In this document: positions 1 to 64,000 of the stretch, piece after piece
Numbering within the stretch: position 1 is the first letter of the stretch
How the letters are laid out: each line of letters begins with the position of its first letter
NCBI GenBank assembly: GCA_016235245.1
Contig: JACRLO010000019.1
Span: 1 to 64,000 of the forward strand
Source of the DNA: Nitrospirota bacterium
GTDB taxonomy: Bacteria; Nitrospirota; Thermodesulfovibrionia; Thermodesulfovibrionales; UBA6898
Length of the DNA: 64,000 nucleotides
Reading direction: 5' to 3'
Made by a program: the position numbers and the translations under genes
The notes under the pieces: generated by a model
Databases searched by the model: none
What the model saw: only the letters and a program-made list of their open reading frames with translations
What the model was told of the DNA's origin: nothing

Positions 1-1511
1 CCGAGATGTACGTCAAGGAGCTTGTCGTGCTGAATGAGGCTGCACCGCTTCCCTACAGCATGGAAGAGGCTGCTGAGGCCGGCGAGGCCCTGCGGCTGAA
101 GCACCGGTACCTTGACCTGAGAAGACCTGAGATGCAGCAGAACATGATCACCCGCCACCGGGCAAGCAAGCTGATGCGCGATTATCTGGACGATAACGGG
201 TTCCTCGAGATAGAGACGCCCATGCTCACCAAGTCCACGCCGGAAGGCGCACGCGACTACCTCGTGCCGTCCAGGCTCAATCCTGGATATTTCTATGCGC
301 TGCCGCAGTCACCGCAGCTTTTCAAGCAGATCCTGATGGTTGCGGGCATGGAGAAATATTTTCAGATCGTGAAATGTTTCCGTGATGAAGACCTGCGGGC
401 AGACCGACAGCCCGAGTTCACCCAGGTCGACCTTGAGATGTCCTTTGTGGACCGCAAGGATGTTATAGAACTGATTGAAGGCATGATGAAGAAACTCTTC
501 AGGGGAGTTTTGGACATTGATATCCAGACCCCCTTTGAGATGCTGAGCTATCAGGAGTCCATGGAGCGCTTTGGCAATGACAAGCCTGACATGCGTTTCG
601 GGCTTGAGCTGAAGGACATGGCTGATCTTGCGGCAAAGGGGACCTTCAAGGTATTCCTTGATGCGATCCAGTCAGGCGGCCTGGTGAAGGCCATCAACGG
701 CAAAGGTATGGCAGGAATCTCCAGGAAGGATATCGATCTGCTTACTCAGGAGGCACAGTCGTATGGCGCAAAGGGTCTTGCCTGGATCAAGGTGAAAAGC
801 GGCTTTGAGTCGCCTATCGCAAAGTTTTTCCCTGAGGACGTGTTAAAGGCCATGTCAGAGCGGCTCGGCGCTGAAGACGGCGATATGATGCTCTTTGTGG
901 CTGACAAGGTGAAGGTGACCTATGACGTGCTGAGCAGGCTGAGGCTTGAATTGGGCAAGAGGCTGAACCTTATTCAGCCGGGATACAAGTTTGTCTGGAT
1001 CACCGACTTTCCGCTTCTTGAATGGGATGAGGAGGAGGGCAGGTTCCAGGCAATGCACCATCCGTTTACCTCGCCGCTCGATGAGGATATCGAAAAGATG
1101 ATGGCCGGTGATATGACTGACCGCAACATGCTTGGTTCACTCAAGGCCAAGGCGTATGATATTGTTTTGAACGGTTTTGAAATCGGCGGAGGAAGCATAC
1201 GAATCCATAACCAGAAGCTCCAGAAAAAGATGTTCGAGCTGCTCAATATCGGTGAAGAAGATGCCCGCACCAAGTTCGGTTTCCTCCTCGATGCCCTTCA
1301 GTATGGCGCTCCGCCCCATGGCGGGCTTGCCCTCGGCCTCGACAGACTTGTGATGCTTATGGTGGGAGCAACCTCGATCAGGGATGTTATTGCCTTCCCC
1401 AAGACGCAGAAGGCCTTCTGCATGATGTCGGGTGCGCCCTCAGCGGTCGAGACAAAGCAGCTCCGGGAGCTTCATATCAAGACTGACGTGGTAGTGGAAG
1501 AAAAGTCCTAA
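1..1511 (+). CDS. aspS: Aspartyl-tRNA synthetase, 5' end outside window
   Basis: Class II aminoacyl-tRNA synthetase that charges tRNA-Asp in the cytoplasm. The reading frame is already open at the window edge, so the N-terminal OB-fold anticodon-binding domain is missing; about 502 of the usual ~590 residues remain. Visible are motif 2 (FRDEDLRADRQPEFTQVD), the bacterial-type GAD insertion in the middle and motif 3 (GLALGLDRLVMLM) near the C-terminus. The stop codon overlaps the convergent PAS gene by 4 bases. Whether it is discriminating AspRS or also charges tRNA-Asn cannot be decided from this fragment. Confidence 0.97.
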   Translation, partial: EMYVKELVVLNEAAPLPYSMEEAAEAGEALRLKHRYLDLRRPEMQQNMITRHRASKLMRDYLDDNGFLEIETPMLTKSTPEGARDYLVPSRLNPGYFYALPQSPQLFKQILMVAGMEKYFQIVKCFRDEDLRADRQPEFTQVDLEMSFVDRKDVIELIEGMMKKLFRGVLDIDIQTPFEMLSYQESMERFGNDKPDMRFGLELKDMADLAAKGTFKVFLDAIQSGGLVKAINGKGMAGISRKDIDLLTQEAQSYGAKGLAWIKVKSGFESPIAKFFPEDVLKAMSERLGAEDGDMMLFVADKVKVTYDVLSRLRLELGKRLNLIQPGYKFVWITDFPLLEWDEEEGRFQAMHHPFTSPLDEDIEKMMAGDMTDRNMLGSLKAKAYDIVLNGFEIGGGSIRIHNQKLQKKMFELLNIGEEDARTKFGFLLDALQYGAPPHGGLALGLDRLVMLMVGATSIRDVIAFPKTQKAFCMMSGAPSAVETKQLRELHIKTDVVVEEKS

Positions 1512-2101
1512 CGCTGCAGGTCGCTGTAGTGCTTCTTGAGGCATTCTTCGCAGATGCCATGTGAAAATTCCATGTCGTGATAGGTGCCAAAATATTCCTC
1601 AAGGGTCTGCCAGTAGTTGTCGTCATCTCTGATCTTCTTGCACCAGGCGCATATGGGCAGCAGGCTCCTGAGGTGCAGCAGTTCAGAGATATCTTCGATA
1701 ATCAGCAGGGATACATTTTTGTTTTCGAACAGAAAGGGTGAAGCGGTAACGAGCACATGCACATCTTTTACACCCTGTTCTGTCGAAAGCGACATCATGG
1801 TTTTTTTCCGGTACACCTTGTTGCCGTGCAAGGCCTCTTTCACCGAGTTTCTGATCACGCAGTCTGTACAGGCAGCTGCATGTCCGCATCCTCCCGGAGT
1901 CTCCGCAGCATGAATGCAATGGAGGGCATCGCCGCCCCGCTTATGATATACGCTCTCTCTGCCACCGTCGATCGGCATTAGTCCTTCTGCGGCACTGTTC
2001 AGATACAGTATCCTGACATCGTCGTCTACAACAAAAACCGGCGACGGGATCGCATTAAAGAGGTTCAGCAACGACGCGGAATCATCAAAAAGCGATGTCA
2101 T
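1508..2101 (-). CDS. Cys-rich PAS domain protein
   Basis: A 197-residue soluble protein with no membrane segment. Residues ~10-130 resemble a PAS sensory domain (NAIPSPVFVVDDDVRILYLN), but a cysteine cluster is inserted (HCIHAAETPGGCGHAAACTDC, about residues 60-82). A second cluster lies in the C-terminal tail (ICAWCKKI, then GICEECLKKHY). The spacing suggests metal or Fe-S binding and hence redox or metal sensing; this is inference. There is no kinase, GGDEF or other output domain, so it probably acts by protein contact. It converges on aspS, overlapping its stop by 4 bases. The next gene (2301) runs divergently. Confidence 0.75.
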   Translation of the reverse strand: MTSLFDDSASLLNLFNAIPSPVFVVDDDVRILYLNSAAEGLMPIDGGRESVYHKRGGDALHCIHAAETPGGCGHAAACTDCVIRNSVKEALHGNKVYRKKTMMSLSTEQGVKDVHVLVTASPFLFENKNVSLLIIEDISELLHLRSLLPICAWCKKIRDDDNYWQTLEEYFGTYHDMEFSHGICEECLKKHYSDLQR

Positions 2102-2209
2102 GGACCCGACCTTTTTCCCCTCTGGTATTCACCATTTTAGTATATTCCCATTTACGCCCGGATTCAAGAGGGATGCCTGGAATCGGTTAACGGTCTCAGT
2201 GTTTCGGGC

Positions 2210-2238
2210 TTGACAACAGTCCGAATGGCTCCTAAACT
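2210..2238 (+). promoter_or_regulatory. Sigma-70-type promoter for the repeat lipoprotein gene
   Basis: TTGACA (2210-2215) and TAAACT (2233-2238) are separated by 17 bases, about 60 bases before the gene at 2301. A strong Shine-Dalgarno sequence (AAAGGAGG) precedes that gene. Confidence 0.55.
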
Positions 2239-2300
2239 CTTTATGAGAGTGTGAAACATATTTTCTGCTTCGGGGTTTTATCGACAAAGGAGGATGTGAT

Positions 2301-3056
2301 ATGAGACGAACGATTTTGCTGGTTTTATCAATGGGATTTCTCTTTGGACTTTTTGCCTGCGTAGAGGCTGAGCGGAGGCCTTATGGAGACGGCAGTTATG
2401 GGGCTTACGACCGCGCTGACCGGCACGATATCGGTGTCCGCATCGAAAACCAGCAGCGAAGGATCGATCAGGGTATAGCTTCCGGCGAACTGTCGCAGCG
2501 AGAAGCCGATATACTGATTGATAATCTCAACTGGATCAGAGATGAGTATTCAGTGGCCAGGAGAGACGGAAGACTGACCCAGTCAGAGATTGATCGCCTG
2601 GCCGGACATTTAGACCAGAACAGCCGCATGATAACGGACAAAAGGAATAATGAGATACGGAGAGTCTATACCGCGCCGCCTCCACCCCCATTCGTGCCGG
2701 CCCCTGCACCGCGACATGAACGCCCCGGCAGCGACTTCCGTGACCGCAACGAAAACCAGCAGAGGAGGGTCGCTCCGGGACCTGAATCGGACGAACAGCC
2801 AAGGAGTGATCTGCGTGATATTCGGATGGACAACCAGCAGTTGAGGATCAACCAGGGAGTTGACAAAGGCGAACTGACCAGAAGAGAGGCTGCGATTGTC
2901 CAGGAGAACCTCAATAGAATAAGGGCTTCGTATGCGCGCATGAAGGCTGCCGGCAGTAAACCGGTGCATGAGCTGGATAAGATCGACAAGAAGTTGGACC
3001 GGAACGACAATATGATCCATGACAAGAGGCGCAATGCAATAGAGCGGATCGACTGA
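2301..3056 (+). CDS. Exported repeat protein, probable lipoprotein
   Basis: A 251-residue protein with an N-terminal signal of lipoprotein type (hydrophobic stretch ending LFACVEA, Cys 20 as likely lipidation site). The mature part has two copies of a ~70-residue helical repeat. Copy 1 (about residues 47-115) begins RIENQQRRIDQGIASGEL. Copy 2 (about 173-245) begins RMDNQQLRINQGVDKGEL. Each ends in a K/R-rich stretch (ITDKRNNEI; IHDKRRNAI). A Pro-rich linker with PPPPPF lies between them. Repeats of this kind occur in periplasmic or envelope proteins of unknown role. The duplicated, highly charged repeat suggests a structural or binding role, but no enzymatic motif is visible. Confidence 0.75.
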   Translation: MRRTILLVLSMGFLFGLFACVEAERRPYGDGSYGAYDRADRHDIGVRIENQQRRIDQGIASGELSQREADILIDNLNWIRDEYSVARRDGRLTQSEIDRLAGHLDQNSRMITDKRNNEIRRVYTAPPPPPFVPAPAPRHERPGSDFRDRNENQQRRVAPGPESDEQPRSDLRDIRMDNQQLRINQGVDKGELTRREAAIVQENLNRIRASYARMKAAGSKPVHELDKIDKKLDRNDNMIHDKRRNAIERID

Positions 3057-3095
3057 TATACGGTAATACGGGCTCATAGGGTAAAATAGATCTTC

Positions 3096-5465
3096 ATGAT
3101 ATCGAACAATACCCTTGCACTGCTCGAATTCGACCGCCTTCTGGAAATCATTTCCCGTGGCGGCCATAGTGAAATATCGAAACAGGCGGTTCTGGATCTT
3201 GCGCCCCTCTTCACGAGGGCCGATATCCGGAACCGCTTTTTATTGATCGGAGACATTCGCAGGATCTCCAGCCAGGGCTCACTTTTACGGTTGCACTCAT
3301 TTCAGGACCTTACGCATCTGCTCGGTCGCGTAAGGCCGCAGGGCGCTCTGCTGGAGGCTGTCGAGATATCGGCTTTTGTGCCGGTGCTTGAGATGGCACT
3401 CGAAATATCGACGCAGGTTTCCGAGTTCGAAGGGCTCAGGGCACTTTCTGAACTGACCGTATCGTTGACCGGCCAGCCTGAACTTCTCAAGACCATACAG
3501 AAATCGATCGATGCGGACGGCCATATCAAAGACAGTGCGTCCCCGGTTCTTGCCGGTATCCGCAGAGAGCTGAGACGGCTCGAAATGAATATTCAGAAGA
3601 AGCTTGAGGAGATGACGAGGGATGCCTCTCTTTCCGTCTTCCTTCAGGACGATTTCATCACCAAGAGGGCCGGCAGGTGGGTCATCCCGGTGAGGATGGA
3701 CTCCAAAGGCATGGTGCCGGGTGTTGTGCATGATATCTCGAAGTCCGGAGAGACCGCTTTTATCGAGCCGCTCGCGGTCATTCATTTTTCAAACGAACTG
3801 GAGAACCTTTCAGCCGAGGAGAAGGCGGAAGAACTGCGCATCCTTCGGACCATCTCTGCAGAGATACGGTCAAAGGCGGGGGAGATAGCAGCGGAGTTTG
3901 CGGTCATCGTCCAGCTCGATATGCTGAACTGCATTGCGCGGTTTGCCGATCATCTTCATATGGAGGTGCCGGAGATAGGCGAATCAAACGCGGTCAGACT
4001 CGTTCATGCCCGCCATCCTCTCCTGGCCTTGGCCCTTGAGAAGGCCGGCAGCGACAGGAAGGTTGTCCCTCTGGACATTGAGCTTGGGGGAGAGGACACG
4101 GCCATGGTCATTACCGGATCGAATGCCGGCGGCAAGACCATATCCATAAAAACGGTTGGTCTCCTGCTCTGCATGGCCTTGTCCGGCATGCCGGTGCCTG
4201 CGGGTCCATCATCGAGTTTTCCGCTAGTCAGTTCGCTGCTCGTGGATATGGGTGACGAGCAGTCGATCGAGAGCAGCCTCTCGACCTTCTCCGCCCATGT
4301 CAGAAATATTGCCGAAATTCTTGAGACCGCTGATGCCAATGCCATGGTCCTGATCGATGAACTCGGAACAGGCACCGATCCTGATGAAGGCACCGCGCTT
4401 GCCTGCGCAGTCCTGAGGGAACTGCAGCAGAAGGGTTCCCTGGTATTTGCGACTACCCATCTTATGGGCATCAAGGGTTTTGTGCATAGAGCCCGCGGTA
4501 TGGTGAACGCCTCCATGGAGTTTGACAAGAAATCCCTTACGCCGCTGTACCGGCTCAGGACCGGCGAGCCGGGTCAGTCGCATGCGCTGGAGATAGCACG
4601 GAAATTCGGGCTGCCTGCTCATGTGGTTGATGCTGCCAGGGAGCTGTTGGGCGGAGGCAAGGTTGAACTTGATACGCTCATGGCTGATCTGAACGACAAG
4701 AGGGCGGAGTATGAGCAGCTTCTTGGGGATTTGCGGAGGAAGCAGGGCGAAGTTGAGGCAAAGGTCCAGGAAGCGGAAAAGAGGATCGCGGAGGCAGAGC
4801 TGAAAAAAAGAGAGATGCTTGCCAGTGCCCACAAGGAAGCGCTTGCTGTCGTATCTGACAGTAAACGGCAGCTGAGGGTTCAACTGGATGAAATAAAAAA
4901 TAAAGAGAAGAAAGATCTCCAGGATAAGATTAAACAGGTTGAGCTGAAGCAGCGGCAGCTGTCTGAGACGCTGGCCCAATATGCAATGGATGAGGCCGGA
5001 ACACTCAGCATTGAAGATATCCATATCGGTGATCAGGTATTTGTGAAGTCCCTGGGGTACGACGGCGCGGTTTCCGGGATCATGGCAAAGGCTGACCGTG
5101 TGAAGATTATCTCCGGCTCAAAAGAGATCCTCGTGCCGGTGTCGGACATCAGGATAAAGAAGGGCAGGGCTCTGGCTGAAAAAAAGGAAATGACTGCGCG
5201 TCAGGAAGTGCATGACGAGATGGCTCCGTCCAGGATCAACCTGGTCGGTACGCGCGTTGATGAGGCGCTCTCAAGGCTCGAACCGTTTCTGAACCACGCA
5301 GCGCTTGCCGGTTTCCGTGAAGTTACGATCATCCATGGTTATGGTACCGGCATCCTGGCCAAAGCAGTGCGTGAACATGTTACGCGCCATCCGCTGGTCA
5401 AACAGTTTCGACATGGCGAGCCGTCCGAGGGCGCCGGCGGCGTTACCGTCGTTACCTTGGTATAG
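3096..5465 (+). CDS. mutS2: MutS2 family ATPase/endonuclease
   Basis: A 789-residue MutS homologue without the mismatch-recognition domain. In the family it acts on recombination intermediates and on collided ribosomes. Visible are the core lever region, Walker A (GSNAGGKT, about residue 341), Walker B (LIDELGTGTDP), a long coiled coil at about 520-640 and a C-terminal Smr nuclease domain with HGYGTG. The Smr start reads NLVGTRVDEAL, not the usual DLRG, so its nuclease motif is slightly altered. There is no Shine-Dalgarno sequence; a TAAAAT box (3082-3087) lies 8 bases before the ATG, suggesting a leaderless message. Confidence 0.95.
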   Translation: MISNNTLALLEFDRLLEIISRGGHSEISKQAVLDLAPLFTRADIRNRFLLIGDIRRISSQGSLLRLHSFQDLTHLLGRVRPQGALLEAVEISAFVPVLEMALEISTQVSEFEGLRALSELTVSLTGQPELLKTIQKSIDADGHIKDSASPVLAGIRRELRRLEMNIQKKLEEMTRDASLSVFLQDDFITKRAGRWVIPVRMDSKGMVPGVVHDISKSGETAFIEPLAVIHFSNELENLSAEEKAEELRILRTISAEIRSKAGEIAAEFAVIVQLDMLNCIARFADHLHMEVPEIGESNAVRLVHARHPLLALALEKAGSDRKVVPLDIELGGEDTAMVITGSNAGGKTISIKTVGLLLCMALSGMPVPAGPSSSFPLVSSLLVDMGDEQSIESSLSTFSAHVRNIAEILETADANAMVLIDELGTGTDPDEGTALACAVLRELQQKGSLVFATTHLMGIKGFVHRARGMVNASMEFDKKSLTPLYRLRTGEPGQSHALEIARKFGLPAHVVDAARELLGGGKVELDTLMADLNDKRAEYEQLLGDLRRKQGEVEAKVQEAEKRIAEAELKKREMLASAHKEALAVVSDSKRQLRVQLDEIKNKEKKDLQDKIKQVELKQRQLSETLAQYAMDEAGTLSIEDIHIGDQVFVKSLGYDGAVSGIMAKADRVKIISGSKEILVPVSDIRIKKGRALAEKKEMTARQEVHDEMAPSRINLVGTRVDEALSRLEPFLNHAALAGFREVTIIHGYGTGILAKAVREHVTRHPLVKQFRHGEPSEGAGGVTVVTLV

Positions 5466-5608
5466 GCAATGAAAAGTCCTTCCCGCTCTTAACTCCCGAA
5501 CCTTCTCATCATAGTTACGGAAAGATTAATCCCCTGTTTTTGCGGGTCTTACGGGTGATCAGTCAGAATACAGAGGCCCTTTAACAGCATAAAATACGCC
5601 TGTTCTTA

Positions 5609-5637
5609 TTGACAACAGATGGCATTTGGCTAATAAT
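5609..5637 (+). promoter_or_regulatory. Sigma-70-type promoter
   Basis: TTGACA (5609-5614) is followed after 16-17 bases by an overlapping TAATAAT (5631-5637), about 120 bases upstream of the small membrane protein gene at 5759. The 290-base gap after mutS2 shows nothing else. Confidence 0.45.
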
Positions 5638-5758
5638 TGACGATAAATATTTTCATGGGTTTTCTCGATACCAGCTGTCATGGGAAAAGAGAACATTACA
5701 GGGAAACGGCAGATGTTCATCTATACATGCTGTCAGATGTTAATTTTGGAAATCGGGA

Positions 5759-6190
5759 ATGAAACGCAGGAAAAAGAACTCCGGGAATAATAGAATCCCA
5801 TTTGCCTGGAGAGCCTGGCAGACAATTGGCTGTTCTGCTGTCGGGGCGCTCCTCTTTGCGGCTATCTACTACAAGGGCTTTGTTGACCTGGAAGCCACGG
5901 TCGGCAAATCTCCTGATCCTGTTGAGCGTATTGTGTTCAGCGCCTGTTTCGCCATCTTCTTTACCATCCTGACGGCCGTATGGTCCGGTGTAATTCTCCG
6001 GCGCATACACGAAAAACAGTCCATGGCAGATATCGCTGAGGATATCGCAAAAGAGGTTGCTGCCGAAGCACTGAGCGCTGTCGCCGAGGGGATCGTGGGA
6101 GGCGTCTCTGGAGGGTCGGTCAAGAGTTCATCGGGTACGAAGGGCGGTGGAGGTTCGTTCGGCGGGGGCGGGTCTTCGGGGGATTATTAA
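5759..6190 (+). CDS. Small two-TM protein with glycine-rich tail
   Basis: A 143-residue protein not assigned to a family. It has a basic N-terminus, two predicted membrane helices (about residues 20-40 and 60-80), an amphipathic Ala/Glu-rich stretch (IAEDIAKEVAAEALSAVAEG) and a Gly/Ser tail ending GGGGSFGGGGSSGDY. This tail is like those closing TPM-domain (YgcG-type) proteins, but the TPM domain itself is absent. It stands alone between mutS2 and the ABC-F gene, with its own promoter-like sequence upstream. Function unknown. Confidence 0.7.
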   Translation: MKRRKKNSGNNRIPFAWRAWQTIGCSAVGALLFAAIYYKGFVDLEATVGKSPDPVERIVFSACFAIFFTILTAVWSGVILRRIHEKQSMADIAEDIAKEVAAEALSAVAEGIVGGVSGGSVKSSSGTKGGGGSFGGGGSSGDY

Positions 6191-6492
6191 CGTCAACTCC
6201 TGATCAGCCGGTGCAGGATGGAGCAAGGTGCATCTGAGCAGAGAAAGAACTGTCCCGGGATGCAATCAGGAAGAGTTGACACATTATGCTGCGTATCCAT
6301 ATAAGGGAAGGAGTAATTCTCCTGCCGGCGCTGCCTATATAAACCTTATACAACTTGATATAAGACCCATTTTTCTTATATTCTAAATACCTGCATTAGC
6401 GGCAGCGATCAGAGGTTTTCTCCAGAAATACCGCAGCAGAGATACTATACATCCGGCGTTTCACGTATTCGCGGAATAACAAGAAGGGACAT
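6191..6492 (+). promoter_or_regulatory. Long 5' region of the ABC-F gene with promoter
   Basis: This stretch has no convincing gene. TTGACA (6276-6281) and TATAAG (6300-6305) are 18 bases apart, giving a predicted leader of about 180 bases before the ABC-F start at 6493. Long leaders are common upstream of antibiotic-responsive ABC-F genes, but no leader peptide or terminator hairpin was identified here. Confidence 0.4.
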
Positions 6493-8346
6493 ATGCTACA
6501 GATAAACAATCTTAACAAGTCTTTTGGCAAGCAGGAGATATTCGACAACGTAACGGCAACGATCAACAGCGGCGAGCGGGTAGGTTTCGTCGGCAGGAAC
6601 GGCTCCGGCAAGACAACGCTCTTTAAGATGATCCTTGACGAGGAGCATCCTGACTCGGGGAATATCAGTGTGCCGCAGGGGTACCGGATCGGACACCTTT
6701 CGCAGCACATCCATTTTACGAAGAAGACAGTATTGAAAGAGGCCTGCCTGAGCCTCAGACCGAACGAAGACGGCATTGATGAGACATACAAGGTAAAAAA
6801 GATCCTGAGCGGTCTCGGTTTTGGTGAGGACGACCTTGAAAAGAATCCCCAGTCCCTCTCCGGCGGATACCAGATCCGTCTGAACCTCGCAAAGGTGCTG
6901 GTATCTGAGCCAAACCTCCTGCTGCTTGACGAACCGACCAACTATCTCGATATTGTCTCGATCCGCTGGCTTGGTCAGGAACTGCGGGCATGGCAAGGTG
7001 AACTGATACTTATCACGCATGACCGCGATTTCATGGACAGCGTGACGACCCATACCATGATTGTGCATCGCTGCAAGCTGCGGAAGGTCCCCGGTCCTAC
7101 GGAGAAGCTCATTGAACAGATAGCCCTTGAAGAAGAGGTCCATGAGAAGACAAGAATTAATGACGAGAAGAAACGCAAGGATGTGGAGCAGTTCATCAAC
7201 CGCTTCAGGGCCCAGGCAAATAAGGCCAAGGCAGTCCAGTCAAGGATCAAGGCGCTCCAGCGGCATGAGCGGCTCGAAAAACTGACAGATATCAGGACAC
7301 TCGACTTCTCTTTTAATGCTGCGCCGTTCACCGGCAAGCAGCTTCTTGTTGCCGAGAACCTGTCGTTCGGCTTTGACAGGCATGAACAGCTGATCAGGGA
7401 CCTAAATCTGATCATCGGCAAGAGGGACCGCATTGCGATCGTCGGCAAAAACGGCAAGGGCAAAACAACGCTCCTGAACCTTCTTGCCAATGAACTGAAG
7501 CCCCAGCATGGCGTAATCACACCGCATCCTGCCACAAAACTCGCGTATTTCGGCCAGACGAATATCAGCCGGCTGAATACGGCAAATACGGTGGAAGAAG
7601 AGATCATGAATGTCCACCCGGACCACAGCCGCGGCGTCAGCAGGAAGATCTGCGGGTTGATGATGTTCAACGGCGACCATGCGCTTAAAAAGATATCGGT
7701 GCTTTCGGGCGGCGAGAAGATCCGCGTATTGTTAGGCAAGATCCTGGTCAGCCCTGCCAATCTGCTTTTCCTTGACGAGCCTACCAACCATCTCGACATG
7801 GAGTCCATTGATTCGCTTGTTGAGGCGATCGAGGCCTTTGCCGGTGCTGTTGTGATCGTCACGCACAGCGAGATGATCCTCCATGCAATGGCTGAAAAGT
7901 TGGTGATCTTCGACGACAACAAGGTCAGCGTCTTTGACGGCACGTATCAGGATTTCCTTGACCGGGTAGGTTGGAAGGATGAGGCACCAATCGACAGCGC
8001 ACCGGAGAAGCGTGCAAAGGCAGAAAAGGGCATCAACAGGAAGGACCTCAGAAAGATGCGTGCAGAGATCGTCACAAACAAATCCAAGGCCCTGAAACCG
8101 ATCCAGAAGCGCATGACCGAGATAGAGCATACGATCGTGAAACTCGAAAAAAAGGTGGAGCATGATACCAAAGCGCTCCATGACGCGACACAGAAGGGCC
8201 ATGGGGACCAGATCCAGAGTCTGTCAAAGGATATTCACGACATGCAGAAGAAGATCGAACCCCTGTTTAATGAACTTGCCACATTAACCGAGGAGTTCGA
8301 GAGAAAAAGCAAAGAGTTCGAGGAACGGCTGAAAGAGGTTGCATAA
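6493..8346 (+). CDS. ABC-F family ribosome-associated ATPase
   Basis: A 617-residue soluble protein with two ABC ATPase domains and no membrane domain, the ABC-F layout. First domain: GRNGSGKTT, signature LSGGYQIRLNLAKVL, Walker B LLLLDEPTNYLD. Second domain: GKNGKGKTT, LSGGEKIRVLLGKIL, LLFLDEPTNHLD. The two are joined by a charged helical linker (about residues 215-265), the P-site tRNA interaction motif of this family. A C-terminal coiled coil (about 510-615) resembles that of Uup/YheS types. Members act at the ribosomal E site in translation rescue or antibiotic protection; which applies here is unknown. The start has a Shine-Dalgarno sequence (GAAGGGACAT). Confidence 0.92.
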   Translation: MLQINNLNKSFGKQEIFDNVTATINSGERVGFVGRNGSGKTTLFKMILDEEHPDSGNISVPQGYRIGHLSQHIHFTKKTVLKEACLSLRPNEDGIDETYKVKKILSGLGFGEDDLEKNPQSLSGGYQIRLNLAKVLVSEPNLLLLDEPTNYLDIVSIRWLGQELRAWQGELILITHDRDFMDSVTTHTMIVHRCKLRKVPGPTEKLIEQIALEEEVHEKTRINDEKKRKDVEQFINRFRAQANKAKAVQSRIKALQRHERLEKLTDIRTLDFSFNAAPFTGKQLLVAENLSFGFDRHEQLIRDLNLIIGKRDRIAIVGKNGKGKTTLLNLLANELKPQHGVITPHPATKLAYFGQTNISRLNTANTVEEEIMNVHPDHSRGVSRKICGLMMFNGDHALKKISVLSGGEKIRVLLGKILVSPANLLFLDEPTNHLDMESIDSLVEAIEAFAGAVVIVTHSEMILHAMAEKLVIFDDNKVSVFDGTYQDFLDRVGWKDEAPIDSAPEKRAKAEKGINRKDLRKMRAEIVTNKSKALKPIQKRMTEIEHTIVKLEKKVEHDTKALHDATQKGHGDQIQSLSKDIHDMQKKIEPLFNELATLTEEFERKSKEFEERLKEVA

Positions 8347-8413
8347 GCCGGCATTGCTTCGATTATAGTAGAACGTACATTGATTATTCCCTTTTTCAGT
8401 CAGGAGAACGATA

Positions 8414-9235
8414 ATGGATCTGACTAAGTATTTCAAGCCCGTTGTTTCGATGACCGCTGAAGAGGCGCGCGAGTTTATAAAGGGAAAGAACCCTGATGAC
8501 TACAATCTGATCGATGTGCGCCAGCCCGTGGAATATGAACTTCGCCATCTTGCGGGTGCCCGGCTTATACCTGTGGGTGAACTGCAGGAACATCTCAATG
8601 AAATTGATAAGGCCAAGCCGACCATAGCCTATTGAGGCTCAGGTGTGCGCAGCCGGGCGGCTGCGGCAATCCTTTCCGACTCCGGTTTTAATACGGCATT
8701 TACTATGCAGGGAGGCATCAGGGCCTGGGAAGGGCTCGTGGCCGCAGGTCCTCCAGAGGCCGGTATGGCTTACTTCGGCGATGCCGTGAAGCCTGATGAA
8801 CTTGCCATGCTTGCCTGGATACTTGAAGAGGGGTCACGGACATTCTATCTGCGTCTTGACGAATTCCTTCATGACGATGAGGCACGCCATCTGTTCCAGA
8901 GCCTTGCAAAGGCAGAGGAAAGCCACGAAAAGACCCTCGCTGAACTGTATAAAACATTCTCAGGCGGCAGTGCGCTGAAGGAGAAGCTTCCTGCACAAAA
9001 GAATGAGTTCATGGAAGGCGGCGTCAGGGTTGATGAGTCGCTCCTCTGGGCACGGGATAAGGATGTCACCTCGATCCTTGAATTCGCCATATCTCTTGAG
9101 ACGAATTCCTATGACCTGTATATCAAGATGGGACGCAGATTCGAAGGTGATGCCAGAAAAGTCTTTTCACTCCTTGGGAATGAGGAAAAAAAACATCTCG
9201 AAAGGCTGGCAGGACTGCTCGAAAAGAAAGTCTGA
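8414..9235 (+). CDS. Rhodanese-ferritin-like fusion with in-frame TGA (candidate selenoprotein)
   Basis: Read through TGA at 8633-8635, this is one 273-residue protein. Residues ~1-115 are a rhodanese domain (NLIDVRQPVEYELRHLAGA; MQGGIRAWEGL). Residues ~135-273 are a rubrerythrin/ferritin-like four-helix domain with Glu/His iron-ligand motifs (EESHE, NEEKKH). The TGA is residue 74, exactly the catalytic Cys of the rhodanese loop: Y-U-G-S-G-V-R-S against the family C-x-x-G-x-R-S. Both sides are in the same frame with no indel. A hairpin follows (8646-8668). Shine-Dalgarno AGGAGAACGATA precedes the ATG. Likely role: sulfur or selenium transfer coupled to di-iron peroxide chemistry (inference). 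If TGA were a stop, both halves would be inactive fragments. Confidence 0.85.
8646..8668 (+). promoter_or_regulatory. Candidate bacterial SECIS hairpin
   Basis: CGCAGCC (8648-8654) pairs perfectly with GGCTGCG (8659-8665) around a GGGC loop. Two further pairs (8646-8647 with 8667-8668) form across a bulged G. The loop begins 20 bases after the in-frame TGA. Bacterial SECIS elements sit inside the coding region just downstream of the UGA and have a short loop with conserved G, as here. Confidence 0.7.
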
Positions 9236-9252
9236 ATAAAAAGGGAGATGCT

Positions 9253-10020
9253 ATGGCAGGAATCAAGATAGGTATCATCGGCGGCTCGGGCATGGATGAC
9301 CCGAAGCTGCTGCAGAACAAGAAAGAGAAGAAGGTAAAGACCCCTTATGGCAGCCCATCGTCAGCGCTGACGACCGGCAAGATCAACGGCATTGACGTTG
9401 TCATCCTTGCGCGCCACGGCAAGGACCATTCGATCTATCCGACTGGCGTGAATTTCAGGGCGAATGTCCATAGCCTGAAGCAGGAAGGCTGCACCCATAT
9501 CCTTGCCACTACTGCTGTGGGCTCGCTGCGGGAGAAGATCAGGCCCGGCGACCTGGTCTTTGTTGACCAGTTCATTGATTTTACCAAACAGCGGACTCTG
9601 ACATTCCATACGAAAAAGAAGGTTGTCCATACTCCCATGGCAGAACCGTTCTGTTCTGACCTGCGCTCGCTGCTGGTCAAGTCAGCCAGGGAGCTGAAGC
9701 TGCGCCACCACGCAAAGGGCACGGTCGTGGTGATCGAAGGGCCCCGGTTCTCGACGAAGGCAGAGTCTCATATGTTTAGATTGCTCGGGGCTGATGTGAT
9801 CAATATGTCAACGGTCCCTGAGGTGATCCTTGCGCGGGAGCTCGGCCTCTGCTACCAGGCGATCGCCATGTCAACGGACTATGACTGCTGGAAAGAGGAC
9901 GAGGAGCCTGTCACCTGGGAGATGATCCTTGCGACCATGCATAAGAATGCCGAGAATGTTAAGCAATTGCTGCTCAGGACCATAGAGAAGATAACGACTG
10001 TGCATAGCCACTGCGGATAA
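9253..10020 (+). CDS. mtnP: S-methyl-5'-thioadenosine phosphorylase
   Basis: A 255-residue nucleoside phosphorylase of the PNP/MTAP family. It splits 5'-methylthioadenosine with phosphate into adenine and methylthioribose-1-phosphate. Family motifs are present: GIIGGSGMDD at the N-terminus, LARHG, ATTAVGSL, EGPRFSTKAE, NMSTVPE and the base-binding DYDCW. It starts 17 bases after the rhodanese-ferritin gene with a good Shine-Dalgarno (GGGAG) and is followed 11 bases later by apt, which recycles the adenine released. The trio with the adjacent spermidine-synthase-like gene points to salvage of the polyamine by-product. Confidence 0.93.
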   Translation: MAGIKIGIIGGSGMDDPKLLQNKKEKKVKTPYGSPSSALTTGKINGIDVVILARHGKDHSIYPTGVNFRANVHSLKQEGCTHILATTAVGSLREKIRPGDLVFVDQFIDFTKQRTLTFHTKKKVVHTPMAEPFCSDLRSLLVKSARELKLRHHAKGTVVVIEGPRFSTKAESHMFRLLGADVINMSTVPEVILARELGLCYQAIAMSTDYDCWKEDEEPVTWEMILATMHKNAENVKQLLLRTIEKITTVHSHCG

Positions 10021-10031
10021 AGGAGGAACCC

Positions 10032-10565
10032 ATGCCGATCAAATCGAGAATAAGGACCATACCGGATCACCCCAAAAAAGGGATTATGTTCAGGGATATT
10101 ACGACGCTTATCAAAGACCCTGTCGGCTTCAGGCTGGTGATCGATAACTTCACCCAGCGGTATATTACCGATGAGATCAACTTCGACATGATCGTTGGTA
10201 TTGAGGCCCGGGGATTTATCATCGGCGGTGCGCTTGCCTATACGCTCGGAAAGGGATTTGTCCCTGTGCGCAAGACCGGCAAGCTGCCGGGCGAGAAGAT
10301 CAGCCACGAGTATGCGCTTGAATACGGCACGGACAAGATAGAGATGCATGTCGATTCGATCAGCAAGGGAACGAGAGTTCTTCTGGTCGATGACCTGCTT
10401 GCCACAGGGGGGACTGCACTTGCCGCTGCCGCGCTTATCGAAAAGCTCGGCGGTGTGGTTGCCGAGATGGCCTTTATCGTGAACCTGCCTGATGTTGGCG
10501 GAGCAAAAAAGCTCGCTGAGAAGGGATATAAGGCCTACTGCCAGACCGAGTTCGAAGGCGATTAG
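10032..10565 (+). CDS. apt: Adenine phosphoribosyltransferase
   Basis: A 177-residue type I phosphoribosyltransferase converting adenine and PRPP to AMP. The PRPP-binding motif is VLLVDDLLATGGTA (about residues 116-129). The N-terminal IRTIPDHPKKGIMFRDITTLI is typical of bacterial Apt. The length is normal. It lies directly downstream of mtnP (11-base gap, Shine-Dalgarno AAAGGAGGAACC), so adenine from methylthioadenosine cleavage is probably its main substrate. It ends 6 bases before the next gene. Confidence 0.96.
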   Translation: MPIKSRIRTIPDHPKKGIMFRDITTLIKDPVGFRLVIDNFTQRYITDEINFDMIVGIEARGFIIGGALAYTLGKGFVPVRKTGKLPGEKISHEYALEYGTDKIEMHVDSISKGTRVLLVDDLLATGGTALAAAALIEKLGGVVAEMAFIVNLPDVGGAKKLAEKGYKAYCQTEFEGD

Positions 10566-10571
10566 TTTTTT

Positions 10572-11249
10572 GTGATCCCCTGGATATTCCTTGACAGTGC
10601 GCAGGCACCCGGAAACGGCGGAGAGCTGAGACTCTACCAGCGTGGCGCCGAGTTTTCGATCAGAGTCGAAAAGTGCGAACTCATGAACAGCCGTCAGTAC
10701 GGTTCAGAAGATGCGCTGGCCGAACTTGCCTGCAAAAGAATTGCTAACCGTCCTCATCCCCGCGTCCTGATAGGCGGTCTCGGTATGGGTTACACCCTCA
10801 GAGCGGCACTGAACAATCTGAGTTCTGACGGCAGGGTGGTTATGGCCGAACTGGTCCCTGCCGTTGTAGCATGGAACCGCGGCCCGCTTGCCGAGCTTGC
10901 AGGCAATCCTCTCAAAGATCCTCGTGTGACTGTGCGAGAGTCGGATGTTGGAGCGGTCATGCGTGAGAAGCAGCATGCATACGATGCCATTATGCTGGAC
11001 GTTGATAATGGGCCAGAGGGCCTGACCAGAAAGAGCAATGACCTGCTTTACGGATTGCCAGGTCTGAAGATCGCCTATGACGCCTTGCGGCCGGCAGGGG
11101 TGCTGGCGGTATGGTCAACGAGCGAGAATGACGGGTTTGTCCGGCGCCTTCGCAAGGTAGGCTTCACGGTTGATGAGGTCCCTGTGCGTGCGCGTGGCGC
11201 CCGCGGAGGGGCAAGATACATTATCTGGCTTGCCCAGCGGGGAGACTGA
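10572..11249 (+). CDS. Spermidine-synthase-like Rossmann protein
   Basis: A 225-residue protein starting at GTG. It has a nucleotide-binding glycine loop (LIGGLGMGYTLRAAL, about residues 60-75), an acidic strand end (MAELVPAVVAWNRG) and a catalytic-region motif (AIMLDVDNGPEG). This is the fold of spermidine synthases and related SAM-dependent enzymes. It lacks the N-terminal beta-hairpin tetramerisation domain of classical SpeE and is shorter than SpeE (~280-300 residues). It is translationally close to apt and mtnP, which recycle the methylthioadenosine released by aminopropyl transfer. An aminopropyl- or methyltransferase role is therefore plausible but unproven. Confidence 0.7.
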   Translation: MIPWIFLDSAQAPGNGGELRLYQRGAEFSIRVEKCELMNSRQYGSEDALAELACKRIANRPHPRVLIGGLGMGYTLRAALNNLSSDGRVVMAELVPAVVAWNRGPLAELAGNPLKDPRVTVRESDVGAVMREKQHAYDAIMLDVDNGPEGLTRKSNDLLYGLPGLKIAYDALRPAGVLAVWSTSENDGFVRRLRKVGFTVDEVPVRARGARGGARYIIWLAQRGD

Positions 11250-11565
11250 TACCTGCTAAGCAGTATTTGCTTTTAACGTCACTTTCATATGGAATTACGC
11301 AATCCCTGCCAAAAAGCTGATTACGCAGGTCACCTGCCATTCCACAGGTTTCAAGAAACTGCAACGTTGAGATGTTACCCGGAGACAAATACAAAAGGAC
11401 CCTGTTACTGAGCTATCGTCACATAAGTCATCAAAAGTTTCTGTTTGTGACGACTGCCCGAGCATGATTAATCCGTCACGCCAGCGGCGAGACTTTCGGT
11501 AATTTCTATTTTTTGTCTGAGTTACCGAATCTGATTTTTGTGCTATAGTAACAACAATTTTAATC
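11250..11565. other. Intergenic region with inverted repeat
   Basis: No convincing gene lies in these 316 bases; the long minus-strand ORF has no family-like sequence. An 8-base inverted repeat, TTCGGTAA (11495-11502) and TTACCGAA (11522-11529), lies just upstream of a TATAGT box (11544-11549). That box would serve the operon beginning at 11566. The repeat could be an operator. Confidence 0.4.
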
Positions 11566-12906
11566 ATGAAAAAAGCAGAAGAACATAATCATTCCCTGGA
11601 GCTTAAGGACGGAGCGAAAATCGCAGTTATAGGCGGCGGCCCGACCGGTTCCTTTTTCAGTATCTTTGCCCTCAAGATGGCGAAGATGATCGGCAAAGAA
11701 CTGGATGTAACGATTTTTGAGCCCAAAGAGTTCATGAAGGACGGCCCCGGCGGCTGCAACAGGTGCGGAGGTATAATTTCGGAACTGCTCGTCCAGACCC
11801 TTGCCGTAGAGGGAATAAACTTGCCCGATTCCGTTATCCGGAAAGGGATCAACTCATATGTGCTCCATACAAACCGTGGTGACGTCAATATAGATACCCC
11901 CCACTTGGAAAAAACTATTGCTACCGTATACCGGGGAGGCGGCCCGAAGGGCATGATCGGGCATGATAAGGAGAGCTTCGATAACTTTCTGCTCCATTAT
12001 GCCGTAAGCGAAGGGGCTGTCCATAAGCAGCTCAGGATCGATCATATCGAACGAAGGGAAAGGCCGGTGCTCTTTTCAAAAGACGGCGAGGTAATGGCTG
12101 CGGATCTTGTTGTCGGCGCTTTCGGTGTAAACAGCACCGCAGCAAAGATGTTCGAAGGTTTGGGGTTCGGGTACAAGGAACCGCCGACGGTCACAGCCGC
12201 GATATGCGAAATAAAAATGGGTGAAGAGTTAGTGGCAAAGCATTTCGGCAACGCGATCCATCTCTTTCTTCTTCCCGACACCGGTATAAAATTTGCAGCC
12301 ATGGTCCCCAAAGGGCCCTATGTCTCTCTCTGCATATTGGGCAAGGATTTGAGCTCAAAAAAGGTGGACGATTTTATGTCAAAACCGGTGGTCAAAGCGG
12401 TCCTGCCAAAGCCTGCCGATTATCAGGTCGAATGCAGGTGTCTGCCCAGGATGAATGTCGGCGCTCCAAAGAGACCCTTTACCGACAGAATCGTCATGTG
12501 CGGCGATGCAGGCTCAACAAGACTCTTCAAGGACGGACTCGGAGCTGCATATCTTATGGGAAAGGCCGCTGCAAAGACGGTCGTATTTCGCGGCGTCGGG
12601 GAAACTGACTTCAGAGCAGATTACTATCCTGTTTACCGGGACATCGTGACAGACAATTTCTTCGGAAGATATCTCTATATGATTACCGACATCTACCGGA
12701 AAAACGGAATACTGACGAAAGGCCTGATCGAGACGATAAGAACGGAGCAGCACAGCGACGATATATTTAAACCGCTAAGCGGTATGATGTGGGACATGTT
12801 TACCGGAAACGAGAGATATAAACGGATATTGCCAAAGGCGCTGAGCCTCAAGATGCATTTAAATTTGTGGGAGCAGCTGGCGAAGGCCGTTGTCGGCAGG
12901 AATTAA
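11566..12906 (+). CDS. FAD-dependent oxidoreductase, geranylgeranyl-reductase-like
   Basis: A 446-residue flavoprotein. The Rossmann FAD motif is IAVIGGGPTGSFFSIFALKMAK (residues ~18-40). A Cys-rich segment follows (GPGGCNRCGG, ~65-75), and the second FAD motif is DRIVMCGDAGS (~305-315) with GLGAAYLMGKAA. This arrangement fits the GGR/FixC-like branch of the PHBH superfamily. The CNRCGG patch could hold a metal or an active disulfide. It is the first gene of a tight operon (15-base gap to the next) with a cyclic-nucleotide-binding protein, a cyclase and a membrane ferredoxin, the last a plausible electron partner. Substrate unknown. There is no Shine-Dalgarno; TATAGT lies 16 bases upstream of the start. 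Confidence 0.75.
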   Translation: MKKAEEHNHSLELKDGAKIAVIGGGPTGSFFSIFALKMAKMIGKELDVTIFEPKEFMKDGPGGCNRCGGIISELLVQTLAVEGINLPDSVIRKGINSYVLHTNRGDVNIDTPHLEKTIATVYRGGGPKGMIGHDKESFDNFLLHYAVSEGAVHKQLRIDHIERRERPVLFSKDGEVMAADLVVGAFGVNSTAAKMFEGLGFGYKEPPTVTAAICEIKMGEELVAKHFGNAIHLFLLPDTGIKFAAMVPKGPYVSLCILGKDLSSKKVDDFMSKPVVKAVLPKPADYQVECRCLPRMNVGAPKRPFTDRIVMCGDAGSTRLFKDGLGAAYLMGKAAAKTVVFRGVGETDFRADYYPVYRDIVTDNFFGRYLYMITDIYRKNGILTKGLIETIRTEQHSDDIFKPLSGMMWDMFTGNERYKRILPKALSLKMHLNLWEQLAKAVVGRN

Positions 12907-12921
12907 TTAGAGGAGGACCAG

Positions 12922-13302
12922 GTGAAAGACGGCGATTTTCTCGGAAGAGTTTATTCAGACGGCGAGGTCATTTTTAAGGAGGGCGACAAGGGCGAAGGGA
13001 TGTACGTAGTCCAGTCCGGAAAGGTCCGGATATCAATGCAGACGTCTTCCGGTGAAGTGGTTCTTAACACCATCGGCAGCGGCGACATACTTGGAGAAAT
13101 GGCCATCTTTGATAAGCAGCCGCGTTCTGCGACAGCCTCTGCTCTGGGCGAAGCAAGGATTCTGAGTGTTGACAAGGCGAAACTCTTCAGGCTTATAAGC
13201 GGAGATCCGACTACTGCATTCAAGATCATTGAGTCTATGAGTACAAGGATAAGAAGGCTGAGCGATGAGCTTTCGAAATATAAAAACGCGCAGTCAACAT
13301 GA
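12922..13302 (+). CDS. Cyclic-nucleotide-binding domain protein
   Basis: A 126-residue stand-alone CNB (CAP_ED) domain starting at GTG after Shine-Dalgarno GAGGAGG. The phosphate-binding cassette region reads GDILGEMAIFDKQPRSATASALG (about residues 55-77), with the expected G-E-[ML]-A and R-S-A-T. Upstream strands read GEVIFKEGDKGEGMYVVQSGKVRI. There is no DNA-binding helix-turn-helix or other output domain, so it probably signals by contact with a partner. The next gene, 15 bases downstream, encodes a nucleotide cyclase, making it the likely receptor of that product. Confidence 0.88.
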   Translation: MKDGDFLGRVYSDGEVIFKEGDKGEGMYVVQSGKVRISMQTSSGEVVLNTIGSGDILGEMAIFDKQPRSATASALGEARILSVDKAKLFRLISGDPTTAFKIIESMSTRIRRLSDELSKYKNAQST

Positions 13303-13317
13303 ATGTAAGCTTACAAA

Positions 13318-15906
13318 ATGGAAGAAACAGATCGCGCGCGAAGAAAAATAGGGCTTAATAAACTTATCTCCAGGAAAGAAGAGTCCGCTATTGTCTCGGA
13401 TATCATTGCCCTCGCAGGCTGCGAGATCACCATCTATGACGCCGACGGCAGATTAATCCAGGGCAGGGACCAAACCGATGTTGCGAGGATACCCATTGAA
13501 TTTGACGGCGATACAGTCGGCTGGGTGTCGGGGGGAGAAAATGCCCCGAAGGTGGCTGCGTTTCTGCGGTATCTTTACGCGACCGGCTCCAATAAAAGGG
13601 CCCTTGTAAAAGACTCTCTCGAGAAGTACAAGGAAATAACCCTGCTCTATGACCTCGGGGAGAAGATAACCGACTGCCTCGATATTCATAGCGTAGCGGT
13701 ACTGATTATTGAAGAAACGAAGAAAATCATCAGGTCCGACAACGTCTCGTTGATGCTTCTGGAGGGCGACCAGGGCGAGCTTGCAATCCTTGAGGCGTGG
13801 GGAGAGGAATCCCCTGGAAAATTATGCATGAAAAAGGGGAAAGGAATTGCCGGCAGCGTCGCCGCCTCCGGGGCCGCAGAGATCGTCAATGATGTCGCAG
13901 CTGACAGCAGATTCATCGTCGGCGAAAAAATAATACACTCGCTCATCTGCGCGCCGCTCAAGGTCAAAGATAAGGTGATTGGGGTTCTCAACATCAGTTC
14001 CTCTCTCCCTCACTCCTACTCATCCGGAGACCTGAAAATGGCCATGGTTCTCGCCTATCAGGCCGCCATGACTATTGACAACGTCCGCAACCGCTCCGTC
14101 AGGGAGACCTTCGGACGCTATCTCTCGGATGAGATCGTACGAAGCATCCTGGAGACGCCCGGCGGGATGAACCTGGGAGGTGAGAAGCGGACCGTTACCA
14201 TCCTGATGTCCGATCTGCGCGGGTTTACCTCTATCGGGGAGAGATCACCGGCAGAGAACGTGGTCGGCATGATAAACATCTATCTCAGCGTCATGACCGA
14301 AATCATTCTGAAATATCATGGCACGATCGATGAATTCATCGGGGACGCCATTCTTGTGATTTTCGGTGCGCCCATACAGCGTGATGACGACATGACGCGC
14401 GCCGTAGCCTGTGCCGTTGAAATGCAGACGGCAATGGAAGAGGTCAACAGGAGGAACAGGGAAGCCGGATATCATGAAGTGGCAATGGGTATCGGCATCA
14501 ATACCGGCAGTGTGGTAGTCGGCAACATCGGATCTAATAAAAGAACAAAATATGCGGTGGTCGGCAGAAATGTAAACCTGACTTCGCGGATAGAATCATA
14601 TACTGTAGGCGGACAGATCCTCGCATCCCAAGGCACGGTTGAGGCCTGCGGAGAAATATTGAGAATAGACAGCACTATGGAGGTCATGCCGAAAGGTGTG
14701 CAAAAACCGCTCACCATTTACGAGGTGGGAGGGATAGGCGGAAATTATAATCTTGTTCTTCCGGAGAAAAAGAGGACGGAGTTGCCGGAACTCGATCGCC
14801 CGCTCCTTGTTCGTTTTAAGGTGCTCGACGGGAAAAATGTCGCTGGGGAATCCTTTAAAGGCAGGATACTCAAGATGTCCGGCATGGAAGCAGAGATTCA
14901 TGCTGATCTGATAACTGACAGATTGTCGAACCTCAGGATTACGCTGGCAGGGACCGGGAGCAATGAAACAGCACCAGAGCTTTATGCAAAGGTCACGGAG
15001 AACATATCGGCAGAGCCGCCGGTCTTCAGGGCATGCCTGACTTCAGCTGCGTCGCAGGTCCAGACATTTATGAATGCGGCATATTATTCCGGCGGGAAGG
15101 ACCGTCATATGACGATCAAGTTCCTTGGCGTAGGTTCACAATTTTCGGGTCATGACTATTATCACTCAAACATGCTGATCACGGCGAAGAGCGGTAAGAA
15201 GCTGCTGCTCGACTGCGGGAGCGATATACGGTTTTCGCTGAAGGAAACTGATATCCCATTGGGAAGTATCGCGAGCGAAATTGATGCGGTATATATTTCA
15301 CATCTTCACTCAGACCATATCGGCGGAGTTGAAACAATTGCTCTTTGCTCATATTTTAGTCCAGGAGACCAAAAACCGAAGCTTTTTGCAGAGGATGAAA
15401 TGATCCCGAGACTTTGGCTTGACTCCCTGAAAGGCGGCCTGCAGTGCATCCAGGGCAGATGCATGGAACTCGGGGATTATTTCGAATGTTGCCCGGTGCC
15501 GGATGCAGGGTCTTTCCTTTGGGAAGGAATTAAATTCAGCCTTATTAAGATGCCTCATATACAAAGCGGGCAGAAGGAACATAATAGTTATGGTCTGATA
15601 ATAGAGGAGCAGAGTGAAGGGGTGAACGTCTTCGTTACCGCTGATACCCAGTTTAGGCCTGAGCTGATTAATGAAATTGCCGAAGGTGTTGATCTTATAT
15701 TCCATGATTGTGAAACATCCCGATTCAAGACGGGAGTGCATGCCCATTACGAAGAGCTATGCACCCTGCCTGAAGAGGTGAAGCTGAAAATATGGCTTTA
15801 TCATTACCAGCCTGACCCCGTTTATAATCCCGAGGCCGACGGCTTCAGGGGATTTGTAATCAAGGGACAGGAGTTCGAAATTAAGCATAAACGTTACCAT
15901 GATTGA
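13318..15906 (+). CDS. GAF-class III nucleotidyl cyclase-metallo-beta-lactamase-fold fusion
   Basis: An 862-residue soluble protein. Residues ~98-255 are a GAF domain. Residues ~258-465 are a class III cyclase with both metal Asp sites (MSDLRGFTS; DEFIGDAILVIFGAP) and the Asn/Arg pair (GRNVNLTSRIE). The position usually Lys in adenylate cyclases is Glu here (DEFIGD), so ATP or GTP preference is open. Residues ~490-590 form a beta-rich, PilZ-like segment of weak similarity. Residues ~598-862 are a metallo-beta-lactamase-fold hydrolase with SHLHSDHIGG and later metal-ligand candidates (MPHIQS, TADTQ, FHDCETS, HAHYEEL). Synthesis and possible hydrolysis of a cyclic nucleotide would thus sit in one chain, beside a CNB receptor. 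One uninterrupted frame supports a true fusion. Confidence 0.85.
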   Translation: MEETDRARRKIGLNKLISRKEESAIVSDIIALAGCEITIYDADGRLIQGRDQTDVARIPIEFDGDTVGWVSGGENAPKVAAFLRYLYATGSNKRALVKDSLEKYKEITLLYDLGEKITDCLDIHSVAVLIIEETKKIIRSDNVSLMLLEGDQGELAILEAWGEESPGKLCMKKGKGIAGSVAASGAAEIVNDVAADSRFIVGEKIIHSLICAPLKVKDKVIGVLNISSSLPHSYSSGDLKMAMVLAYQAAMTIDNVRNRSVRETFGRYLSDEIVRSILETPGGMNLGGEKRTVTILMSDLRGFTSIGERSPAENVVGMINIYLSVMTEIILKYHGTIDEFIGDAILVIFGAPIQRDDDMTRAVACAVEMQTAMEEVNRRNREAGYHEVAMGIGINTGSVVVGNIGSNKRTKYAVVGRNVNLTSRIESYTVGGQILASQGTVEACGEILRIDSTMEVMPKGVQKPLTIYEVGGIGGNYNLVLPEKKRTELPELDRPLLVRFKVLDGKNVAGESFKGRILKMSGMEAEIHADLITDRLSNLRITLAGTGSNETAPELYAKVTENISAEPPVFRACLTSAASQVQTFMNAAYYSGGKDRHMTIKFLGVGSQFSGHDYYHSNMLITAKSGKKLLLDCGSDIRFSLKETDIPLGSIASEIDAVYISHLHSDHIGGVETIALCSYFSPGDQKPKLFAEDEMIPRLWLDSLKGGLQCIQGRCMELGDYFECCPVPDAGSFLWEGIKFSLIKMPHIQSGQKEHNSYGLIIEEQSEGVNVFVTADTQFRPELINEIAEGVDLIFHDCETSRFKTGVHAHYEELCTLPEEVKLKIWLYHYQPDPVYNPEADGFRGFVIKGQEFEIKHKRYHD

Positions 15907-15971
15907 AGTCATAGTATCCGAAGATCAGGTGCTTGAGCTGCAGTTCAAAATGGAAATCTGAGGAGAAGATA

Positions 15972-16652
15972 ATGACACGTAAGCTCTCGGCGGATGTCAT
16001 CAGAAAACGGAATCTGCAATGGGTGCTCCTGCCCATTGTCATAGTTACCATCGCACTGGGCTGGAAATATACTTTTCTGGGATACAGTGTGCCGATAGTC
16101 ATGATGGCCGGCATGACGGTGGGGGCATTCAAAGGGCGTTATATGTGTGGGAATTTCTGTCCGCGGGGTGGCTTTGCGGACCGTCTGCTGTCGATGGTCA
16201 GTCGTGAAAAACCGATCCCCCTATTTTTCGGGGGTATGCAATTTCGGTTGATCGTTTTTGCTGCTCTCATGAGTTTTATGACTTTTCGGCTGATGAACAA
16301 ACCTGCCGCTCTCGACTGGGCAGACCACATCGGCAAAGTTTTCTGGTTTATGTGTATTTTTACGACGAGTATTTCAGTGGTTCTGGGTGTAGTTATCCAT
16401 CAGCGGTCATGGTGTTCCTTTTGTCCAATAGGCACTGTCGCAAATGTGGCGGGCAAAGGGAAATATCTTTTCCATATAGACAAAGATACATGCAAGGAAT
16501 GCAGGGTCTGTGAAAAGGCATGCACCATGAAACTGGAAATAGTGAAATTCAGGCCGGAGGGGAAGCTTCTTAATCCGGATTGTCTCAAGTGTGGGGAGTG
16601 TGTCGGAGCTTGCCCCACAAAGGCGCTGAGTTTTCCTTTACAAACAGGATAG
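15972..16652 (+). CDS. Membrane-bound 4Fe-4S protein, NapH-like
   Basis: The start at 15972 is chosen because AGGAGAAG precedes it; an upstream ATG at 15933 lacks a ribosome site. The 226-residue protein has about four membrane helices and two CxxxCP-type motifs at membrane edges (CGNFCPRGG; CSFCPIGT). It ends in a ferredoxin domain with two clusters (CKECRVCEKACTMKL; CLKCGECVGACPTKAL). This is the NapH/MauN/CcoG-like layout that passes electrons between quinol and Fe-S partners. It closes the operon with the flavoprotein and cyclase genes and may reduce that flavoprotein (inference). Confidence 0.8.
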   Translation: MTRKLSADVIRKRNLQWVLLPIVIVTIALGWKYTFLGYSVPIVMMAGMTVGAFKGRYMCGNFCPRGGFADRLLSMVSREKPIPLFFGGMQFRLIVFAALMSFMTFRLMNKPAALDWADHIGKVFWFMCIFTTSISVVLGVVIHQRSWCSFCPIGTVANVAGKGKYLFHIDKDTCKECRVCEKACTMKLEIVKFRPEGKLLNPDCLKCGECVGACPTKALSFPLQTG

Positions 16653-16759
16653 AGACGGATCGGCTTTTTGTGAAATTGCAAAGATAGGACTGTAACGGGG
16701 GCGAGGGATTTTCCTTCCATTGCTGCCGTCATGCCGAATTGATCAAGCAGTTTTCTGTA

Positions 16760-16814
16760 TTGAATTGCACTGGTAATTCAATTTGCCTGTTGCATCACAA
16801 AGAAATTGATGCAA
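16760..16814. repeat. Two inverted repeats upstream of hybrid kinase
   Basis: TTGAATT (16760-16766) with AATTCAA (16775-16781), and TTGCATCA (16790-16797) with TGATGCAA (16807-16814), are perfect dyads in the 253-base gap before the kinase gene. A CATAAT box (16884-16889) follows. Their position fits operators; no regulator can be named. Confidence 0.4.
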
Positions 16815-16905
16815 AATGATTTATTGAAAATTCTGAGGCCTCTCTATAGACTATTGAATGTTTACGCCTTAAAGGGGATACCATCATAATGTTCTGGAAA
16901 ATAAG

Positions 16906-19900
16906 ATGCGCAATATCAGTATAAGGGCCAAACTTGCACTCTGGGGGACCGGGACCATCGTCGTCTCGGCTCTTGCGATGGTTGCGGTCGGTTTATGGGA
17001 GGGCAATGTCTTCAGCGGCAAGGCGAGAGTGGAGGCCGAAAAGCTGATAGACGCCGACCTCGACCATATCACAGAAGGCGTTTACAATATCATCAAGTCA
17101 CAGGATGAATCGATCCAGCAGAAGGTCAACCACGATCTGAATGTGGCGAGATACGTGCTGAAACGTGAGGGCGAGGTTGCTCTTATCGATGGGACGACGA
17201 CCTGGAACGCCGTCAATCAGTTTACGGGGAAAGCTCAATCGGTGCAGCTGCCGAAAATGGCGGTCGGCAGGAAGTGGCTCGGACAGAATAATAAGCTTGT
17301 TGTTGAAACTCCGGTTGTCGATACGGTCAAGCGCCTGGTAGGCGGCACTGCAACGATATTCCAGCGGATGAACAGCCAGGGCGACATCGTGCGTGTGGCA
17401 ACAAACGTTGAGAACTCTGACAAGACGAGGGCCATAGGCACCTATATACCGGCTGTTAACCCCGATGGACAGCCCAACCCGGTGGTTTCGACGGTCATGC
17501 GGGGGGAAACCTATCGGGGCCTCGCCTATGTTGTCAACGCATGGTATGTTACCGCCTATGAGCCGATTAAGGACCGCAGCGGCAGGATTATCGGCGTACT
17601 GTACGTCGGAGTGAGGCAGGAAAATATCGAATCGCTCAGACAGGCAATAATGCAGGTCAAAATAGGCAAGACCGGCTATGTCTTCGTTCTCGGAGGAAAA
17701 GGCAACAACCGGGGGAAGTACATCATTTCCAAGAGGGGTGAGCGTGACGGGGCTGACATATGGGACGAAAAAGACGCAAAGGGCAACCTTGTAGTCCAGT
17801 CCATCCTGAAGAGGGCGCTGAATTTGAAACCCGGGGAGTTCGCCTCTGAACGTTATTTATGGCGCAACCCCGATGATACGGGACCCCGCTGGAAGATCGC
17901 CAGGCTGGCCTACTATGAGCCGTGGGATTGGGTGATAGGGGCGTCGGTGTATGAGGATGAGCTGCAAAAATCTCTTTTTGTCATTACCGCCGGCTATAGG
18001 AAAATGGTCTATGGCTTCCTGCTCGTTGCGCTCTGCGTGTCTGTCCTTGGCGGTATTTTTACGTGGTTTTATGCCAGACATCTTACTGCTCCAATCACGG
18101 TCGTCACCAACGAGGCTACGAGGATTACCCTGGAGGAATTTCCCCGGCTTGTGACTACAATGCAATCGGTTGAACAGGGTGACCTCACGGTCAGTTTTCA
18201 TTTCGAGACGAAATCAGTAGACATACATTCAGAAGACGAAATCGGTATGATGGCCGAAGCCTTCAACAGTATGAACATAGTCCTGGAATCTGTCGGTAAA
18301 TCGTTTACACAGATGATCGCAAATCTGAGGGAACTCACGAACCGGCTTGAGGAGAGGGTCGAGGAACGTACAACCGAACTCAGGGAGTCCGAAAGCAAGC
18401 TTTCCGATATTGTAAGCTTTCTGCCGGACGCCACCCTCGTCATAGACCGCGAGGGCAAGGTCCTTGCCTGGAACAGGGCTATCGAGGCACTGACCGGGAT
18501 CAAGGCGGAGGAGATGATCGGCAAGAGCAATTATGAGTATGCGCTTCCTTTTTACGGGGAGCGTCGGCCTATTCTCGTTGACCTGGCCTTAATGCCGTTT
18601 GAGAAACTCGATAACGCAGCGTATGCCAGTCTCCGGCGTACAGGGGAAGCGCTTACCGGAGAAGTCTTTACGCCAAGTCTGCCTGGGGGTGGCCGCTATC
18701 TCCTGGGGACTGCCCGGCCGCTCTACGATTCAAAAGGCGCTGTAGACGGTGCGATCGAAATAATTCATGACATCACAGACCGGCGGTTGTCGGAAGAGGA
18801 ACTCAAAAAGGCGAAGGAGGCCGCTGAGTCGGCCAATCAGGCAAAAACAGACTTTTTAAATACCGTATCCCATGAGCTGCGCACCCCGCTGACCTCGATC
18901 CTCGGGTTTGCCAAGATTATTCGCAAAAAGTTTGATGAAACGATATTCCCGGCAATACGCATAGAGGACAAGAAAACCGAAAAGTCCATACGTCAGGTCA
19001 GGGGCAATATCGATATTATCCTGACTGAGGGTGAGCGGCTGACAAATCTGATAAACGACGTTTTGGATTTGGCAAAGATGGAGGCAGGCAGGACCGAATG
19101 GAAAATGGAAACGTTGCGTGTTGAAGAGATTGTCGACCGTGCACAGTCGGCAGCAGCTTCCCTGTTCGAGCAGAAAGGGCTCAGCTTGATCAGGGACATA
19201 GAGAAAGACCTCCCGGCAGTAACCGGTGACATGGACAGATATATCCAGGTGATGCTGAACCTTATTTCTAATGCGGTAAAGTTTACTCCGCAGGGTTCGG
19301 TTACCTGCGCTGCACGAAAGATGAACAATGAAATAGTATTGAGCGTAACTGATTCAGGCATTGGTATTGCGGAGGAAGACCAGCCGAAGGTGTTTGAAAA
19401 ATTCAAGCAGGTTGGAGACACGCTCACCGATAAACCCTCCGGCACCGGACTGGGCCTTCCCATATGCAGGGAGATCATAGAGCATTTCGGCGGCAGGATA
19501 TGGGTCGAGAGTGAGCCGGGGAAAGGCAGTACATTCTCATTTACGATTCCGCTTGGGCAGGTTTATACAGACGTTGCAAACCTGGACATGAATACACTCG
19601 TGCAGCGCCTCAGAGACCATGTCGCAACGATCCCGATCGTGGGGGGGCATGCTGAAAAGACGGTGCTTATCGTGGATGACGATCTGTCCATTCGTCAGCT
19701 TCTCAGACAGGAGCTGGAGGCGGACGGTTATAAGGTGAGCGAAGCTGCCGACGGACTGGAAGGTGTGCGAAAGGCAAAGGCCGGCTCGCCCGACCTGATT
19801 ATCCTTGATGTGATGATGCCGCAGATGAACGGATTTGATGCAGCGGCGGTGCTTAAGAATGACCCCTTGACCATGCATATCCCTATTATTATCCTGTCGA

Positions 19901-20271
19901 TAGTCGAAGACAAAGAGAGGGGATACCGTCTTGGCGTTGACCGGTATTTCAGCAAGCCGGTAAACACGGAGAAGTTGCTCAGTGAGATCGGGGTCCTCAT
20001 ATCCGAGGGTGTGTCGAAGAAGAAGGTCATGGTTGTGGATGAAAACGAGTCAACGGCCAAGACGCTGAAAGAGGTCCTTGAGGCAAAGGGGTACACGGTT
20101 GTTTCTGCGTGCACCGGCAAAGAATGTGTAGAAAAGGCCATCTCCGAGAGGCCGGATATGGTTATCATAGATACGTTGCTTCCGGATACTCACGATATCG
20201 TGAGGACTCTGAGGTTTGAAAAAGGATTGGAACATATCTATTTTCTCTTTGTGGAAGGCAGCAGGAAATAA
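16906..20271 (+). CDS. Cache-HAMP-PAS hybrid sensor histidine kinase with two receivers
   Basis: An 1121-residue inner-membrane sensor. TM1 lies at ~10-30; a large periplasmic Cache-type ligand domain spans ~40-360 and contains GKTGYVFVLGGKG; TM2 is at ~367-390; HAMP ~391-470 and coiled coil ~475-500 follow. PAS is at ~505-625. HisKA carries the phospho-His in VSHELRTPLTSIL (~655), and HATPase has GTGLGLPICREI. REC1 (~919-1035) has phospho-acceptor Asp in LIILDVMMPQ. REC2 (~1041-1121) is cut short: it keeps IIDTLLPD but ends before the Lys-containing strand, so it is probably degenerate. A stand-alone receiver follows 12 bases later. Confidence 0.9.
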   Translation: MRNISIRAKLALWGTGTIVVSALAMVAVGLWEGNVFSGKARVEAEKLIDADLDHITEGVYNIIKSQDESIQQKVNHDLNVARYVLKREGEVALIDGTTTWNAVNQFTGKAQSVQLPKMAVGRKWLGQNNKLVVETPVVDTVKRLVGGTATIFQRMNSQGDIVRVATNVENSDKTRAIGTYIPAVNPDGQPNPVVSTVMRGETYRGLAYVVNAWYVTAYEPIKDRSGRIIGVLYVGVRQENIESLRQAIMQVKIGKTGYVFVLGGKGNNRGKYIISKRGERDGADIWDEKDAKGNLVVQSILKRALNLKPGEFASERYLWRNPDDTGPRWKIARLAYYEPWDWVIGASVYEDELQKSLFVITAGYRKMVYGFLLVALCVSVLGGIFTWFYARHLTAPITVVTNEATRITLEEFPRLVTTMQSVEQGDLTVSFHFETKSVDIHSEDEIGMMAEAFNSMNIVLESVGKSFTQMIANLRELTNRLEERVEERTTELRESESKLSDIVSFLPDATLVIDREGKVLAWNRAIEALTGIKAEEMIGKSNYEYALPFYGERRPILVDLALMPFEKLDNAAYASLRRTGEALTGEVFTPSLPGGGRYLLGTARPLYDSKGAVDGAIEIIHDITDRRLSEEELKKAKEAAESANQAKTDFLNTVSHELRTPLTSILGFAKIIRKKFDETIFPAIRIEDKKTEKSIRQVRGNIDIILTEGERLTNLINDVLDLAKMEAGRTEWKMETLRVEEIVDRAQSAAASLFEQKGLSLIRDIEKDLPAVTGDMDRYIQVMLNLISNAVKFTPQGSVTCAARKMNNEIVLSVTDSGIGIAEEDQPKVFEKFKQVGDTLTDKPSGTGLGLPICREIIEHFGGRIWVESEPGKGSTFSFTIPLGQVYTDVANLDMNTLVQRLRDHVATIPIVGGHAEKTVLIVDDDLSIRQLLRQELEADGYKVSEAADGLEGVRKAKAGSPDLIILDVMMPQMNGFDAAAVLKNDPLTMHIPIIILSIVEDKERGYRLGVDRYFSKPVNTEKLLSEIGVLISEGVSKKKVMVVDENESTAKTLKEVLEAKGYTVVSACTGKECVEKAISERPDMVIIDTLLPDTHDIVRTLRFEKGLEHIYFLFVEGSRK

Positions 20272-20283
20272 TAAGGAGGCAGG

Positions 20284-20673
20284 ATGTCAAAGAAGTTATT
20301 GATCGTAGATGATGAACCCCATATACGTCTTCTTCTCGAACAAACCGTCGAGGAGCTTGAAGACGAGGGGGTGGAAATACTGATTGCGGACAACGGGGAG
20401 TCCGCCCTTGAGATAATCAGACGCGAGAGGCCGGGGATCGTCTTCCTCGATGTGATGATGCCGAAGATGAATGGCTTCGACGTATGCAATATGGTAAAAA
20501 AAGAAGAACCGATCGATGGCATCTATATCGTGTTGCTGACCGCGAAAGGGCAGGAGTTCGACAAAAAAAAGGGGGGCGAAGTCGGCGCCGACAGATACAT
20601 GACAAAGCCCTTCAATCCGGATGAAATACTTGCTATCGCCGCAGAGGTTTTGGGGATTGAGTTAGAAAAATAG
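20284..20673 (+). CDS. Single-domain response regulator
   Basis: A 129-residue stand-alone receiver domain with no output domain. The acidic pair is in LLIVDDEPHIR, the phospho-acceptor Asp in IVFLDVMMPKMNG, the conserved Thr in VLLTAKG and the Lys in MTKPFNPDE. It lies 12 bases behind the hybrid kinase with a strong Shine-Dalgarno (AAGGAGGCAGG), so it is the natural phosphotransfer partner, likely acting by protein contact. Confidence 0.93.
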   Translation: MSKKLLIVDDEPHIRLLLEQTVEELEDEGVEILIADNGESALEIIRRERPGIVFLDVMMPKMNGFDVCNMVKKEEPIDGIYIVLLTAKGQEFDKKKGGEVGADRYMTKPFNPDEILAIAAEVLGIELEK

Positions 20674-20770
20674 CCGCCTCGTACGCAAGCGGCAGCGACG
20701 ACAATGTATGACGACGTATACGCATAACGGGCGACAGCCGCCTGTATCCTTTCATTGATTCGCAGAAGTT

Positions 20771-21361
20771 CTAGCAGTCTAATACGTTTATCCCGAACTT
20801 CTTCAGGGTAGCTGCAAGGCTTGAAACAGGCAGACCGATAACATTGAAATAATCGCCCTCGATCTTTTTCACAATAAGAGAACCGATCCCCTGAATCGCG
20901 TACGCGCCTGCCTTGTCCAGTGGCTCTTCTGTTCTGACGTATGCCCGTAGTTCAGCATCCGCCATCTTCCTGAACCAGACCTTCGTTTCTATCGAGCGGG
21001 AAGATTTCTTTCCGGTATTGGTATCAAAGACCGTATATCCTGTTATGACTGAATGCGATTTGCCATTGAGCAGGGTGAGCATCCGCATGGCTTCTTTATG
21101 TGTATGCGGTTTGCCCAACAGTTTACCCCTAAAAACAATGAAGGTGTCTGCCGCGATAATAACAGCATCCCTATGCTTATCTGCAACTGCCCTGGCTTTT
21201 TCGAAAGAGAGATATTGGGCGAGCTCATGGGGCTTGAGCTTAAGCCCAAGGTCTTCTTCATAGTCGCTCACATCGACCCTGAATTTCAGGCCGATGAGCG
21301 AAAGGAGTTCTTTGCGGCGGGGCGATGCCGATGCCAGGATGATCGTCCTCTGCTCAGACAT
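20771..21361 (-). CDS. maf: Maf-type nucleoside triphosphate pyrophosphatase
   Basis: The start at 21361 is preferred: AGGA precedes it, and it overlaps the upstream gene's stop by 8 bases. An ATG 15 bases further up is also open. The 196-residue protein shows the Maf signature IILASASPRRKELLSLIG, the acidic strand VIIAADTFIVFRGKLLGKP and CA-rich core elements (KAGAYAIQGIGSLIVKKIEGDYFNVIGLP). Members hydrolyse dTTP, UTP or modified nucleotides. It is translationally coupled to the BaiN-like flavoprotein. Confidence 0.93.
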   Translation of the reverse strand: MSEQRTIILASASPRRKELLSLIGLKFRVDVSDYEEDLGLKLKPHELAQYLSFEKARAVADKHRDAVIIAADTFIVFRGKLLGKPHTHKEAMRMLTLLNGKSHSVITGYTVFDTNTGKKSSRSIETKVWFRKMADAELRAYVRTEEPLDKAGAYAIQGIGSLIVKKIEGDYFNVIGLPVSSLAATLKKFGINVLDC

Positions 21362-22520
21362 ACTGTCCTGCGGCATGACCTGACGCCCATGCCCAATGAA
21401 GGTTGTATCCGCCGAGCTGGCCGGTCACGTCAAGGACCTCGCCGACAATGTACAGGCCCGGAACTTTCTTTGTTTCCATGGTCTTGGATGATACCTCATT
21501 CGTATCGATTCCGCCAACGGTCACCTCTGCCGCAGCATACCCTTCGGTGCCGGAGGGCTTGATCTGCCATGCATGGAGCTTTTCGGCAGTTTCCCCAAGT
21601 TCTTTTTCGGTAAACTGGCAGACAGGTTTTGTCCGGAGATAATTGCTGCACCATGCCTGAATGAAGCGAGAGGGCAGATATTGAGAGAGCACTGTCTTGA
21701 TATCTTTTCTGCTCTGACTGTGTGCAAGCAGCATATCATGAGCATCAGTTCCGGGCAGAAGATCGATGGAGAGCAGCTCACCTTTGTTCCAGTATGAGGA
21801 TATCTGGAGTATGGCCGGACCGCTCAGCCCGCGATGCGTGAAAAGGAGACTGCCCCGAAAAGATACCTTGTTTATACTGACTTCCGCATCGATCGATACA
21901 CCGCTCAGTTCCCTGAAAATCTCCAATTCCTTATGTGAAAAAGTGAGCGGCACAAGACCGGGCCGTGGTGATATAACGTTGATCTTGAACTGTTCTGCGA
22001 CTCTGATGCCGAAGTCGGAAGCCCCGAGTTTGGGATATGACAACCCACCTGTGGCGATGACGAGTGATTCGGCCTGAAATGACCCTTTGTCAGTTTCGAC
22101 GGTGAACAGGTGATTATGCGTAATCTCCCTGATACTGCAGCCCAGTCGAAATTCTGCAGCCGCTTTTTCGCATTCTGCCCTGAGCATTATGATGATCTCA
22201 GCTGAGGTCGTATCGCAGAAGAGCTGGCCTGCTTCTTTCTCGTGATACGATACCCTGTGTTTCCTGAGCAGGGAGATGAATTCTTCCGGCATATAGCGGG
22301 AAAGCGCAGATTTACAGAAATGCCGGTTCTGCGAAATATAGTGCTCCGGTGAGACATGCCGGTTCGTAAAATTGCACCTGCCGCCGCCTGATACCCTGAT
22401 CTTGCTCCCGATCTTTTGGGTATGGTCAATGACAAGAACAGATCTCCCGCGCTTTCCTGCCTCTATTGCGCAGACGAGTCCGGATGCCCCGGCCCCTATG
22501 ATGATGACGTCTTTTTTCAT
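21354..22520 (-). CDS. BaiN/HI0933-like FAD-dependent oxidoreductase
   Basis: A 388-residue flavoprotein of the HI0933/YhiN family. The FAD-binding start is VIIIGAGASGLVCAIEAGKRG. The family-typical KIRVSGGGRCNFTNRH is present, and the C-terminal FAD contact region reads GLYIVGEVLDVTGQLGGYNLHWAWASGHAAG. Its length is normal. Family members use NAD(P)H; a bile-acid reductase (BaiN) is one example, but most have no known substrate. It overlaps maf at its 3' end; a radical SAM gene lies 66 bases upstream. Confidence 0.9.
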   Translation of the reverse strand: MKKDVIIIGAGASGLVCAIEAGKRGRSVLVIDHTQKIGSKIRVSGGGRCNFTNRHVSPEHYISQNRHFCKSALSRYMPEEFISLLRKHRVSYHEKEAGQLFCDTTSAEIIIMLRAECEKAAAEFRLGCSIREITHNHLFTVETDKGSFQAESLVIATGGLSYPKLGASDFGIRVAEQFKINVISPRPGLVPLTFSHKELEIFRELSGVSIDAEVSINKVSFRGSLLFTHRGLSGPAILQISSYWNKGELLSIDLLPGTDAHDMLLAHSQSRKDIKTVLSQYLPSRFIQAWCSNYLRTKPVCQFTEKELGETAEKLHAWQIKPSGTEGYAAAEVTVGGIDTNEVSSKTMETKKVPGLYIVGEVLDVTGQLGGYNLHWAWASGHAAGQYV

Positions 22521-22535
22521 GGCGGTTTAATCATA

Positions 22536-22555
22536 CCCCTCTTTGAAAAAGGGGG
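22536..22555. repeat. Short C/G-tract palindromic element, copy 1
   Basis: CCCCTCTTT and AAAAAGGGGG form an imperfect hairpin in the gap between the BaiN-like and radical SAM genes. A similar element occurs at 42679-42696. Such C5-T-A-G5 hairpins recur in intergenic gaps of some bacterial genomes; only these two were noticed here. Confidence 0.4.
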
Positions 22556-22586
22556 CAAGTGCTGCTATCAGGTTAGCCCCGGTAAA

Positions 22587-23672
22587 CTACCTGATCTGCA
22601 GATATTCACGGGCAAGGGCGGGATACAGACGCGGATTAAAGAGGATGTTGGTCATAAAGTAGCATTCGTGGGTGCAGTAGCACTGGCTGTCTCTGATGCT
22701 GTTCAGTATTGCCTTTGCCCTGTCTGAGCGGAGAAGCTTCTGAATATCATACCCGTAATCCCTGATATTCCCCAGGCTTCTCCTCAGGATTTCGCAAGGG
22801 AAAACCTCTCCGGTTTCCTCAAGAACAACGTTTAACGCCCCTGCATAACAGGGGATCAGCTGTTTCTGCGCTTCATGAGTCCGGGAGATGAGACTGCGTT
22901 GAAGGATGTCCTGCGCTGCCTTGATGCGCGCACCCTGAAACCGATATTTTTTTGCCGATTCTTTTTTCTTCAGGTTTTCTTCAAGCCGCCCGATTGCGTG
23001 TTGATACTTACTTCGGTCAATATTGATAAAGCCCTTATCAGACAGGTTTCCCCTGACTAGGGAGATAGTATGGGTCTTTATGCTCTCCATGCTGCCCACA
23101 AAATCAATGATCTCATCCATGTGGTCCTGGTTTCCCGAGCAGAAGACCGTATTGATGCCCAGTTCAAAGTTGGGATACGGGTCAAGAAGGTCCTTGAGTC
23201 TTTGGTAGGTCTCGATGGTTTTTGAAAAACTGCCGGGAGTATTACGCAGTCTGTCGTGTGTCTCATTCAGTCCGTCCAGCGAGAGTTTCACCGCGATAAT
23301 GCTCTTTGAACAGTCTTTAAGTATCTGCTCCGTCATTTCCCTGATGCGGCCGGGAAGCATACCGTTGGTAGGAAAAAGCATGATCGAAGGCTTATTGTTT
23401 TTGTAGAAGATCCTGCTAATCTCGGGGAGATCATCCCTGAGATAGATCTCTCCGCCCGAGAAGGCAAGCCAGAGCAGATTGCCCAGAGATGACGAAAACT
23501 TCCTGATCTCCTCAGAAGAGAGTTCCTGGTCAGAGGCGGTCTGGGCATCTTCAGATCTGAGATGAAAGCAGAAAGGACATTTGGCATTACACTTGCGCGT
23601 TATGAAGAACGTAAGATGGATTGGCCTTGTTTTGCTGAAGATGGAGCTTACATGACGGAAGGGAGAATACAT
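22587..23672 (-). CDS. Radical SAM protein with SPASM-like C-terminus
   Basis: A 361-residue enzyme with the radical SAM cluster motif CNAKCPFC (about residues 29-36), the SAM-contact GGE (AFSGGEIYLRDD) and the downstream SLDG motif (KLSLDGLNETHDRLR). The C-terminal third has further cysteines (PCYAGALN, FPCEILRRSLGN, CYCTHEC) like SPASM domains that bind extra Fe-S clusters. Such enzymes modify peptides, lipids or cofactors; the substrate here is unknown. It is translationally coupled (TAATG) to the upstream glycosyltransferase, suggesting envelope or cell-surface chemistry. Confidence 0.87.
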   Translation of the reverse strand: MYSPFRHVSSIFSKTRPIHLTFFITRKCNAKCPFCFHLRSEDAQTASDQELSSEEIRKFSSSLGNLLWLAFSGGEIYLRDDLPEISRIFYKNNKPSIMLFPTNGMLPGRIREMTEQILKDCSKSIIAVKLSLDGLNETHDRLRNTPGSFSKTIETYQRLKDLLDPYPNFELGINTVFCSGNQDHMDEIIDFVGSMESIKTHTISLVRGNLSDKGFINIDRSKYQHAIGRLEENLKKKESAKKYRFQGARIKAAQDILQRSLISRTHEAQKQLIPCYAGALNVVLEETGEVFPCEILRRSLGNIRDYGYDIQKLLRSDRAKAILNSIRDSQCYCTHECYFMTNILFNPRLYPALAREYLQIR

Positions 23673-24661
23673 TATGCCGCTTTCCTTCTTGCCTGAACAT
23701 AATAGGCCACGCCTGCTGCGCCGCCGGCCGCAACAGCCAGAGGGTAGACCACTGCATAATAGAGCGCTGCCTTGATGCCGAATGCACGCCCTTTTTCCCT
23801 GAAAAAGGCCCTGATCAGAGACCTGCTGACCACAAGATCAAAGGCGAAGACTATGCTCATGCCGGCCAGATAAAAGGTGTCAGGAGAGATGATAAGACAG
23901 AGGAAAAAGAACCATAAGAGGGAAGCGCAGAAAACCGTGAATTTCAGTTCGATCGATGCGGTTCCCGAATCTGCCATAAGGTCCCTGTTGCCTATGGAGT
24001 AGGCTATCCAGTATTTTGATTTTCTGAAGGCATTGCTGAGGGATGTGCCCAGATTATAGTTGAAGATATGCCTGACCAATATCGCTTTGTCCATGCGGAG
24101 ACGTTGTCCCGAACGCCTCAGCCTGTGGCTGAATTCCACATCCTCCATGACCGGTCCAAAGTCCTCGGGAAAGCCGCCGCTCCTTTGAAAGTTGTCGCGG
24201 CCTATTACCAGTGCATGGCCTGCAATATAGTCAGGTTCCGGTCTTCTGAGCTCTGAATAATTGATGAATATGGATTGGAAAGTGCTGAAAAAGGTGTCGT
24301 CAAAGGCAATTGGTGTGTAGCTTCCTCCGATGACATGCTCCTTGTTCCTGTCAAAGGCATGTATCGCATGCAGGATTGTATCGTCCTGGACAACGCAGTC
24401 TACATCGATAAAGAAGAGAGCGTTTCCGAGGCTGTTTCCTGCGCCGGTATTGCGCGCCTTTGATGCGCCTTCCTGCCTGTCGAGCCGGATCAGACGGCAG
24501 GGGAACCTGTTGATTAATTCAATCGAATTATCCGTAGAGCAGTCATCGACAACGATCACCTCAAAGGGCCGCGGCCTCGCAGAAAATAATGCCTTCAGGC
24601 AGGCTTCGATAAAGGCGCTGCCGTTATGGTTGGGAATGATTACCGAGAGCAGTGTACTCAT
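23672..24661 (-). CDS. Family 2 glycosyltransferase with C-terminal membrane helices
   Basis: A 329-residue GT-A-fold transferase. The nucleotide-sugar-binding start is LLSVIIPNHNGSAFIEACLKAL. VVDDCSTDNS and FIDVDCVV supply the acidic/metal site, and GPVMEDVEFSHRLRRSG the base region (ED near the acceptor site). Three hydrophobic segments at about 235-320 anchor it in the inner membrane. The start codon has no Shine-Dalgarno; on the minus strand TTGGCA-18-CATAAT ends 6 bases before the ATG (24668-24697), so a leaderless message is predicted. It is the first gene of the 24.7-20.8 kb operon. Confidence 0.9.
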   Translation of the reverse strand: MSTLLSVIIPNHNGSAFIEACLKALFSARPRPFEVIVVDDCSTDNSIELINRFPCRLIRLDRQEGASKARNTGAGNSLGNALFFIDVDCVVQDDTILHAIHAFDRNKEHVIGGSYTPIAFDDTFFSTFQSIFINYSELRRPEPDYIAGHALVIGRDNFQRSGGFPEDFGPVMEDVEFSHRLRRSGQRLRMDKAILVRHIFNYNLGTSLSNAFRKSKYWIAYSIGNRDLMADSGTASIELKFTVFCASLLWFFFLCLIISPDTFYLAGMSIVFAFDLVVSRSLIRAFFREKGRAFGIKAALYYAVVYPLAVAAGGAAGVAYYVQARRKAA

Positions 24662-24667
24662 TGGCGT

Positions 24668-24697
24668 ATTATGAATTAAGACCTACTGATATGCCAA
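24668..24697 (-). promoter_or_regulatory. Promoter of glycosyltransferase operon, leaderless type
   Basis: Minus-strand TTGGCA (24692-24697) and CATAAT (24668-24673) are 18 bases apart. Only 6 bases separate the -10 box from the ATG at 24661, so transcription would begin at or next to the start codon. Confidence 0.5.
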
Positions 24698-24849
24698 TTA
24701 AATATTTCTCATTTTTGTAGTGGCGTAGTCAGTTGAATGCCGTAGCCGCTACGCCACCGTTGTCTGAGTAGTAGCCTCTCATGCGCAGACCATATGATTA
24801 TCCGGCAAACAGGAAAACTTATCGGTCTGATTTGCTCGTGTTATACTTC

Positions 24850-24882
24850 TTGACATCCCAGATAATCGCGGTAAAATATAAT
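24850..24882 (+). promoter_or_regulatory. 6S RNA gene promoter
   Basis: TTGACA (24850-24855) is followed by TAAAAT (24872-24877, 16-base spacer), which overlaps a perfect TATAAT (24877-24882). Transcription is expected to begin at about 24884-24890, matching the start of the 6S RNA fold. Confidence 0.55.
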
Positions 24883-24884
24883 CA

Positions 24885-25066
24885 AGAAAAGGATTTGCGG
24901 TACTCCGGACCGGGTGAAACCAAAGGATTAAGCAACTCGGTTAGGGAGCGGGAGTAGGATGCGGTGAGCATGCCTCCTGCAGTGAGGAGGAAGCCTGAAG
25001 CGTCTTTCGAAGCCCCCAATTAGAAAACGCTTTTGGTTTCCCGGATCTGGGGCATCGCATGTATCA
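24885..25066 (+). ncRNA. ssrS: 6S RNA
   Basis: 6S RNA binds the sigma-70 RNA polymerase holoenzyme and modulates transcription in slow growth. The core GGTGAGCATGC, a short hairpin (CCTCC/GGAGG) and then GAAGCCT match the conserved core of enterobacterial 6S RNA (recalled from known sequence). The closing helix is long: TGCGGTACTCC... (24896 onward) pairs with ...GGGGCATCGCA (ending 25059). CCGGG and AAACCAAA pair with TTTGGTTT and CCCGG, leaving a central open bubble as in the family. About 180 nt. It lies upstream of tpiA with its own promoter. The ends are estimates. Confidence 0.8.
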
Positions 25067-25067
25067 T

Positions 25068-25169
25068 ACTGGAGCCGCTGTAGGGTAAATGGTCATACCC
25101 GGCGTGGTTTGGCTCAAAGCTGAGAAGCCGGCGCGTCTTTTATCGCGTTGACCCAAGGACGGCTCCATT
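25068..25169 (+). ncRNA. Unassigned structured RNA element
   Basis: TGGAGCCG (25070-25077) pairs with CGGCTCCA (25160-25167) and encloses ~80 bases with further hairpins: GGGTA/TACCC, CCGGC/GCCGG and CGCG/CGCG. It starts right after 6S RNA and ends 12 bases before a strong terminator. It lacks a T-loop (no TTCGA) and a recognisable D-loop, so it is not a tRNA. It may be a 3' domain of the 6S transcript or a separate small RNA. Confidence 0.45.
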
Positions 25170-25179
25170 ATACTTCTTT

Positions 25180-25217
25180 AAAGGCCGGAAGCGTGGCGAT
25201 ATGCTTCCGGCCTTTTT
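25180..25217 (+). terminator. Rho-independent terminator of the RNA locus
   Basis: AAAGGCCGGAAGC (25180-25192) and GCTTCCGGCCTTT (25203-25215) form a 13-bp stem followed by a T run. It separates the RNA genes from tpiA. Confidence 0.88.
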
Positions 25218-25238
25218 CTGTTTTTACCTGACAGCTCC

Positions 25239-25268
25239 TTGACTGAAACAGGCCTATATCATTACAAT
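25239..25268 (+). promoter_or_regulatory. tpiA promoter, leaderless type
   Basis: TTGACT (25239-25244) and TACAAT (25263-25268) have an 18-base spacer. The ATG of tpiA is only 8 bases further on and no Shine-Dalgarno is present, so the message probably starts at or within a base or two of the ATG. Confidence 0.55.
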
Positions 25269-25276
25269 AACTGTCT

Positions 25277-26023
25277 ATGAAAAGTTTTATCGCAGCGAAC
25301 TGGAAAATGAACAAGACGATTGCCGAGACTCGGGAGTTTCTGCGCGATTTTATCCCTGAGGTGATGAACGCGGCTGAGGTCGATATCATTATCGCTCCTC
25401 CCTTCACTTCTTTGGCTGCTGCCGGAGAGGCCCTGAAGGGAACGAATGTTCAGCTTGCGTCCCAGGACATGTTCTGGGAGGAAAAGGGTGCATATACCGG
25501 AGAGATTTCTCCTGCCATGCTCCTTGATGCAGGCTGCAGACATGTCATCATCGGCCACTCGGAGAGACGCCAGTATTTTCATGAGGACGACAGTGTGATT
25601 AATAAAAAGGTCAAGGCGGCAAAAAAGGCCGGTCTCGGCGTAATATTCTGCTGCGGCGAGTCTCTTGAGGAGCGTGAAGCGGGCAAGACCTTTGACGTGA
25701 TCGGCCGTGAGGTCGAGAAGGGTCTTGAAGGTGTTGCCGCTGATAACCTGGTTGTGGCCTATGAGCCTATCTGGGCGATCGGGACAGGCAGGACTGCTTC
25801 GCCTGAGCAGGCCCAGGAGGTCCATGCCTTTATCAGGGAGCGTCTCCGGAAATTATATGGCAGCGCTGCCGAAGAAATCCGCATCCTTTATGGCGGAAGC
25901 GTGACACCGGAGAACATAGAGATTCTGATGGCTTGCAAGGATGTTAACGGCGGCCTTGTTGGCGGTGCAAGTCTTAAGCCCGACAGTTTTGCTAAATTAG
26001 TCTGTTATAAAAAGGAGAAGTAA
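25277..26023 (+). CDS. tpiA: Triosephosphate isomerase
   Basis: A 248-residue TIM-barrel enzyme interconverting dihydroxyacetone phosphate and glyceraldehyde 3-phosphate. Present are the N-terminal AANWKMNKT with catalytic Lys, HSERR with catalytic His (GHSERRQYF), the catalytic Glu in [11 protein letters not shown] and the phosphate loop YGGSVTPEN. Length is normal. The stop overlaps the secG start (TAATG), a common bacterial pairing. Confidence 0.97.
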
Positions 26024-26388
26024 TGCTTTCAACATTGGTTTTGATCGTGCATCTTATTGTCAGTTTATTCCTTATCGTGATCGTGCTTATTCAGGGAGGC
26101 AAAGGGTCTGAGATGGGCGCGGCGTTTGGCGGTTCAAGCCAGACGTTGTTTGGCGCGCGGGGAGCCGCGACCTTCTTCAGCAAGCTCACAACCGTTGCGG
26201 CTGTTGTATTTATGATCTCGTCTTTTCTTCTTGCAATAGTCCAGTCAAGAAGCGGTTCGATCATGAATTCTGTTCCTGCCGCTACTCAACAGCAGCAGAG
26301 CAACATCCCTCAGGGAGCTACCGGCCCTGTACAGGGTCAGCCAGCACAACCTGCTCAACAGTCCGCACCTGCAGCCCCTGCGAAATAG
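26023..26388 (+). CDS. secG: Preprotein translocase subunit SecG
   Basis: A 121-residue inner-membrane protein with two helices (about residues 3-22 and 52-72) and the family core LIVIVLIQGGKGSEMGAAFGGSSQTLFGARG. It stimulates SecYEA-driven protein export. The C-terminal tail is a low-complexity Gln/Ala/Pro stretch after residue ~85, longer than in many SecG proteins. Translation is coupled to tpiA. Confidence 0.95.
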   Translation: MLSTLVLIVHLIVSLFLIVIVLIQGGKGSEMGAAFGGSSQTLFGARGAATFFSKLTTVAAVVFMISSFLLAIVQSRSGSIMNSVPAATQQQQSNIPQGATGPVQGQPAQPAQQSAPAAPAK

Positions 26389-26408
26389 CAGAAATCTGAA
26401 AGATCGCT

Positions 26409-26449
26409 AAAGGGCATATCCCGCATCACGGATGCGGAATATGCCCTTT
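26409..26449. terminator. Bidirectional terminator after secG
   Basis: AAAGGGCATAT with CCCGCATC pairs with GATGCGG and ATATGCCCTTT, a near-perfect ~18-bp hairpin between the convergent secG and hemerythrin genes. Confidence 0.85.
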
Positions 26450-26495
26450 GTTATTAAGGGGCAGATGATGTTCTGTGCGTGATAACGCACGGCCC

Positions 26496-26906
26496 TCAGG
26501 CAAGCGGTTTTGTTTTAAGGAATGAACCAAGCTCCCGGTCGATCCTGCGGATATGACTTCTCAGCCAATCGATAACGAGCTGATTTGTCATGATGACCGC
26601 AGTAAGACCGATGCTGTCGGCTTTCAGATGATCTTTTACTTTTGAGAAGTTCTCCATAAATTTCAGATGCTCGGCCTTGTGATGTTCATACTCAGGGTAA
26701 TTGAAATGAATCATCTGTTTTTCTTCTTCGGCGAAATGGGTCACGACATAATCCTCCAGAAACTTGACGACGGGAATGACCTCTTCCTTGCCCTTTCCCT
26801 TATTGCAGGCTTCGAGAAGGCTATTGATCCTTCGAAATAGTTCCTGGTGCTGGGCATCAATGCGTGACACTCCGGTTGCCAAATCTTCAGTCCATTCTAT
26901 TGCCAT
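26496..26906 (-). CDS. Bacteriohemerythrin
   Basis: The start at 26906 is chosen because GGAGGAGTGAT precedes it; the upstream extension of the frame has no family similarity. The 136-residue four-helix protein has the full di-iron ligand set: H in RIDAQHQELF, the H/E pair in VVTHFAEEEKQM, HHKAEH, and D in VIDWLRSHI. It binds O2 reversibly and may deliver or sense oxygen. It is a single gene convergent with secG, not far from the cbb3 oxidase locus. Confidence 0.93.
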   Translation of the reverse strand: MAIEWTEDLATGVSRIDAQHQELFRRINSLLEACNKGKGKEEVIPVVKFLEDYVVTHFAEEEKQMIHFNYPEYEHHKAEHLKFMENFSKVKDHLKADSIGLTAVIMTNQLVIDWLRSHIRRIDRELGSFLKTKPLA

Positions 26907-27112
26907 ATCACTCCTCCACACAATCCTTAACGTAACTTTGCAGCCAAGGGCTGCTATCTTCTTCAGTCGTTTTGTAGCAGGGCTATTGACCCCAAGCAAG
27001 ACAAAAAACATCCTAATTCCGTCGACTTCTCTGCAAATCGTGCTTCATCAATTGGATTAAGAGAAGATACCTAAACCGTATGATGCATCGTACCGCTTAT
27101 GGCCCTGAGTCT

Positions 27113-27274
27113 CTAAGCCGATGTCCCATGCTCGTCATCATCGTCATCCATCATCCGGTATTTTGGACCCTCAGGATCATCATACTGACCGCTTTTGACG
27201 GCCCAGATAAAAAAGAGCCAGGCCCCGATACCAAGCACAAGGGAAAGAAAGATCAGAAAAATGAGGGTCCACAT
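27113..27274 (-). CDS. ccoS: cbb3 oxidase maturation protein CcoS
   Basis: A 53-residue single-TM protein starting MWTLIFLIFLSLVLGIGAWL, followed by the family motif FFIWAVKSGQYDDPEGPKYR and an acidic tail (MMDDDDDEHG). CcoS is needed for cofactor insertion into cbb3 oxidase. Its ATG overlaps the ccoI stop (ATGA), as is usual for ccoI-ccoS. It is the last gene of the oxidase operon. Confidence 0.92.
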   Translation of the reverse strand: MWTLIFLIFLSLVLGIGAWLFFIWAVKSGQYDDPEGPKYRMMDDDDDEHGTSA

Positions 27275-29733
27275 CAGGCTGCCGCTCCTTTTCGTATCCT
27301 TAGCGAGTTGAGCACCACAAAGAGGGAACTTGCTGCCATGGCCCCTGCCGCGATGATCGGGTGGAGCACTCCTGTAATGGCAAGAGGTATGGCCACGATA
27401 TTATAAAAGAAGGCCCAGAAAATATTCTGTCTGATTACGCGGTACGCACGTAACGAGAGGTCCAGGAAATAGGGTATAACTGAAAGATCGCTCCTGACCA
27501 GGACAGCGTCTGCACTCTCCATGGCAATATCCGTTCCCTTGCCCATGGCAATCCCTACAAAGGCTTCAGTGAGGGCGGGGGCATCATTGATGCCGTCGCC
27601 GACCATTAATAACCGTGCTCCCCTCTGCTGAAGCTCCCTGATATAATCTCTCTTGTCGCCCGGTGACATCTCAGATACAACGTGTTCTATGCCCGCTGCC
27701 GAAGCAACCGCGGCCGTAGTGGTTCTGTTGTCTCCGCTGACGACCGCAACACGCTTTCCTCTCAGCAGTATTTCCTTGACCGTATCAACAGATTCTTCCC
27801 TCAGACAGTCAGAAACAATAAAGATAACTCTCAGTATCCCGCCCCATCCCATATAGATGACCGTATCTCCTGCCTTTTCATAAGGGAGCGCGAGATTCTC
27901 GATCGGCGTGGAAAAGGATGGGGCAATCATGGCGTGGTCTTTCATGAAGGCCTCATTGCCCATTACAATGTCCTTATTGTCTACGGAGCCCTGAATGCCG
28001 CGCCCCGGCATGGTCTGGAAATTCCGTACCGGGAAGAAATCCCCATTCCATGCGCTGACAATGGCACGACCGATACTGTGCTCTGACAGGTTTTCCATCG
28101 AGGCTGCCATTCTGAGGATATACTGGCTGTCCAGACTGCTGTCAAGCGTCAGTACAGCCTTGAGGGATGGCCTGCCCTCTGTTATGGTGCCGGTCTTGTC
28201 AAAGACGACCTGGTCAAGTCTGCTGGTATTCTCGATAACTTCGCCTCCCCTGATCAGTATGCCGCGGGATGATGCCATCGTAGTGAAAACAAGCACGGCA
28301 AGGGGTGTTGCAAGGCCGAGGCTGCAGGGGCAGGCAATAACCAGCACTGATACACCGGTCATGAGAGCATCATTCATAGATGCTCCCCTGAAGAAATACA
28401 CTGCTACGGTTACGAGCGAGGTGATCAGAATGGCAGGCACAAAGTACCCGACGATCCTGTCGGCCAATATCTGGAGGCGCGGCTTGCCTGCCTGTGCATC
28501 TTCGACCGCCCTGATGATGCCTGCCAATACCGTCTCTTTTCCGGTGTGCGTCACCTCAAAGATCAGCGTGCCGAAAAGATTCATGCTGCCGCCGATCACC
28601 GGGCTGCCCGGGGTTTTTCTGAGCGGTCTCGATTCACCGGTCAGGATCGACTCATCGGTTTCGGACTCGCCATAGACAACCCTGCCGTCAGCAGGAATCC
28701 GCTCTCCAGGTATGACCTTCACACGATCGTCTTTTTTTAATGCGGCAAGGGGAACCATCACCGTTTCTTCAGTGCTGAGGTCCTTGGTGCTCCCTTCCGA
28801 TTTCTGAAGGATTCTCGCTTCCCTGGGCGCAAGCTCGGAGAGCCTCTCGATGGTCTCAGACGCCTTGCCCTTTGCGGTAGACTCTATATAACGGCCAAGC
28901 AGTATGAGTGTGATGATCATGGCAGCGGTATCAAAATAGACAGTGCCGCCGATGAATATCTGGTACACGCTGTACATAAACGCCGAGCCTGCACCGATCG
29001 AGATGAGAGAATCCATCGTAAAATGAAGATGCCGAAGACCGGAGAGAGTACTGCGTATAAACGGCATGCCTGAATATGCGATCACCGGAATCGTCAGCAT
29101 CATGGCGATGATCTCAAAAATGATCTTTGTTCCGGAATCGATGCCCTGAAAATATCCGGCATAGAGTGCGATGCTGTATATCATAAGCTGTGAAGAGAGG
29201 AAGGCTGCTGTACCGAAGCGCACCAGCAGATCCCGCGACTCTGCCTTCCGTGCCGCGTATTGTTCTGATTCCCGGTATGGTCTTGGGGTGTAACCGATTG
29301 CCTGAACTCTCCTCAGGATCTTTTCTAACCCTATGACATCAGGATTCCAGAGTATCTTCGCCCTGTGGGTGGCGAAATTTAGACGCGCAGAGGTAACGCC
29401 TTCAGCTCTCAACAAAAACTTCTCGTTCAGCCAGACGCAGGAAGCGCAGCGAATGCCGTCAATAAAGATGTCGATTTCAGAGCCCTGCCCGGTCGACCGC
29501 ACATCCTCGCCGAAGGCCTTAAGGTCAAGTTCTTTCAGGGGATTGGCCGGGCTGCCCGGTGCATCCCAGTGCCTTTTGTCATAGAAATCGGCCAGGCCTT
29601 CGCTCCTGATCAGAAAAAAGACCCCTCTGCAGCCATGACAGCAAAATACATGCTGGCAGCCATCCACGTCCTCACGGATCGCATCCCGTTCGGGAAAGGT
29701 GAGGAGGCAATGGTCACAGGTGTTTTTTTGCAT
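27274..29733 (-). CDS. ccoI: P1B-type copper ATPase for cbb3 assembly (CcoI/FixI)
   Basis: An 819-residue inner-membrane ATPase moving copper for Cu_B of cbb3 oxidase. The N-terminal metal-binding region is Cys-rich (CDHCLLTF, FCCHGCRGVFF), followed by an HMA domain with CASC (about residue 95). Membrane CPC is in VIACPCSLGLATPL, the phosphorylation site is DKTGTITEG and the hinge is GDGINDAPALTEA. The N-terminal Zn-finger-like piece plus HMA is typical of CcoI rather than CopA. It lies between the disrupted TauE-like gene (2-base gap) and ccoS. Confidence 0.94.
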   Translation of the reverse strand: MQKNTCDHCLLTFPERDAIREDVDGCQHVFCCHGCRGVFFLIRSEGLADFYDKRHWDAPGSPANPLKELDLKAFGEDVRSTGQGSEIDIFIDGIRCASCVWLNEKFLLRAEGVTSARLNFATHRAKILWNPDVIGLEKILRRVQAIGYTPRPYRESEQYAARKAESRDLLVRFGTAAFLSSQLMIYSIALYAGYFQGIDSGTKIIFEIIAMMLTIPVIAYSGMPFIRSTLSGLRHLHFTMDSLISIGAGSAFMYSVYQIFIGGTVYFDTAAMIITLILLGRYIESTAKGKASETIERLSELAPREARILQKSEGSTKDLSTEETVMVPLAALKKDDRVKVIPGERIPADGRVVYGESETDESILTGESRPLRKTPGSPVIGGSMNLFGTLIFEVTHTGKETVLAGIIRAVEDAQAGKPRLQILADRIVGYFVPAILITSLVTVAVYFFRGASMNDALMTGVSVLVIACPCSLGLATPLAVLVFTTMASSRGILIRGGEVIENTSRLDQVVFDKTGTITEGRPSLKAVLTLDSSLDSQYILRMAASMENLSEHSIGRAIVSAWNGDFFPVRNFQTMPGRGIQGSVDNKDIVMGNEAFMKDHAMIAPSFSTPIENLALPYEKAGDTVIYMGWGGILRVIFIVSDCLREESVDTVKEILLRGKRVAVVSGDNRTTTAAVASAAGIEHVVSEMSPGDKRDYIRELQQRGARLLMVGDGINDAPALTEAFVGIAMGKGTDIAMESADAVLVRSDLSVIPYFLDLSLRAYRVIRQNIFWAFFYNIVAIPLAITGVLHPIIAAGAMAASSLFVVLNSLRIRKGAAA

Positions 29734-29734
29734 T

Positions 29735-30381
29735 TCAGTATCTGAAGGAGCGATAGATGAGCATCGCTCCGATGATGATCATAATAACGGAAGAGATCCG
29801 GTAAAAGCGTTTTCGTATCCATTGTCCCTTGAGTGCTGCGATCCGCCCTATCAGAAAAAGGGAGGGAGCTGTTCCGGTACCGAAGAGAAAAAGCATGAGC
29901 ATGCCCTTGAGAAATCCCTCTGCTTGACTGTTTGCGCCGGCGCCGGCGCCCGCTGCTGCTATATAGGCGGTATAGAGCAGACCGCAGGGAATGAACCCCG
30001 TTGCCATACCTATGGCATAAAACGAGCCTGAAGAATGCGTCCCTGAGATAAACGCTATCGTGCGGTTGATTGCAGTGGACAAGGCTGAAGCAAGACGGTT
30101 CTGCCCTGAAGCGCTGTCGCTGCTTCTGCCGAAAGAAAACCAGCCCGTCGCTGCAAGCCCCATAATGATCATCAGTGTGCCGATGCCTGCCATGGTAATA
30201 TTCTGAAACCTTTCGATGGTTTGAACTACGCCTGCAAATGAACCGGTAAGCCCCATAATGCCGCCGATAAGTTCAGGGCGTAGGTGGCGACAATCGGGCC
30301 GCACATGCCGCTGCAGTGTCCGAGCCCGCCAAGCAGGCCAGACCCCAACATAAGCAGATAGATCGAATCACTGGCTAACAT
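29735..30381 (-). pseudogene. TauE/SafE-like membrane protein, frame disrupted
   Basis: The natural start is ATG at 30381, reading MLASDSIYLLMLGSGLLGG then GHCSGMCGPIVATYALN, the typical family start. That frame stops at 30226-30228. The rest (from about 30265 down to 29735) is in another frame, reading LIGGIMGLTGSFAGVVQ and further helices. About 25-30 residues expected between these parts are missing, so a deletion plus frame change is likely. It could be a real mutation or an assembly error. Intact homologues (COG2836) sit in cbb3 loci next to ccoI and are linked to copper or assembly. The start overlaps the upstream gene by 14 bases. Confidence 0.65.
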
Positions 30382-30784
30382 GGAATGTATAGGATACCTT
30401 GCCGGCCCCCGGAATTGTTACTGCCGCACGCCAGAGTTTTTTGCCGCTGGGGCAGCGGGGAATGATTCCCTTGCCACGAAAGGCTCCGTCCGGGGACTTC
30501 TTCAAAATGACTTCGTTTCTGCCCATGTACATGCCGGGCATCGAGATATCGAGAAGCAGTGTCGGTGCACTAATTCTCCCGACACCGCTGACCGTAAAAG
30601 TGAGCTCTTTCATGGTCCTTACCGGCCTGGGTGTGATGTCGAATGTGACCTGCCTGCCAGACACGGCGCTGCTGCAGGGCCCCAGATCAATGGAGCAGTC
30701 AGGGGTATCAGTTGCGGCAAGAGCAGGGGGATAAGCCGGAAACAATACGCAGCACAGGAAAACGATTGATATGATCAATTGCAT
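30368..30784 (-). CDS. Exported YtkA/FixH-like protein
   Basis: A 138-residue protein with an N-terminal signal (hydrophobic core IISIVFLCCVLFPAYPPALA). The mature part is a beta-rich domain with FTVSGVGRISAPTLLLDISMPGMYMGRNE, resembling YtkA-like or FixH domains; the Met-rich MPGMYMG could contact copper (inference). Cysteines are in CSIDLGPC and PRCPSGK. It is coupled to fixH upstream and overlaps the TauE-like gene downstream, so it likely takes part in oxidase assembly. Confidence 0.6.
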   Translation of the reverse strand: MQLIISIVFLCCVLFPAYPPALAATDTPDCSIDLGPCSSAVSGRQVTFDITPRPVRTMKELTFTVSGVGRISAPTLLLDISMPGMYMGRNEVILKKSPDGAFRGKGIIPRCPSGKKLWRAAVTIPGAGKVSYTFHVSQ

Positions 30785-31239
30785 CAGGGTCTCTTCTGAT
30801 TTGCAAAGAGGGTGCGTTCAAACGTGATACTTCTGGAGCTGTCTCTGACCTGAACCTTTGCATCCCAATATCCATAAAGCGGCAGGTCTGCATTTGCGGT
30901 ATACTGCCCTTGTTCCGTCTTTGCCGCCGCATATGTTTTGTCATAGTCTTTTGACGAGGGTCTGCTGATGCTCAACGCAATCTCAACATCGGAAAGTGGT
31001 GTTCCATTTCTGTCTGTGAGCAAAAAACGGATATCGTTTTTCCCTGTCGTAAAAGACGGGTTCAAAACATCCAGTCTCCAGCCTGATGCCTCTTTTTCAT
31101 GATGTGCCGCGTCATAGGCCAGACCCCGTTCATAGGGTCTGTCTACAACGGTTCCGTCAAATGTCCTGGTGCCTATGACCACAGCGCCGATAACGGCGCT
31201 CAGGCCGATAATTGAGACGACAATAAGCAAGAGTTTCAT
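30784..31239 (-). CDS. ccoH: FixH/CcoH-like cbb3 assembly protein
   Basis: A 151-residue protein with one N-terminal membrane helix (residues ~3-24) and a periplasmic beta-sandwich. Family features are YERGLAYDAAHHEKEASGWRLDV and LLTDRNGTPLSDVEIALSISRPSS. FixH proteins associate with cbb3 during assembly. Its start overlaps the ccoG stop by 4 bases and its stop meets the next ATG, so translation is coupled throughout. Confidence 0.85.
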   Translation of the reverse strand: MKLLLIVVSIIGLSAVIGAVVIGTRTFDGTVVDRPYERGLAYDAAHHEKEASGWRLDVLNPSFTTGKNDIRFLLTDRNGTPLSDVEIALSISRPSSKDYDKTYAAAKTEQGQYTANADLPLYGYWDAKVQVRDSSRSITFERTLFANQKRP

Positions 31240-32438
31240 TTGCCCTCCGAAGGAGCTGTAATGCTGAGGATTTTTACGATCTTTGCTGGAGAAGGCTGAG
31301 AGGCCTCAAAAATCAGTTCAACGCTCCCGCTTACTTTTCCCGGGATAAAGAGGTAGACCGTTATCCTCCTGTATTCTCCAGCCTTGAGTGCGATCTTCTC
31401 CGGAATGACTTTCACGGTCTGCCCTTCAGTCGTGGCAGCTGTCCTGAATTCCATAACGCCTCTGCTTTTGTTCTCAGCTGCCAGGACAAAGGAATTAAGG
31501 AGCTCCCCTGTATCGGTAATGCGCGGTTTCATATCATAATTAGGCATGACGGTCAGATCATAGGGATTTCTGGTATACGAATGATAAACGAAGAAGAGAA
31601 AGAAAAGGAGCGTTATAACGCCGATAAGCAGAGCGTTCGGCCTCAGGAGATTCCGCTCATTGCCTGGTCTGCCGAAAAAATAGCCGATCAGTCCGGGTTT
31701 CTGTTTCTTCTCCATCTTGCCCGAGCAGGTGTCAAGGCATTCTGCGCAGTTAATGCAGGCCGCGTTGATCCCTTTGCGGATATCGATGCCGACAGGACAG
31801 ACCTTGACACATGCCCTGCAGTCCATGCAGTCGTCCTCTCTCCGTTGGTCAAAGGCAATCACCATGGTGTTGTTGTCGAATAGGGCCCCCTGAAGTTTTG
31901 CATAGGGGCAAACGGTCTTACACCAGGTATGCCGCAGAAACGCGTAATCAAGAAATAAAATGACGCTCAGGGATAGCCAGAAGCCCCAGGTGATCAGCCC
32001 GAGATGTCCTGCCAGGAGTGCAGGCAAGAAGTCATAGGGAGAGACGAAATACCAGATCAGACTGGCGGCCACCACGATACAGCAAAGGAGGGTGAGGAAG
32101 TAAGCCGCTATTTTTTGTGTGATACCCTTTGTGCTCGCCCTGTCCAGAAACGACGTGATGTCGATGATCACGGTCTGCGGACAGAACCATCCGCACCAGA
32201 TGCGGCCAAAAAGCAGGGTGATAAGGATAATGAGAAAGGTAAGGAAGAAGAGCCCCATAAGGACGATAAAAAATTCATCCATCCAGAGGCTCACGCCGAA
32301 CACGTGCAGTCTCAGTGATGCAATATCAAAGCGGAGAGCACTCTCTCCATTAATTCTTACAAAGGGGGTCCCCAGGATAACCAGTGCCTGGATAGCTTCT
32401 GCAATGCGGCGCCAGGGCTGAATCCTCTTAATTGTCAT
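31236..32438 (-). CDS. ccoG: Polyferredoxin CcoG (FixG-type)
   Basis: The start at 32438 (MTIKRIQPWRRIAEA) is preferred over the 30-codon longer frame, which would run far into ccoQ. The 400-residue membrane protein has several helices, CGWFCPQT at a membrane edge, two 4Fe-4S motifs (CMDCRACVKVCPVGID; CINCAECLDTC) and a C-terminal FixG Ig-like periplasmic domain. CcoG reduces copper for delivery to cbb3. It overlaps the ccoQ-like ORF by 11 bases. Confidence 0.92.
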   Translation of the reverse strand: MTIKRIQPWRRIAEAIQALVILGTPFVRINGESALRFDIASLRLHVFGVSLWMDEFFIVLMGLFFLTFLIILITLLFGRIWCGWFCPQTVIIDITSFLDRASTKGITQKIAAYFLTLLCCIVVAASLIWYFVSPYDFLPALLAGHLGLITWGFWLSLSVILFLDYAFLRHTWCKTVCPYAKLQGALFDNNTMVIAFDQRREDDCMDCRACVKVCPVGIDIRKGINAACINCAECLDTCSGKMEKKQKPGLIGYFFGRPGNERNLLRPNALLIGVITLLFFLFFVYHSYTRNPYDLTVMPNYDMKPRITDTGELLNSFVLAAENKSRGVMEFRTAATTEGQTVKVIPEKIALKAGEYRRITVYLFIPGKVSGSVELIFEASQPSPAKIVKILSITAPSEGK

Positions 32439-32571
32439 CTTCGAACATCTTGTACTTCGGGTCCTCCACTTTTTTGTGTCTTTTTCTGGAATAGTAAAAG
32501 GCAATGATAATGCCGAACAGAATAACAAGCGTCAGACCGAAGACAAAATATGCAATGCCTTGAGCATTCAT
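32428..32571 (-). CDS. CcoQ-like small oxidase subunit
   Basis: A 47-residue single-TM protein: helix at residues 6-26, then a basic stretch (YYSRKRHKK) and VEDPKYKMFEDDN. The D-P-K-Y-K ending matches CcoQ/FixQ-type subunits that stabilise cbb3 oxidase. Its start shares a base with the stop of the 31-residue ORF (TAATG) and its end overlaps ccoG. Confidence 0.75.
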   Translation of the reverse strand: MNAQGIAYFVFGLTLVILFGIIIAFYYSRKRHKKVEDPKYKMFEDDN

Positions 32572-32666
32572 TACTTTTTGTTTCCCCTCATCATGAAGTA
32601 AAGGATAACGATTGCGGTTGTCGGTATTACCGTAAAGGCGATGGTTGCAAGTATTGAAATATCCAT
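32571..32666 (-). CDS. 31-residue membrane protein in the cbb3 operon
   Basis: MDISILATIAFTVIPTTAIV followed by ILYFMMRGNKK: one membrane helix and a short basic tail. A strong Shine-Dalgarno (AGGAGG, 7 bases upstream) and TAATG coupling to the CcoQ-like gene argue that it is real. No family is recognised; it may be a second tiny oxidase subunit or assembly factor. Confidence 0.65.
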   Translation of the reverse strand: MDISILATIAFTVIPTTAIVILYFMMRGNKK

Positions 32667-32698
32667 ATAAACCTCCTGTTTTTTTGTGTCAGTGTCAG

Positions 32699-32779
32699 AT
32701 AAGAAAAGTGGGCAGTGTCAGTGATCAGTTTCTGTCTATTGTGAAACTAACCACTGACACTGCTGTTATTGCTTCTTAT
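32699..32779 (-). repeat. Large hairpin inside the cbb3 operon
   Basis: GCAGTGTCAGTG (32712-32723) pairs perfectly with CACTGACACTGC (32752-32763). Inside, GTTTC pairs with GAAAC. Outside, ATAAGAA (32699-32705) pairs with TTCTTAT (32773-32779). It lies between the FixP_N gene and the tiny ORFs and has no following T run on the minus strand, so it fits mRNA processing or stability rather than termination. Confidence 0.75.
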
Positions 32780-32967
32780 TTCTTTACGGATTCCTCATAA
32801 GCTCCGGACTGGGTCCATCCGCTGATCGACGGCGAATACATCGCAAAATAGTAGATGCCCCAGAGGATAAGACCCCAGAAGAGGATCAGCCAGCCCACAG
32901 GAAGTTTTCTGGCCGTGTCCTTTGCTTCAAAATCTTCAACGTTGGTATCGTCAAAATCTTCTGCCAT
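32776..32967 (-). CDS. Stand-alone FixP_N-type subunit
   Basis: A 63-residue protein: acidic N-terminus (MAEDFDDTNVEDFEAKD), then KLPVGWLILFWGLILWGIYYFAMYSP with one membrane helix, then ISGWTQSGAYEESVKK. This matches the FixP_N anchor normally fused at the N-terminus of diheme CcoP. Here it is a separate polypeptide with no haem motif, while a CcoP-type haem domain is fused to CcoO in the upstream gene (12-base gap). Confidence 0.8.
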   Translation of the reverse strand: MAEDFDDTNVEDFEAKDTARKLPVGWLILFWGLILWGIYYFAMYSPSISGWTQSGAYEESVKK

Positions 32968-32979
32968 GGCTTCCTCCTG

Positions 32980-33870
32980 TTATTGTGCATGCTGTTCGTG
33001 TCTGATGTACCAGACAAGCGACCAGATCGTATTTTTGTCAAACTGTGTTCCATAGGGCGGCATTCCTCCCTGCGTGCCGTCTGCAATGATCGTGAATATC
33101 TGTCCATCAGTCACGCTGCCTTCCTTACCGAGCCAGATGTTGTCCTGAATGCTCGGTCCTATGCCGCCTTTGCCGTCTTTGCCGTGGCAGGACTCACAGT
33201 TTTCCTTGAAGATGCGCTCCCCCAGCTCATGGGTCTTTGAATCTTCTGCAAGAGGGTTCTTCTCATCAAAAGGAATCGTGACAACGGCAGGAGCTTTCGC
33301 AACTGCTATGCCGATTACCTGCATATAGGCGACAAGTGCATCAAGCTCTGTCATGGTCGATAGGGCTGCAATCTCATCCTTGGTATAGGGGAACCCATTA
33401 GCCTTCATATGGGCTTCCATGTCTGAGGGATCGAGCTTGCTGTCTTTCAGCCAGCCGTATTTAGGCATATTCGACTGGGCAAATATAGCCTGCGGATCGG
33501 TAAAATGTCTGTAATGCCAGGCGTCCGGATATTTCCTGCCGATACGCGCAAGGTCAGGGCCGGTCCTCTTTGAGCCCCAGAGGAACGGACGGTCATACGC
33601 GAACTCGCCGGCCTTTGAGTAATCGCCATAGCGCATCACTTCTGTTTTCAGTGGTCTTACGGTCTGTGTATGGCAGTTATTGCAGCCTTCACGCTGATAG
33701 ATGTCCTTGCCGGCCAACTGAAGCGCTGTGTAGGGCTTCAGGTTTTCAAGCTTCGGATGCATGCCCTCAGTGAACATGGGGAAAAAGACGGTTGCGATCG
33801 TGCCGATAAGGATGACGACCGCAGCTACGATGGCGAACATGATCGGTTTTCTGTAGATTTCACCAGCCAT
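32980..33870 (-). CDS. ccoO: CcoO-CcoP fused diheme cytochrome c subunit
   Basis: The start at 33870 (MAGEIYRKPIMF) is chosen over a frame 10 codons longer. The 296-residue protein has one N-terminal TM (residues ~10-30). The CcoO domain has CNNCH (63-67) and axial Met in NMPKYGW (Met135). After a linker comes a second cytochrome c domain with CESCH (225-229) and Met270 (GGMPPYG). Classical CcoO has one haem and CcoP two; here one chain holds one of each kind. It carries electrons to CcoN. Confidence 0.9.
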   Translation of the reverse strand: MAGEIYRKPIMFAIVAAVVILIGTIATVFFPMFTEGMHPKLENLKPYTALQLAGKDIYQREGCNNCHTQTVRPLKTEVMRYGDYSKAGEFAYDRPFLWGSKRTGPDLARIGRKYPDAWHYRHFTDPQAIFAQSNMPKYGWLKDSKLDPSDMEAHMKANGFPYTKDEIAALSTMTELDALVAYMQVIGIAVAKAPAVVTIPFDEKNPLAEDSKTHELGERIFKENCESCHGKDGKGGIGPSIQDNIWLGKEGSVTDGQIFTIIADGTQGGMPPYGTQFDKNTIWSLVWYIRHEQHAQ

Positions 33871-33880
33871 GGTCCACCCC

Positions 33881-35278
33881 CTATGCCCGCGATGCCGCAA
33901 GTGCTTTGCCCTTGCGCATCGTCATAAAGATATTGTAGATAAAGAAGAGCATGCCGACCGTGAAGATCAGACCTGCAACCGTTCTGAGCTGCCAGAAGGG
34001 ATAGTTCTTTACCAGCCCTTCCATGAACGTGTATTTGAGGCTTCCGTCAGCGTTCGTTGCCTTCCAGAGCGCGCCCTGCTGAATGCCCGTGATCCACATC
34101 GTGACCGAGAACATGAGCTGGCCGATCAGCACAAGCCAGAAATGGGTGTTTGCCACCTTGATGCTGTAGATCTCGGTGTTATAGATCTTCGGGATAATGT
34201 AATAGACGGATGCGGCTACGGTCATCGTGACCCAGCCCATGGTGCCCATATGAACATGTCCCGGGACCCAGTCAGTGTAATGGATGAGTGAGCTCACGAC
34301 CCTTATTGCCTGGGTAGGACCCTGCACGGTCTGCAGCCCGTAGAAGGTGATTCCCATAATGAAGAATTTTGTCAGATAGTTGGTCTGCATCTTGGACCAG
34401 TCAGAGCCAACCGTGTAATATCCGTTGACAACCGAGCCCCAGGACGGAGCGATCAGAAACAGCGTAAAAACGATGCCCAGGGTCTGGATCCAGTCAGGAA
34501 GGGGTGTGTACACAAGATGATGCGCGCCTGTCCAGAGATAGGCGAATACCAGAGACCAGAAGGCTATGATCGCGAGTCTGTGGCTGAAGATCGGCAGCCC
34601 CGTTGACTTTGGCAGGAAATAGTAGAACATTGCCAGTATGGGTGTTGTGAAGATGAAGCCGACGGCATTATGGCCATACCACCATTCTACGTTGGCGCTG
34701 TTTACCCCTGTAAAGAGATGGTAGGATTTGAAGAGACCCGCCGGGATCGAGAGGTTGTTGACAATATAGAGCACGGCAACGGCAATGACCGTTGCGATGA
34801 TATACCAGAGCGAGATATACATCTGCTGCTCTTTCCTCTTGATGATCGTGCCGAAGACATTGACCGCAAAGATGACCCAGAGGATCACGACCCCGATATC
34901 AAGGGGCCATTCAAGTTCAGCGTACTCAAGGGACTGGTTCATTCCCATGAAGAGGCTGACGGCTGCCAGCGCTATTGCAGCATTAAAGAGATAAAGATGA
35001 AACCGTGCGAGTTTCGGGAAAAGAAGAGGCCTCTTGGTCAGCCTCATTACAATGTAGTAAGAAATGCCGAAGATCGCCCCAATGCCGAGCCCGAAAGCGA
35101 GCCCGTTTGTGTGTACTACTCTCAGTCTTCCATAGGTGAAAAAGGGCGGTATATTCAGTTCAGGCTTCCACAACTGGATCGAGATCCAGAGCCCGATGAG
35201 AATACCGACCACTCCCCAGAAGATCGAGGAGACGATAAAGCCTTTTACCGTCTGGTGGTCATACTGATAGTCAGTCAT
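33881..35278 (-). CDS. ccoN: cbb3-type cytochrome c oxidase subunit I
   Basis: A 465-residue multi-helix haem-copper oxidase core of the C family, reducing O2 with high affinity. Ligands are visible: VVHTNGLAFGLG for haem b, WYGHNAVGF and GAHHLVYTPLPDW for Cu_B, and HVHMGTMGW with the two His for haems b3 and b. Shine-Dalgarno AAGGAGG precedes the ATG. It lies 56 bases after the Rrf2 gene, so both may be in one operon. The gene order indicates microaerobic respiration. Confidence 0.96.
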   Translation of the reverse strand: MTDYQYDHQTVKGFIVSSIFWGVVGILIGLWISIQLWKPELNIPPFFTYGRLRVVHTNGLAFGLGIGAIFGISYYIVMRLTKRPLLFPKLARFHLYLFNAAIALAAVSLFMGMNQSLEYAELEWPLDIGVVILWVIFAVNVFGTIIKRKEQQMYISLWYIIATVIAVAVLYIVNNLSIPAGLFKSYHLFTGVNSANVEWWYGHNAVGFIFTTPILAMFYYFLPKSTGLPIFSHRLAIIAFWSLVFAYLWTGAHHLVYTPLPDWIQTLGIVFTLFLIAPSWGSVVNGYYTVGSDWSKMQTNYLTKFFIMGITFYGLQTVQGPTQAIRVVSSLIHYTDWVPGHVHMGTMGWVTMTVAASVYYIIPKIYNTEIYSIKVANTHFWLVLIGQLMFSVTMWITGIQQGALWKATNADGSLKYTFMEGLVKNYPFWQLRTVAGLIFTVGMLFFIYNIFMTMRKGKALAASRA

Positions 35279-35334
35279 GCCGGAAATCCTCCTTTGACAA
35301 ATAATTCTGAATAAGCCTCAAAGAAGCTTTATGA

Positions 35335-35748
35335 TTATCTTGATTTCTTTGTTGTTGCCGCAATTTCGGCAAAGTTATGTTTTCTGAGCAGTTCATTGAC
35401 CTCTCCCCTGAGTGTTATCCATACGGTATGCACCGCGCAGGTCTTGCTGAACCCGCAGACTGAGCTGTCGACAGCACAGGTGTTGAGGGCAACAACGCCT
35501 TCGATCGCCTCTATGACGTCTAACAGGTTGATATCCTCCGGGGCCCTGTTCAGCTGGAACCCGCCCTTGACACCTCTGAAGGATTTGACCACTCCGGCCT
35601 TTACCAATTTCTGAAGGATCTTTGCCAGAAAGCTTTTCGGTGTTGCCATTTCACGCGAAATCTCATCAACCATGACAACCTTGTCGGTCTGGCCTGAGAG
35701 ATATAGTACGCAACGCATGGCATAATCTGTTTCCCGTGTTATCTGCAT
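35335..35748 (-). CDS. Rrf2-family transcription regulator
   Basis: A 137-residue winged-helix regulator beginning MQITRETDYAMRCVLYLS. Its recognition region reads MATPKSFLAKILQKLVKAGVVKS, and the wing is RGVKGGFQLNR. Three cysteines in the Fe-S position (NTCAVDSSVCGFSKTCAVH, about residues 89-107) fit IscR/NsrR-type cluster binding, so it may sense O2, NO or iron status. It heads the cbb3 genes and lies divergent to the selenoperoxiredoxin genes across an AT-rich region. It is a candidate regulator of both. Confidence 0.9.
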   Translation of the reverse strand: MQITRETDYAMRCVLYLSGQTDKVVMVDEISREMATPKSFLAKILQKLVKAGVVKSFRGVKGGFQLNRAPEDINLLDVIEAIEGVVALNTCAVDSSVCGFSKTCAVHTVWITLRGEVNELLRKHNFAEIAATTKKSR

Positions 35749-35867
35749 GTTTTCGTCATCTCCCTATCGTATTTCAGGACTGTTCAACTCTTGATTGCTG
35801 ATCCAATCATATCAAATCATGATTATTAAGCAAGATGAAAATAAGTTAATATAAGATTAATTTACTC

Positions 35868-35896
35868 TTGATTAAATTCTATGTCAAGCATAAAAT
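35868..35896 (+). promoter_or_regulatory. Plus-strand promoter in AT-rich divergent region
   Basis: TTGATT (35868-35873), 17-base spacer, TAAAAT (35891-35896). It lies in an AT-rich stretch with imperfect repeats (AATAAGTTAATATAAG near 35839; AATAAGACTAATATAA near 35894). These are candidate Rrf2 operator sites. Confidence 0.5.
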
Positions 35897-35930
35897 AAGA
35901 CTAATATAATCCAATTTTAAGGAGATACGC

Positions 35931-35966
35931 ATGGCACGATCGTTCAGAGATAAAAAAGTGAAGTAA
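35931..35966 (+). CDS. 11-codon leader ORF
   Basis: MARSFRDKKVK with an ideal Shine-Dalgarno (AAGGAG, 35919-35924) and a promoter 35 bases upstream. It is followed by a terminator-like hairpin (36002-36024) before the zinc-ribbon and selenoperoxiredoxin genes. Position and size suggest a regulatory leader peptide. It could also be the remaining start of a lost gene. Confidence 0.45.
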   Translation: MARSFRDKKVK

Positions 35967-36001
35967 ATACAGGGAGATAGAAAAAATAGGTATTCATCAG
36001 G

Positions 36002-36024
36002 GCCGAAAAAACAGTTTCGGCTTT
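36002..36024 (+). terminator. Terminator-like hairpin after leader ORF
   Basis: GCCGAAA (36002-36008) pairs with TTTCGGC (36015-36021), followed by a short TTTAT run. A weak terminator or attenuator is possible. Confidence 0.5.
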
Positions 36025-36067
36025 ATCATGGTTCTATGATAGGATGAAACAGAAAGGAGCGCTTGAG

Positions 36068-36238
36068 ATGAAAGATATCAGGATAATATATAGCAGTGTG
36101 GAAGAGATGGTTCGTATCCCTGAATCCGTCACCTGCCCCAAGTGCGGTGGCCAGATAGGGCTCTGGACAGAGTCGATCATCACGATATGCTGGTTTTGCG
36201 GATTTCATCTCTTCAGGAAAGAGGCGATCATCAATTAG
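36068..36238 (+). CDS. Small zinc-ribbon protein
   Basis: The start at 36068 is chosen because AGGAG lies 9 bases before it; the ATG at 36044 would put that site inside the gene. The 56-residue protein has two Cys pairs (CPKC, CWFC) about 24 residues apart, a zinc-ribbon or rubredoxin-like layout. No family is recognised. It lies 61 bases upstream of the selenoperoxiredoxin and could be co-transcribed with it. Confidence 0.7.
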   Translation: MKDIRIIYSSVEEMVRIPESVTCPKCGGQIGLWTESIITICWFCGFHLFRKEAIIN

Positions 36239-36299
36239 CGTTATACCTTAGGGTCATCGGCCCGAAAAATCATATTGATCAGCATATGGAGGAAAGATT

Positions 36300-36908
36300 A
36301 TGAGCGAACACTATGGCATTAAAGTTGGAGAACTGGTCCCGGATTTCAAGATCGAGACGTATGAACCGTCAAGAGGTGACTTTGGAGAGATCAGCCTGGC
36401 AGAACTGAAGGCAAATAAGAAATGGACGGTGCTGTTCTTCTATCCGGCCGATTTCACCTTTGTCTGAGCTACTGAATTCGCTGCTCTGGCAGAGCAGCAC
36501 GAGAATTTCAAGGCAGCCGGCTCTGAACTTATTACTGTCAGCACCGATACGAAATTCGTACATCTTGCCTGGCAAAAGGATGAAAAGATGCTCGAAAAGG
36601 TGAAATACACCATGGGCTCAGATCCGAATGCGAGACTCTCAAAACTCTTCGGTGTATACGACAGAGAGGCCGGACTTGATCTGCGGGGAACTTTTGTCAT
36701 CAGCCCTGAAGGCAAGGTCATGAACGCGGAAGTGAACTTCTTTAATCTCGGAAGAAATATCGAGGAGATCCTCCGCAAGGTGAAGGCGAACAGCTATCTT
36801 GCCGCTCATCAGAATGAGGGCTGCCCTGCAAAATGGCAGAAAGAAGGCGACAAGACTCTTACGCCGTCTGCCCAACTGGTAGGCAAAGTATTCGAAGCCC
36901 TGAAATAG
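36300..36908 (+). CDS. Peroxiredoxin with in-frame TGA at the peroxidatic Cys (candidate selenoprotein)
   Basis: Read through TGA at 36465-36467, this is a 202-residue AhpC/Prx1-type peroxiredoxin. The TGA is residue 56 in YPADFTFV-U-ATEFAALAE, exactly the peroxidatic Cys of FTFVCPTE. The resolving Cys is kept (EGCPAKW, Cys175). The Pro after Cys is Ala. The frame is unbroken on both sides. Shine-Dalgarno GGAGGAAAG precedes the ATG. A hairpin follows the TGA (36480-36498). It should reduce peroxides with a Sec-Cys pair. The upstream zinc-ribbon and downstream AhpD-fold genes probably belong to the same unit. Confidence 0.88.
36480..36498 (+). promoter_or_regulatory. Candidate bacterial SECIS hairpin
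   Basis: GCTGCTCT (36480-36487) pairs perfectly with AGAGCAGC (36491-36498) around a GGC loop starting 21 bases after the TGA. Loop content and distance closely match the hairpin in the rhodanese gene (GGGC loop, 20 bases). Confidence 0.75.
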
Positions 36909-36942
36909 TGGTAAAATACTCCTAAAACGAGGAGGGTTAGGC

Positions 36943-37269
36943 ATGGCTACATTACCGAATCAGTTTATGAGCATCAGGAAGAGGTTTGAGAAGTTTTTTA
37001 AGGCTGTTGAAAATGTAGGAAAAGAGGCAAAGGCTGCAGGTCCGCTCAATAAGAAGACCGCACATCTGATACAGCTTGCTGCAGCAGCGGCAAGCCGCTC
37101 TGAGGGTGCTGTTCATTCGCATACCCGGAGAGCGCTTGAGGCAGGGGCAAAACCTGCTGAGGTGTACCATGCGATTATCCTGCTGACAAGCACAATCGGC
37201 TTCCCGACGGTTTCAGCAGCACTCTGCTGGGCTGATGACGTTATCGGTGAAAAGGCAAAGAAAAAGTAA
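36943..37269 (+). CDS. AhpD-fold (carboxymuconolactone decarboxylase family) protein
   Basis: A 108-residue all-helical protein with the AhpD-like core LIQLAAAAASRSEGAVHSHTRRALEAGAKPAEV. The catalytic CxxC of true AhpD reductases is missing: the motif reads SEGAVHSH. A single Cys remains near the end (ALCWADD). So it probably is not a thiol reductase of the classical type. It follows the selenoperoxiredoxin by 34 bases with Shine-Dalgarno GAGGAGG, and a terminator follows it. Confidence 0.85.
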   Translation: MATLPNQFMSIRKRFEKFFKAVENVGKEAKAAGPLNKKTAHLIQLAAAAASRSEGAVHSHTRRALEAGAKPAEVYHAIILLTSTIGFPTVSAALCWADDVIGEKAKKK

Positions 37270-37292
37270 GCTATAGCGTTCTTAGTCAAAAA

Positions 37293-37321
37293 TAGAGGTG
37301 AACAGGAAGCTGTTCACCTCT
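37293..37321 (+). terminator. Terminator after peroxiredoxin operon
   Basis: TAGAGGTGAACAG (37293-37305) pairs with CTGTTCACCTCTA (37309-37321) around a short loop, then a run of T. Confidence 0.9.
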
Positions 37322-37397
37322 ATTTTTTTGTGGATGAGGCGTTCAACTGCGATCGATAAAATTCAGGAGCAGGCAGGCCTGATTTAGCTCTTCATGC

Positions 37398-38198
37398 TTA
37401 TTGATCCTGATCGTCAAAATTCTGCCAATAAAGATGTTTCAGATACCTGGGGAAATTGATCCGGTGCTTACGCTGCAGATCTGCGGCTGTGCAACGGTAA
37501 TCCGGCAGATGACGACAGGCCGCAGGATTTTCAAAGCCGAAGGCAACTGCATTCCGATACGACTCAGAGAGCAGGAGCTTTAACGTATTATTTTCAAAAG
37601 CATCCTGAATTGATTTGTACAGTGCATGAAAGTCATGTTTGGGACTGTTCCATAAATTCATGATGAATACTCCGTTTTTGTTCAGCTGCATGCGGCAGGA
37701 GGACAGAAAATCCTTGTCAAGAAGAGGGGCAGCAGGGCCAGTTTCATCAAATGCGTCGACGATGATTATATCGTAGTTATGGGAATACGCCCTGCGGAGT
37801 CCAATAAAATCTTCGCCTGCTGCATGAAATATCCGTAAATTTGTATTGTCCGCCGGAAGGCGAAAATAATCCTTTGAGAGATCGATAACCTGTTGCCTGA
37901 TTTCGACAACATCTATGGCAGAATCCGGCAATGCCTTCAGCAGGAAGTGGACCAGCGAACATCCGCCAAGGCCGATTAGGAGAACCGATTCTGGCTCGCA
38001 CTTAAAGAGCAGCCCGCTCATCATAGCCTCATTGTAGTCTTCCAAAAGTAGATCAGGCCTGTCAGTCTGAATAGTACTTTGAATTATTCCTTCACCGAAG
38101 TAGAGGGTGCGCTTATTGCCTTCCTCAGCAATGATGATCTCTCCATATTCATCACGACGCCGGCAGATTTCGTCGCCTTTTATTCTGTCTTTCCCCAT
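37398..38198 (-). CDS. Spermidine-synthase-like protein
   Basis: A 266-residue protein with the polyamine aminopropyltransferase fold: an N-terminal beta region (RTLYFGEGIIQSTIQTDRP), a nucleotide loop (VLLIGLGGCSLVHFLLKALP), an acidic strand end (IDVVEIRQQVIDLSK) and a catalytic-region DAFDETGPAAPLLD. Residues that bind putrescine in true SpeE are not all recognisable. Many proteins of this type have unknown substrates. It is a single gene, convergent with the peroxiredoxin operon, and is the second such fold in the window. Confidence 0.75.
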   Translation of the reverse strand: MGKDRIKGDEICRRRDEYGEIIIAEEGNKRTLYFGEGIIQSTIQTDRPDLLLEDYNEAMMSGLLFKCEPESVLLIGLGGCSLVHFLLKALPDSAIDVVEIRQQVIDLSKDYFRLPADNTNLRIFHAAGEDFIGLRRAYSHNYDIIIVDAFDETGPAAPLLDKDFLSSCRMQLNKNGVFIMNLWNSPKHDFHALYKSIQDAFENNTLKLLLSESYRNAVAFGFENPAACRHLPDYRCTAADLQRKHRINFPRYLKHLYWQNFDDQDQ

Positions 38199-38447
38199 TT
38201 TAGGTATCCAGTTATTATGTCGTTAGAATCATGCATCTGTGGATATATGCTTTTCCCGCATGATGATGTATCCATGAATATCTGCACTTGGTCATCGGTG
38301 AATGCATAAGAGGGATGGCTTTATCTCTGTTGCCCCCTGCGTAAGTCTAATGAAACAATCGGGAAATGTAAATAAATAATGTAAGTGATGGTCAGGTGAT
38401 CTTATCGTCGATTCGCAGGTCTGAGCGTATTTCTGGTAAAATTTCAG

Positions 38448-39434
38448 ATGGCCATGATACGTGTCGAGAACCTGGTAAAGAAATTCGGGAACATAACCGC
38501 AGTAGATAATGTCTCCTTTGATGTTGAAGAGGGGACGATCTTCGGTTTTCTCGGCCCAAACGGCGCAGGCAAGACAACCACCATCAGCATTCTCTGCACA
38601 CTCCTTTCCCCTACCTCCGGCAGGACCTTCATTAACGGTTTTGACTGCAACCAGGAATCGTCAAAGGTGCGAAGCGCCATCGGCATTGTCTTTCAGGACA
38701 GTTCGCTCGACAAGGACCTCACAGCCCGGGAAAATCTTGTCTTCCATGCCTATCTGTACAATGTCCCAAAGTCGGATCGGAAGCAGAGGGTGGAGGAAGC
38801 CCTGCAGTTCGCAGGTCTTACCGACCGTGCAGACGACCTGGTAAAGAAATTTTCCGGGGGCATGAAGCGTAGGCTTGAGGTCGCACGCGGTCTTATCCAC
38901 AGGCCAAAGGTGCTCTTCCTCGACGAACCGACACTCGGCCTTGACCCCCAAAGCAGGGCAAGCCTCTGGGAGTTCATTAAGGGCCTGCAGGAAAAACATA
39001 AGGTAACGATCTTTATGACAACGCATTACATGGAGGAGGCAGAGGTCTGCGACAAGATTGCGATCATTGACCGGGGCCGGATCATTGCCTCAGGTACGCC
39101 TGCCGAATTGAAGAAGATCGTCGGCGGTGACGTGATCTATCTCAGGACCACGGACAACGGCAAGGCGATGGCGGATATTAAAAAGCTCTTTGATACGGAG
39201 GTGTCCGAGAAAGAGGGAGAGATCTTTATATCTGCCATGAAAGGGGAAGCCTGCATCCCTGCCCTGATCAGGGAGGTCGGCGATAGCGTCCTTTCCGTGC
39301 GCATGCAGAGGCCGACGCTGAACGATGTTTTTCTCAAACTCACCGGCAAGGAGATCCGCGAAGGGAGCGGCGCAGGCAATGATGACATAAAGACCATGGT
39401 GCGCTCATACAGGAAACGGCATGATCGAGACTAA
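38448..39434 (+). CDS. ABC-2 type exporter ATP-binding protein (DrrA-like)
   Basis: A 328-residue ATPase with Walker A GPNGAGKTT, Q-loop VFQDSSLD, signature KFSGGMKRRLE, Walker B VLFLDEPTLGLD and H-loop TTHYMEEAE. The C-terminal DrrA-type extension of ~110 residues fits drug or lipid exporters. A TAAAAT box (38437-38442) is 5 bases before the first ATG and there is no Shine-Dalgarno, suggesting a leaderless message. The gene overlaps its permease by 14 bases. Confidence 0.92.
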   Translation: MAMIRVENLVKKFGNITAVDNVSFDVEEGTIFGFLGPNGAGKTTTISILCTLLSPTSGRTFINGFDCNQESSKVRSAIGIVFQDSSLDKDLTARENLVFHAYLYNVPKSDRKQRVEEALQFAGLTDRADDLVKKFSGGMKRRLEVARGLIHRPKVLFLDEPTLGLDPQSRASLWEFIKGLQEKHKVTIFMTTHYMEEAEVCDKIAIIDRGRIIASGTPAELKKIVGGDVIYLRTTDNGKAMADIKKLFDTEVSEKEGEIFISAMKGEACIPALIREVGDSVLSVRMQRPTLNDVFLKLTGKEIREGSGAGNDDIKTMVRSYRKRHDRD

Positions 39435-40188
39435 TGTGATCTATGTGATCGTTGCCCGTGAATTCAAGAAATTCATCCGGGAAAAGAGCAGGCTCGTCTC
39501 TACGCTGGCCCGTCCGCTGCTCTGGCTGTTTCTTATCGGCGGTGGTATGTCGCGACTCGTTCCCGCAGGAGAGAATGTCTCCTACATACAGTTTATATTC
39601 CCAGGCATCCTTGGCATGACCGTTCTTTTTACGGCTATTTTTTCCTCCATTTCGATCATATGGGACAAGGAGTTCGGATTCATGAAGGAGATCCTCGTGG
39701 CGCCGGTATCCAGGTTTTCCGTTGTGATAGCCAAGGCGACAAGCGGGATGGTGCTCTCGACGTTCCAGGCGATCATCGTCCTCTGCCTCTTCCCTGTTAT
39801 CGGGCTGAGGCTTGACCCGCTGCAGGTGATCGGCGTCATCCTTGTATCTGCAATCCTTTCCTTTGCCCTTGCCGCCTTTGGAATCCTGCTTGCTTCGTTT
39901 TATGAGAACTACGAGAGCTTCAGCGTGATCATGAATTTTATCGTGATGCCGATGTTCTTCCTGTCCGGCGCGATGTATCCGGTAAAGCTCCTGCCGGATG
40001 TGCTGAAGTTTATTTCGAAGTTGAACCCGCTCACCTATGGCGTTGATGCGCTCAAGAACATTGTTTTTCCGCATGAGACAGGGCGGATGAGCGCAGACTT
40101 TTCGCTCTCCCTGGATGTCCTTGTTATCTGCAGCCTGGCCGTGGTCTTTGTGTTTGTGGCAGGGAAGGTTTTTGAAAGAAAGCAGTAA
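39421..40188 (+). CDS. ABC-2 type permease
   Basis: A 255-residue membrane protein with about six helices and the family feature LSGAMYPVKLLPDVLKFISKLNPLTYGVDALKN near the C-terminus. Together with the ATPase upstream it forms a two-gene exporter; substrate unknown (drug, lipid or polysaccharide types share this fold). The 14-base overlap implies translational coupling. Confidence 0.92.
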   Translation: MIETNVIYVIVAREFKKFIREKSRLVSTLARPLLWLFLIGGGMSRLVPAGENVSYIQFIFPGILGMTVLFTAIFSSISIIWDKEFGFMKEILVAPVSRFSVVIAKATSGMVLSTFQAIIVLCLFPVIGLRLDPLQVIGVILVSAILSFALAAFGILLASFYENYESFSVIMNFIVMPMFFLSGAMYPVKLLPDVLKFISKLNPLTYGVDALKNIVFPHETGRMSADFSLSLDVLVICSLAVVFVFVAGKVFERKQ

Positions 40189-40235
40189 TGTCTCACCGCA
40201 CATGAACCGAGTTCAGGCGCTGAGTCCGGTCCTGT

Positions 40236-42467
40236 CTATTCCATCCGGGGCAGCAGGGAGATGAAACGCTCCACGATCTCAGGATCGAACTGTGTGCCTG
40301 CATGTTTTATCAGTTCTTCCTTTGCCACCTGGATGGGAAGCGGGTCCCTGTAGGGTCTTTTCGACATCATCGCATCCCAGGAGTCGGCGATACCTATGAT
40401 CCTGGCTTTTAATGGTATCTCTCTGCCCTTGAGGCCATGCGGGTAGCCTGAACCGTCGTATTTTTCATGGTGATGCCGTATCGCCGGCAGGACCGGCTTC
40501 AGGAAATGGATCGGTTCGAGTATCTGCATGCCTCGTTCAGGGTGGGAGCGTATCTCTCTCTGTTCCTCCCCGTCAAGGCGGCCATTCTTTCTGAGAATTT
40601 CTCTGCCGATACCGATCTTTCCTACATCGTGCAGTGCTGCCGCAAACCTGAGATGTTCTTTTTCCTGTGCGCTTAAACCCATGGCGTCTGCCATCCTCAT
40701 GCTCAGGGCAGCTACCCGTTCGCTATGGCCTCCCGTATAGGGGTCTTTCGCCTCTATAGCATTGGCAAGCGCGGTGACCGTCTGAAGATAGGAGGTCTCG
40801 ATATCGTCGAAAAGCCGGCTGTTGACGATGCCGGATGAGATGATGTCAGAGAGGAACTGGAAAAACTCAATCTCGTCATCACTGTAGTGATGCGCCTCAT
40901 CGGATGTCAGGTACAGTATCCCGGTGATCTGATCCTTTGCCTTCAGCGGTATTGCGATCTCGGTCATCGTATCGATCGGCATATCGAAGGGATTTTCTCT
41001 CGAATAATTGACGAGGGTCCGGCCCATGAGAAGCGCTTTGTGAAGATTGCTGCCATCGATCTTCAGCCGTTCTCCCAGGTGGCCGCTTCTGAAACCCGAA
41101 ACCATCTTCGGTATCAGTACAACACTTGAAAAAAAGGCACAGCTGCTGCAGGCATCGAACTTGTCAGTCTGGTTCAGCGGCGCGTGATGCGTGTGGCAGT
41201 GATTGTGCTCCCAGCATGCTGTTGCAGATAATCCGTCAGGGCATGACGCTGAGCCTCCATGGCACATAGTGCCTGACAACGACCAGCAGTTCAGTCCGGA
41301 CCCGTAGGCCGGGCAGTTATGAGCACTGCAATTGAAATATTTGTAACACCGCGTCTCAATATCCTCTTCGAGAAGGAGTACGACGCCGACTTTGAGGTTC
41401 GTAATATCCAGGATGATGCTGAGGCTCAGAGACAGCGTCTGCTCAAGCTGCAGGGTGGAAGTGGTCAGCCGGGAAGCATTCAGCAGGGTACTGAGCTTCG
41501 TATTACTTTTTACCAGCTCCTGGTTGAGTCCCTCGGTCTCGAGAATATGCTGTGCCGTGTCCTCCTCGTGTTTCTTCAGTGCAGAGCTCATCCGGTTGAA
41601 CGCATCGGTCAGTTGGACAAGTTCATCCCCGCGCTGCTCTCTGTATACCCGGCATGTTCGACAATTGCCGTGTTCCAGGGCAAACTGGCCGGACGGGATG
41701 CCCTGACAGAGAGTCCCTGTCGTCAGCCAGCATGGTATCGTGGAATTTTCATAGGAAGGACAGTCCTTCTGCACGCAGTTATGAAATTTTCGGCAGTTGA
41801 TGCGCCTCGGTCTGTGAAAGACAAAGTCACCACTGGAGATACGGTCTGCGGCAGCGGTGAGTCCGCGTATGGGAGAAAGAAGCATTTTCCTGCTCAGCAC
41901 GACCAGAACACCCGACAGGGTAAGGGCTGCCATGAGGCCGAACCACGACATTCTTTTGGCAAGGTCAGTGATATTTTTGGCAATATCGCCCTCGAAAACC
42001 GCTACCACCACTACCCCGCGCACCGCTGCATCGTCCTGGTGGCAATTACGGCAGGCTGCTTCGTTCATTAACGGCGTCAGAAAATAGCGCGATCCCTCTG
42101 ATGCATAGTTGAGTTCCGCACCATTGGCGAGGTTTGCAAGCAGCTCTTTTTTTATGGGCAATGGATCACCTGGTATGCCAAAGGCGCTGCTTCCGTCGGC
42201 CTTAAGCACTGCCAGTGCTCTTACGGAGTCTATATCTTTCAGAAGGCCTATCAGTCGCTGCGTTTCTTCCGGACGCCCCATGATCATATTGTCACGGATC
42301 GTTCTATGGATAACGGTGGTAACCATTTTTGCGTTGCGCTGATGGTCTTCTTCGATCAGTGTGGTTTCGCGTCGGATCACCAGCAGGCCGAGGACCGAGA
42401 TGACCGTGACTACCGCAGCGATGACCACGGAGATGAACTTCGCTTCGATGCCGAGTCTACGCAGCAT
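40236..42467 (-). CDS. HD-GYP sensor with haem-c motif and two Cys-rich two-CW-like modules
   Basis: A 743-residue membrane sensor. TM1 is at ~13-31. The periplasmic domain has a CxxCH haem motif (CRNCH, 139-143). TM2 is at ~176-192, followed by the HAMP start. Cysteine module 1 lies at 225-272 (CRKFHNC, CPSY, CW, GTLC, CRTC). A coiled coil follows. A GAF-like domain has module 2 at 374-443 (CYKYFNC, CPAY, CW, GTMC, CSSC) inserted. HD-GYP spans ~545-740 with HDVGKIGI and HHEKYDGSGYP, so c-di-GMP hydrolysis is likely. The modules share the pattern C..F.NC....CP.Y, CW, GT.C and may bind Fe-S or other metal. It likely senses redox or gas signals. Confidence 0.88.
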   Translation of the reverse strand: MLRRLGIEAKFISVVIAAVVTVISVLGLLVIRRETTLIEEDHQRNAKMVTTVIHRTIRDNMIMGRPEETQRLIGLLKDIDSVRALAVLKADGSSAFGIPGDPLPIKKELLANLANGAELNYASEGSRYFLTPLMNEAACRNCHQDDAAVRGVVVVAVFEGDIAKNITDLAKRMSWFGLMAALTLSGVLVVLSRKMLLSPIRGLTAAADRISSGDFVFHRPRRINCRKFHNCVQKDCPSYENSTIPCWLTTGTLCQGIPSGQFALEHGNCRTCRVYREQRGDELVQLTDAFNRMSSALKKHEEDTAQHILETEGLNQELVKSNTKLSTLLNASRLTTSTLQLEQTLSLSLSIILDITNLKVGVVLLLEEDIETRCYKYFNCSAHNCPAYGSGLNCWSLSGTMCHGGSASCPDGLSATACWEHNHCHTHHAPLNQTDKFDACSSCAFFSSVVLIPKMVSGFRSGHLGERLKIDGSNLHKALLMGRTLVNYSRENPFDMPIDTMTEIAIPLKAKDQITGILYLTSDEAHHYSDDEIEFFQFLSDIISSGIVNSRLFDDIETSYLQTVTALANAIEAKDPYTGGHSERVAALSMRMADAMGLSAQEKEHLRFAAALHDVGKIGIGREILRKNGRLDGEEQREIRSHPERGMQILEPIHFLKPVLPAIRHHHEKYDGSGYPHGLKGREIPLKARIIGIADSWDAMMSKRPYRDPLPIQVAKEELIKHAGTQFDPEIVERFISLLPRME

Positions 42468-42786
42468 ACGCTTCGGGGAAAGAACGAGTCGGGTTGAGCC
42501 GGAAAAGCGGGAGCCCCTCGAGCCCCGGCACTGTATAAGGCTTATTGGAAAACAAGAGAAAATCTCTCTCTCTTGTCACCTGTACAGTTGCCGTAACTCC
42601 CGGTATATTACCCCCCCTAGGGGTGACAATCCATCGGAGCTGACACAGAAGCTCCTCGATGCAGAAAAACAATGAAATCCCCCTTCTTTAAAAGGGACTA
42701 ATTTAGTCGCGTATGGCTTTTTTGTCAAGGTCTGCATTACGACTGCAGGCCGAGAGGGTGAAGAATATTTGTGGGGACGATATAGA
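42468..42786. other. Intergenic region with short palindromic element, copy 2
   Basis: No gene found upstream of the integrase remnant. CCCCCTTCTTT and AAAAGGG (42679-42696) form an imperfect hairpin like that at 22536-22555. Confidence 0.4.
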
Positions 42787-42927
42787 ATGGAGGGCTTCCA
42801 CAATATCGTGTTCCTCCTATGTCATAAGAAGCTCGAGACGACCATGATTTATTCCTATCTGCTGAGGAATATGAGTTATGTCCCCAAACGCCCGCTGTAT
42901 GCAGGCGATGGGAAGACCGGCCACTGA
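42787..42927 (+). pseudogene. 3' remnant of a tyrosine recombinase (integron-integrase-like)
   Basis: The 46-codon frame contains FLLCHKKLETTMIYSYLLRN and PKRPL, resembling the C-terminal end of integron-type integrases (LLGHKDVxTTMIYTHVLNRG...RSPLD). The catalytic Tyr of TTMIY is kept, but the upstream catalytic Arg/His boxes are not found in this frame. It is therefore a decayed fragment marking an old mobile-element or integron site. Confidence 0.55.
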
Positions 42928-42931
42928 CAGA

Positions 42932-43306
42932 TCAGAACGTGAGCCCCTGCCGTTCCATCAGCAGCTCGCCCAAATATGATCCTGGTTTGACCGATGCGTT
43001 TTTGATCAGTTCAACCTTATCCAGATCATAGTGCTTTACGCAGGAAGCACAGATATAGAACTTGCAGTCAAAGTCCTCAATAAGTGTTGTCATCAGCTGA
43101 TGAAGTGGCGAGAACTCGTCCTTTTTCTGATACGTCAGTGTCTCTGCAAAACCCTTTTTGCCCAATAGCGCGCCGTTGTCCATAAGAAAGAAGTCAATTT
43201 CGGCTTCAAAGGCTTTCATGTTCGTTGCAAGCTGGAATGCACCTGCTATGAGATCAGGCCTGTCGAATGACTGGGTAATAATAAATATGAATTTTTTGTT
43301 AGCCAT
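42932..43306 (-). CDS. DsrE-family protein
   Basis: A 124-residue protein of the DsrE/DsrF-like fold: FIFIITQSFDRPDLIAGAFQLATNMKAF at the N-terminus and FYICASCVKHYDLD with two Cys near residues ~85-90. DsrE-type proteins carry or transfer sulfur. It lies behind the NifX-like and DUF134 genes in the same direction, likely in one operon with them (24-base gap). Confidence 0.8.
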   Translation of the reverse strand: MANKKFIFIITQSFDRPDLIAGAFQLATNMKAFEAEIDFFLMDNGALLGKKGFAETLTYQKKDEFSPLHQLMTTLIEDFDCKFYICASCVKHYDLDKVELIKNASVKPGSYLGELLMERQGLTF

Positions 43307-43330
43307 AGTGTCTCCTTCGTAATACCAGAA

Positions 43331-43714
43331 TTAGTGATGTGAACAGGCCGAGCCATTTGCATGACCGCCACAGACGTGGCCTGGCGTAAATGCCTGCAGA
43401 AGGCCGGCTGTATATAGGGTGAGGTTTTCACGCACGGTACCTGTTGCTGCCTTATAGACCTTGATGCCTGACTGGTTGAGCTTCATAAGGGCGCCGCCGC
43501 CGATACCGCCGACCACAACACAGTCGATTTTGTGGCCGCCTAATGCCCTGATCGGACTGCACATGCCGTGTGCATGATGCTGGTCGGCATTGACAATCAC
43601 GTTCAGATCACTGGTCTCCGTATCGACAAGAACGAATGAAGGGGCTGAGCCGAAGTGTCCATAGATCTCACTTTCGAGTGAGGGGGAGTCTTTTACCGGG
43701 AAACATACTTTCAT
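43331..43714 (-). CDS. NifX/NifB-like metal-cofactor-binding protein
   Basis: A 127-residue protein of the dinitrogenase iron-molybdenum cofactor family: VCFPVKDSPSLESEIYGHFGSAPSFVLVD, CVVVGGIGGGALMKLNQSGIKVYKA and a Cys/His tail (PGHVCGGHANGSACSHH) that could hold metal. Such proteins handle Fe-S or metal clusters outside nitrogen fixation. It overlaps the DUF134 gene by 4 bases, so both are translated together. Confidence 0.85.
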   Translation of the reverse strand: MKVCFPVKDSPSLESEIYGHFGSAPSFVLVDTETSDLNVIVNADQHHAHGMCSPIRALGGHKIDCVVVGGIGGGALMKLNQSGIKVYKAATGTVRENLTLYTAGLLQAFTPGHVCGGHANGSACSHH

Positions 43715-44016
43715 TTCTTTTCTCCTTTGTTGCAGACTGATTTTTCAAGAACGAGGGCCTTGCACTGGGTAAGTGCGCATGCCGTTTTCTGTCTGGCACC
43801 GGCAAGGATTCGCTGTACTGTGCCCCGTGATATGCCCATAGTACGGCCGGCCTCCTCCTGTGAAAGACCGTCAAGATCGCAGAGCTTCAGGGATTCAAGT
43901 TCGTCCGGATAGATCATGATCTTTTCGATCTCCGCTAAGGGGATGCCGATTGGTTTAAAGGCCTTTCCTTTGAAGGTGCATCCGCAGGTCCTTGGCTTTT
44001 TATAGCGGGGTGACAT
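43711..44016 (-). CDS. DUF134 helix-turn-helix protein
   Basis: A 101-residue DUF134 protein: PRYKKPRTCGCTFKGKAFKPIG start, then a sigma-70 region 4-like HTH (DLDGLSQEEAGRTMGISRGTVQRILAGARQK). Cysteines at the N-terminus (CGC) and C-terminus (CALTQC, SVC) could bind metal. It sits 12 bases behind a perfect 26-bp palindrome, so it probably represses its own operon, which also carries the NifX-like and DsrE genes. Confidence 0.88.
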   Translation of the reverse strand: MSPRYKKPRTCGCTFKGKAFKPIGIPLAEIEKIMIYPDELESLKLCDLDGLSQEEAGRTMGISRGTVQRILAGARQKTACALTQCKALVLEKSVCNKGEKK

Positions 44017-44028
44017 GAGGCAATATCC

Positions 44029-44054
44029 CTATATTGTGCATATGCACAATATAG
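44029..44054. promoter_or_regulatory. Perfect 26-bp palindromic operator
   Basis: CTATATTGTGCAT (44029-44041) followed directly by its exact reverse complement (44042-44054). It lies 12 bases upstream of the DUF134 start and ~130 bases from the divergent GspC-like gene. Binding there would block the DUF134 operon's promoter or ribosome site. Confidence 0.8.
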
Positions 44055-44187
44055 CACTAAGTCGGATTAAACGTCAACGGAAATAACTCGTTGGCGTTCT
44101 TTTTATCAGCAGGTTACAATAGGAAGCAGGACCGGGTCCTGCTGATGTATACTGATACGGCAGTTGTCCCTGGCATCCGTACTGATT

Positions 44188-44898
44188 ATGATAAAATCCG
44201 CGATAAGACAGATAAATGTGCTTAATCTGCTCCTGCTGGGCGTGGCATTTATATCGGCAAATTCATTTTTATTGCCGGCACTCGGGGAGAAAGCAATACT
44301 GCCGCAGGCTGCTCCCAACCTCTCGCCCCCACAGACTTTTCCTGCGGCGGTTCCGTTTCTGCCGCCTCCGGCTGCTGAATATCTTCTGGTTTCAGAGCAG
44401 AACATTTTTCATCCTTCACGGAACATACCGATAGAACAAAAAAACATACAACTCGCCGCAAAGCCTGAGTTCCTGCTCTACGGTACGCTGATAACCGATT
44501 CAGCTGCAATCGCATATATGGAGGACCGGAAAGCTCCCCGCAGCAGTCCGGGGCGGGGAAAGAGGCAGCAGGCGGTGATGCTTGGAACGTCATTGAGCAA
44601 CTATACCCTGGCCGAAGTTCAACATGACAGGGTTGTTATGGTCAGAGGTGAAGACAGGATTGAGGTAAGGATATCAGCCACCCGATCCTCACAGGGAAAA
44701 ATCTCGAAGGTGACTGTTGCGCCGGGCCCGCAGCCGAAAAAAGACCTTATTTCGGTCCTGGAGAATAAACCTGTCGGCAGCGGTCTTCCTCCGGGAGTCA
44801 TTCATAAGGAAATGCCTCCGGAGCTCAAGGCCAAAGTGCCCGGTCAGTTGAAAGATTTATTTAATCAGCAAATAAAACAGCAGACAGCTCCCAAATAA
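44188..44898 (+). CDS. GspC-like type II secretion protein
   Basis: The start at 44188 (MIKSAIRQINVL) is preferred; an upstream non-ATG start at 44164 is also open. The 236-residue protein has one N-terminal TM (residues ~10-30), a Pro-rich stretch and an HR-type domain (NIFHPSRN, KPEFLLYGTLITDSAAIAYMEDRKAP, GRGKRQQAVMLGTSLSNYTLAEVQHDRVVMVRGEDRIEV), which is the GspC homology region linking the inner membrane to the secretin. It has no PDZ domain and no other T2SS genes beside it; a Pro/Lys/Gln-rich tail follows. Confidence 0.75.
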   Translation: MIKSAIRQINVLNLLLLGVAFISANSFLLPALGEKAILPQAAPNLSPPQTFPAAVPFLPPPAAEYLLVSEQNIFHPSRNIPIEQKNIQLAAKPEFLLYGTLITDSAAIAYMEDRKAPRSSPGRGKRQQAVMLGTSLSNYTLAEVQHDRVVMVRGEDRIEVRISATRSSQGKISKVTVAPGPQPKKDLISVLENKPVGSGLPPGVIHKEMPPELKAKVPGQLKDLFNQQIKQQTAPK

Positions 44899-44902
44899 AA
44901 AA

Positions 44903-44933
44903 CAGGGGATACCTATTATAAGGATATCCCCTG
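44903..44933. terminator. Terminator between GspC-like and Tyr-rich protein genes
   Basis: CAGGGGATA with CCT pairs with AGG and TATCCCCTG, a ~12-bp stem between convergent genes. The following T content is modest. Confidence 0.7.
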
Positions 44934-44966
44934 CATTATACCCGCATCAGAAAGACGGTCCCACCG

Positions 44967-45284
44967 TTACAGGTAGTATGCGCCGTAATGATACCAGTTA
45001 TAACCATCATAAGAGACATACAGATCATAATAAGATGGATAATAGTCTGCCCAATAATATGCATCGGGGATTCCGTCAGGATCTATCTGGGTGGCGGAAG
45101 CGGTTGCATTATTTGCGTTCATGGTCAGGTTCAGATGGGTCCAGCCATCCCAGCTATAGCGGTCATAAATCGTTGTGAAATCCCCGGTATAGGGATAATC
45201 GGTCCCCCATACGTAAGCCTCAGCCATATTGGCGCTTATACAGAGCATTAATGCTACAGCACATACCAGAATAATTCTTTTCAT
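44967..45284 (-). CDS. Secreted Tyr-rich protein
   Basis: A 105-residue protein with a clear signal peptide (MKRIILVCAVALMLCISANMAEA). The mature part is rich in Tyr, Trp and Asp (YYWADYYPSYYDLYVSYDGY and further), with NLTMNANNATASATQIDPDG in the middle. No family is recognised. The composition suggests a small extracellular beta-structured or adhesive protein. Shine-Dalgarno AAAGGAGAA precedes the ATG. The gene is monocistronic. Confidence 0.7.
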   Translation of the reverse strand: MKRIILVCAVALMLCISANMAEAYVWGTDYPYTGDFTTIYDRYSWDGWTHLNLTMNANNATASATQIDPDGIPDAYYWADYYPSYYDLYVSYDGYNWYHYGAYYL

Positions 45285-45605
45285 TACTATTCTCCTTTTA
45301 GAAAACCTTATTGTATATCACTCTTTGATGCTCGCCTGAAACAACAATGAAAAGCTCAATTTGCACTTTTTTATTCTCACCCCCTCCTTCTTTCAAGATG
45401 TCTGAGCGCAACATCAGGTATATATTGAAATGCTACATCATACCTGGATGACTGTCAAGTCGCATTATCACTATGAATGAACGCAAAAAATGATGCAGAA
45501 ATGAACGCGGCAATGAAAGAAATTTCATTTGAATTTTGCTCATAAGTGTGTAAGATGAAACCAAAGCAGGATTACGCTGTTTAATGATCAAAAGGAGGAA
45601 TTTCC
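45285..45605. other. Divergent intergenic region with promoter
   Basis: These 321 bases separate two exported-protein genes. A plus-strand TTGAAT (45529-45534), 16-base spacer, TAAGAT (45551-45556) would serve the gene at 45606. Nothing else clear was seen. Confidence 0.4.
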
Positions 45606-46022
45606 GTGAAAATACTAATCTGTTTTGTGATGACGCTGAGTCTGGGGAGTCTGATTTTCGGATGCACACCCTATCATGCCCAGGGTGTGAGTACAGGTGC
45701 CGCTGTCGGTGGAACTGCGGGGGCGATACTGGACCACAGGAATCCCTGGAGGGGCGGCGTAATTGGAGGTCTGATCGGCGCGATTACGGGCGCCACGATT
45801 GCCGATATCGGATACCGGGGCGGACGCGAGGCATATTATAATGACAGACCGGTTGAGTATTACACCGAAGACCGCCGCGGACGGTATTATGCCGAGCCGC
45901 GAGGCTATAATGAACGGACCAGATGCAGGATTATCCATGAGAGGATCTGGGAGGACGGCAGGCTGATCAGGGACGAAGAACGGGAAATTTGTGAAGACCG
46001 GAAGCACGAGCCGAGGTGGTAA
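45606..46022 (+). CDS. Glycine-zipper lipoprotein
   Basis: A 138-residue protein starting at GTG after Shine-Dalgarno AAAGGAGGAA. The signal peptide ends in a lipobox (SLIFGC, Cys20). A glycine-zipper segment follows (STGAAVGGTAGAILDHRNPWRGGVIGGLIGAITGATIAD, about residues 29-67), then a charged Tyr/Arg-rich tail. Glycine-zipper proteins of this kind insert in the outer membrane. There is no partner gene; it precedes a two-component system by 123 bases. Confidence 0.8.
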   Translation: MKILICFVMTLSLGSLIFGCTPYHAQGVSTGAAVGGTAGAILDHRNPWRGGVIGGLIGAITGATIADIGYRGGREAYYNDRPVEYYTEDRRGRYYAEPRGYNERTRCRIIHERIWEDGRLIRDEEREICEDRKHEPRW

Positions 46023-46145
46023 GTGTCTTTAGCGCGATGAGCGAAGAAGAGGGGCTGCTGCAGAGTTATGCTCCTTTTCGCTTTCGTTTAGCGATCAGGT
46101 TCCTCGCGAAAATGAAATCAGGAAAACTGTGATACAATAGTACCT

Positions 46146-46811
46146 ATGAGAATACTGCTGGTTGAAGATGAAAAGGGTGTAGCGAACTTTATCAAAAAAG
46201 GACTTGAGGAGGAGCACTACACGATCGACCATGCTGTCGATGCGGAAGAAGGCCTCGGTCTCGTTGCGGTCAACGAGTATGACATGATCATCCTCGACAT
46301 TATGCTCCCGAACATGAGCGGCATTGAACTCTGCAGGGAGATCAGGAATAAGGGTATTCAGTCGCCTGTTATGATGCTCACGGCACGCGATACGATCGAT
46401 GACAAGGTCACCGGTCTTGACAGCGGAGCCGATGATTACATGACCAAACCCTTTTCCTTTGATGAATTTCTTGCGCGGGTGCGGGCACTCCTTCGCCGCA
46501 AACAGGATAAGCTGACCGAGCTCATGTGCGGGGACCTGAAGATCGATGCTCTTGCGCACAGGGCATTTGTCAACGGCAAGGAGATCCTGCTCAGGCCGAA
46601 GGAATATGCTATTCTGGTCTATCTTCTCAGGAACAGAGGGCGTGTACTTTCCCGTACTCAGATCCTCGAAAATGTCTGGGGATATGATTTTAATCCCAAT
46701 ACGAATATTGTCGATGTGCATATCAAGTCCCTCAGGGAGAGGCTTGACGAGGCGAATATCCTGAACCTCATACGAAGCGTGCGGGGTGTCGGGTATATGA
46801 TAGACACCTGA
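46146..46811 (+). CDS. OmpR-family response regulator
   Basis: A 221-residue regulator. The receiver has acidic residues in LLVEDEKG, phospho-Asp in MIILDIMLPN, Thr in MMLTARD and Lys in MTKPFSFDE. The C-terminal winged-helix DNA-binding domain includes LRPKEYAILVYLLRNRGRVLSR and VDVHIKSLRERL. It pairs with the kinase 19 bases downstream. A TACAAT box (46133-46138) lies 7 bases before the ATG and no Shine-Dalgarno is present, suggesting a leaderless message. Confidence 0.95.
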   Translation: MRILLVEDEKGVANFIKKGLEEEHYTIDHAVDAEEGLGLVAVNEYDMIILDIMLPNMSGIELCREIRNKGIQSPVMMLTARDTIDDKVTGLDSGADDYMTKPFSFDEFLARVRALLRRKQDKLTELMCGDLKIDALAHRAFVNGKEILLRPKEYAILVYLLRNRGRVLSRTQILENVWGYDFNPNTNIVDVHIKSLRERLDEANILNLIRSVRGVGYMIDT

Positions 46812-46830
46812 GCTTCGCCGGGGATTCCCG

Positions 46831-48057
46831 ATGATTGTTCCCACTAAAAGACGGCTTGCGATCGTATTTACCTCCGTCATACTGATCTTCAATGCCATCA
46901 TTCTGATTGTCAGCTATGTGTTCCTTCATCAGAGCATCATGAGCGGAGCAAAGCGTCACATGAGAGAAGATATCAAGAGCGAGTTCCTCGACCAATACCG
47001 TCGGTCTGGTCTTGATCCGATTAAATACCTCTGGGATGAGCATTTGTTCCAGATCCTCAACAGGGATGGGGCCATTATCGTATCTTCCCGAAATACGATG
47101 GATTTTTATCCTGAACTCAATAAGGTGCTGCTGAAAAGGGCCTTTGACGGGAAGGACGGCTTTATCGTTCAGATGATCGGCTCAGCGGATTACCTCATTT
47201 CATACTTTCCGATCGATGGGACCTATGTGGGACGGGCAGCCATGTCACTTCGGGAGACAAGAAAATATCAGAAGAATTTTCTGTACATGATGCTGATAGC
47301 ACTGCCTGCAATGTTCCTGTTTTCTTACCTGACCAGCCGCTTTCTGGTAAATCATGCGATGGAGCAAATATCCGATTTCTTTACCTTCCAGGAGACGTTC
47401 TCCTCAAACGTTACGCATGAACTGCGGTCTCCGCTGGCATCGCTGAAGGGCAATCTTGAAGTCACTCTCAGGAGGGAGCGGTCTATTGAGGATTATAAGG
47501 AAACGCTTCAGCTCAGTCTGAGGGAAGTTGACCGCATTATCGGCCTGCTCAATAACCTGTATCTGCTTGCATCGTCCAAGTTCAAACTCCTCGACCTGTT
47601 TAAAAATGAGGTTGATATCGTTAAAATCGTTGTTGAGGTCGCCGGGACGAATGCTGCAGCAATGGCAGACCATCAGATCAAGTTTACGCTTTCGGAGTCA
47701 GGTGCGACTCTCTGCCGCTGTGACGAGGCCCTAATACGGAGGACTATCGCAAACCTCCTGGATAATGCCGTTAAATATACGCCCGACGGCGGCTCTATCA
47801 GCATTACTATCCAGAAGGATGCAAAGATGATCTCCATGACGATTACGAATACCTGCAAGGCGCTTGATCGGACTGACCAGCAACATATCTTCGATCCTTT
47901 TTACCGCGGCAGGAACACCAAAAATGCAAGAATTGAAGGAAAAGGGCTTGGCCTCTATATCTCACGATATATCATCCGTTCTCATGGGGGAGATATCAGG
48001 GTGAACAATACGTATGGCAATCTCTTTTCCCTGACTGTTACCATACCCCTCAAATAG
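46831..48057 (+). CDS. Sensor histidine kinase
   Basis: A 408-residue inner-membrane kinase with two TM helices (about residues 10-30 and 150-170) and a short periplasmic sensor region between them. HisKA has VTHELRSPLASLKGNLEV, N-box IANLLDNAVKYTPDGGS, and G-box GKGLGLYISRYIIRSHGG. HAMP is not obvious between TM2 and HisKA. It forms a two-component pair with the preceding OmpR-family regulator. The signal cannot be told from sequence. Confidence 0.93.
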   Translation: MIVPTKRRLAIVFTSVILIFNAIILIVSYVFLHQSIMSGAKRHMREDIKSEFLDQYRRSGLDPIKYLWDEHLFQILNRDGAIIVSSRNTMDFYPELNKVLLKRAFDGKDGFIVQMIGSADYLISYFPIDGTYVGRAAMSLRETRKYQKNFLYMMLIALPAMFLFSYLTSRFLVNHAMEQISDFFTFQETFSSNVTHELRSPLASLKGNLEVTLRRERSIEDYKETLQLSLREVDRIIGLLNNLYLLASSKFKLLDLFKNEVDIVKIVVEVAGTNAAAMADHQIKFTLSESGATLCRCDEALIRRTIANLLDNAVKYTPDGGSISITIQKDAKMISMTITNTCKALDRTDQQHIFDPFYRGRNTKNARIEGKGLGLYISRYIIRSHGGDIRVNNTYGNLFSLTVTIPLK

Positions 48058-48068
48058 AGAGAAGCCTG

Positions 48069-48554
48069 TTACTCCAGGTGGATGATCTCGGGGAACAGGT
48101 CCGTTCCCTGCAGGGTAATACGGGCAAGAGTGACGGGAAGAGAAAAACGGCGTGGTCCGGCGCTGCCCGGATTTACATAAAGAACTCCGTCTCTTCTGCT
48201 AATGGCTGGAATATGGCTATGACCGCTGACAATCAGATGAATGCCAGCTGCCTGTGGATCAAGATCCAGCCTTGAGAGGTCATGGAGGATATGAAGAAGA
48301 ACCCCCCGCCATTGAATGGTATCGGAGACAGGGGTGTCTTTAATCCAGGAACTGTTGTCAGTGTTCCCGCGTACGGCCAGCAGAGGTGCAATTGCCTTCA
48401 GCGTTTTGAGAACCTCCGCACTGCCGATGTCACCTGCATGAATAATAATGTCTGAACCTTCAAGCGCACTGACTGCCTGAGGCCGTAACAGTCCGTGGGT
48501 GTCGGAGATTACGCCGATGCTGCGATGTGTATTTACGTCGCCGGGTTGAGCCAT
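48069..48554 (-). CDS. YfcE-type metallophosphoesterase
   Basis: A 161-residue calcineurin-fold enzyme with the full metal set: ISDTHGLLRP, IIHAGDIGS, VRGNTDNS, HILHD and VSGHSHIP. YfcE/MJ0936-type enzymes hydrolyse phosphodiesters; the natural substrate is not known. It is a single gene convergent with the sensor kinase (11-base gap). Confidence 0.92.
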   Translation of the reverse strand: MAQPGDVNTHRSIGVISDTHGLLRPQAVSALEGSDIIIHAGDIGSAEVLKTLKAIAPLLAVRGNTDNSSWIKDTPVSDTIQWRGVLLHILHDLSRLDLDPQAAGIHLIVSGHSHIPAISRRDGVLYVNPGSAGPRRFSLPVTLARITLQGTDLFPEIIHLE

Positions 48555-48652
48555 AAGGATAAAAAGTATACCCGAGCAGCCTGAAAATGAAAAGGCAGTG
48601 CAAAATTCTGTCCTCCCATTTCAGATATGATCAATATCTGCCTTGCTGTTGT

Positions 48653-48808
48653 CTATACCGCCGATGCGTTGCAGCTTGCCGAGCCGTGGCTGTTCTTTGC
48701 CGCTCTCTGCATGACATCAGAAAAGACAAGGCTTGCTCCGAAAAGGCTCAAGAGAAGCAGAAAAACCAATAGTGCCTGAATGATGCTTACGCTGATAATT
48801 CGCTTCAT
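48653..48808 (-). CDS. Small exported or membrane peptide
   Basis: A 51-codon ORF: MKRIISVSIIQALLVFLLLL then SLFGASLVFSDVMQRAAKNS and a short Ser/Ala tail. It has a strong Shine-Dalgarno (AAGGGAGG) and one hydrophobic segment, either signal peptide or anchor. No family is recognised. It stands alone between the phosphoesterase and diguanylate cyclase genes. Confidence 0.55.
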   Translation of the reverse strand: MKRIISVSIIQALLVFLLLLSLFGASLVFSDVMQRAAKNSHGSASCNASAV

Positions 48809-49020
48809 GAATCCTCCCTTCATATGCTACAGGATCCTTCTGTTCTCTCCACCGGTAATAAGAATATACGAAGAAGATGAAAGAAAGATTAACGGAGCAT
48901 GAAATGAAATTAATATTGAAGGGTCACGAAAGGAGGACAATTGAAGAGATTCTCAGGAGTCTCATGGGAGAAAGAAGCTGCTGATCAGACGAAACAGACT
49001 CTATGCCCGTCTAAATGTCT

Positions 49021-49923
49021 TCAGTCTGCCGGGAGTTCTGAATAATGGCAGTATTTGTTTTTGTCGTGCTTTTTCGCGTAGTACATGGCCTTGTCCGCCT
49101 TTTTTATCAATTCATCAGCGCAGCCGGAGTCGGCAGGGAATATGCTTATACCAATGCTGACGCCGATCGAACATTCCTGCGCTCCAATCTGAAATGGCAG
49201 GGAAAGAGCGTTAATTATTCTTTCCGACACCGAGGCGGCTTCTTTCGCTTCAGCTACGCGCGCCAGGACCACAACGAACTCGTCCCCGCCCAGGCGGGCT
49301 ACCGTATCTGCCTTCCGAACGCATGAGGTCAAACGGTCTGCCGCTTCTTTCAACAGAAGATCACCGGTATCATGGCCAAAGGTGTCGTTGATCTCTTTGA
49401 AGCGGTCGAGATCAAGGAAGAGAACGGCAAGCATATGCTTATAGCGTTTTGCCATCTCGAGTGCCTGGGCAAGTCTGTCCATGCAGCGCGCCCTGTTGGG
49501 AAGTCCTGTGAGAATATCAAGATGGGCCAGGTCCTGCAGTTCCCTGTTTAGCTTATGGTCGCGCATGAGCCGGTTGAACCTTGCAGAAAGCTCGGGTAAG
49601 GTGAAAGGTTTTGTGATAAAATCACCGGCTCCCGCCTCAATCGCGTCCTCTTCGGAATTATCAGCTGCAAATCCGGTCATCACGATAACAGACAGTCCTG
49701 GCTGTCTTTTTAGCATATTCTTTGTAAGGACAATGCCGTCCATATTCGGCATTTTTATGTCGGTAATTACTGTGTCGTAATCAGCTTCGTATATCATTTT
49801 CAGCGCTTCGACTCCGTCCGAAGCAGTGTCGCAGTGATGTCCCATTGAGGCAAAAAAGGCCGTCAAGAGGCCTTTAATTGCATCTTCGTCATCAACAATC
49901 AATATCCTGTAGTGCTGTGTCAT
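49021..49923 (-). CDS. Response regulator with GGDEF diguanylate cyclase
   Basis: The start at 49923 (MTQHYRILIVDDED) follows GGGGAAG. The 300-residue protein has an N-terminal receiver with Asp in YDTVITDIKMPNMDG, a short linker helix and a GGDEF domain with the intact active site ARLGGDEFVVV and the upstream LTGLPNRA motif. An RxxD inhibitory site is not obvious. It synthesises c-di-GMP under phosphorelay control. It is the opposite activity to the HD-GYP sensor at 40.2-42.5 kb. Confidence 0.93.
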   Translation of the reverse strand: MTQHYRILIVDDEDAIKGLLTAFFASMGHHCDTASDGVEALKMIYEADYDTVITDIKMPNMDGIVLTKNMLKRQPGLSVIVMTGFAADNSEEDAIEAGAGDFITKPFTLPELSARFNRLMRDHKLNRELQDLAHLDILTGLPNRARCMDRLAQALEMAKRYKHMLAVLFLDLDRFKEINDTFGHDTGDLLLKEAADRLTSCVRKADTVARLGGDEFVVVLARVAEAKEAASVSERIINALSLPFQIGAQECSIGVSIGISIFPADSGCADELIKKADKAMYYAKKHDKNKYCHYSELPAD

Positions 49924-50049
49924 ATTCTTCCCCAAAGTAGGTGATCAGTTATCGTGCTTCACGAAATATTCTTTAACGTATCTGCCCACGCAGCAAAACT
50001 GAATGGCTCGCTGCGGTAATCTGTTCCATAGCAGAGAAAAAACAGGCAG

Positions 50050-51096
50050 CTACGGGAAAAGGGCAGGCTGGGCAAGGCCCTCTGCTTCGCTGAATCCCAT
50101 CATGAGGTTCATGTTTTGCACCGCCTGGCCGGATGCCCCCTTGACCAGATTGTCAATTGCAGATACGATAATCAGCGTATTCGTCCTTGGGTTCACCGTA
50201 AGTCCGATTTCGCAGCAGTTTGATCCCCGGACATTCTTGATGTTAGGCAGAGCACCCTCCGAAAGCACCCTCACAAACGGTTCTTTTATATAAGCCTTGT
50301 GATAGATGCTTAATGCGGTCGTTGTGTCGATCTTCTTTGTCAGCTTCGCGTAAATCGTCGAGAGAATGCCCCGATCAACCGGCAGGAGATGAGGCGTGAA
50401 AGTAACGGCCACATTTTTGCCGGCAAGGGTAGAGATTTCCTGCTCAATCTCGGGTGTATGCCGGTGCGTTGCAAGACCATATGCCCTGAACCCCTCATTC
50501 ACCTCGCAGAAAGAGATGCCAAGATCAGCCTTTCTGCCTGCTCCGCTTGTGCCTGACTTTGAATCTATAATAAGGGTCGAGGCATCGATAAGCCGCTTCT
50601 TCAATGCAGGCATAAGGCCGAGGATCGTACTGGTCGGATAACAGCCGGGGTTTGCGATGAGCCGCGCCTTCTGAATCTTTGTCCGGTAACACTCGGGAAG
50701 CCCGTACACTGCTTTCTTAAGCGTATCTTTATAATTATGCAGGAGGCCATACCACTTGGCATAGGTTGTTGTGTCAGCGATCCGGTAATCTGCTGACAGG
50801 TCAATTACCCGCTTTCCCATGCTGTAGAAATAATGCACTGCATCCTGGGATGCACCGTGGGGAAGTGCCAGAAAGAAGAGGTCTGCTTTTGTGAGAAGCG
50901 TTTCCCGGTCCATAGACTCGAAAGCAAGATCCCCGTATGCAGAAAGGAAGGGAAATACCTCCCGCAGTTTCCTGCCCGCAGATTTTTCAGAGGTGATGGC
51001 AGTTACCTCAACATGAGGATGGTGCGCAAGGATCCTGAGCAGTTCAATACCTGTGTAACCGCTGGCCCCGCATATTCCGACCTTCAGCTTCTTCAT
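50050..51096 (-). CDS. argC: N-acetyl-gamma-glutamyl-phosphate reductase
   Basis: The start at 51096 (MKKLKVGICGASGYTG) matches family starts, and the promoter TTGAAC-17-TAAAAT leaves only a few bases of leader; ATGs at 51111 and 51138 are alternatives. The ~348-residue enzyme of arginine synthesis has the NADP motif GASGYTGIELLRIL, the catalytic Cys in NPGCYPTSTILGL and C-terminal HLLPVDRGILSTIY. It reduces N-acetyl-glutamyl phosphate to the semialdehyde. It lies behind the ribosomal protein pair, separated by a terminator. Confidence 0.95.
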   Translation of the reverse strand: MKKLKVGICGASGYTGIELLRILAHHPHVEVTAITSEKSAGRKLREVFPFLSAYGDLAFESMDRETLLTKADLFFLALPHGASQDAVHYFYSMGKRVIDLSADYRIADTTTYAKWYGLLHNYKDTLKKAVYGLPECYRTKIQKARLIANPGCYPTSTILGLMPALKKRLIDASTLIIDSKSGTSGAGRKADLGISFCEVNEGFRAYGLATHRHTPEIEQEISTLAGKNVAVTFTPHLLPVDRGILSTIYAKLTKKIDTTTALSIYHKAYIKEPFVRVLSEGALPNIKNVRGSNCCEIGLTVNPRTNTLIIVSAIDNLVKGASGQAVQNMNLMMGFSEAEGLAQPALFP

Positions 51097-51157
51097 AACT
51101 GCTTTGTTCATTTTATAATCATACCTCACTATGTTCAAAAAAGTTCAGGCAAAAAAG

Positions 51158-51185
51158 AAAAGGCCCCGAAAATTCGGGGCCTTTT
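51158..51185. terminator. Terminator after rpsI
   Basis: AAAAGGCCCCGAA (51158-51170) pairs with TTCGGGGCCTTTT (51173-51185), a perfect 13-bp stem flanked by A/T runs. Confidence 0.93.
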
Positions 51186-51206
51186 GGTATCGTATCGAAA
51201 GAAAAA

Positions 51207-51599
51207 TTATCTCTTCGAGAACTGGAAGCGCTTTCTTGCTCCTGCGAGACCGTATTTCTTTCTTTCCTTTTCTCTCGGATCTCTGGTAAGAAACCCTTCT
51301 TTTTTGAGTTTGCCCCTCATTTCAAGATCTACCCGTAACAATGCCCTTGAGATGCCGTGCCTGATAGCGCCCGCCTGTCCGGTGAGGCCGCCTCCGGCAA
51401 CTTTGACCGATATATCATGCTTGCCGGTGACCCCTACGAGTTCGATCGGCTGCTTGATGATCATGCGAAGAGTCTCTCTATGGAAGTAATCGTCAAGTGA
51501 CTTGTTGTTGACGGTAATTTTGCCTGTGCCCGGCGCGATGATAACCCGCGCTACAGCATTTTTTCTTCTTCCCGTGCTGTTATATTTAATCTCTGCCAT
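51207..51599 (-). CDS. rpsI: 30S ribosomal protein S9
   Basis: A 130-residue S9: start [21 protein letters not shown], core [22 protein letters not shown], and the conserved C-terminal tail [17 protein letters not shown] that reaches the P-site tRNA. It is the usual partner of rplM, which is 10 bases upstream. Confidence 0.98.
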
Positions 51600-51609
51600 C
51601 TTTTCTCCT

Positions 51610-52035
51610 CTACTGCAATATTTCCGGGGCCTGGGCCTTGTGCGGGTGCTCAGCTCCCTTATAGACTTTCAGCTTCTTCAGCATCTGCTTGCCGAGGGTG
51701 TTTTTCGGCAGCATGCCCCAGACAGCCTTTTCTATGATCCGTTCAGGATGCTTTTCGAACATCACTTTGGCTGTCTCGGCCTTGATCCCGCCGATATATC
51801 CAGTGTGATGATAATAAACCTTGTCGTTCATCTTGTTGCCGGTCAGCCGGACCTTGTCCGCATTCACGACGATAACAAAATCTCCTGTGTCAACATTGGG
51901 CGTGAACACCGCTTTGTTCTTGCCTCTGAGTTGGACGGCAATTTTTACGGCGAGCCTGCCGAGCACGGCATCCCTGGCGTCGACGACATACCACTTGCGT
52001 TCAACATCACCTTTTTTTGCAAACTGGGTCTTCAT
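51610..52035 (-). CDS. rplM: 50S ribosomal protein L13
   Basis: A 141-residue L13: [26 protein letters not shown], the basic [37 protein letters not shown] and [31 protein letters not shown]. Length and motifs are normal. It starts the rplM-rpsI operon. Confidence 0.98.
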
Positions 52036-52120
52036 TATTGCTTCTTACCTTTCTTTCTGAAAAAATGAGAGTTAAGTAAAATAATAAAAAACAGATAGAA
52101 ATGTCAATATTTTGTGGCGA

Positions 52121-54214
52121 TCATGACTGAAATTTTGAAAAATCCGCTACAGGTGCTACGGTTTCCCATATCTCCCGAAGCAGGGAAAGCCTGTTTATCT
52201 TTATCTCTTCGTCCTTGTCCATGACCAGAACCTTATCAAAGAAACGGTTGATCGCAGGCGTTATCAGGAGTATCTGCCTGATTGCAGCAGAAAAATCGCC
52301 CGCTGCCAGAAGCGGTGCGACTGCCGATTTCATCGCTGCATGGCTGCTGCCCAGGTTCTTCTCCTCATCCTGCCGGAACAGTTCAGGCTTTGCAGAAGGA
52401 AGCGCGTTCTTTGGCACGATATTATTTACTCTCTTGATAGCAAGGAGAAATTCAGCGAAGGTTTCTTTTTCTTCTGCCTGCACTGTCGCAAGCGCCACAA
52501 TCCTTGCGGTAATTCCCTGCAGGGGATGGGTGAAAGAAAGCTGAAGCACTGATCGGATGATCTCCTGGGTATGACCTGCGGAGGAGAGGATGAACTCGGT
52601 CCTCTGGCTCATGAAGTTTGCGATAGAATCCATGACTGCCTCAGGGGATGCAACTTTTTGCTGATGAGTGAGCGCATGGGCAAATACGTCCAGGAGGCTC
52701 AGAGCGTATCCTTTTTCAAGGAATATCACGACGATGCCCATTGCCTGGCGCCTAAGGGCAAAGGGGTCCTCAGAGCCGGTAGGGATGAGGCCGATTGAAA
52801 AAAACGAAGCAATGTTATCGATCTTGTCAGCGAGGCTCAGAATTGCGCCAATCTCCGTCTGGGGGATTCTGTCGCCAAAACTCTTCGGCATATACTGCTC
52901 CTCGAGGGCATCTGCGACATCCCGTTCCTCCCTGTCGTGATGGGCATAATATTTACCCATAATGCCCTGCAGTTCAGGGAACTCTCTGACCACACCGGTG
53001 ATGAGGTCAGTCTTGGAGAGACGCGCTGCCCTGACTGCCTTGTCCTTCAGGTCAGGGGAGAGTTTTTCGGCAAGGAACCCTGCAATCGAAGCAATCCGGT
53101 CTGTTTTTTCAAGGAGCGTTCCGAGCCGGGCATGAAACGTGACATTTCTGAGGCTTTCGATTCGGTCGGCAAGCGGTTTGGCCGAATCCTCTCTGTAATA
53201 GAACTTAGCATCGTCAAAGCGGGCCTTGATGACACGCTGGGCGCCAATTCTCACCGTTTCGGCATTTTCTGCCTTGGTGTTGCTCATGACGATGAAGTTG
53301 TTGGCAAGATAGCCGCCGGCATCCTGCAGAGCAAAATACTTCTGATGGTCTTTCATGACCGTGATAAGCAGTTCCTTCGGGAGCTTGAGATAGTCCTTGT
53401 CAAAGCTGCAGAGCACCGGCACAGGGTATTCGACGAGAAAGTTCACGGTTTCAAGAAGCCCTTCGTCCGAGATGACCTGCAGGCTTGAGTTTTGAATGAG
53501 CTGAGCCATGGATTTTATGATCGAGTCGCGCCTTTTGTTCTGATCAAGGAGCACAAAATTGGTCTCAAGGAAATGCCGGTAAGAAGAGATATCCTTAATC
53601 TGAAAGGAAGCAGGAGAAAGGAACCGGTGGCCCCTCGTCTGATTGCCGCTCTTAAGGCCGTCGATATCAAACTCAATCTTCTCCGCCCCCGAAATGGCCA
53701 GGACCCATGCTATGGGTCTGACAAACGTCATGGAGCCGTTACCCCAGCGCATGGATTTGGGGAAGTGCAGCGACAGTATGATTTTTTTCAGAAGTTCAGG
53801 AAGAACCGTTTTTGTATCGATGCCTTTTTCTTCGACAACCGCAATCACATACTCTCCCTTGCCCTTCTGCTTAAGCGTAAGGTCAGAGACGGAGAGCCCC
53901 AGAGACGATGCGAATCCGGTCGCTGCCTTTGTCGGCTTGCCCTCCTGGTCATAGGCCGCATTTTTTGCCGGTCCGAAGACTTCCTTTACCTGATCTTTTT
54001 GCGATGCGGCAACCCCGTCAAGCATCAGAGTAAGTCTTCGCGGTGTTGCATAGACCGCTATGTCCGCATAACCGATGCGATATTCTCCGAATGTCCTGGC
54101 CGCTATTGCCGTGAGGTCCTGTATCGCCTGGGGAAGAAACCGGGAGGGAATTTCCTCTGACCCTATTTCAAGCAGTATTGATGGCCCGTTGGGGATAAGC
54201 TCTTTTTTGCTCAT
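52121..54214 (-). CDS. glyS: Glycyl-tRNA synthetase beta subunit
   Basis: A 697-residue beta chain of the bacterial alpha2beta2 GlyRS. N-terminal [19 protein letters not shown] is the family start. The middle HD-like region has [24 protein letters not shown], and the C-terminal domain binds the tRNA anticodon. Four-base overlap with glyQ couples their translation. Confidence 0.97.
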
Positions 54215-55086
54215 TTATCAGTCCTCAGAAGGGGGTAGCCCAGCTCTTCTCTCTGTCGGCTGTAGGCCTCTGCAGAGAGCTTTGCAAGGTTTCTTACGCG
54301 GGCGATGTATTTTGTCCGCTCGGTCACCGAGATGGCGCCACGCGCGTCAAGAAGGTTGAAGAGGTGCGAGCACTTGAGGCAGAACTCATACGATGGAATC
54401 ACAAGGCCGAGTTTGTTGAGTCTGATTGACTCCTGTTCGCAGTCCTCGAAATGGCGCGCCAGTAGTTCAGCATTGGAATGGTCAAAATTATATTTGGAGC
54501 CTTCAACCTCGGTCATATGGTGGATGTCACCGTACAGGAGGTCTTTATTCCACTTGAGTTGATATACATTGTCAACACCCTGAAGGTACATGGCGATGCG
54601 TTCAAGGCCGTAGGTTATTTCGAGTGTTACGGGCTTGAGGTCGATGCCGCCCACCTGCTGAAAATAGGTGAACTGCGTTACCTCCATGCCGTCGAGCCAG
54701 ACTTCCCAGCCGAGCCCCCAGGCGCCGAGCGTCGGAGATTCCCAGTCGTCCTCAACGAACCTGATGTCATGTTTTGTCGGATCAACACCGATCGCCTCAA
54801 GGCTTTCGAGATAGATTCCCTGACAGTCTGCAGGTGATGGCTTGATGATCACCTGATACTGGTAATAGTGCTGCAATCTGTTGGGATTTTCGCCGTATCT
54901 TCCATCGGTCGGTCTGCGCGAAGGTTCTACAAACGCGGTTTTCCAGGGCTCGGGGCCGAGGACCTTTAGAAAGGTTGCCGGGTGGAAGGTCCCTGCGCCG
55001 ACCTCGATATCATAAGGCTGAAGCAGCACACAGCCTTTTTTTGCCCAGAACTGATGAAGTGTGAGTATGAGATCCTGAAAATGCAC
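54211..55086 (-). CDS. glyQ: Glycyl-tRNA synthetase alpha subunit
   Basis: A 291-residue catalytic chain: [38 protein letters not shown] start, [25 protein letters not shown] and motif 3 region [16 protein letters not shown]. It forms glycyl-adenylate with glyS providing tRNA recognition. Shine-Dalgarno AAGGAGG precedes the ATG. Confidence 0.98.
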
Positions 55087-55297
55087 AACCAGCCTCCTTG
55101 GAACGAGCCAAAATCTTAAAAAATTCCTGCACTTTTGTCAATGGCGCGGCAGGGGAATTATGACACCCGCAATGCATGGAAAACAGTCCGCACCGGTGAA
55201 TTCTGTATGTAATGCATGATCAAATCCGGGGGCTTAAGCATGGATTTTCCCGCAGCGGAGGAAGTAAGACTAACGAACATTATTTCCGCTGGCATGC

Positions 55298-57622
55298 TCA
55301 GCCCAGTATCTTTTCAAGCATCTCCTTCAGCGCCTCCAGACGATACGGTTTTACCAGTGCGCCGCTGTAACCGTATAACGCATATTCGCCCATAACGGGG
55401 TCATTGGCATATCCGCTTGATACGATTGCCTTCACCTTCGGATCAAGATCACGGATCTGAACAAACGCTTCCTGTCCGCCCATACCCCCGGGTATTGAAA
55501 GATCGAGGATTATGGCAGCATAAGGGTCTCCCGCTTTCCCTGCCGCTGCATAGGCATTGATCGCCTCATCGCCGTTTATCACAGCCTTTACCCGGTACCC
55601 GATAAATTCCAGATAATCGACGGTGATCTGATTAACCGATGACTCGTCGTCCATGATCAGAATCCTGGGGCCGATTTTGGCCGCATCCTTAAGCATGAGT
55701 ATGGTCTCTGCATCAGTGACAGCCGCAGGCAGATAGATATGGAAGACAGAGCCCTTGCCGATTTCTGAATCAACTCGTATCACGCCGCTATGCTTTCTGA
55801 TGATTGCGTCACTGACCGTCAGGCCAAGCCCCATACCTTTCTGTGCCCCGCGTTCTTTGGTCGAAAAATAGGGGTCGAATATTTTCGGCAGGAGTTCAGG
55901 AGCGATGCCGCAGCCCTGGTCTCTGATCGAGATTTTGATATGACTTCCCGGCGCCAAGCCTGAAATTTCCTGGGGCTTGACCGTCTCATTTGAGGCGCTG
56001 ACCAGAAGGACGCCTCCTGAGGGCATTGCATCTTTGGCGTTGAGCGAAATATTCCCTATCACCTGGCGAAGCTGAGAAGCATCGACATAAATGGGAAGGA
56101 GGTCGGTCGGCAGATCGAAGACCGTCTTGATATCTGAACCGCTCATGATGTAATCAACTGTATCCCTGATAAGCTCACGCGGCCGGATCGTCTGTCTGAC
56201 CGCCGTGACCCCGCCTGAAAAACCAATGAGCTGATTGGTCAGATTGATGGCAGCGTGATATGCCAGCTCGGCATTTTTGAGAAACGGGAAGGCTTTGCTC
56301 GTCGCCGGGGTGTAGATCTTCGCCATGTCTATATTGCCCAGCAGCCCCTGAAGCAGGTTATTAAAATCATGGGCTATGCCGCCAGCAAGATTACCGAGCG
56401 ATTCGAGGTTCCTCACCTTTATGATCTCAGTTTCCATATTCTTGCGCTCCGTAATGTCTTCGAGAAGCCATATCGCACCGTCTTCCAGGTTTGCCGGATT
56501 TACTGCCTGGCCGACAAGATTGCACCAGACAAGGGAGCCGTCTTTCTTGCTCATCTGCACCTCGCCGGTGAAGACTTCACCCCGGGAAAGAGCCGCATAT
56601 CCCTTTTCCCCTGTTTCGATATAACTTTTTTTGTCAGGGTAGAAGATCTCCGTATCGTTGCCGACTGCCTCGTCAATCGTAAAGCCAAACATATCAGCCA
56701 GACTCTTATTCGTCCAGATGATCTTCCTGTTTTTGAGAAACAGGACTCCTACCCCCAGGTTGTCGAGGATGATCCGCTGCTCATTTGCTACCCTCACGAG
56801 GTTGGCCTCAGTGATCTTACGGGTGGTAATATCACGATTACTGGCGCGAATGCCGCGAAAGACGCCATCGGCGCCATGAATCGGCTGACACACATGATGT
56901 ATCCAGCGAATATCGCCGTTTCGGTCGATAATCCGAAATTCGAGTTCTTCCGGTCCCTGATATTCTTGCAGAGCGGTGCGATGGTTTCGGTGCTCTTCAT
57001 ACGAGGCAGTATCGTCCGGAAAAACGATTCGACTCAGTAAATCCGGGTCGGCGATGAACTCGGAGGAACTATAGCCGGTGATACGCTTGCAGGAAGAGGA
57101 CATATAAATGATCCGGTTCTGCTCCGTGATCCAGTATTCCCAATCATAGGTGAAGTCAGCTACCGTATGGTATCGCTCCTCAGTCTCTCTCAAACGTTTA
57201 TCGGCCCTGCTTTTATGGAGGGCGACCTCGATCGTGGACATCAGAGTATCTATCGTAGATGGCTTGGGGAGATAGCCGAAAGGTTCAGCTTTTTTTGCCT
57301 GTCCAAGCGTTTCAGCATCGGCGTGCGCTGTTAAAAAAACGATGGGAATGGCGAGTGACTTCCGGATCTCTTCGGCAGCCTGGATGCCGTTCATGTCACC
57401 TGCAAGGGTAATGTCCATCAGGATCAGGTCCGGATGCAGCTCAACTGCCCGACGTATTGCATCTTCTCCGCTGGCTACGACCGCTATGACCTCATACCCC
57501 AGCTGGACCAGGCTGGATTTGATATCCATCGCGGTCACGGATTCGTCCTCAACTAACATTATTGTACTGACTTGTGCATTGGTTTCGGTATTCAAAGCCT
57601 CTTCTGTCGGCTGCCTATCCAT
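55298..57622 (-). CDS. REC-PAS-PAS hybrid histidine kinase with C-terminal receiver
   Basis: The start at 57622 (MDRQPTEEALNTETNAQ) is chosen because the longer frame would overlap the upstream kinase heavily; this start overlaps its stop by 8 bases. The 774-residue soluble protein has an N-terminal receiver (Asp in LILMDITLAGDMNG, ~20-135), two PAS domains (~150-385), HisKA with GGIAHDFNNLLQGLLGNIDMA, HATPase and a C-terminal receiver (IILDLSIPGGMGGQE). It may be phosphorylated by the preceding kinase. Confidence 0.92.
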   Translation of the reverse strand: MDRQPTEEALNTETNAQVSTIMLVEDESVTAMDIKSSLVQLGYEVIAVVASGEDAIRRAVELHPDLILMDITLAGDMNGIQAAEEIRKSLAIPIVFLTAHADAETLGQAKKAEPFGYLPKPSTIDTLMSTIEVALHKSRADKRLRETEERYHTVADFTYDWEYWITEQNRIIYMSSSCKRITGYSSSEFIADPDLLSRIVFPDDTASYEEHRNHRTALQEYQGPEELEFRIIDRNGDIRWIHHVCQPIHGADGVFRGIRASNRDITTRKITEANLVRVANEQRIILDNLGVGVLFLKNRKIIWTNKSLADMFGFTIDEAVGNDTEIFYPDKKSYIETGEKGYAALSRGEVFTGEVQMSKKDGSLVWCNLVGQAVNPANLEDGAIWLLEDITERKNMETEIIKVRNLESLGNLAGGIAHDFNNLLQGLLGNIDMAKIYTPATSKAFPFLKNAELAYHAAINLTNQLIGFSGGVTAVRQTIRPRELIRDTVDYIMSGSDIKTVFDLPTDLLPIYVDASQLRQVIGNISLNAKDAMPSGGVLLVSASNETVKPQEISGLAPGSHIKISIRDQGCGIAPELLPKIFDPYFSTKERGAQKGMGLGLTVSDAIIRKHSGVIRVDSEIGKGSVFHIYLPAAVTDAETILMLKDAAKIGPRILIMDDESSVNQITVDYLEFIGYRVKAVINGDEAINAYAAAGKAGDPYAAIILDLSIPGGMGGQEAFVQIRDLDPKVKAIVSSGYANDPVMGEYALYGYSGALVKPYRLEALKEMLEKILG

Positions 57623-59432
57623 TCTGATCACCTTTTCGTTTTGAAGTTTCAGGAAACTGTATGGTAAAGTTGGCGCCTCCGGAATTTGACAGCTCGATCG
57701 TCCCGTGTATCTGCCCTGCCAATACATTGACCAACTGCAGGCCAAGCGACTGGGTGCTGCGGAAGTCAAGTTCTTCAGGAAATCCGATGCCGTTGTCAGA
57801 GACGGTCAGGACAAGACTGCCGTTATCGGCTCTGTTGACGCCAACGGTAACCGTTCCCTTTTTCTCATCCGGAAACGCATGCTTGAGGCTGTTTGAGACC
57901 AGTTCATTTACGATCAGTCCGCAAGGGATGCCAACGTTTACATCAAGTGCAATGGGTTCCATTTCTATGATACAGTCAACGTTACGCCGCTTGTAGGTGC
58001 TCGCAATTCCGGCAAGGAGGCTCTGCAGATAGTCTTTGAAGTCGATATGGGCCAGATCATCTGACCGGTACAGTTTTTCATGAATCAGCGCCATCGAGTT
58101 CACCCGGTCCCTGCTCTCCTCAAACAGGGCGCGGACTGTCTCGTCGGCTGCGCCCTTTGCCTGAAGATTCAGCAGGCTGTAGATTACCTGCATATTGTTC
58201 TTCACCCGATGATGGATTTCTTTCAGCATTACTTCCTTTTCTTTGAGTGAACGTCTGATCTTTTCTTCCGCCACCTTGACCTTTGTCAGGTCTACATCAA
58301 GACAGAACAACTCGGAATCCCGGCCGTGGCGTTGAACGATGGCATGACTCGAATAGACTGTCACGCGCGAGCCATCCTTGCGCAAAAGAGACAGCTCTGA
58401 TGAGGCAATGGGCTGCCCGCTTTCGGCCATCTGCTGTATGGCTTCTTTGACACCGTCCCGCATTTCAGGAGGAATGATCAGCTCCAGCAGGTTGCGCCCG
58501 ATTGCTTCCTCTGCCGTGTATCCGTACAGCCGTTCAGAGGCATAATTCCAGTAATGTGTTGTGCCATCGAGCCTGTACCCCTGGACGGCAACTGAGGGCA
58601 CATGCTGAAGCAGCATGCGAAACCGTTCCTCGCTCTCACGCAGCGCCACTTCAGCCTTTTTTCGCATGAGCAATGAACGCCCGAGTCTGTTTTGTGCAAA
58701 CCAGAGACCGACAATGCCGACCACCCATATTCCGGTATATCCCCAATATACCGGATATAACGTGCTCAGGGCTATGTCGTGATATTGCCCGAACGGCACG
58801 GAAACGCTGATACCACCCCTGATATCACCGACCCGGTAGCCCTGGTGGCCGTGACACTTAAGGCATCCAACCTCTGTGACCATTGGCCGCATCAGACGCA
58901 TATAGCGTTTGTTCCCTATCATTTCAAGAGAAGACACTTCTTTTGAACCCGCTTCAAAAGCCCGTAAGGCCCTTGCTTCCCATTCGTCCGGAGCATTCTC
59001 CGTCCGAAGCGTGTTCAGGCTCGTAATATGCCCCTGGACCCCATACTGTTCTTCTGAGAGTTCGTGAACCTGGCGGGTCATATAGGCAGGGTTTACCAGG
59101 GTGAGTTTGTTGCCGGACGGCGTTGTAATGTCCCGCTCCGGTATATGTGCCAGATGAGGATTCGAAGGGGTTTCCCGCGTTATCGGCACATAGACGCCGC
59201 CATGCCTGGCTGCCCATCTGCGATAGGCAAGGTCTTTGTTATAGGTGGAAATGGCATCGGTCTGTGCCAGTGTTATGGCGAAGGAATCAGCTTTCCGGGT
59301 CTCCCAGAAAACCAGTCCCGCGATAAAAAGAGTCCAGCAGATCATCAGGCCGACAAAAAGCAGCAACAGCCTTCTATTATCAATACTCGGGCTGATTGCT
59401 GCTTGAGGCTCTTGAGACGCACGTATTGTCAT
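57615..59432 (-). CDS. Tll0287/DUF3365-domain sensor kinase with haem-c motif
   Basis: A 605-residue membrane kinase. TM1 is at ~21-43. A periplasmic DUF3365 (Tll0287-like) domain has CLKCH (190-194) for haem c, and TM2 is at ~223-245. PAS is at ~260-385. The HWE/HisKA_2-type kinase has EIHHRVKNNMQVIYSLLNLQ (about 402-420) and HATPase NELVSNSLKHAFP. The haem domain likely senses redox, oxygen or NO. It is the first of two overlapping kinase genes. Confidence 0.92.
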   Translation of the reverse strand: MTIRASQEPQAAISPSIDNRRLLLLFVGLMICWTLFIAGLVFWETRKADSFAITLAQTDAISTYNKDLAYRRWAARHGGVYVPITRETPSNPHLAHIPERDITTPSGNKLTLVNPAYMTRQVHELSEEQYGVQGHITSLNTLRTENAPDEWEARALRAFEAGSKEVSSLEMIGNKRYMRLMRPMVTEVGCLKCHGHQGYRVGDIRGGISVSVPFGQYHDIALSTLYPVYWGYTGIWVVGIVGLWFAQNRLGRSLLMRKKAEVALRESEERFRMLLQHVPSVAVQGYRLDGTTHYWNYASERLYGYTAEEAIGRNLLELIIPPEMRDGVKEAIQQMAESGQPIASSELSLLRKDGSRVTVYSSHAIVQRHGRDSELFCLDVDLTKVKVAEEKIRRSLKEKEVMLKEIHHRVKNNMQVIYSLLNLQAKGAADETVRALFEESRDRVNSMALIHEKLYRSDDLAHIDFKDYLQSLLAGIASTYKRRNVDCIIEMEPIALDVNVGIPCGLIVNELVSNSLKHAFPDEKKGTVTVGVNRADNGSLVLTVSDNGIGFPEELDFRSTQSLGLQLVNVLAGQIHGTIELSNSGGANFTIQFPETSKRKGDQNG

Positions 59433-59640
59433 AAGGACATTACGCTTTATCGTGGAGCATAATCTGGCACATGGCTATACATTCTCCCTTATGTTTAATC
59501 ATATCCCATTTCAGATAAAACACAATATGGATTCTCCGGTTTTGTGACGACGAACCTGTTGTGAAGATAACGGATAGGAGCGGACAGTTTCATCCGGATT
59601 CTGCAGTCTTATCCGGCAGGATGCGATCAAGAGGCGAGAA

Positions 59641-60057
59641 TCAGCTTATCTGTCCGGCAACGAGCTCTTCAATCTTCAGTCTGATTTCATCACGCGCCCT
59701 GCGAAACTCAGCCATGACCTCTTCTTCCGTGCCGACAGCACAGGCAGGGTCATCGACCGGCCAGTGGATACGTGTGATATCAGGCGGGGTCATGGGGCAG
59801 GACGCTTCGGCATTGCCGCAGAGGGTAATGATCTTGTTCATGGAGAGAAGGAAGTCAGGATCGATCTCCTTTGATTCCTGCTCGGAGATGTCAATGCCGA
59901 GTTCCCGCATCACGGTAGTGGCGCGACTATTTACGTCAGTCGGCGTCAGCCCGGCGCTGTGGGCATCAATGAGTCCTTTGCCGAGGACCCGTGCAAACCC
60001 CTCTGCCATCTGTGACCGGCAGGAGTTGCCGGTGCAAAGAAACATCACTCTTATCAT
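59641..60057 (-). CDS. ArsC-type low-molecular-weight phosphatase
   Basis: The start at 60057 (MIRVMFLCTGNSCRSQM) follows a good Shine-Dalgarno (CAGGAGG); the frame stays open for 57 more codons upstream, which are also Cys-rich, so a longer form is possible. The 138-residue protein has the catalytic loop CTGNSCRS and C-terminal WPVDDPA. It fits thioredoxin-coupled arsenate reductase or a protein-tyrosine phosphatase; further Cys in LCGNAEASCP suit the arsenate reductase relay. It is divergent from the CoA-transferase gene. Confidence 0.87.
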   Translation of the reverse strand: MIRVMFLCTGNSCRSQMAEGFARVLGKGLIDAHSAGLTPTDVNSRATTVMRELGIDISEQESKEIDPDFLLSMNKIITLCGNAEASCPMTPPDITRIHWPVDDPACAVGTEEEVMAEFRRARDEIRLKIEELVAGQIS

Positions 60058-60346
60058 GAACTGCCTCCTGGGGCAGACTCCCCATTCCGTGATACGGGCA
60101 GGCCTGCCATTTTGGTCGATAAAATAACCGGTAATTCGTCCTTCGGGGAACGCTCGGTCAATTATGCAATGACGGCAGGGAGCGAAACGTCCCGTGCCAG
60201 CGTCCCTGATCGGGCATATCTCATTCACGAGGATATTGCCTAAGACTATAGCAGATGTTTAATGCTGGTACCAACAAAGAATTATGATTTGTAATGGCAG
60301 GGAAACCGGCATCTGCTATACTGAAACCACAGAGGGGGATGGGTGT

Positions 60347-62245
60347 ATGAGCATTCAAGGCAATGATGCCAGTCTGCAGGAAATGAGGAAGGACTATCCG
60401 GATAAGTTTGTGCCTGAGGTCCGTATTTTCAGTCATATACATCCCGGCGACCGGATCTTTATCGGCACCGGCTGTGGAGAGCCCCAGTACCTCGTACAGG
60501 CGATGATCAGGCATATTCAGTCCCATCCGAAGGCGTTTGTCGACACGGAGCTTCTCCAGATATGGAACCTCGGCGTCAACTCCTATGCGGAAAAGCAGTA
60601 TAGGGACAATTTCAGGTTCAACTCTTTTTTCATCGGCAGCACGGCGCGCGATGCGGTCAATACCGGGCTTGCCGACTATACCCCCATATTCCTTTCTGCG
60701 GTCCCCGGCCTCTTTAAAGAAAAACGCGTCCCGATTGATATCGCCCTTATCCAGACTTCACTGCCTGATGCCCACGGCTATGTGAGCCTTGGCATAAGCG
60801 TTGATATCGTAAAGTCCGCGGTGGATAATGCCGAAGTCGTTATCGCCCAGGTGAATGCCGAAATGCCGCGCGTGCATGGCGACACCTTCGTACATATCAG
60901 AGATATTGATTTCCTGGTGCCGCATGATGAACCGCTGCTTGAGTTTGGTGCGGTCGTGTCCGATGAGATCGTCGGCCGCATCGGGAAATTTGTCGCGCAG
61001 ATCATTCAGGACGGCGACACGATCCAGGTGGGGTATGGCAGCATCCCCAATGCGATCCTGGAGCATCTCAGGCATAAGAAGCATCTCGGTGTTCATACCG
61101 AGCTCTTTACGGACGGTATTATGGAACTCATGAAAAGCGGGGTCATAGACAATTCCCTGAAGGAGTTGAACCGTGATAAGACGATTGCGGCCTTCTGCAT
61201 GGGAAAGCGGGAGACCTATGAGTTCATCCATGACAATCCGAGCATTGAGTTCAGGCCGGTAAGCTATACGAACAACCCACTCACCATTGCGAGAAACCGA
61301 CGTGTAACGGCGATCAACAGTGCCCTTGAAATAGATCTTACCGGACAGGCAACGGCTGAGTCTCTCGGCAAGTATTTTTTCAGCGGGATCGGCGGACAGG
61401 CCGATTTTATGCGGGGAGCGATCCTCTCCGAAGGAGGCAAGACAATCCTTGCCATCCAGTCTACGGCGGAACACGATGCGATTTCGAGGATCGTGCCGTT
61501 TCTGACGGAAGGAGCTGGGGTTACCCTGACCCGTGGTGATCTGCATTATGTAGTGACCGAATACGGCATTGCCTATCTCCATGGCAAGAACATCAGGGAA
61601 CGTGCCATGGACCTCATCGCCATTGCGCATCCGAAATTCAGAAGCTGGCTGATCGACGAGGCGAAGAAGCTTCATCTTATTTATGAGGACCAGGCCTTTA
61701 TTCCGGGTGAGGCAGGGGTATATCCTGCCGAGTTTGAGGCGCACCGGACCACGAAGGCCGGTCTCGTATTGCTGATGCGGCCCGTGCGCATGACCGATGA
61801 ACAGCTGCTGAAGGACTTTTTCTATGATCTGTCATCCGACTGCATGTACCACCGTTTTATTTCGACGCGGAATTCGATGCCCCATGAACAGCTCCAGAAA
61901 TTTGTCGTGATCGACTACACGCGGGAGATGGTCATTCTTGCCATACGGGAAAGCGAAGGCAGGGAGTCGATCGTCGGCATGGCCCAGTATTATATCGACG
62001 AGAAGACGCATACCGCAGAGGTCGCCTTTGTTGTGCGCGACGACCACCAGAGCAAGGGCATCGGTTCAGAGCTTCTTGGCTATATCACGCTTCTGGCAAA
62101 GCGCAATGGTCTTCACGGCTTTACGGCAGAGGTGTTGATGGACAATAGGCCGATGCTCCAGCTTTTTCAGAAGATGGGTTTTATCGTTGAACAGCGGGCC
62201 GAAGCAGGGGTCTATGAGCTGAAGATGTCCTTCAGGGAAGGGTGA
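60347..62245 (+). CDS. Acetyl-CoA hydrolase/transferase fused to GNAT acetyltransferase
   Basis: The start at 60347 (MSIQGNDASLQEM) follows GAGGGGG; an ATG 21 codons upstream is also open. The ~632-residue protein has a class I CoA-transferase domain (residues ~15-440) with IQVGYGSIPNAILEHL, HTELFTDG (candidate catalytic Glu) and a C-terminal GNAT domain (~480-625) with QSKGIGSELLGYITLLAKRNG, the acetyl-CoA-binding motif. Such fusions occur in several bacteria; they may link acyl-CoA use with protein or metabolite acetylation. It is monocistronic. Confidence 0.9.
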   Translation: MSIQGNDASLQEMRKDYPDKFVPEVRIFSHIHPGDRIFIGTGCGEPQYLVQAMIRHIQSHPKAFVDTELLQIWNLGVNSYAEKQYRDNFRFNSFFIGSTARDAVNTGLADYTPIFLSAVPGLFKEKRVPIDIALIQTSLPDAHGYVSLGISVDIVKSAVDNAEVVIAQVNAEMPRVHGDTFVHIRDIDFLVPHDEPLLEFGAVVSDEIVGRIGKFVAQIIQDGDTIQVGYGSIPNAILEHLRHKKHLGVHTELFTDGIMELMKSGVIDNSLKELNRDKTIAAFCMGKRETYEFIHDNPSIEFRPVSYTNNPLTIARNRRVTAINSALEIDLTGQATAESLGKYFFSGIGGQADFMRGAILSEGGKTILAIQSTAEHDAISRIVPFLTEGAGVTLTRGDLHYVVTEYGIAYLHGKNIRERAMDLIAIAHPKFRSWLIDEAKKLHLIYEDQAFIPGEAGVYPAEFEAHRTTKAGLVLLMRPVRMTDEQLLKDFFYDLSSDCMYHRFISTRNSMPHEQLQKFVVIDYTREMVILAIRESEGRESIVGMAQYYIDEKTHTAEVAFVVRDDHQSKGIGSELLGYITLLAKRNGLHGFTAEVLMDNRPMLQLFQKMGFIVEQRAEAGVYELKMSFREG

Positions 62246-62260
62246 GCGGTAAGACGGCGG

Positions 62261-64000
62261 TTACCGCTTGTTCAGTCCCCAGATATTGTCTGCATATTCC
62301 ATTACGGCGCGGTCGCTCGAAAATTTCCCCATATTGGCGGTATTGAGGATAGACCTGCGCGACCAGTCCTCGGCGTTGCGGTACGCAGCACCGGCCGCGT
62401 CCTGCGCCTGAACATATGAGCGGTAATCGGCTAGGATCAGGTAACGGTCTCCGCCATGAAGCAGGGCATTGAAAATCGGCATATAAAGGTCCTTCTTTTC
62501 AGACGAAAAGAAGCCCCAGCCGATCATGTCCAAAGCTTTTCTGAGGTCTGCATCGTTATGGTAGTAGTCCCACGGATTGTATCCGTTTACCCGCATGCTG
62601 CTTACTTCGTCGATCTTCATTCCGAAGATGAACATGTTTTCCTGTCCCACCTCTTCCATGATCTCGATATTCGCACCGTCAAGCGTGCCGATGGTAAGGG
62701 CGCCGTTGAGCGCCAGTTTCATGTTGCTTGTCCCTGAGGCCTCCATGCCGGCTGTGGATATCTGCTCCGACAGGTCAGCCGCCGGTATCACCTTCTCGGC
62801 CTGCGATATGCAGTAGTTTGGCAGAAAGACTACTTTCAGTTTTCTGCTGACCTCTGCATCACTGTTGACAGTCCTTGCGATATCATTGACCAGTTTGATG
62901 ATCAGCTTGGCAAAGAAATAGCCTGGTGCGGCCTTGCCGGAGAAAATTACGGTCCTTGGCACCATGTCTGTCTGCGGATCATGTTTGAGGCGATTGTAAA
63001 GCGTAATGACATGAAGGATGTTCAGGAGCTGCCGTTTATACTCGTGAATACGCTTTATCTGCATATCATAGAGTGATTCTTCATCCACAACAATACCGGT
63101 CTTGCGAAGGATATACTGGCCAAGCAGCGCCTTGTTGGACCTCTTCACCTCCCGCCAGGCAGCGCGGAACAAGGGGTCTTCCGCAAGAGGGATGAGCTTT
63201 TTCAGGTCATACAGGTCAGTGATCCAGCCATTACCGATCTGGGAAGTAATAAGTGCCGAAAGGCCAGGATTTGCCTGGAGCAGCCACCTGCGCTGCGTAA
63301 TGCCGTTGGTTACATTCCTGATACGACCGGGAAAGAACTCATCAAAATCCCTGAACAGGGAAGTCTTCAGAATTCGCGTATGCAGCTCAGCAACGCCGTT
63401 TACGGAATGACTGCCGACGATTGCCAGGTGTGCCATGCGCACTTTCTTTTGCGGCCCTTCTTCAATCAGCGACATCCTTGCCAACCGGTCGAGGTCAGAG
63501 GGGTATCGCTGCTCGACTTCCTGCAGGAACCGGTGGTTGATTTCATAGATTATCTCCAGGTGGCGGGGCAGCAGCTTTCCGATCATCTCGACCGGCCACT
63601 TTTCGAGCGCCTCGGGCAGCACGGTATGGTTCGTATAGGCAAAGGTGCGGACGCAGATGTCCCAGGCCTCTTCCCAGCAGAGGCGCTCCTCGTCCAAAAG
63701 CAGACGCATCAGTTCGGCAATGCTTATGGCAGGATGGGTGTCATTGAGCTGGACCGCGATCATCTCTGGGAGTTTGCTGAAGGGGGTCTCGCGCTTCCTG
63801 AACCTCCTGAAAATGTCCTGAAACGTTGCTGCTACAAAAAAATACTGCTGCTTGAGTCTCAGCATCCTGCCCTGCTCCATCTCATCGCTTGGATAGAGCA
63901 CCTTGGTAATATTTTCCCTCAGCATCTTGACTTCCATGGCCTTCATGTAATCGCCATGATTATAGAACTCCATATTGAACTCGAAACTCGAAATGGCCGC
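62261..64000 (-). CDS. glgP: Glycogen/maltodextrin phosphorylase, 5' end outside window
   Basis: The C-terminal ~580 residues of a GT35 phosphorylase; the frame is open to the window edge (FEFNMEFYNHGDYMKAMEVK). It releases glucose-1-phosphate from glycogen. PLP Lys is in GTSNMKLALNGALTIGTLDGANIEI; other family segments are QLNDTHPAISIAELMRLLLDEE, RMAHLAIVGSHSVNGVAELH and KRIHEYKRQLLN. The gene converges with the CoA-transferase gene (15-base gap). Confidence 0.96.
   Translation of the reverse strand, partial: AAISSFEFNMEFYNHGDYMKAMEVKMLRENITKVLYPSDEMEQGRMLRLKQQYFFVAATFQDIFRRFRKRETPFSKLPEMIAVQLNDTHPAISIAELMRLLLDEERLCWEEAWDICVRTFAYTNHTVLPEALEKWPVEMIGKLLPRHLEIIYEINHRFLQEVEQRYPSDLDRLARMSLIEEGPQKKVRMAHLAIVGSHSVNGVAELHTRILKTSLFRDFDEFFPGRIRNVTNGITQRRWLLQANPGLSALITSQIGNGWITDLYDLKKLIPLAEDPLFRAAWREVKRSNKALLGQYILRKTGIVVDEESLYDMQIKRIHEYKRQLLNILHVITLYNRLKHDPQTDMVPRTVIFSGKAAPGYFFAKLIIKLVNDIARTVNSDAEVSRKLKVVFLPNYCISQAEKVIPAADLSEQISTAGMEASGTSNMKLALNGALTIGTLDGANIEIMEEVGQENMFIFGMKIDEVSSMRVNGYNPWDYYHNDADLRKALDMIGWGFFSSEKKDLYMPIFNALLHGGDRYLILADYRSYVQAQDAAGAAYRNAEDWSRRSILNTANMGKFSSDRAVMEYADNIWGLNKR

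Follow-up and report, generated by a model that had tools for sequence, protein, structure and literature searches.

The stretch of DNA analysed here (the window) comprises 64,000 nucleotides of a contig from a Nitrospirota bacterium. Positions 8414 to 9235 of its forward strand carry a gene that an ORF caller, taking stops literally, renders as two ORFs of 73 and 196 amino acids in place of one fusion. Except for the TGA at 8633-8635, a single frame is intact from ATG 8414 to TGA 9233-9235; read through, the internal TGA is residue 74, at the position of the rhodanese active-site cysteine, in Y-U-G-S-G-V-R-S. The fusion protein has no cysteine apart from the Sec74 position. A preliminary model-made reading of the letters (hereafter the first-pass annotation) had proposed that an in-frame TGA occupies this catalytic site and that the frame is undisturbed on either side; both proposals were borne out, since the TGA is residue 74 of a 273-amino-acid frame that stays open to the terminator and in which both Pfam domains are found. 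The features of the locus, together with those of a second gene further along the window, are as follows.

8402-8406, forward strand: Shine-Dalgarno-like AGGAG, 7 nt upstream of ATG 8414 (read from the sequence)
8414-9235, forward strand: gene of the predicted rhodanese-ferritin-like fusion selenoprotein, 273 amino acids, Sec at residue 74, terminator TGA 9233-9235
8456-8731, forward strand: rhodanese domain, residues 15-106 (PF00581, E = 1.9e-17; PDB matches, e.g. the rhodanese domains of 3tp9 and 3nt6)
8633-8635, forward strand: catalytic-site TGA, interpreted as selenocysteine (alignment of TGA, TGC and TGT in 118 loci; purifying selection on both sides)
8648-8665, forward strand: bacterial SECIS-like hairpin, 7-bp stem CGCAGCC/GGCTGCG with loop GGGC (core conservation, compensatory changes)
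8810-9217, forward strand: rubrerythrin/ferritin-like four-helix domain, residues 133-268 (PF02915, E = 4.7e-10; ligands; fold matches)
36300-36908, forward strand: second predicted selenoprotein, a peroxiredoxin with the motif PxxxTxxU, Sec TGA 36465-36467, separate from the fusion

In a Pfam scan, Rhodanese (PF00581) scores 64 bits against a cut-off of 22.2, and Rubrerythrin (PF02915) 40.4 bits against 22.8. An AlphaFold2 model of the fusion, computed with 55 family members as input, has a mean pLDDT of 90.9 and a pTM of 0.90; structure comparison matches one of the modelled halves to rhodanese domains and the other to ferritin-like bundles, the C-terminal domain finding ferritin, Dps, bacterioferritin and nigerythrin folds at Z of about 16-17. 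The rhodanese fold and an active loop of the CxxGxRS type, which is invariant in the family, make the first half a member of the rhodanese superfamily, its sulfurtransferase function being putative. The second half is a four-helix bundle with E, ExxH, E and ExxH ligands and belongs to the ferritin-like/rubrerythrin superfamily: E138, E168xxH171, E229 and E258xxH261, which together match the ligands typical of di-iron sites in ferritin-like proteins, are each kept in 52-55 of the 55 aligned members. It is not a rubrerythrin sensu stricto, because the Pfam scan of the fusion protein revealed no C-terminal rubredoxin Fe(SCys)4 domain. A small Nitrospirota clade of Cys forms (L016, L017) has lost E168 and H261 and retains the rhodanese loop.

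An alignment of homologues had been recommended in the first-pass annotation; 118 fusion loci show TGA (52), TGC (54) or TGT (12) at the site, and no other codon. These loci represent 104 distinct proteins, 44 with TGA and 60 with Cys. An identical TGA in dozens of separate assemblies excludes the sequencing error that had been named as a possible refutation. Among 61 related genomes, an in-frame-TGA gene was found in 11, and eight loci are stop-free. Across the phylum, 51 of 396 genomes contain the fusion, 22 of them with an in-frame TGA. Scanning of GTDB genomes brought up 80 loci; most come from MAGs named Deltaproteobacteria, from Nitrospirota and from Thermodesulfobacteriota, and one member each is labelled Scalindua and Neomarinimicrobiota. 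Among the carriers of the Sec form is a type strain in culture, Desulfospira joergensenii DSM 10085 (L117). A tree of the 104 distinct proteins, built with the site masked, contains about 16 Sec/Cys changes, at least 6 of them forced by well supported branches. When congeners are compared, dN is about 0.07-0.24 and dS about 0.8-2.8 on either side of the TGA, and since dN is far below dS, both sides are under purifying selection. One congener orthologue (L004, G001:C97:3213-4025) has an extra in-frame TAG in the ferritin-like domain beside the Sec TGA, which we ascribe to error or decay. Relatives also possess single-domain rhodaneses with one in-frame TGA each (G004:C31:2701, G009:C99:12605, G021:C87:27164, G017:C47:24439 and G021:C67:37420), possibly corresponding to known rhodanese selenoprotein forms.

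The hairpin with a GGGC loop that had been noticed after the TGA does exist, with a 7-bp stem that starts 12 nt past the TGA: CGCAGCC (8648-8654) and GGCTGCG (8659-8665) enclose the loop (8655-8658), which starts 19 nt past the TGA. If the T of TGA is numbered 0, positions 15-21 pair with 26-32 around loop positions 22-25, and the pairs 16:31 to 20:27, all formed, make up a 5-bp core. This core is formed in 42 of the 44 distinct TGA members, the exceptions to the exact core being L011 and L148, versus 4 of the 60 Cys members; redrawing of synonymous codons would lead us to expect it in 0.6 of the 44. An Ala codon ends at position 29, and T occupies this synonymous site in 42/44 TGA versus 11/56 Cys members (p = 2e-15). 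Compensatory changes affecting both sides of the stem occur in L066 (GTAGCC/GGCTAC, T-A) and L137 (CGAAGTC/GGCTTCG, A-T). The hairpin, which the first-pass annotation wished to see checked, is therefore both conserved and covarying across relatives. Of 6 phylogenetically independent pairs, 4.5 associate the hairpin with TGA and 0 show the opposite, a comparison in which p = 0.05 is not reached. The folding energy of the window hairpin by itself is unexceptional (z = -1.17), and folding-energy z-scores across the family are uninformative. Of the four Cys members with the core, three (L010, L101 and L111) are nested among TGA members in the tree and, judging by sequence, seem to have reverted recently from Sec to Cys and to have kept a remnant of the SECIS signal.

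The selA, selB, selC and selD genes had been described as missing from the window, rightly so; selC and selD were located elsewhere in the genome. The tRNA-Sec gene (selC) scores 70.9 bits and has, according to ARAGORN, the anticodon TCA, hence tRNA-Sec(UCA), and SelD is itself a Sec-containing form (SCAGUAAK). The genome-wide search for sel genes that had been advised thus succeeded for these two; for selA and selB it gave no match in the genome of the window, the assembly of which is a run of N where congeners carry them. Both genes are present in seven out of seven congeners searched. G002 and G003 have the two genes a few kb past kdsC/kdsA-like genes; in the genome of the window, synteny of this type runs to base 8000 of contig 25 and is followed by N from 8001 for at least 12 kb. 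Because the syntenic stretch is N, absence of selA and selB from this genome cannot be claimed. Another genome with the TGA form (G057) gave no selA or selB match; its contig stops 1.3 kb past selC, and in a relative selA/selB are found no more than 12 kb beyond the point where that contig ends. The TGA of the peroxiredoxin gene is conserved in ten out of ten related genomes and is followed by a hairpin, which supports Sec decoding in the genome of the window.

Homologue codons, a conserved covarying hairpin, tRNA-Sec(UCA) and a Sec-form SelD all support the selenocysteine reading of the first-pass annotation, and from these sequence data we estimate at about 0.97 the probability that the window fusion is a true selenoprotein. 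Were the TGA an ordinary stop, an assembly error or a pseudogene mutation, the products would be a 73-amino-acid fragment and a separate 196-amino-acid ORF, precisely what mechanical ORF calling yields. But the same TGA is found in 52 loci from several phyla, alternating with Cys codons alone, purifying selection operates in one frame across it, and the hairpin is nearly restricted to TGA members; on codon pattern, hairpin and dN/dS we rejected this explanation as highly improbable. We give even less credence to a reassignment of TGA in this genome (e.g. to Trp) without any Sec. It would account for the open frame and nothing more, whereas at this site the homologues show Cys and in no case Trp, the genome contains tRNA-Sec(UCA) and a Sec-form SelD, and the fusion gene's own terminator is TGA; this last point led to its rejection.

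As to gene neighbourhood, a gene for an ABC-F ATPase precedes the fusion in the genus of the window (window, L059, L060 and L061), and MTAP and APT genes come after it in the window; these neighbours look like housekeeping genes. In about 20 loci of Thermodesulfobacteriota type, with the fusion in its Sec or Cys form, the gene is directly adjoined by one for an FAD oxidoreductase, which resembles TIGR03169 (‘Nterm_to_SelD’) at 287.5 bits, below the cut-off of 310. A sulfide:quinone reductase is expected to have redox cysteines. The adjoining flavoprotein has one invariant cysteine, in GGGDC, and since this is the only widely conserved one, the redox cysteines of sulfide:quinone reductase are lacking. 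Out of 396 Nitrospirota genomes, 16 have the flavoprotein, 13 of which carry the Sec fusion, itself present in 22 overall (Fisher 3e-16 for co-occurrence, genomes being counted singly and kinship ignored); expressed otherwise, the flavoprotein goes with 13 of 22 Sec fusions versus 1 of 29 Cys-only fusions. In seven Nitrospirota, it lies just upstream of the fusion on the same strand, at a distance of 21 to about 220 bp; in the genome of the window the gene is present, unlinked, on a different contig. A standalone TIGR03169-like gene beside the fusion (e.g. L080:2750-3886) may have a bearing on the unexplained Ndh-SelD fusions. Internal-TGA flags had raised the possibility of Sec in the partner flavoprotein as well. 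This was rejected: L164 and L166 have no in-frame TGA in the aligned part, and the TGA of L165 is merely read-through beyond the C-terminal stop. A 17-locus cluster of apparent neighbours consisted of antisense shadow ORFs and was discarded. In one mostly Cys clade, the fusion is adjoined by a PF04116 gene (fatty-acid hydroxylase/sterol desaturase family; L099, L103, L106, L108, L119, L120, L125, L132, L134 and L136).

The fusion architecture and its link with the flavoprotein are firmly observed; the biochemical role of the fusion is at this point a hypothesis. The simplest reading is that the rhodanese-ferritin protein and an NADH-driven flavoprotein act together, with sulfane sulfur, selenium or peroxide as the substrate. 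Comparison across relatives gives good support to the decoding of UGA 8633 by Sec-tRNA(UCA) and SelB (the latter not seen in this genome), guided by the hairpin 12 nt downstream. Sec74, in the loop YUGSGVRS, would most likely accept sulfane sulfur, possibly selenium, as Sec-S-SH; alternatively, it could react with persulfide or polysulfide. Its partner, an NDH-2-like FAD oxidoreductase, may supply NADH electrons, and the E/ExxH/E/ExxH di-iron domain might reduce peroxide or O2, or else shield the oxidation-prone Sec. We consider it fairly probable that this explanation, from Sec decoding through Sec74 sulfur chemistry and the flavoprotein to the di-iron step, holds as one statement. A coupling of sulfur or selenium transfer to peroxide or iron chemistry, already envisaged in the first-pass annotation, is plausible because of the di-iron ligand set and the linked flavoprotein. 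The more specific suggestion of a sulfane-sulfur/peroxide redox enzyme working with the flavoprotein partner is made tentatively, at less than even odds. It is a still bolder proposal, and a doubtful one, that Sec-rhodanese, di-iron domain and SelD-type NADH flavoprotein would define a widespread selenoenzyme class, acting in a common pathway for the transfer of sulfane sulfur or selenium with consumption of peroxide or O2, and with repeated Sec/Cys switching in anaerobic bacteria.

Other divisions of labour can be envisaged. The ferritin-like domain could be the business end, as a peroxide/O2 reductase or in iron oxidation, the Sec rhodanese serving as electron donor or redox sensor. The complete ligand set in nearly all 55 aligned members, a fold like that of bacterioferritin, Dps and nigerythrin, the largely anaerobic host lineages and the peroxiredoxin selenoprotein in the same window are in keeping with this, but the invariant CxxGxRS loop is what one expects for sulfur transfer, and the Cys clade without E168 and H261 (L016, L017) keeps it; we find such a role rather unlikely. 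Alternatively, the fusion might carry selenium (as Sec-Se-SeH or perselenide) and, together with the SelD-linked type of flavoprotein, hand reduced selenium to SelD. The closest match of the flavoprotein is to TIGR03169 (287.5 bits), a domain otherwise fused to SelD (PMC2398784), in Nitrospirota it goes with Sec and not with Cys-only fusions (13/22 versus 1/29), and PMC9369223 discusses how rhodaneses transport sulfur and selenium. Against this, Desulfuromonadales and other Thermodesulfobacteriota have the same flavoprotein beside the Cys form, and most of the Nitrospirota searched have selB and tRNA-Sec without the fusion/flavoprotein pair. Moreover, a protein of Sec synthesis would itself require Sec, although SelD exemplifies just that. 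Selenium handling appears unlikely to us, and the preferred reading is that of sulfane-sulfur chemistry at Sec74 with the flavoprotein as partner.

Rhodanese selenoproteins have been predicted since 2005, and a 2026 inventory of 119 families includes five rhodanese forms, of which forms 2 and 4 have UxxG and form 5 (TsoB) combines rhodanese with DsbD in a fusion and has two Sec (PMC13188914, Table 1). The statement of the first-pass annotation that bacterial rhodanese-like selenoproteins exist is thus correct (forms 1-5). The words ferritin and rubrerythrin are absent from that inventory, and the study of GOS sequences described other selenoprotein fusions as well as the Ndh-SelD fusion, but not a rhodanese-ferritin one (PMC2398784). 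No paper in the literature searched treats rhodanese, rubrerythrin and selenoprotein together, an earlier mention under the name ‘rhodanese form 2’ being possible. Thus, while Sec rhodanese is known, its predicted ferritin-like fusion seems to be without earlier description in the literature searched. None of the NCBIfam models scanned spans the fusion above its cut-off, and annotation pipelines may therefore split such genes at the TGA. The fusion would add to the bacterial selenoprotein set; its Sec and Cys orthologues number in the dozens, and the about 16 switches among these make the benefit of Sec over Cys testable in one enzyme on natural pairs. Its hosts include many sulfur- and nitrogen-cycling bacteria. 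In it, a site of sulfur transfer and a di-iron site are combined, and through the linked flavoprotein gene both are connected with the Ndh domain of Ndh-SelD fusions, so far unexplained.

Compared with the known rhodanese-like selenoproteins, the fusion has in common the Sec in a PF00581 domain and the UxxG motif of forms 2 and 4; it differs from the listed forms 1-5 by the ferritin-like domain, forms 2 and 4 being compared by their published description. With rubrerythrin and bacterioferritin-like proteins it shares the four-helix bundle and the E/ExxH/E/ExxH ligands; unlike rubrerythrin, it has an N-terminal rhodanese instead of a rubredoxin domain. The rhodanese part is matched by NADH-dependent persulfide reductase/CoA-disulfide reductase (3nta, 3nt6 and 3icr; Z 15.8-16.4 over 95-97 residues, rmsd 1.9-2.0). 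In these enzymes, a pyridine-nucleotide flavoprotein is fused to the rhodanese, whereas here the flavoprotein, in which GGGDC contains the sole widely conserved Cys, is a neighbouring gene, and the rhodanese has Sec and a ferritin-like domain. Finally, the Ndh half of the Ndh-SelD fusion (TIGR03169; PMC2398784) is homologous to the partner gene, but the partner scores 287.5 bits for a cut-off of 310 and stands alone, beside a rhodanese-ferritin gene and not fused to SelD.
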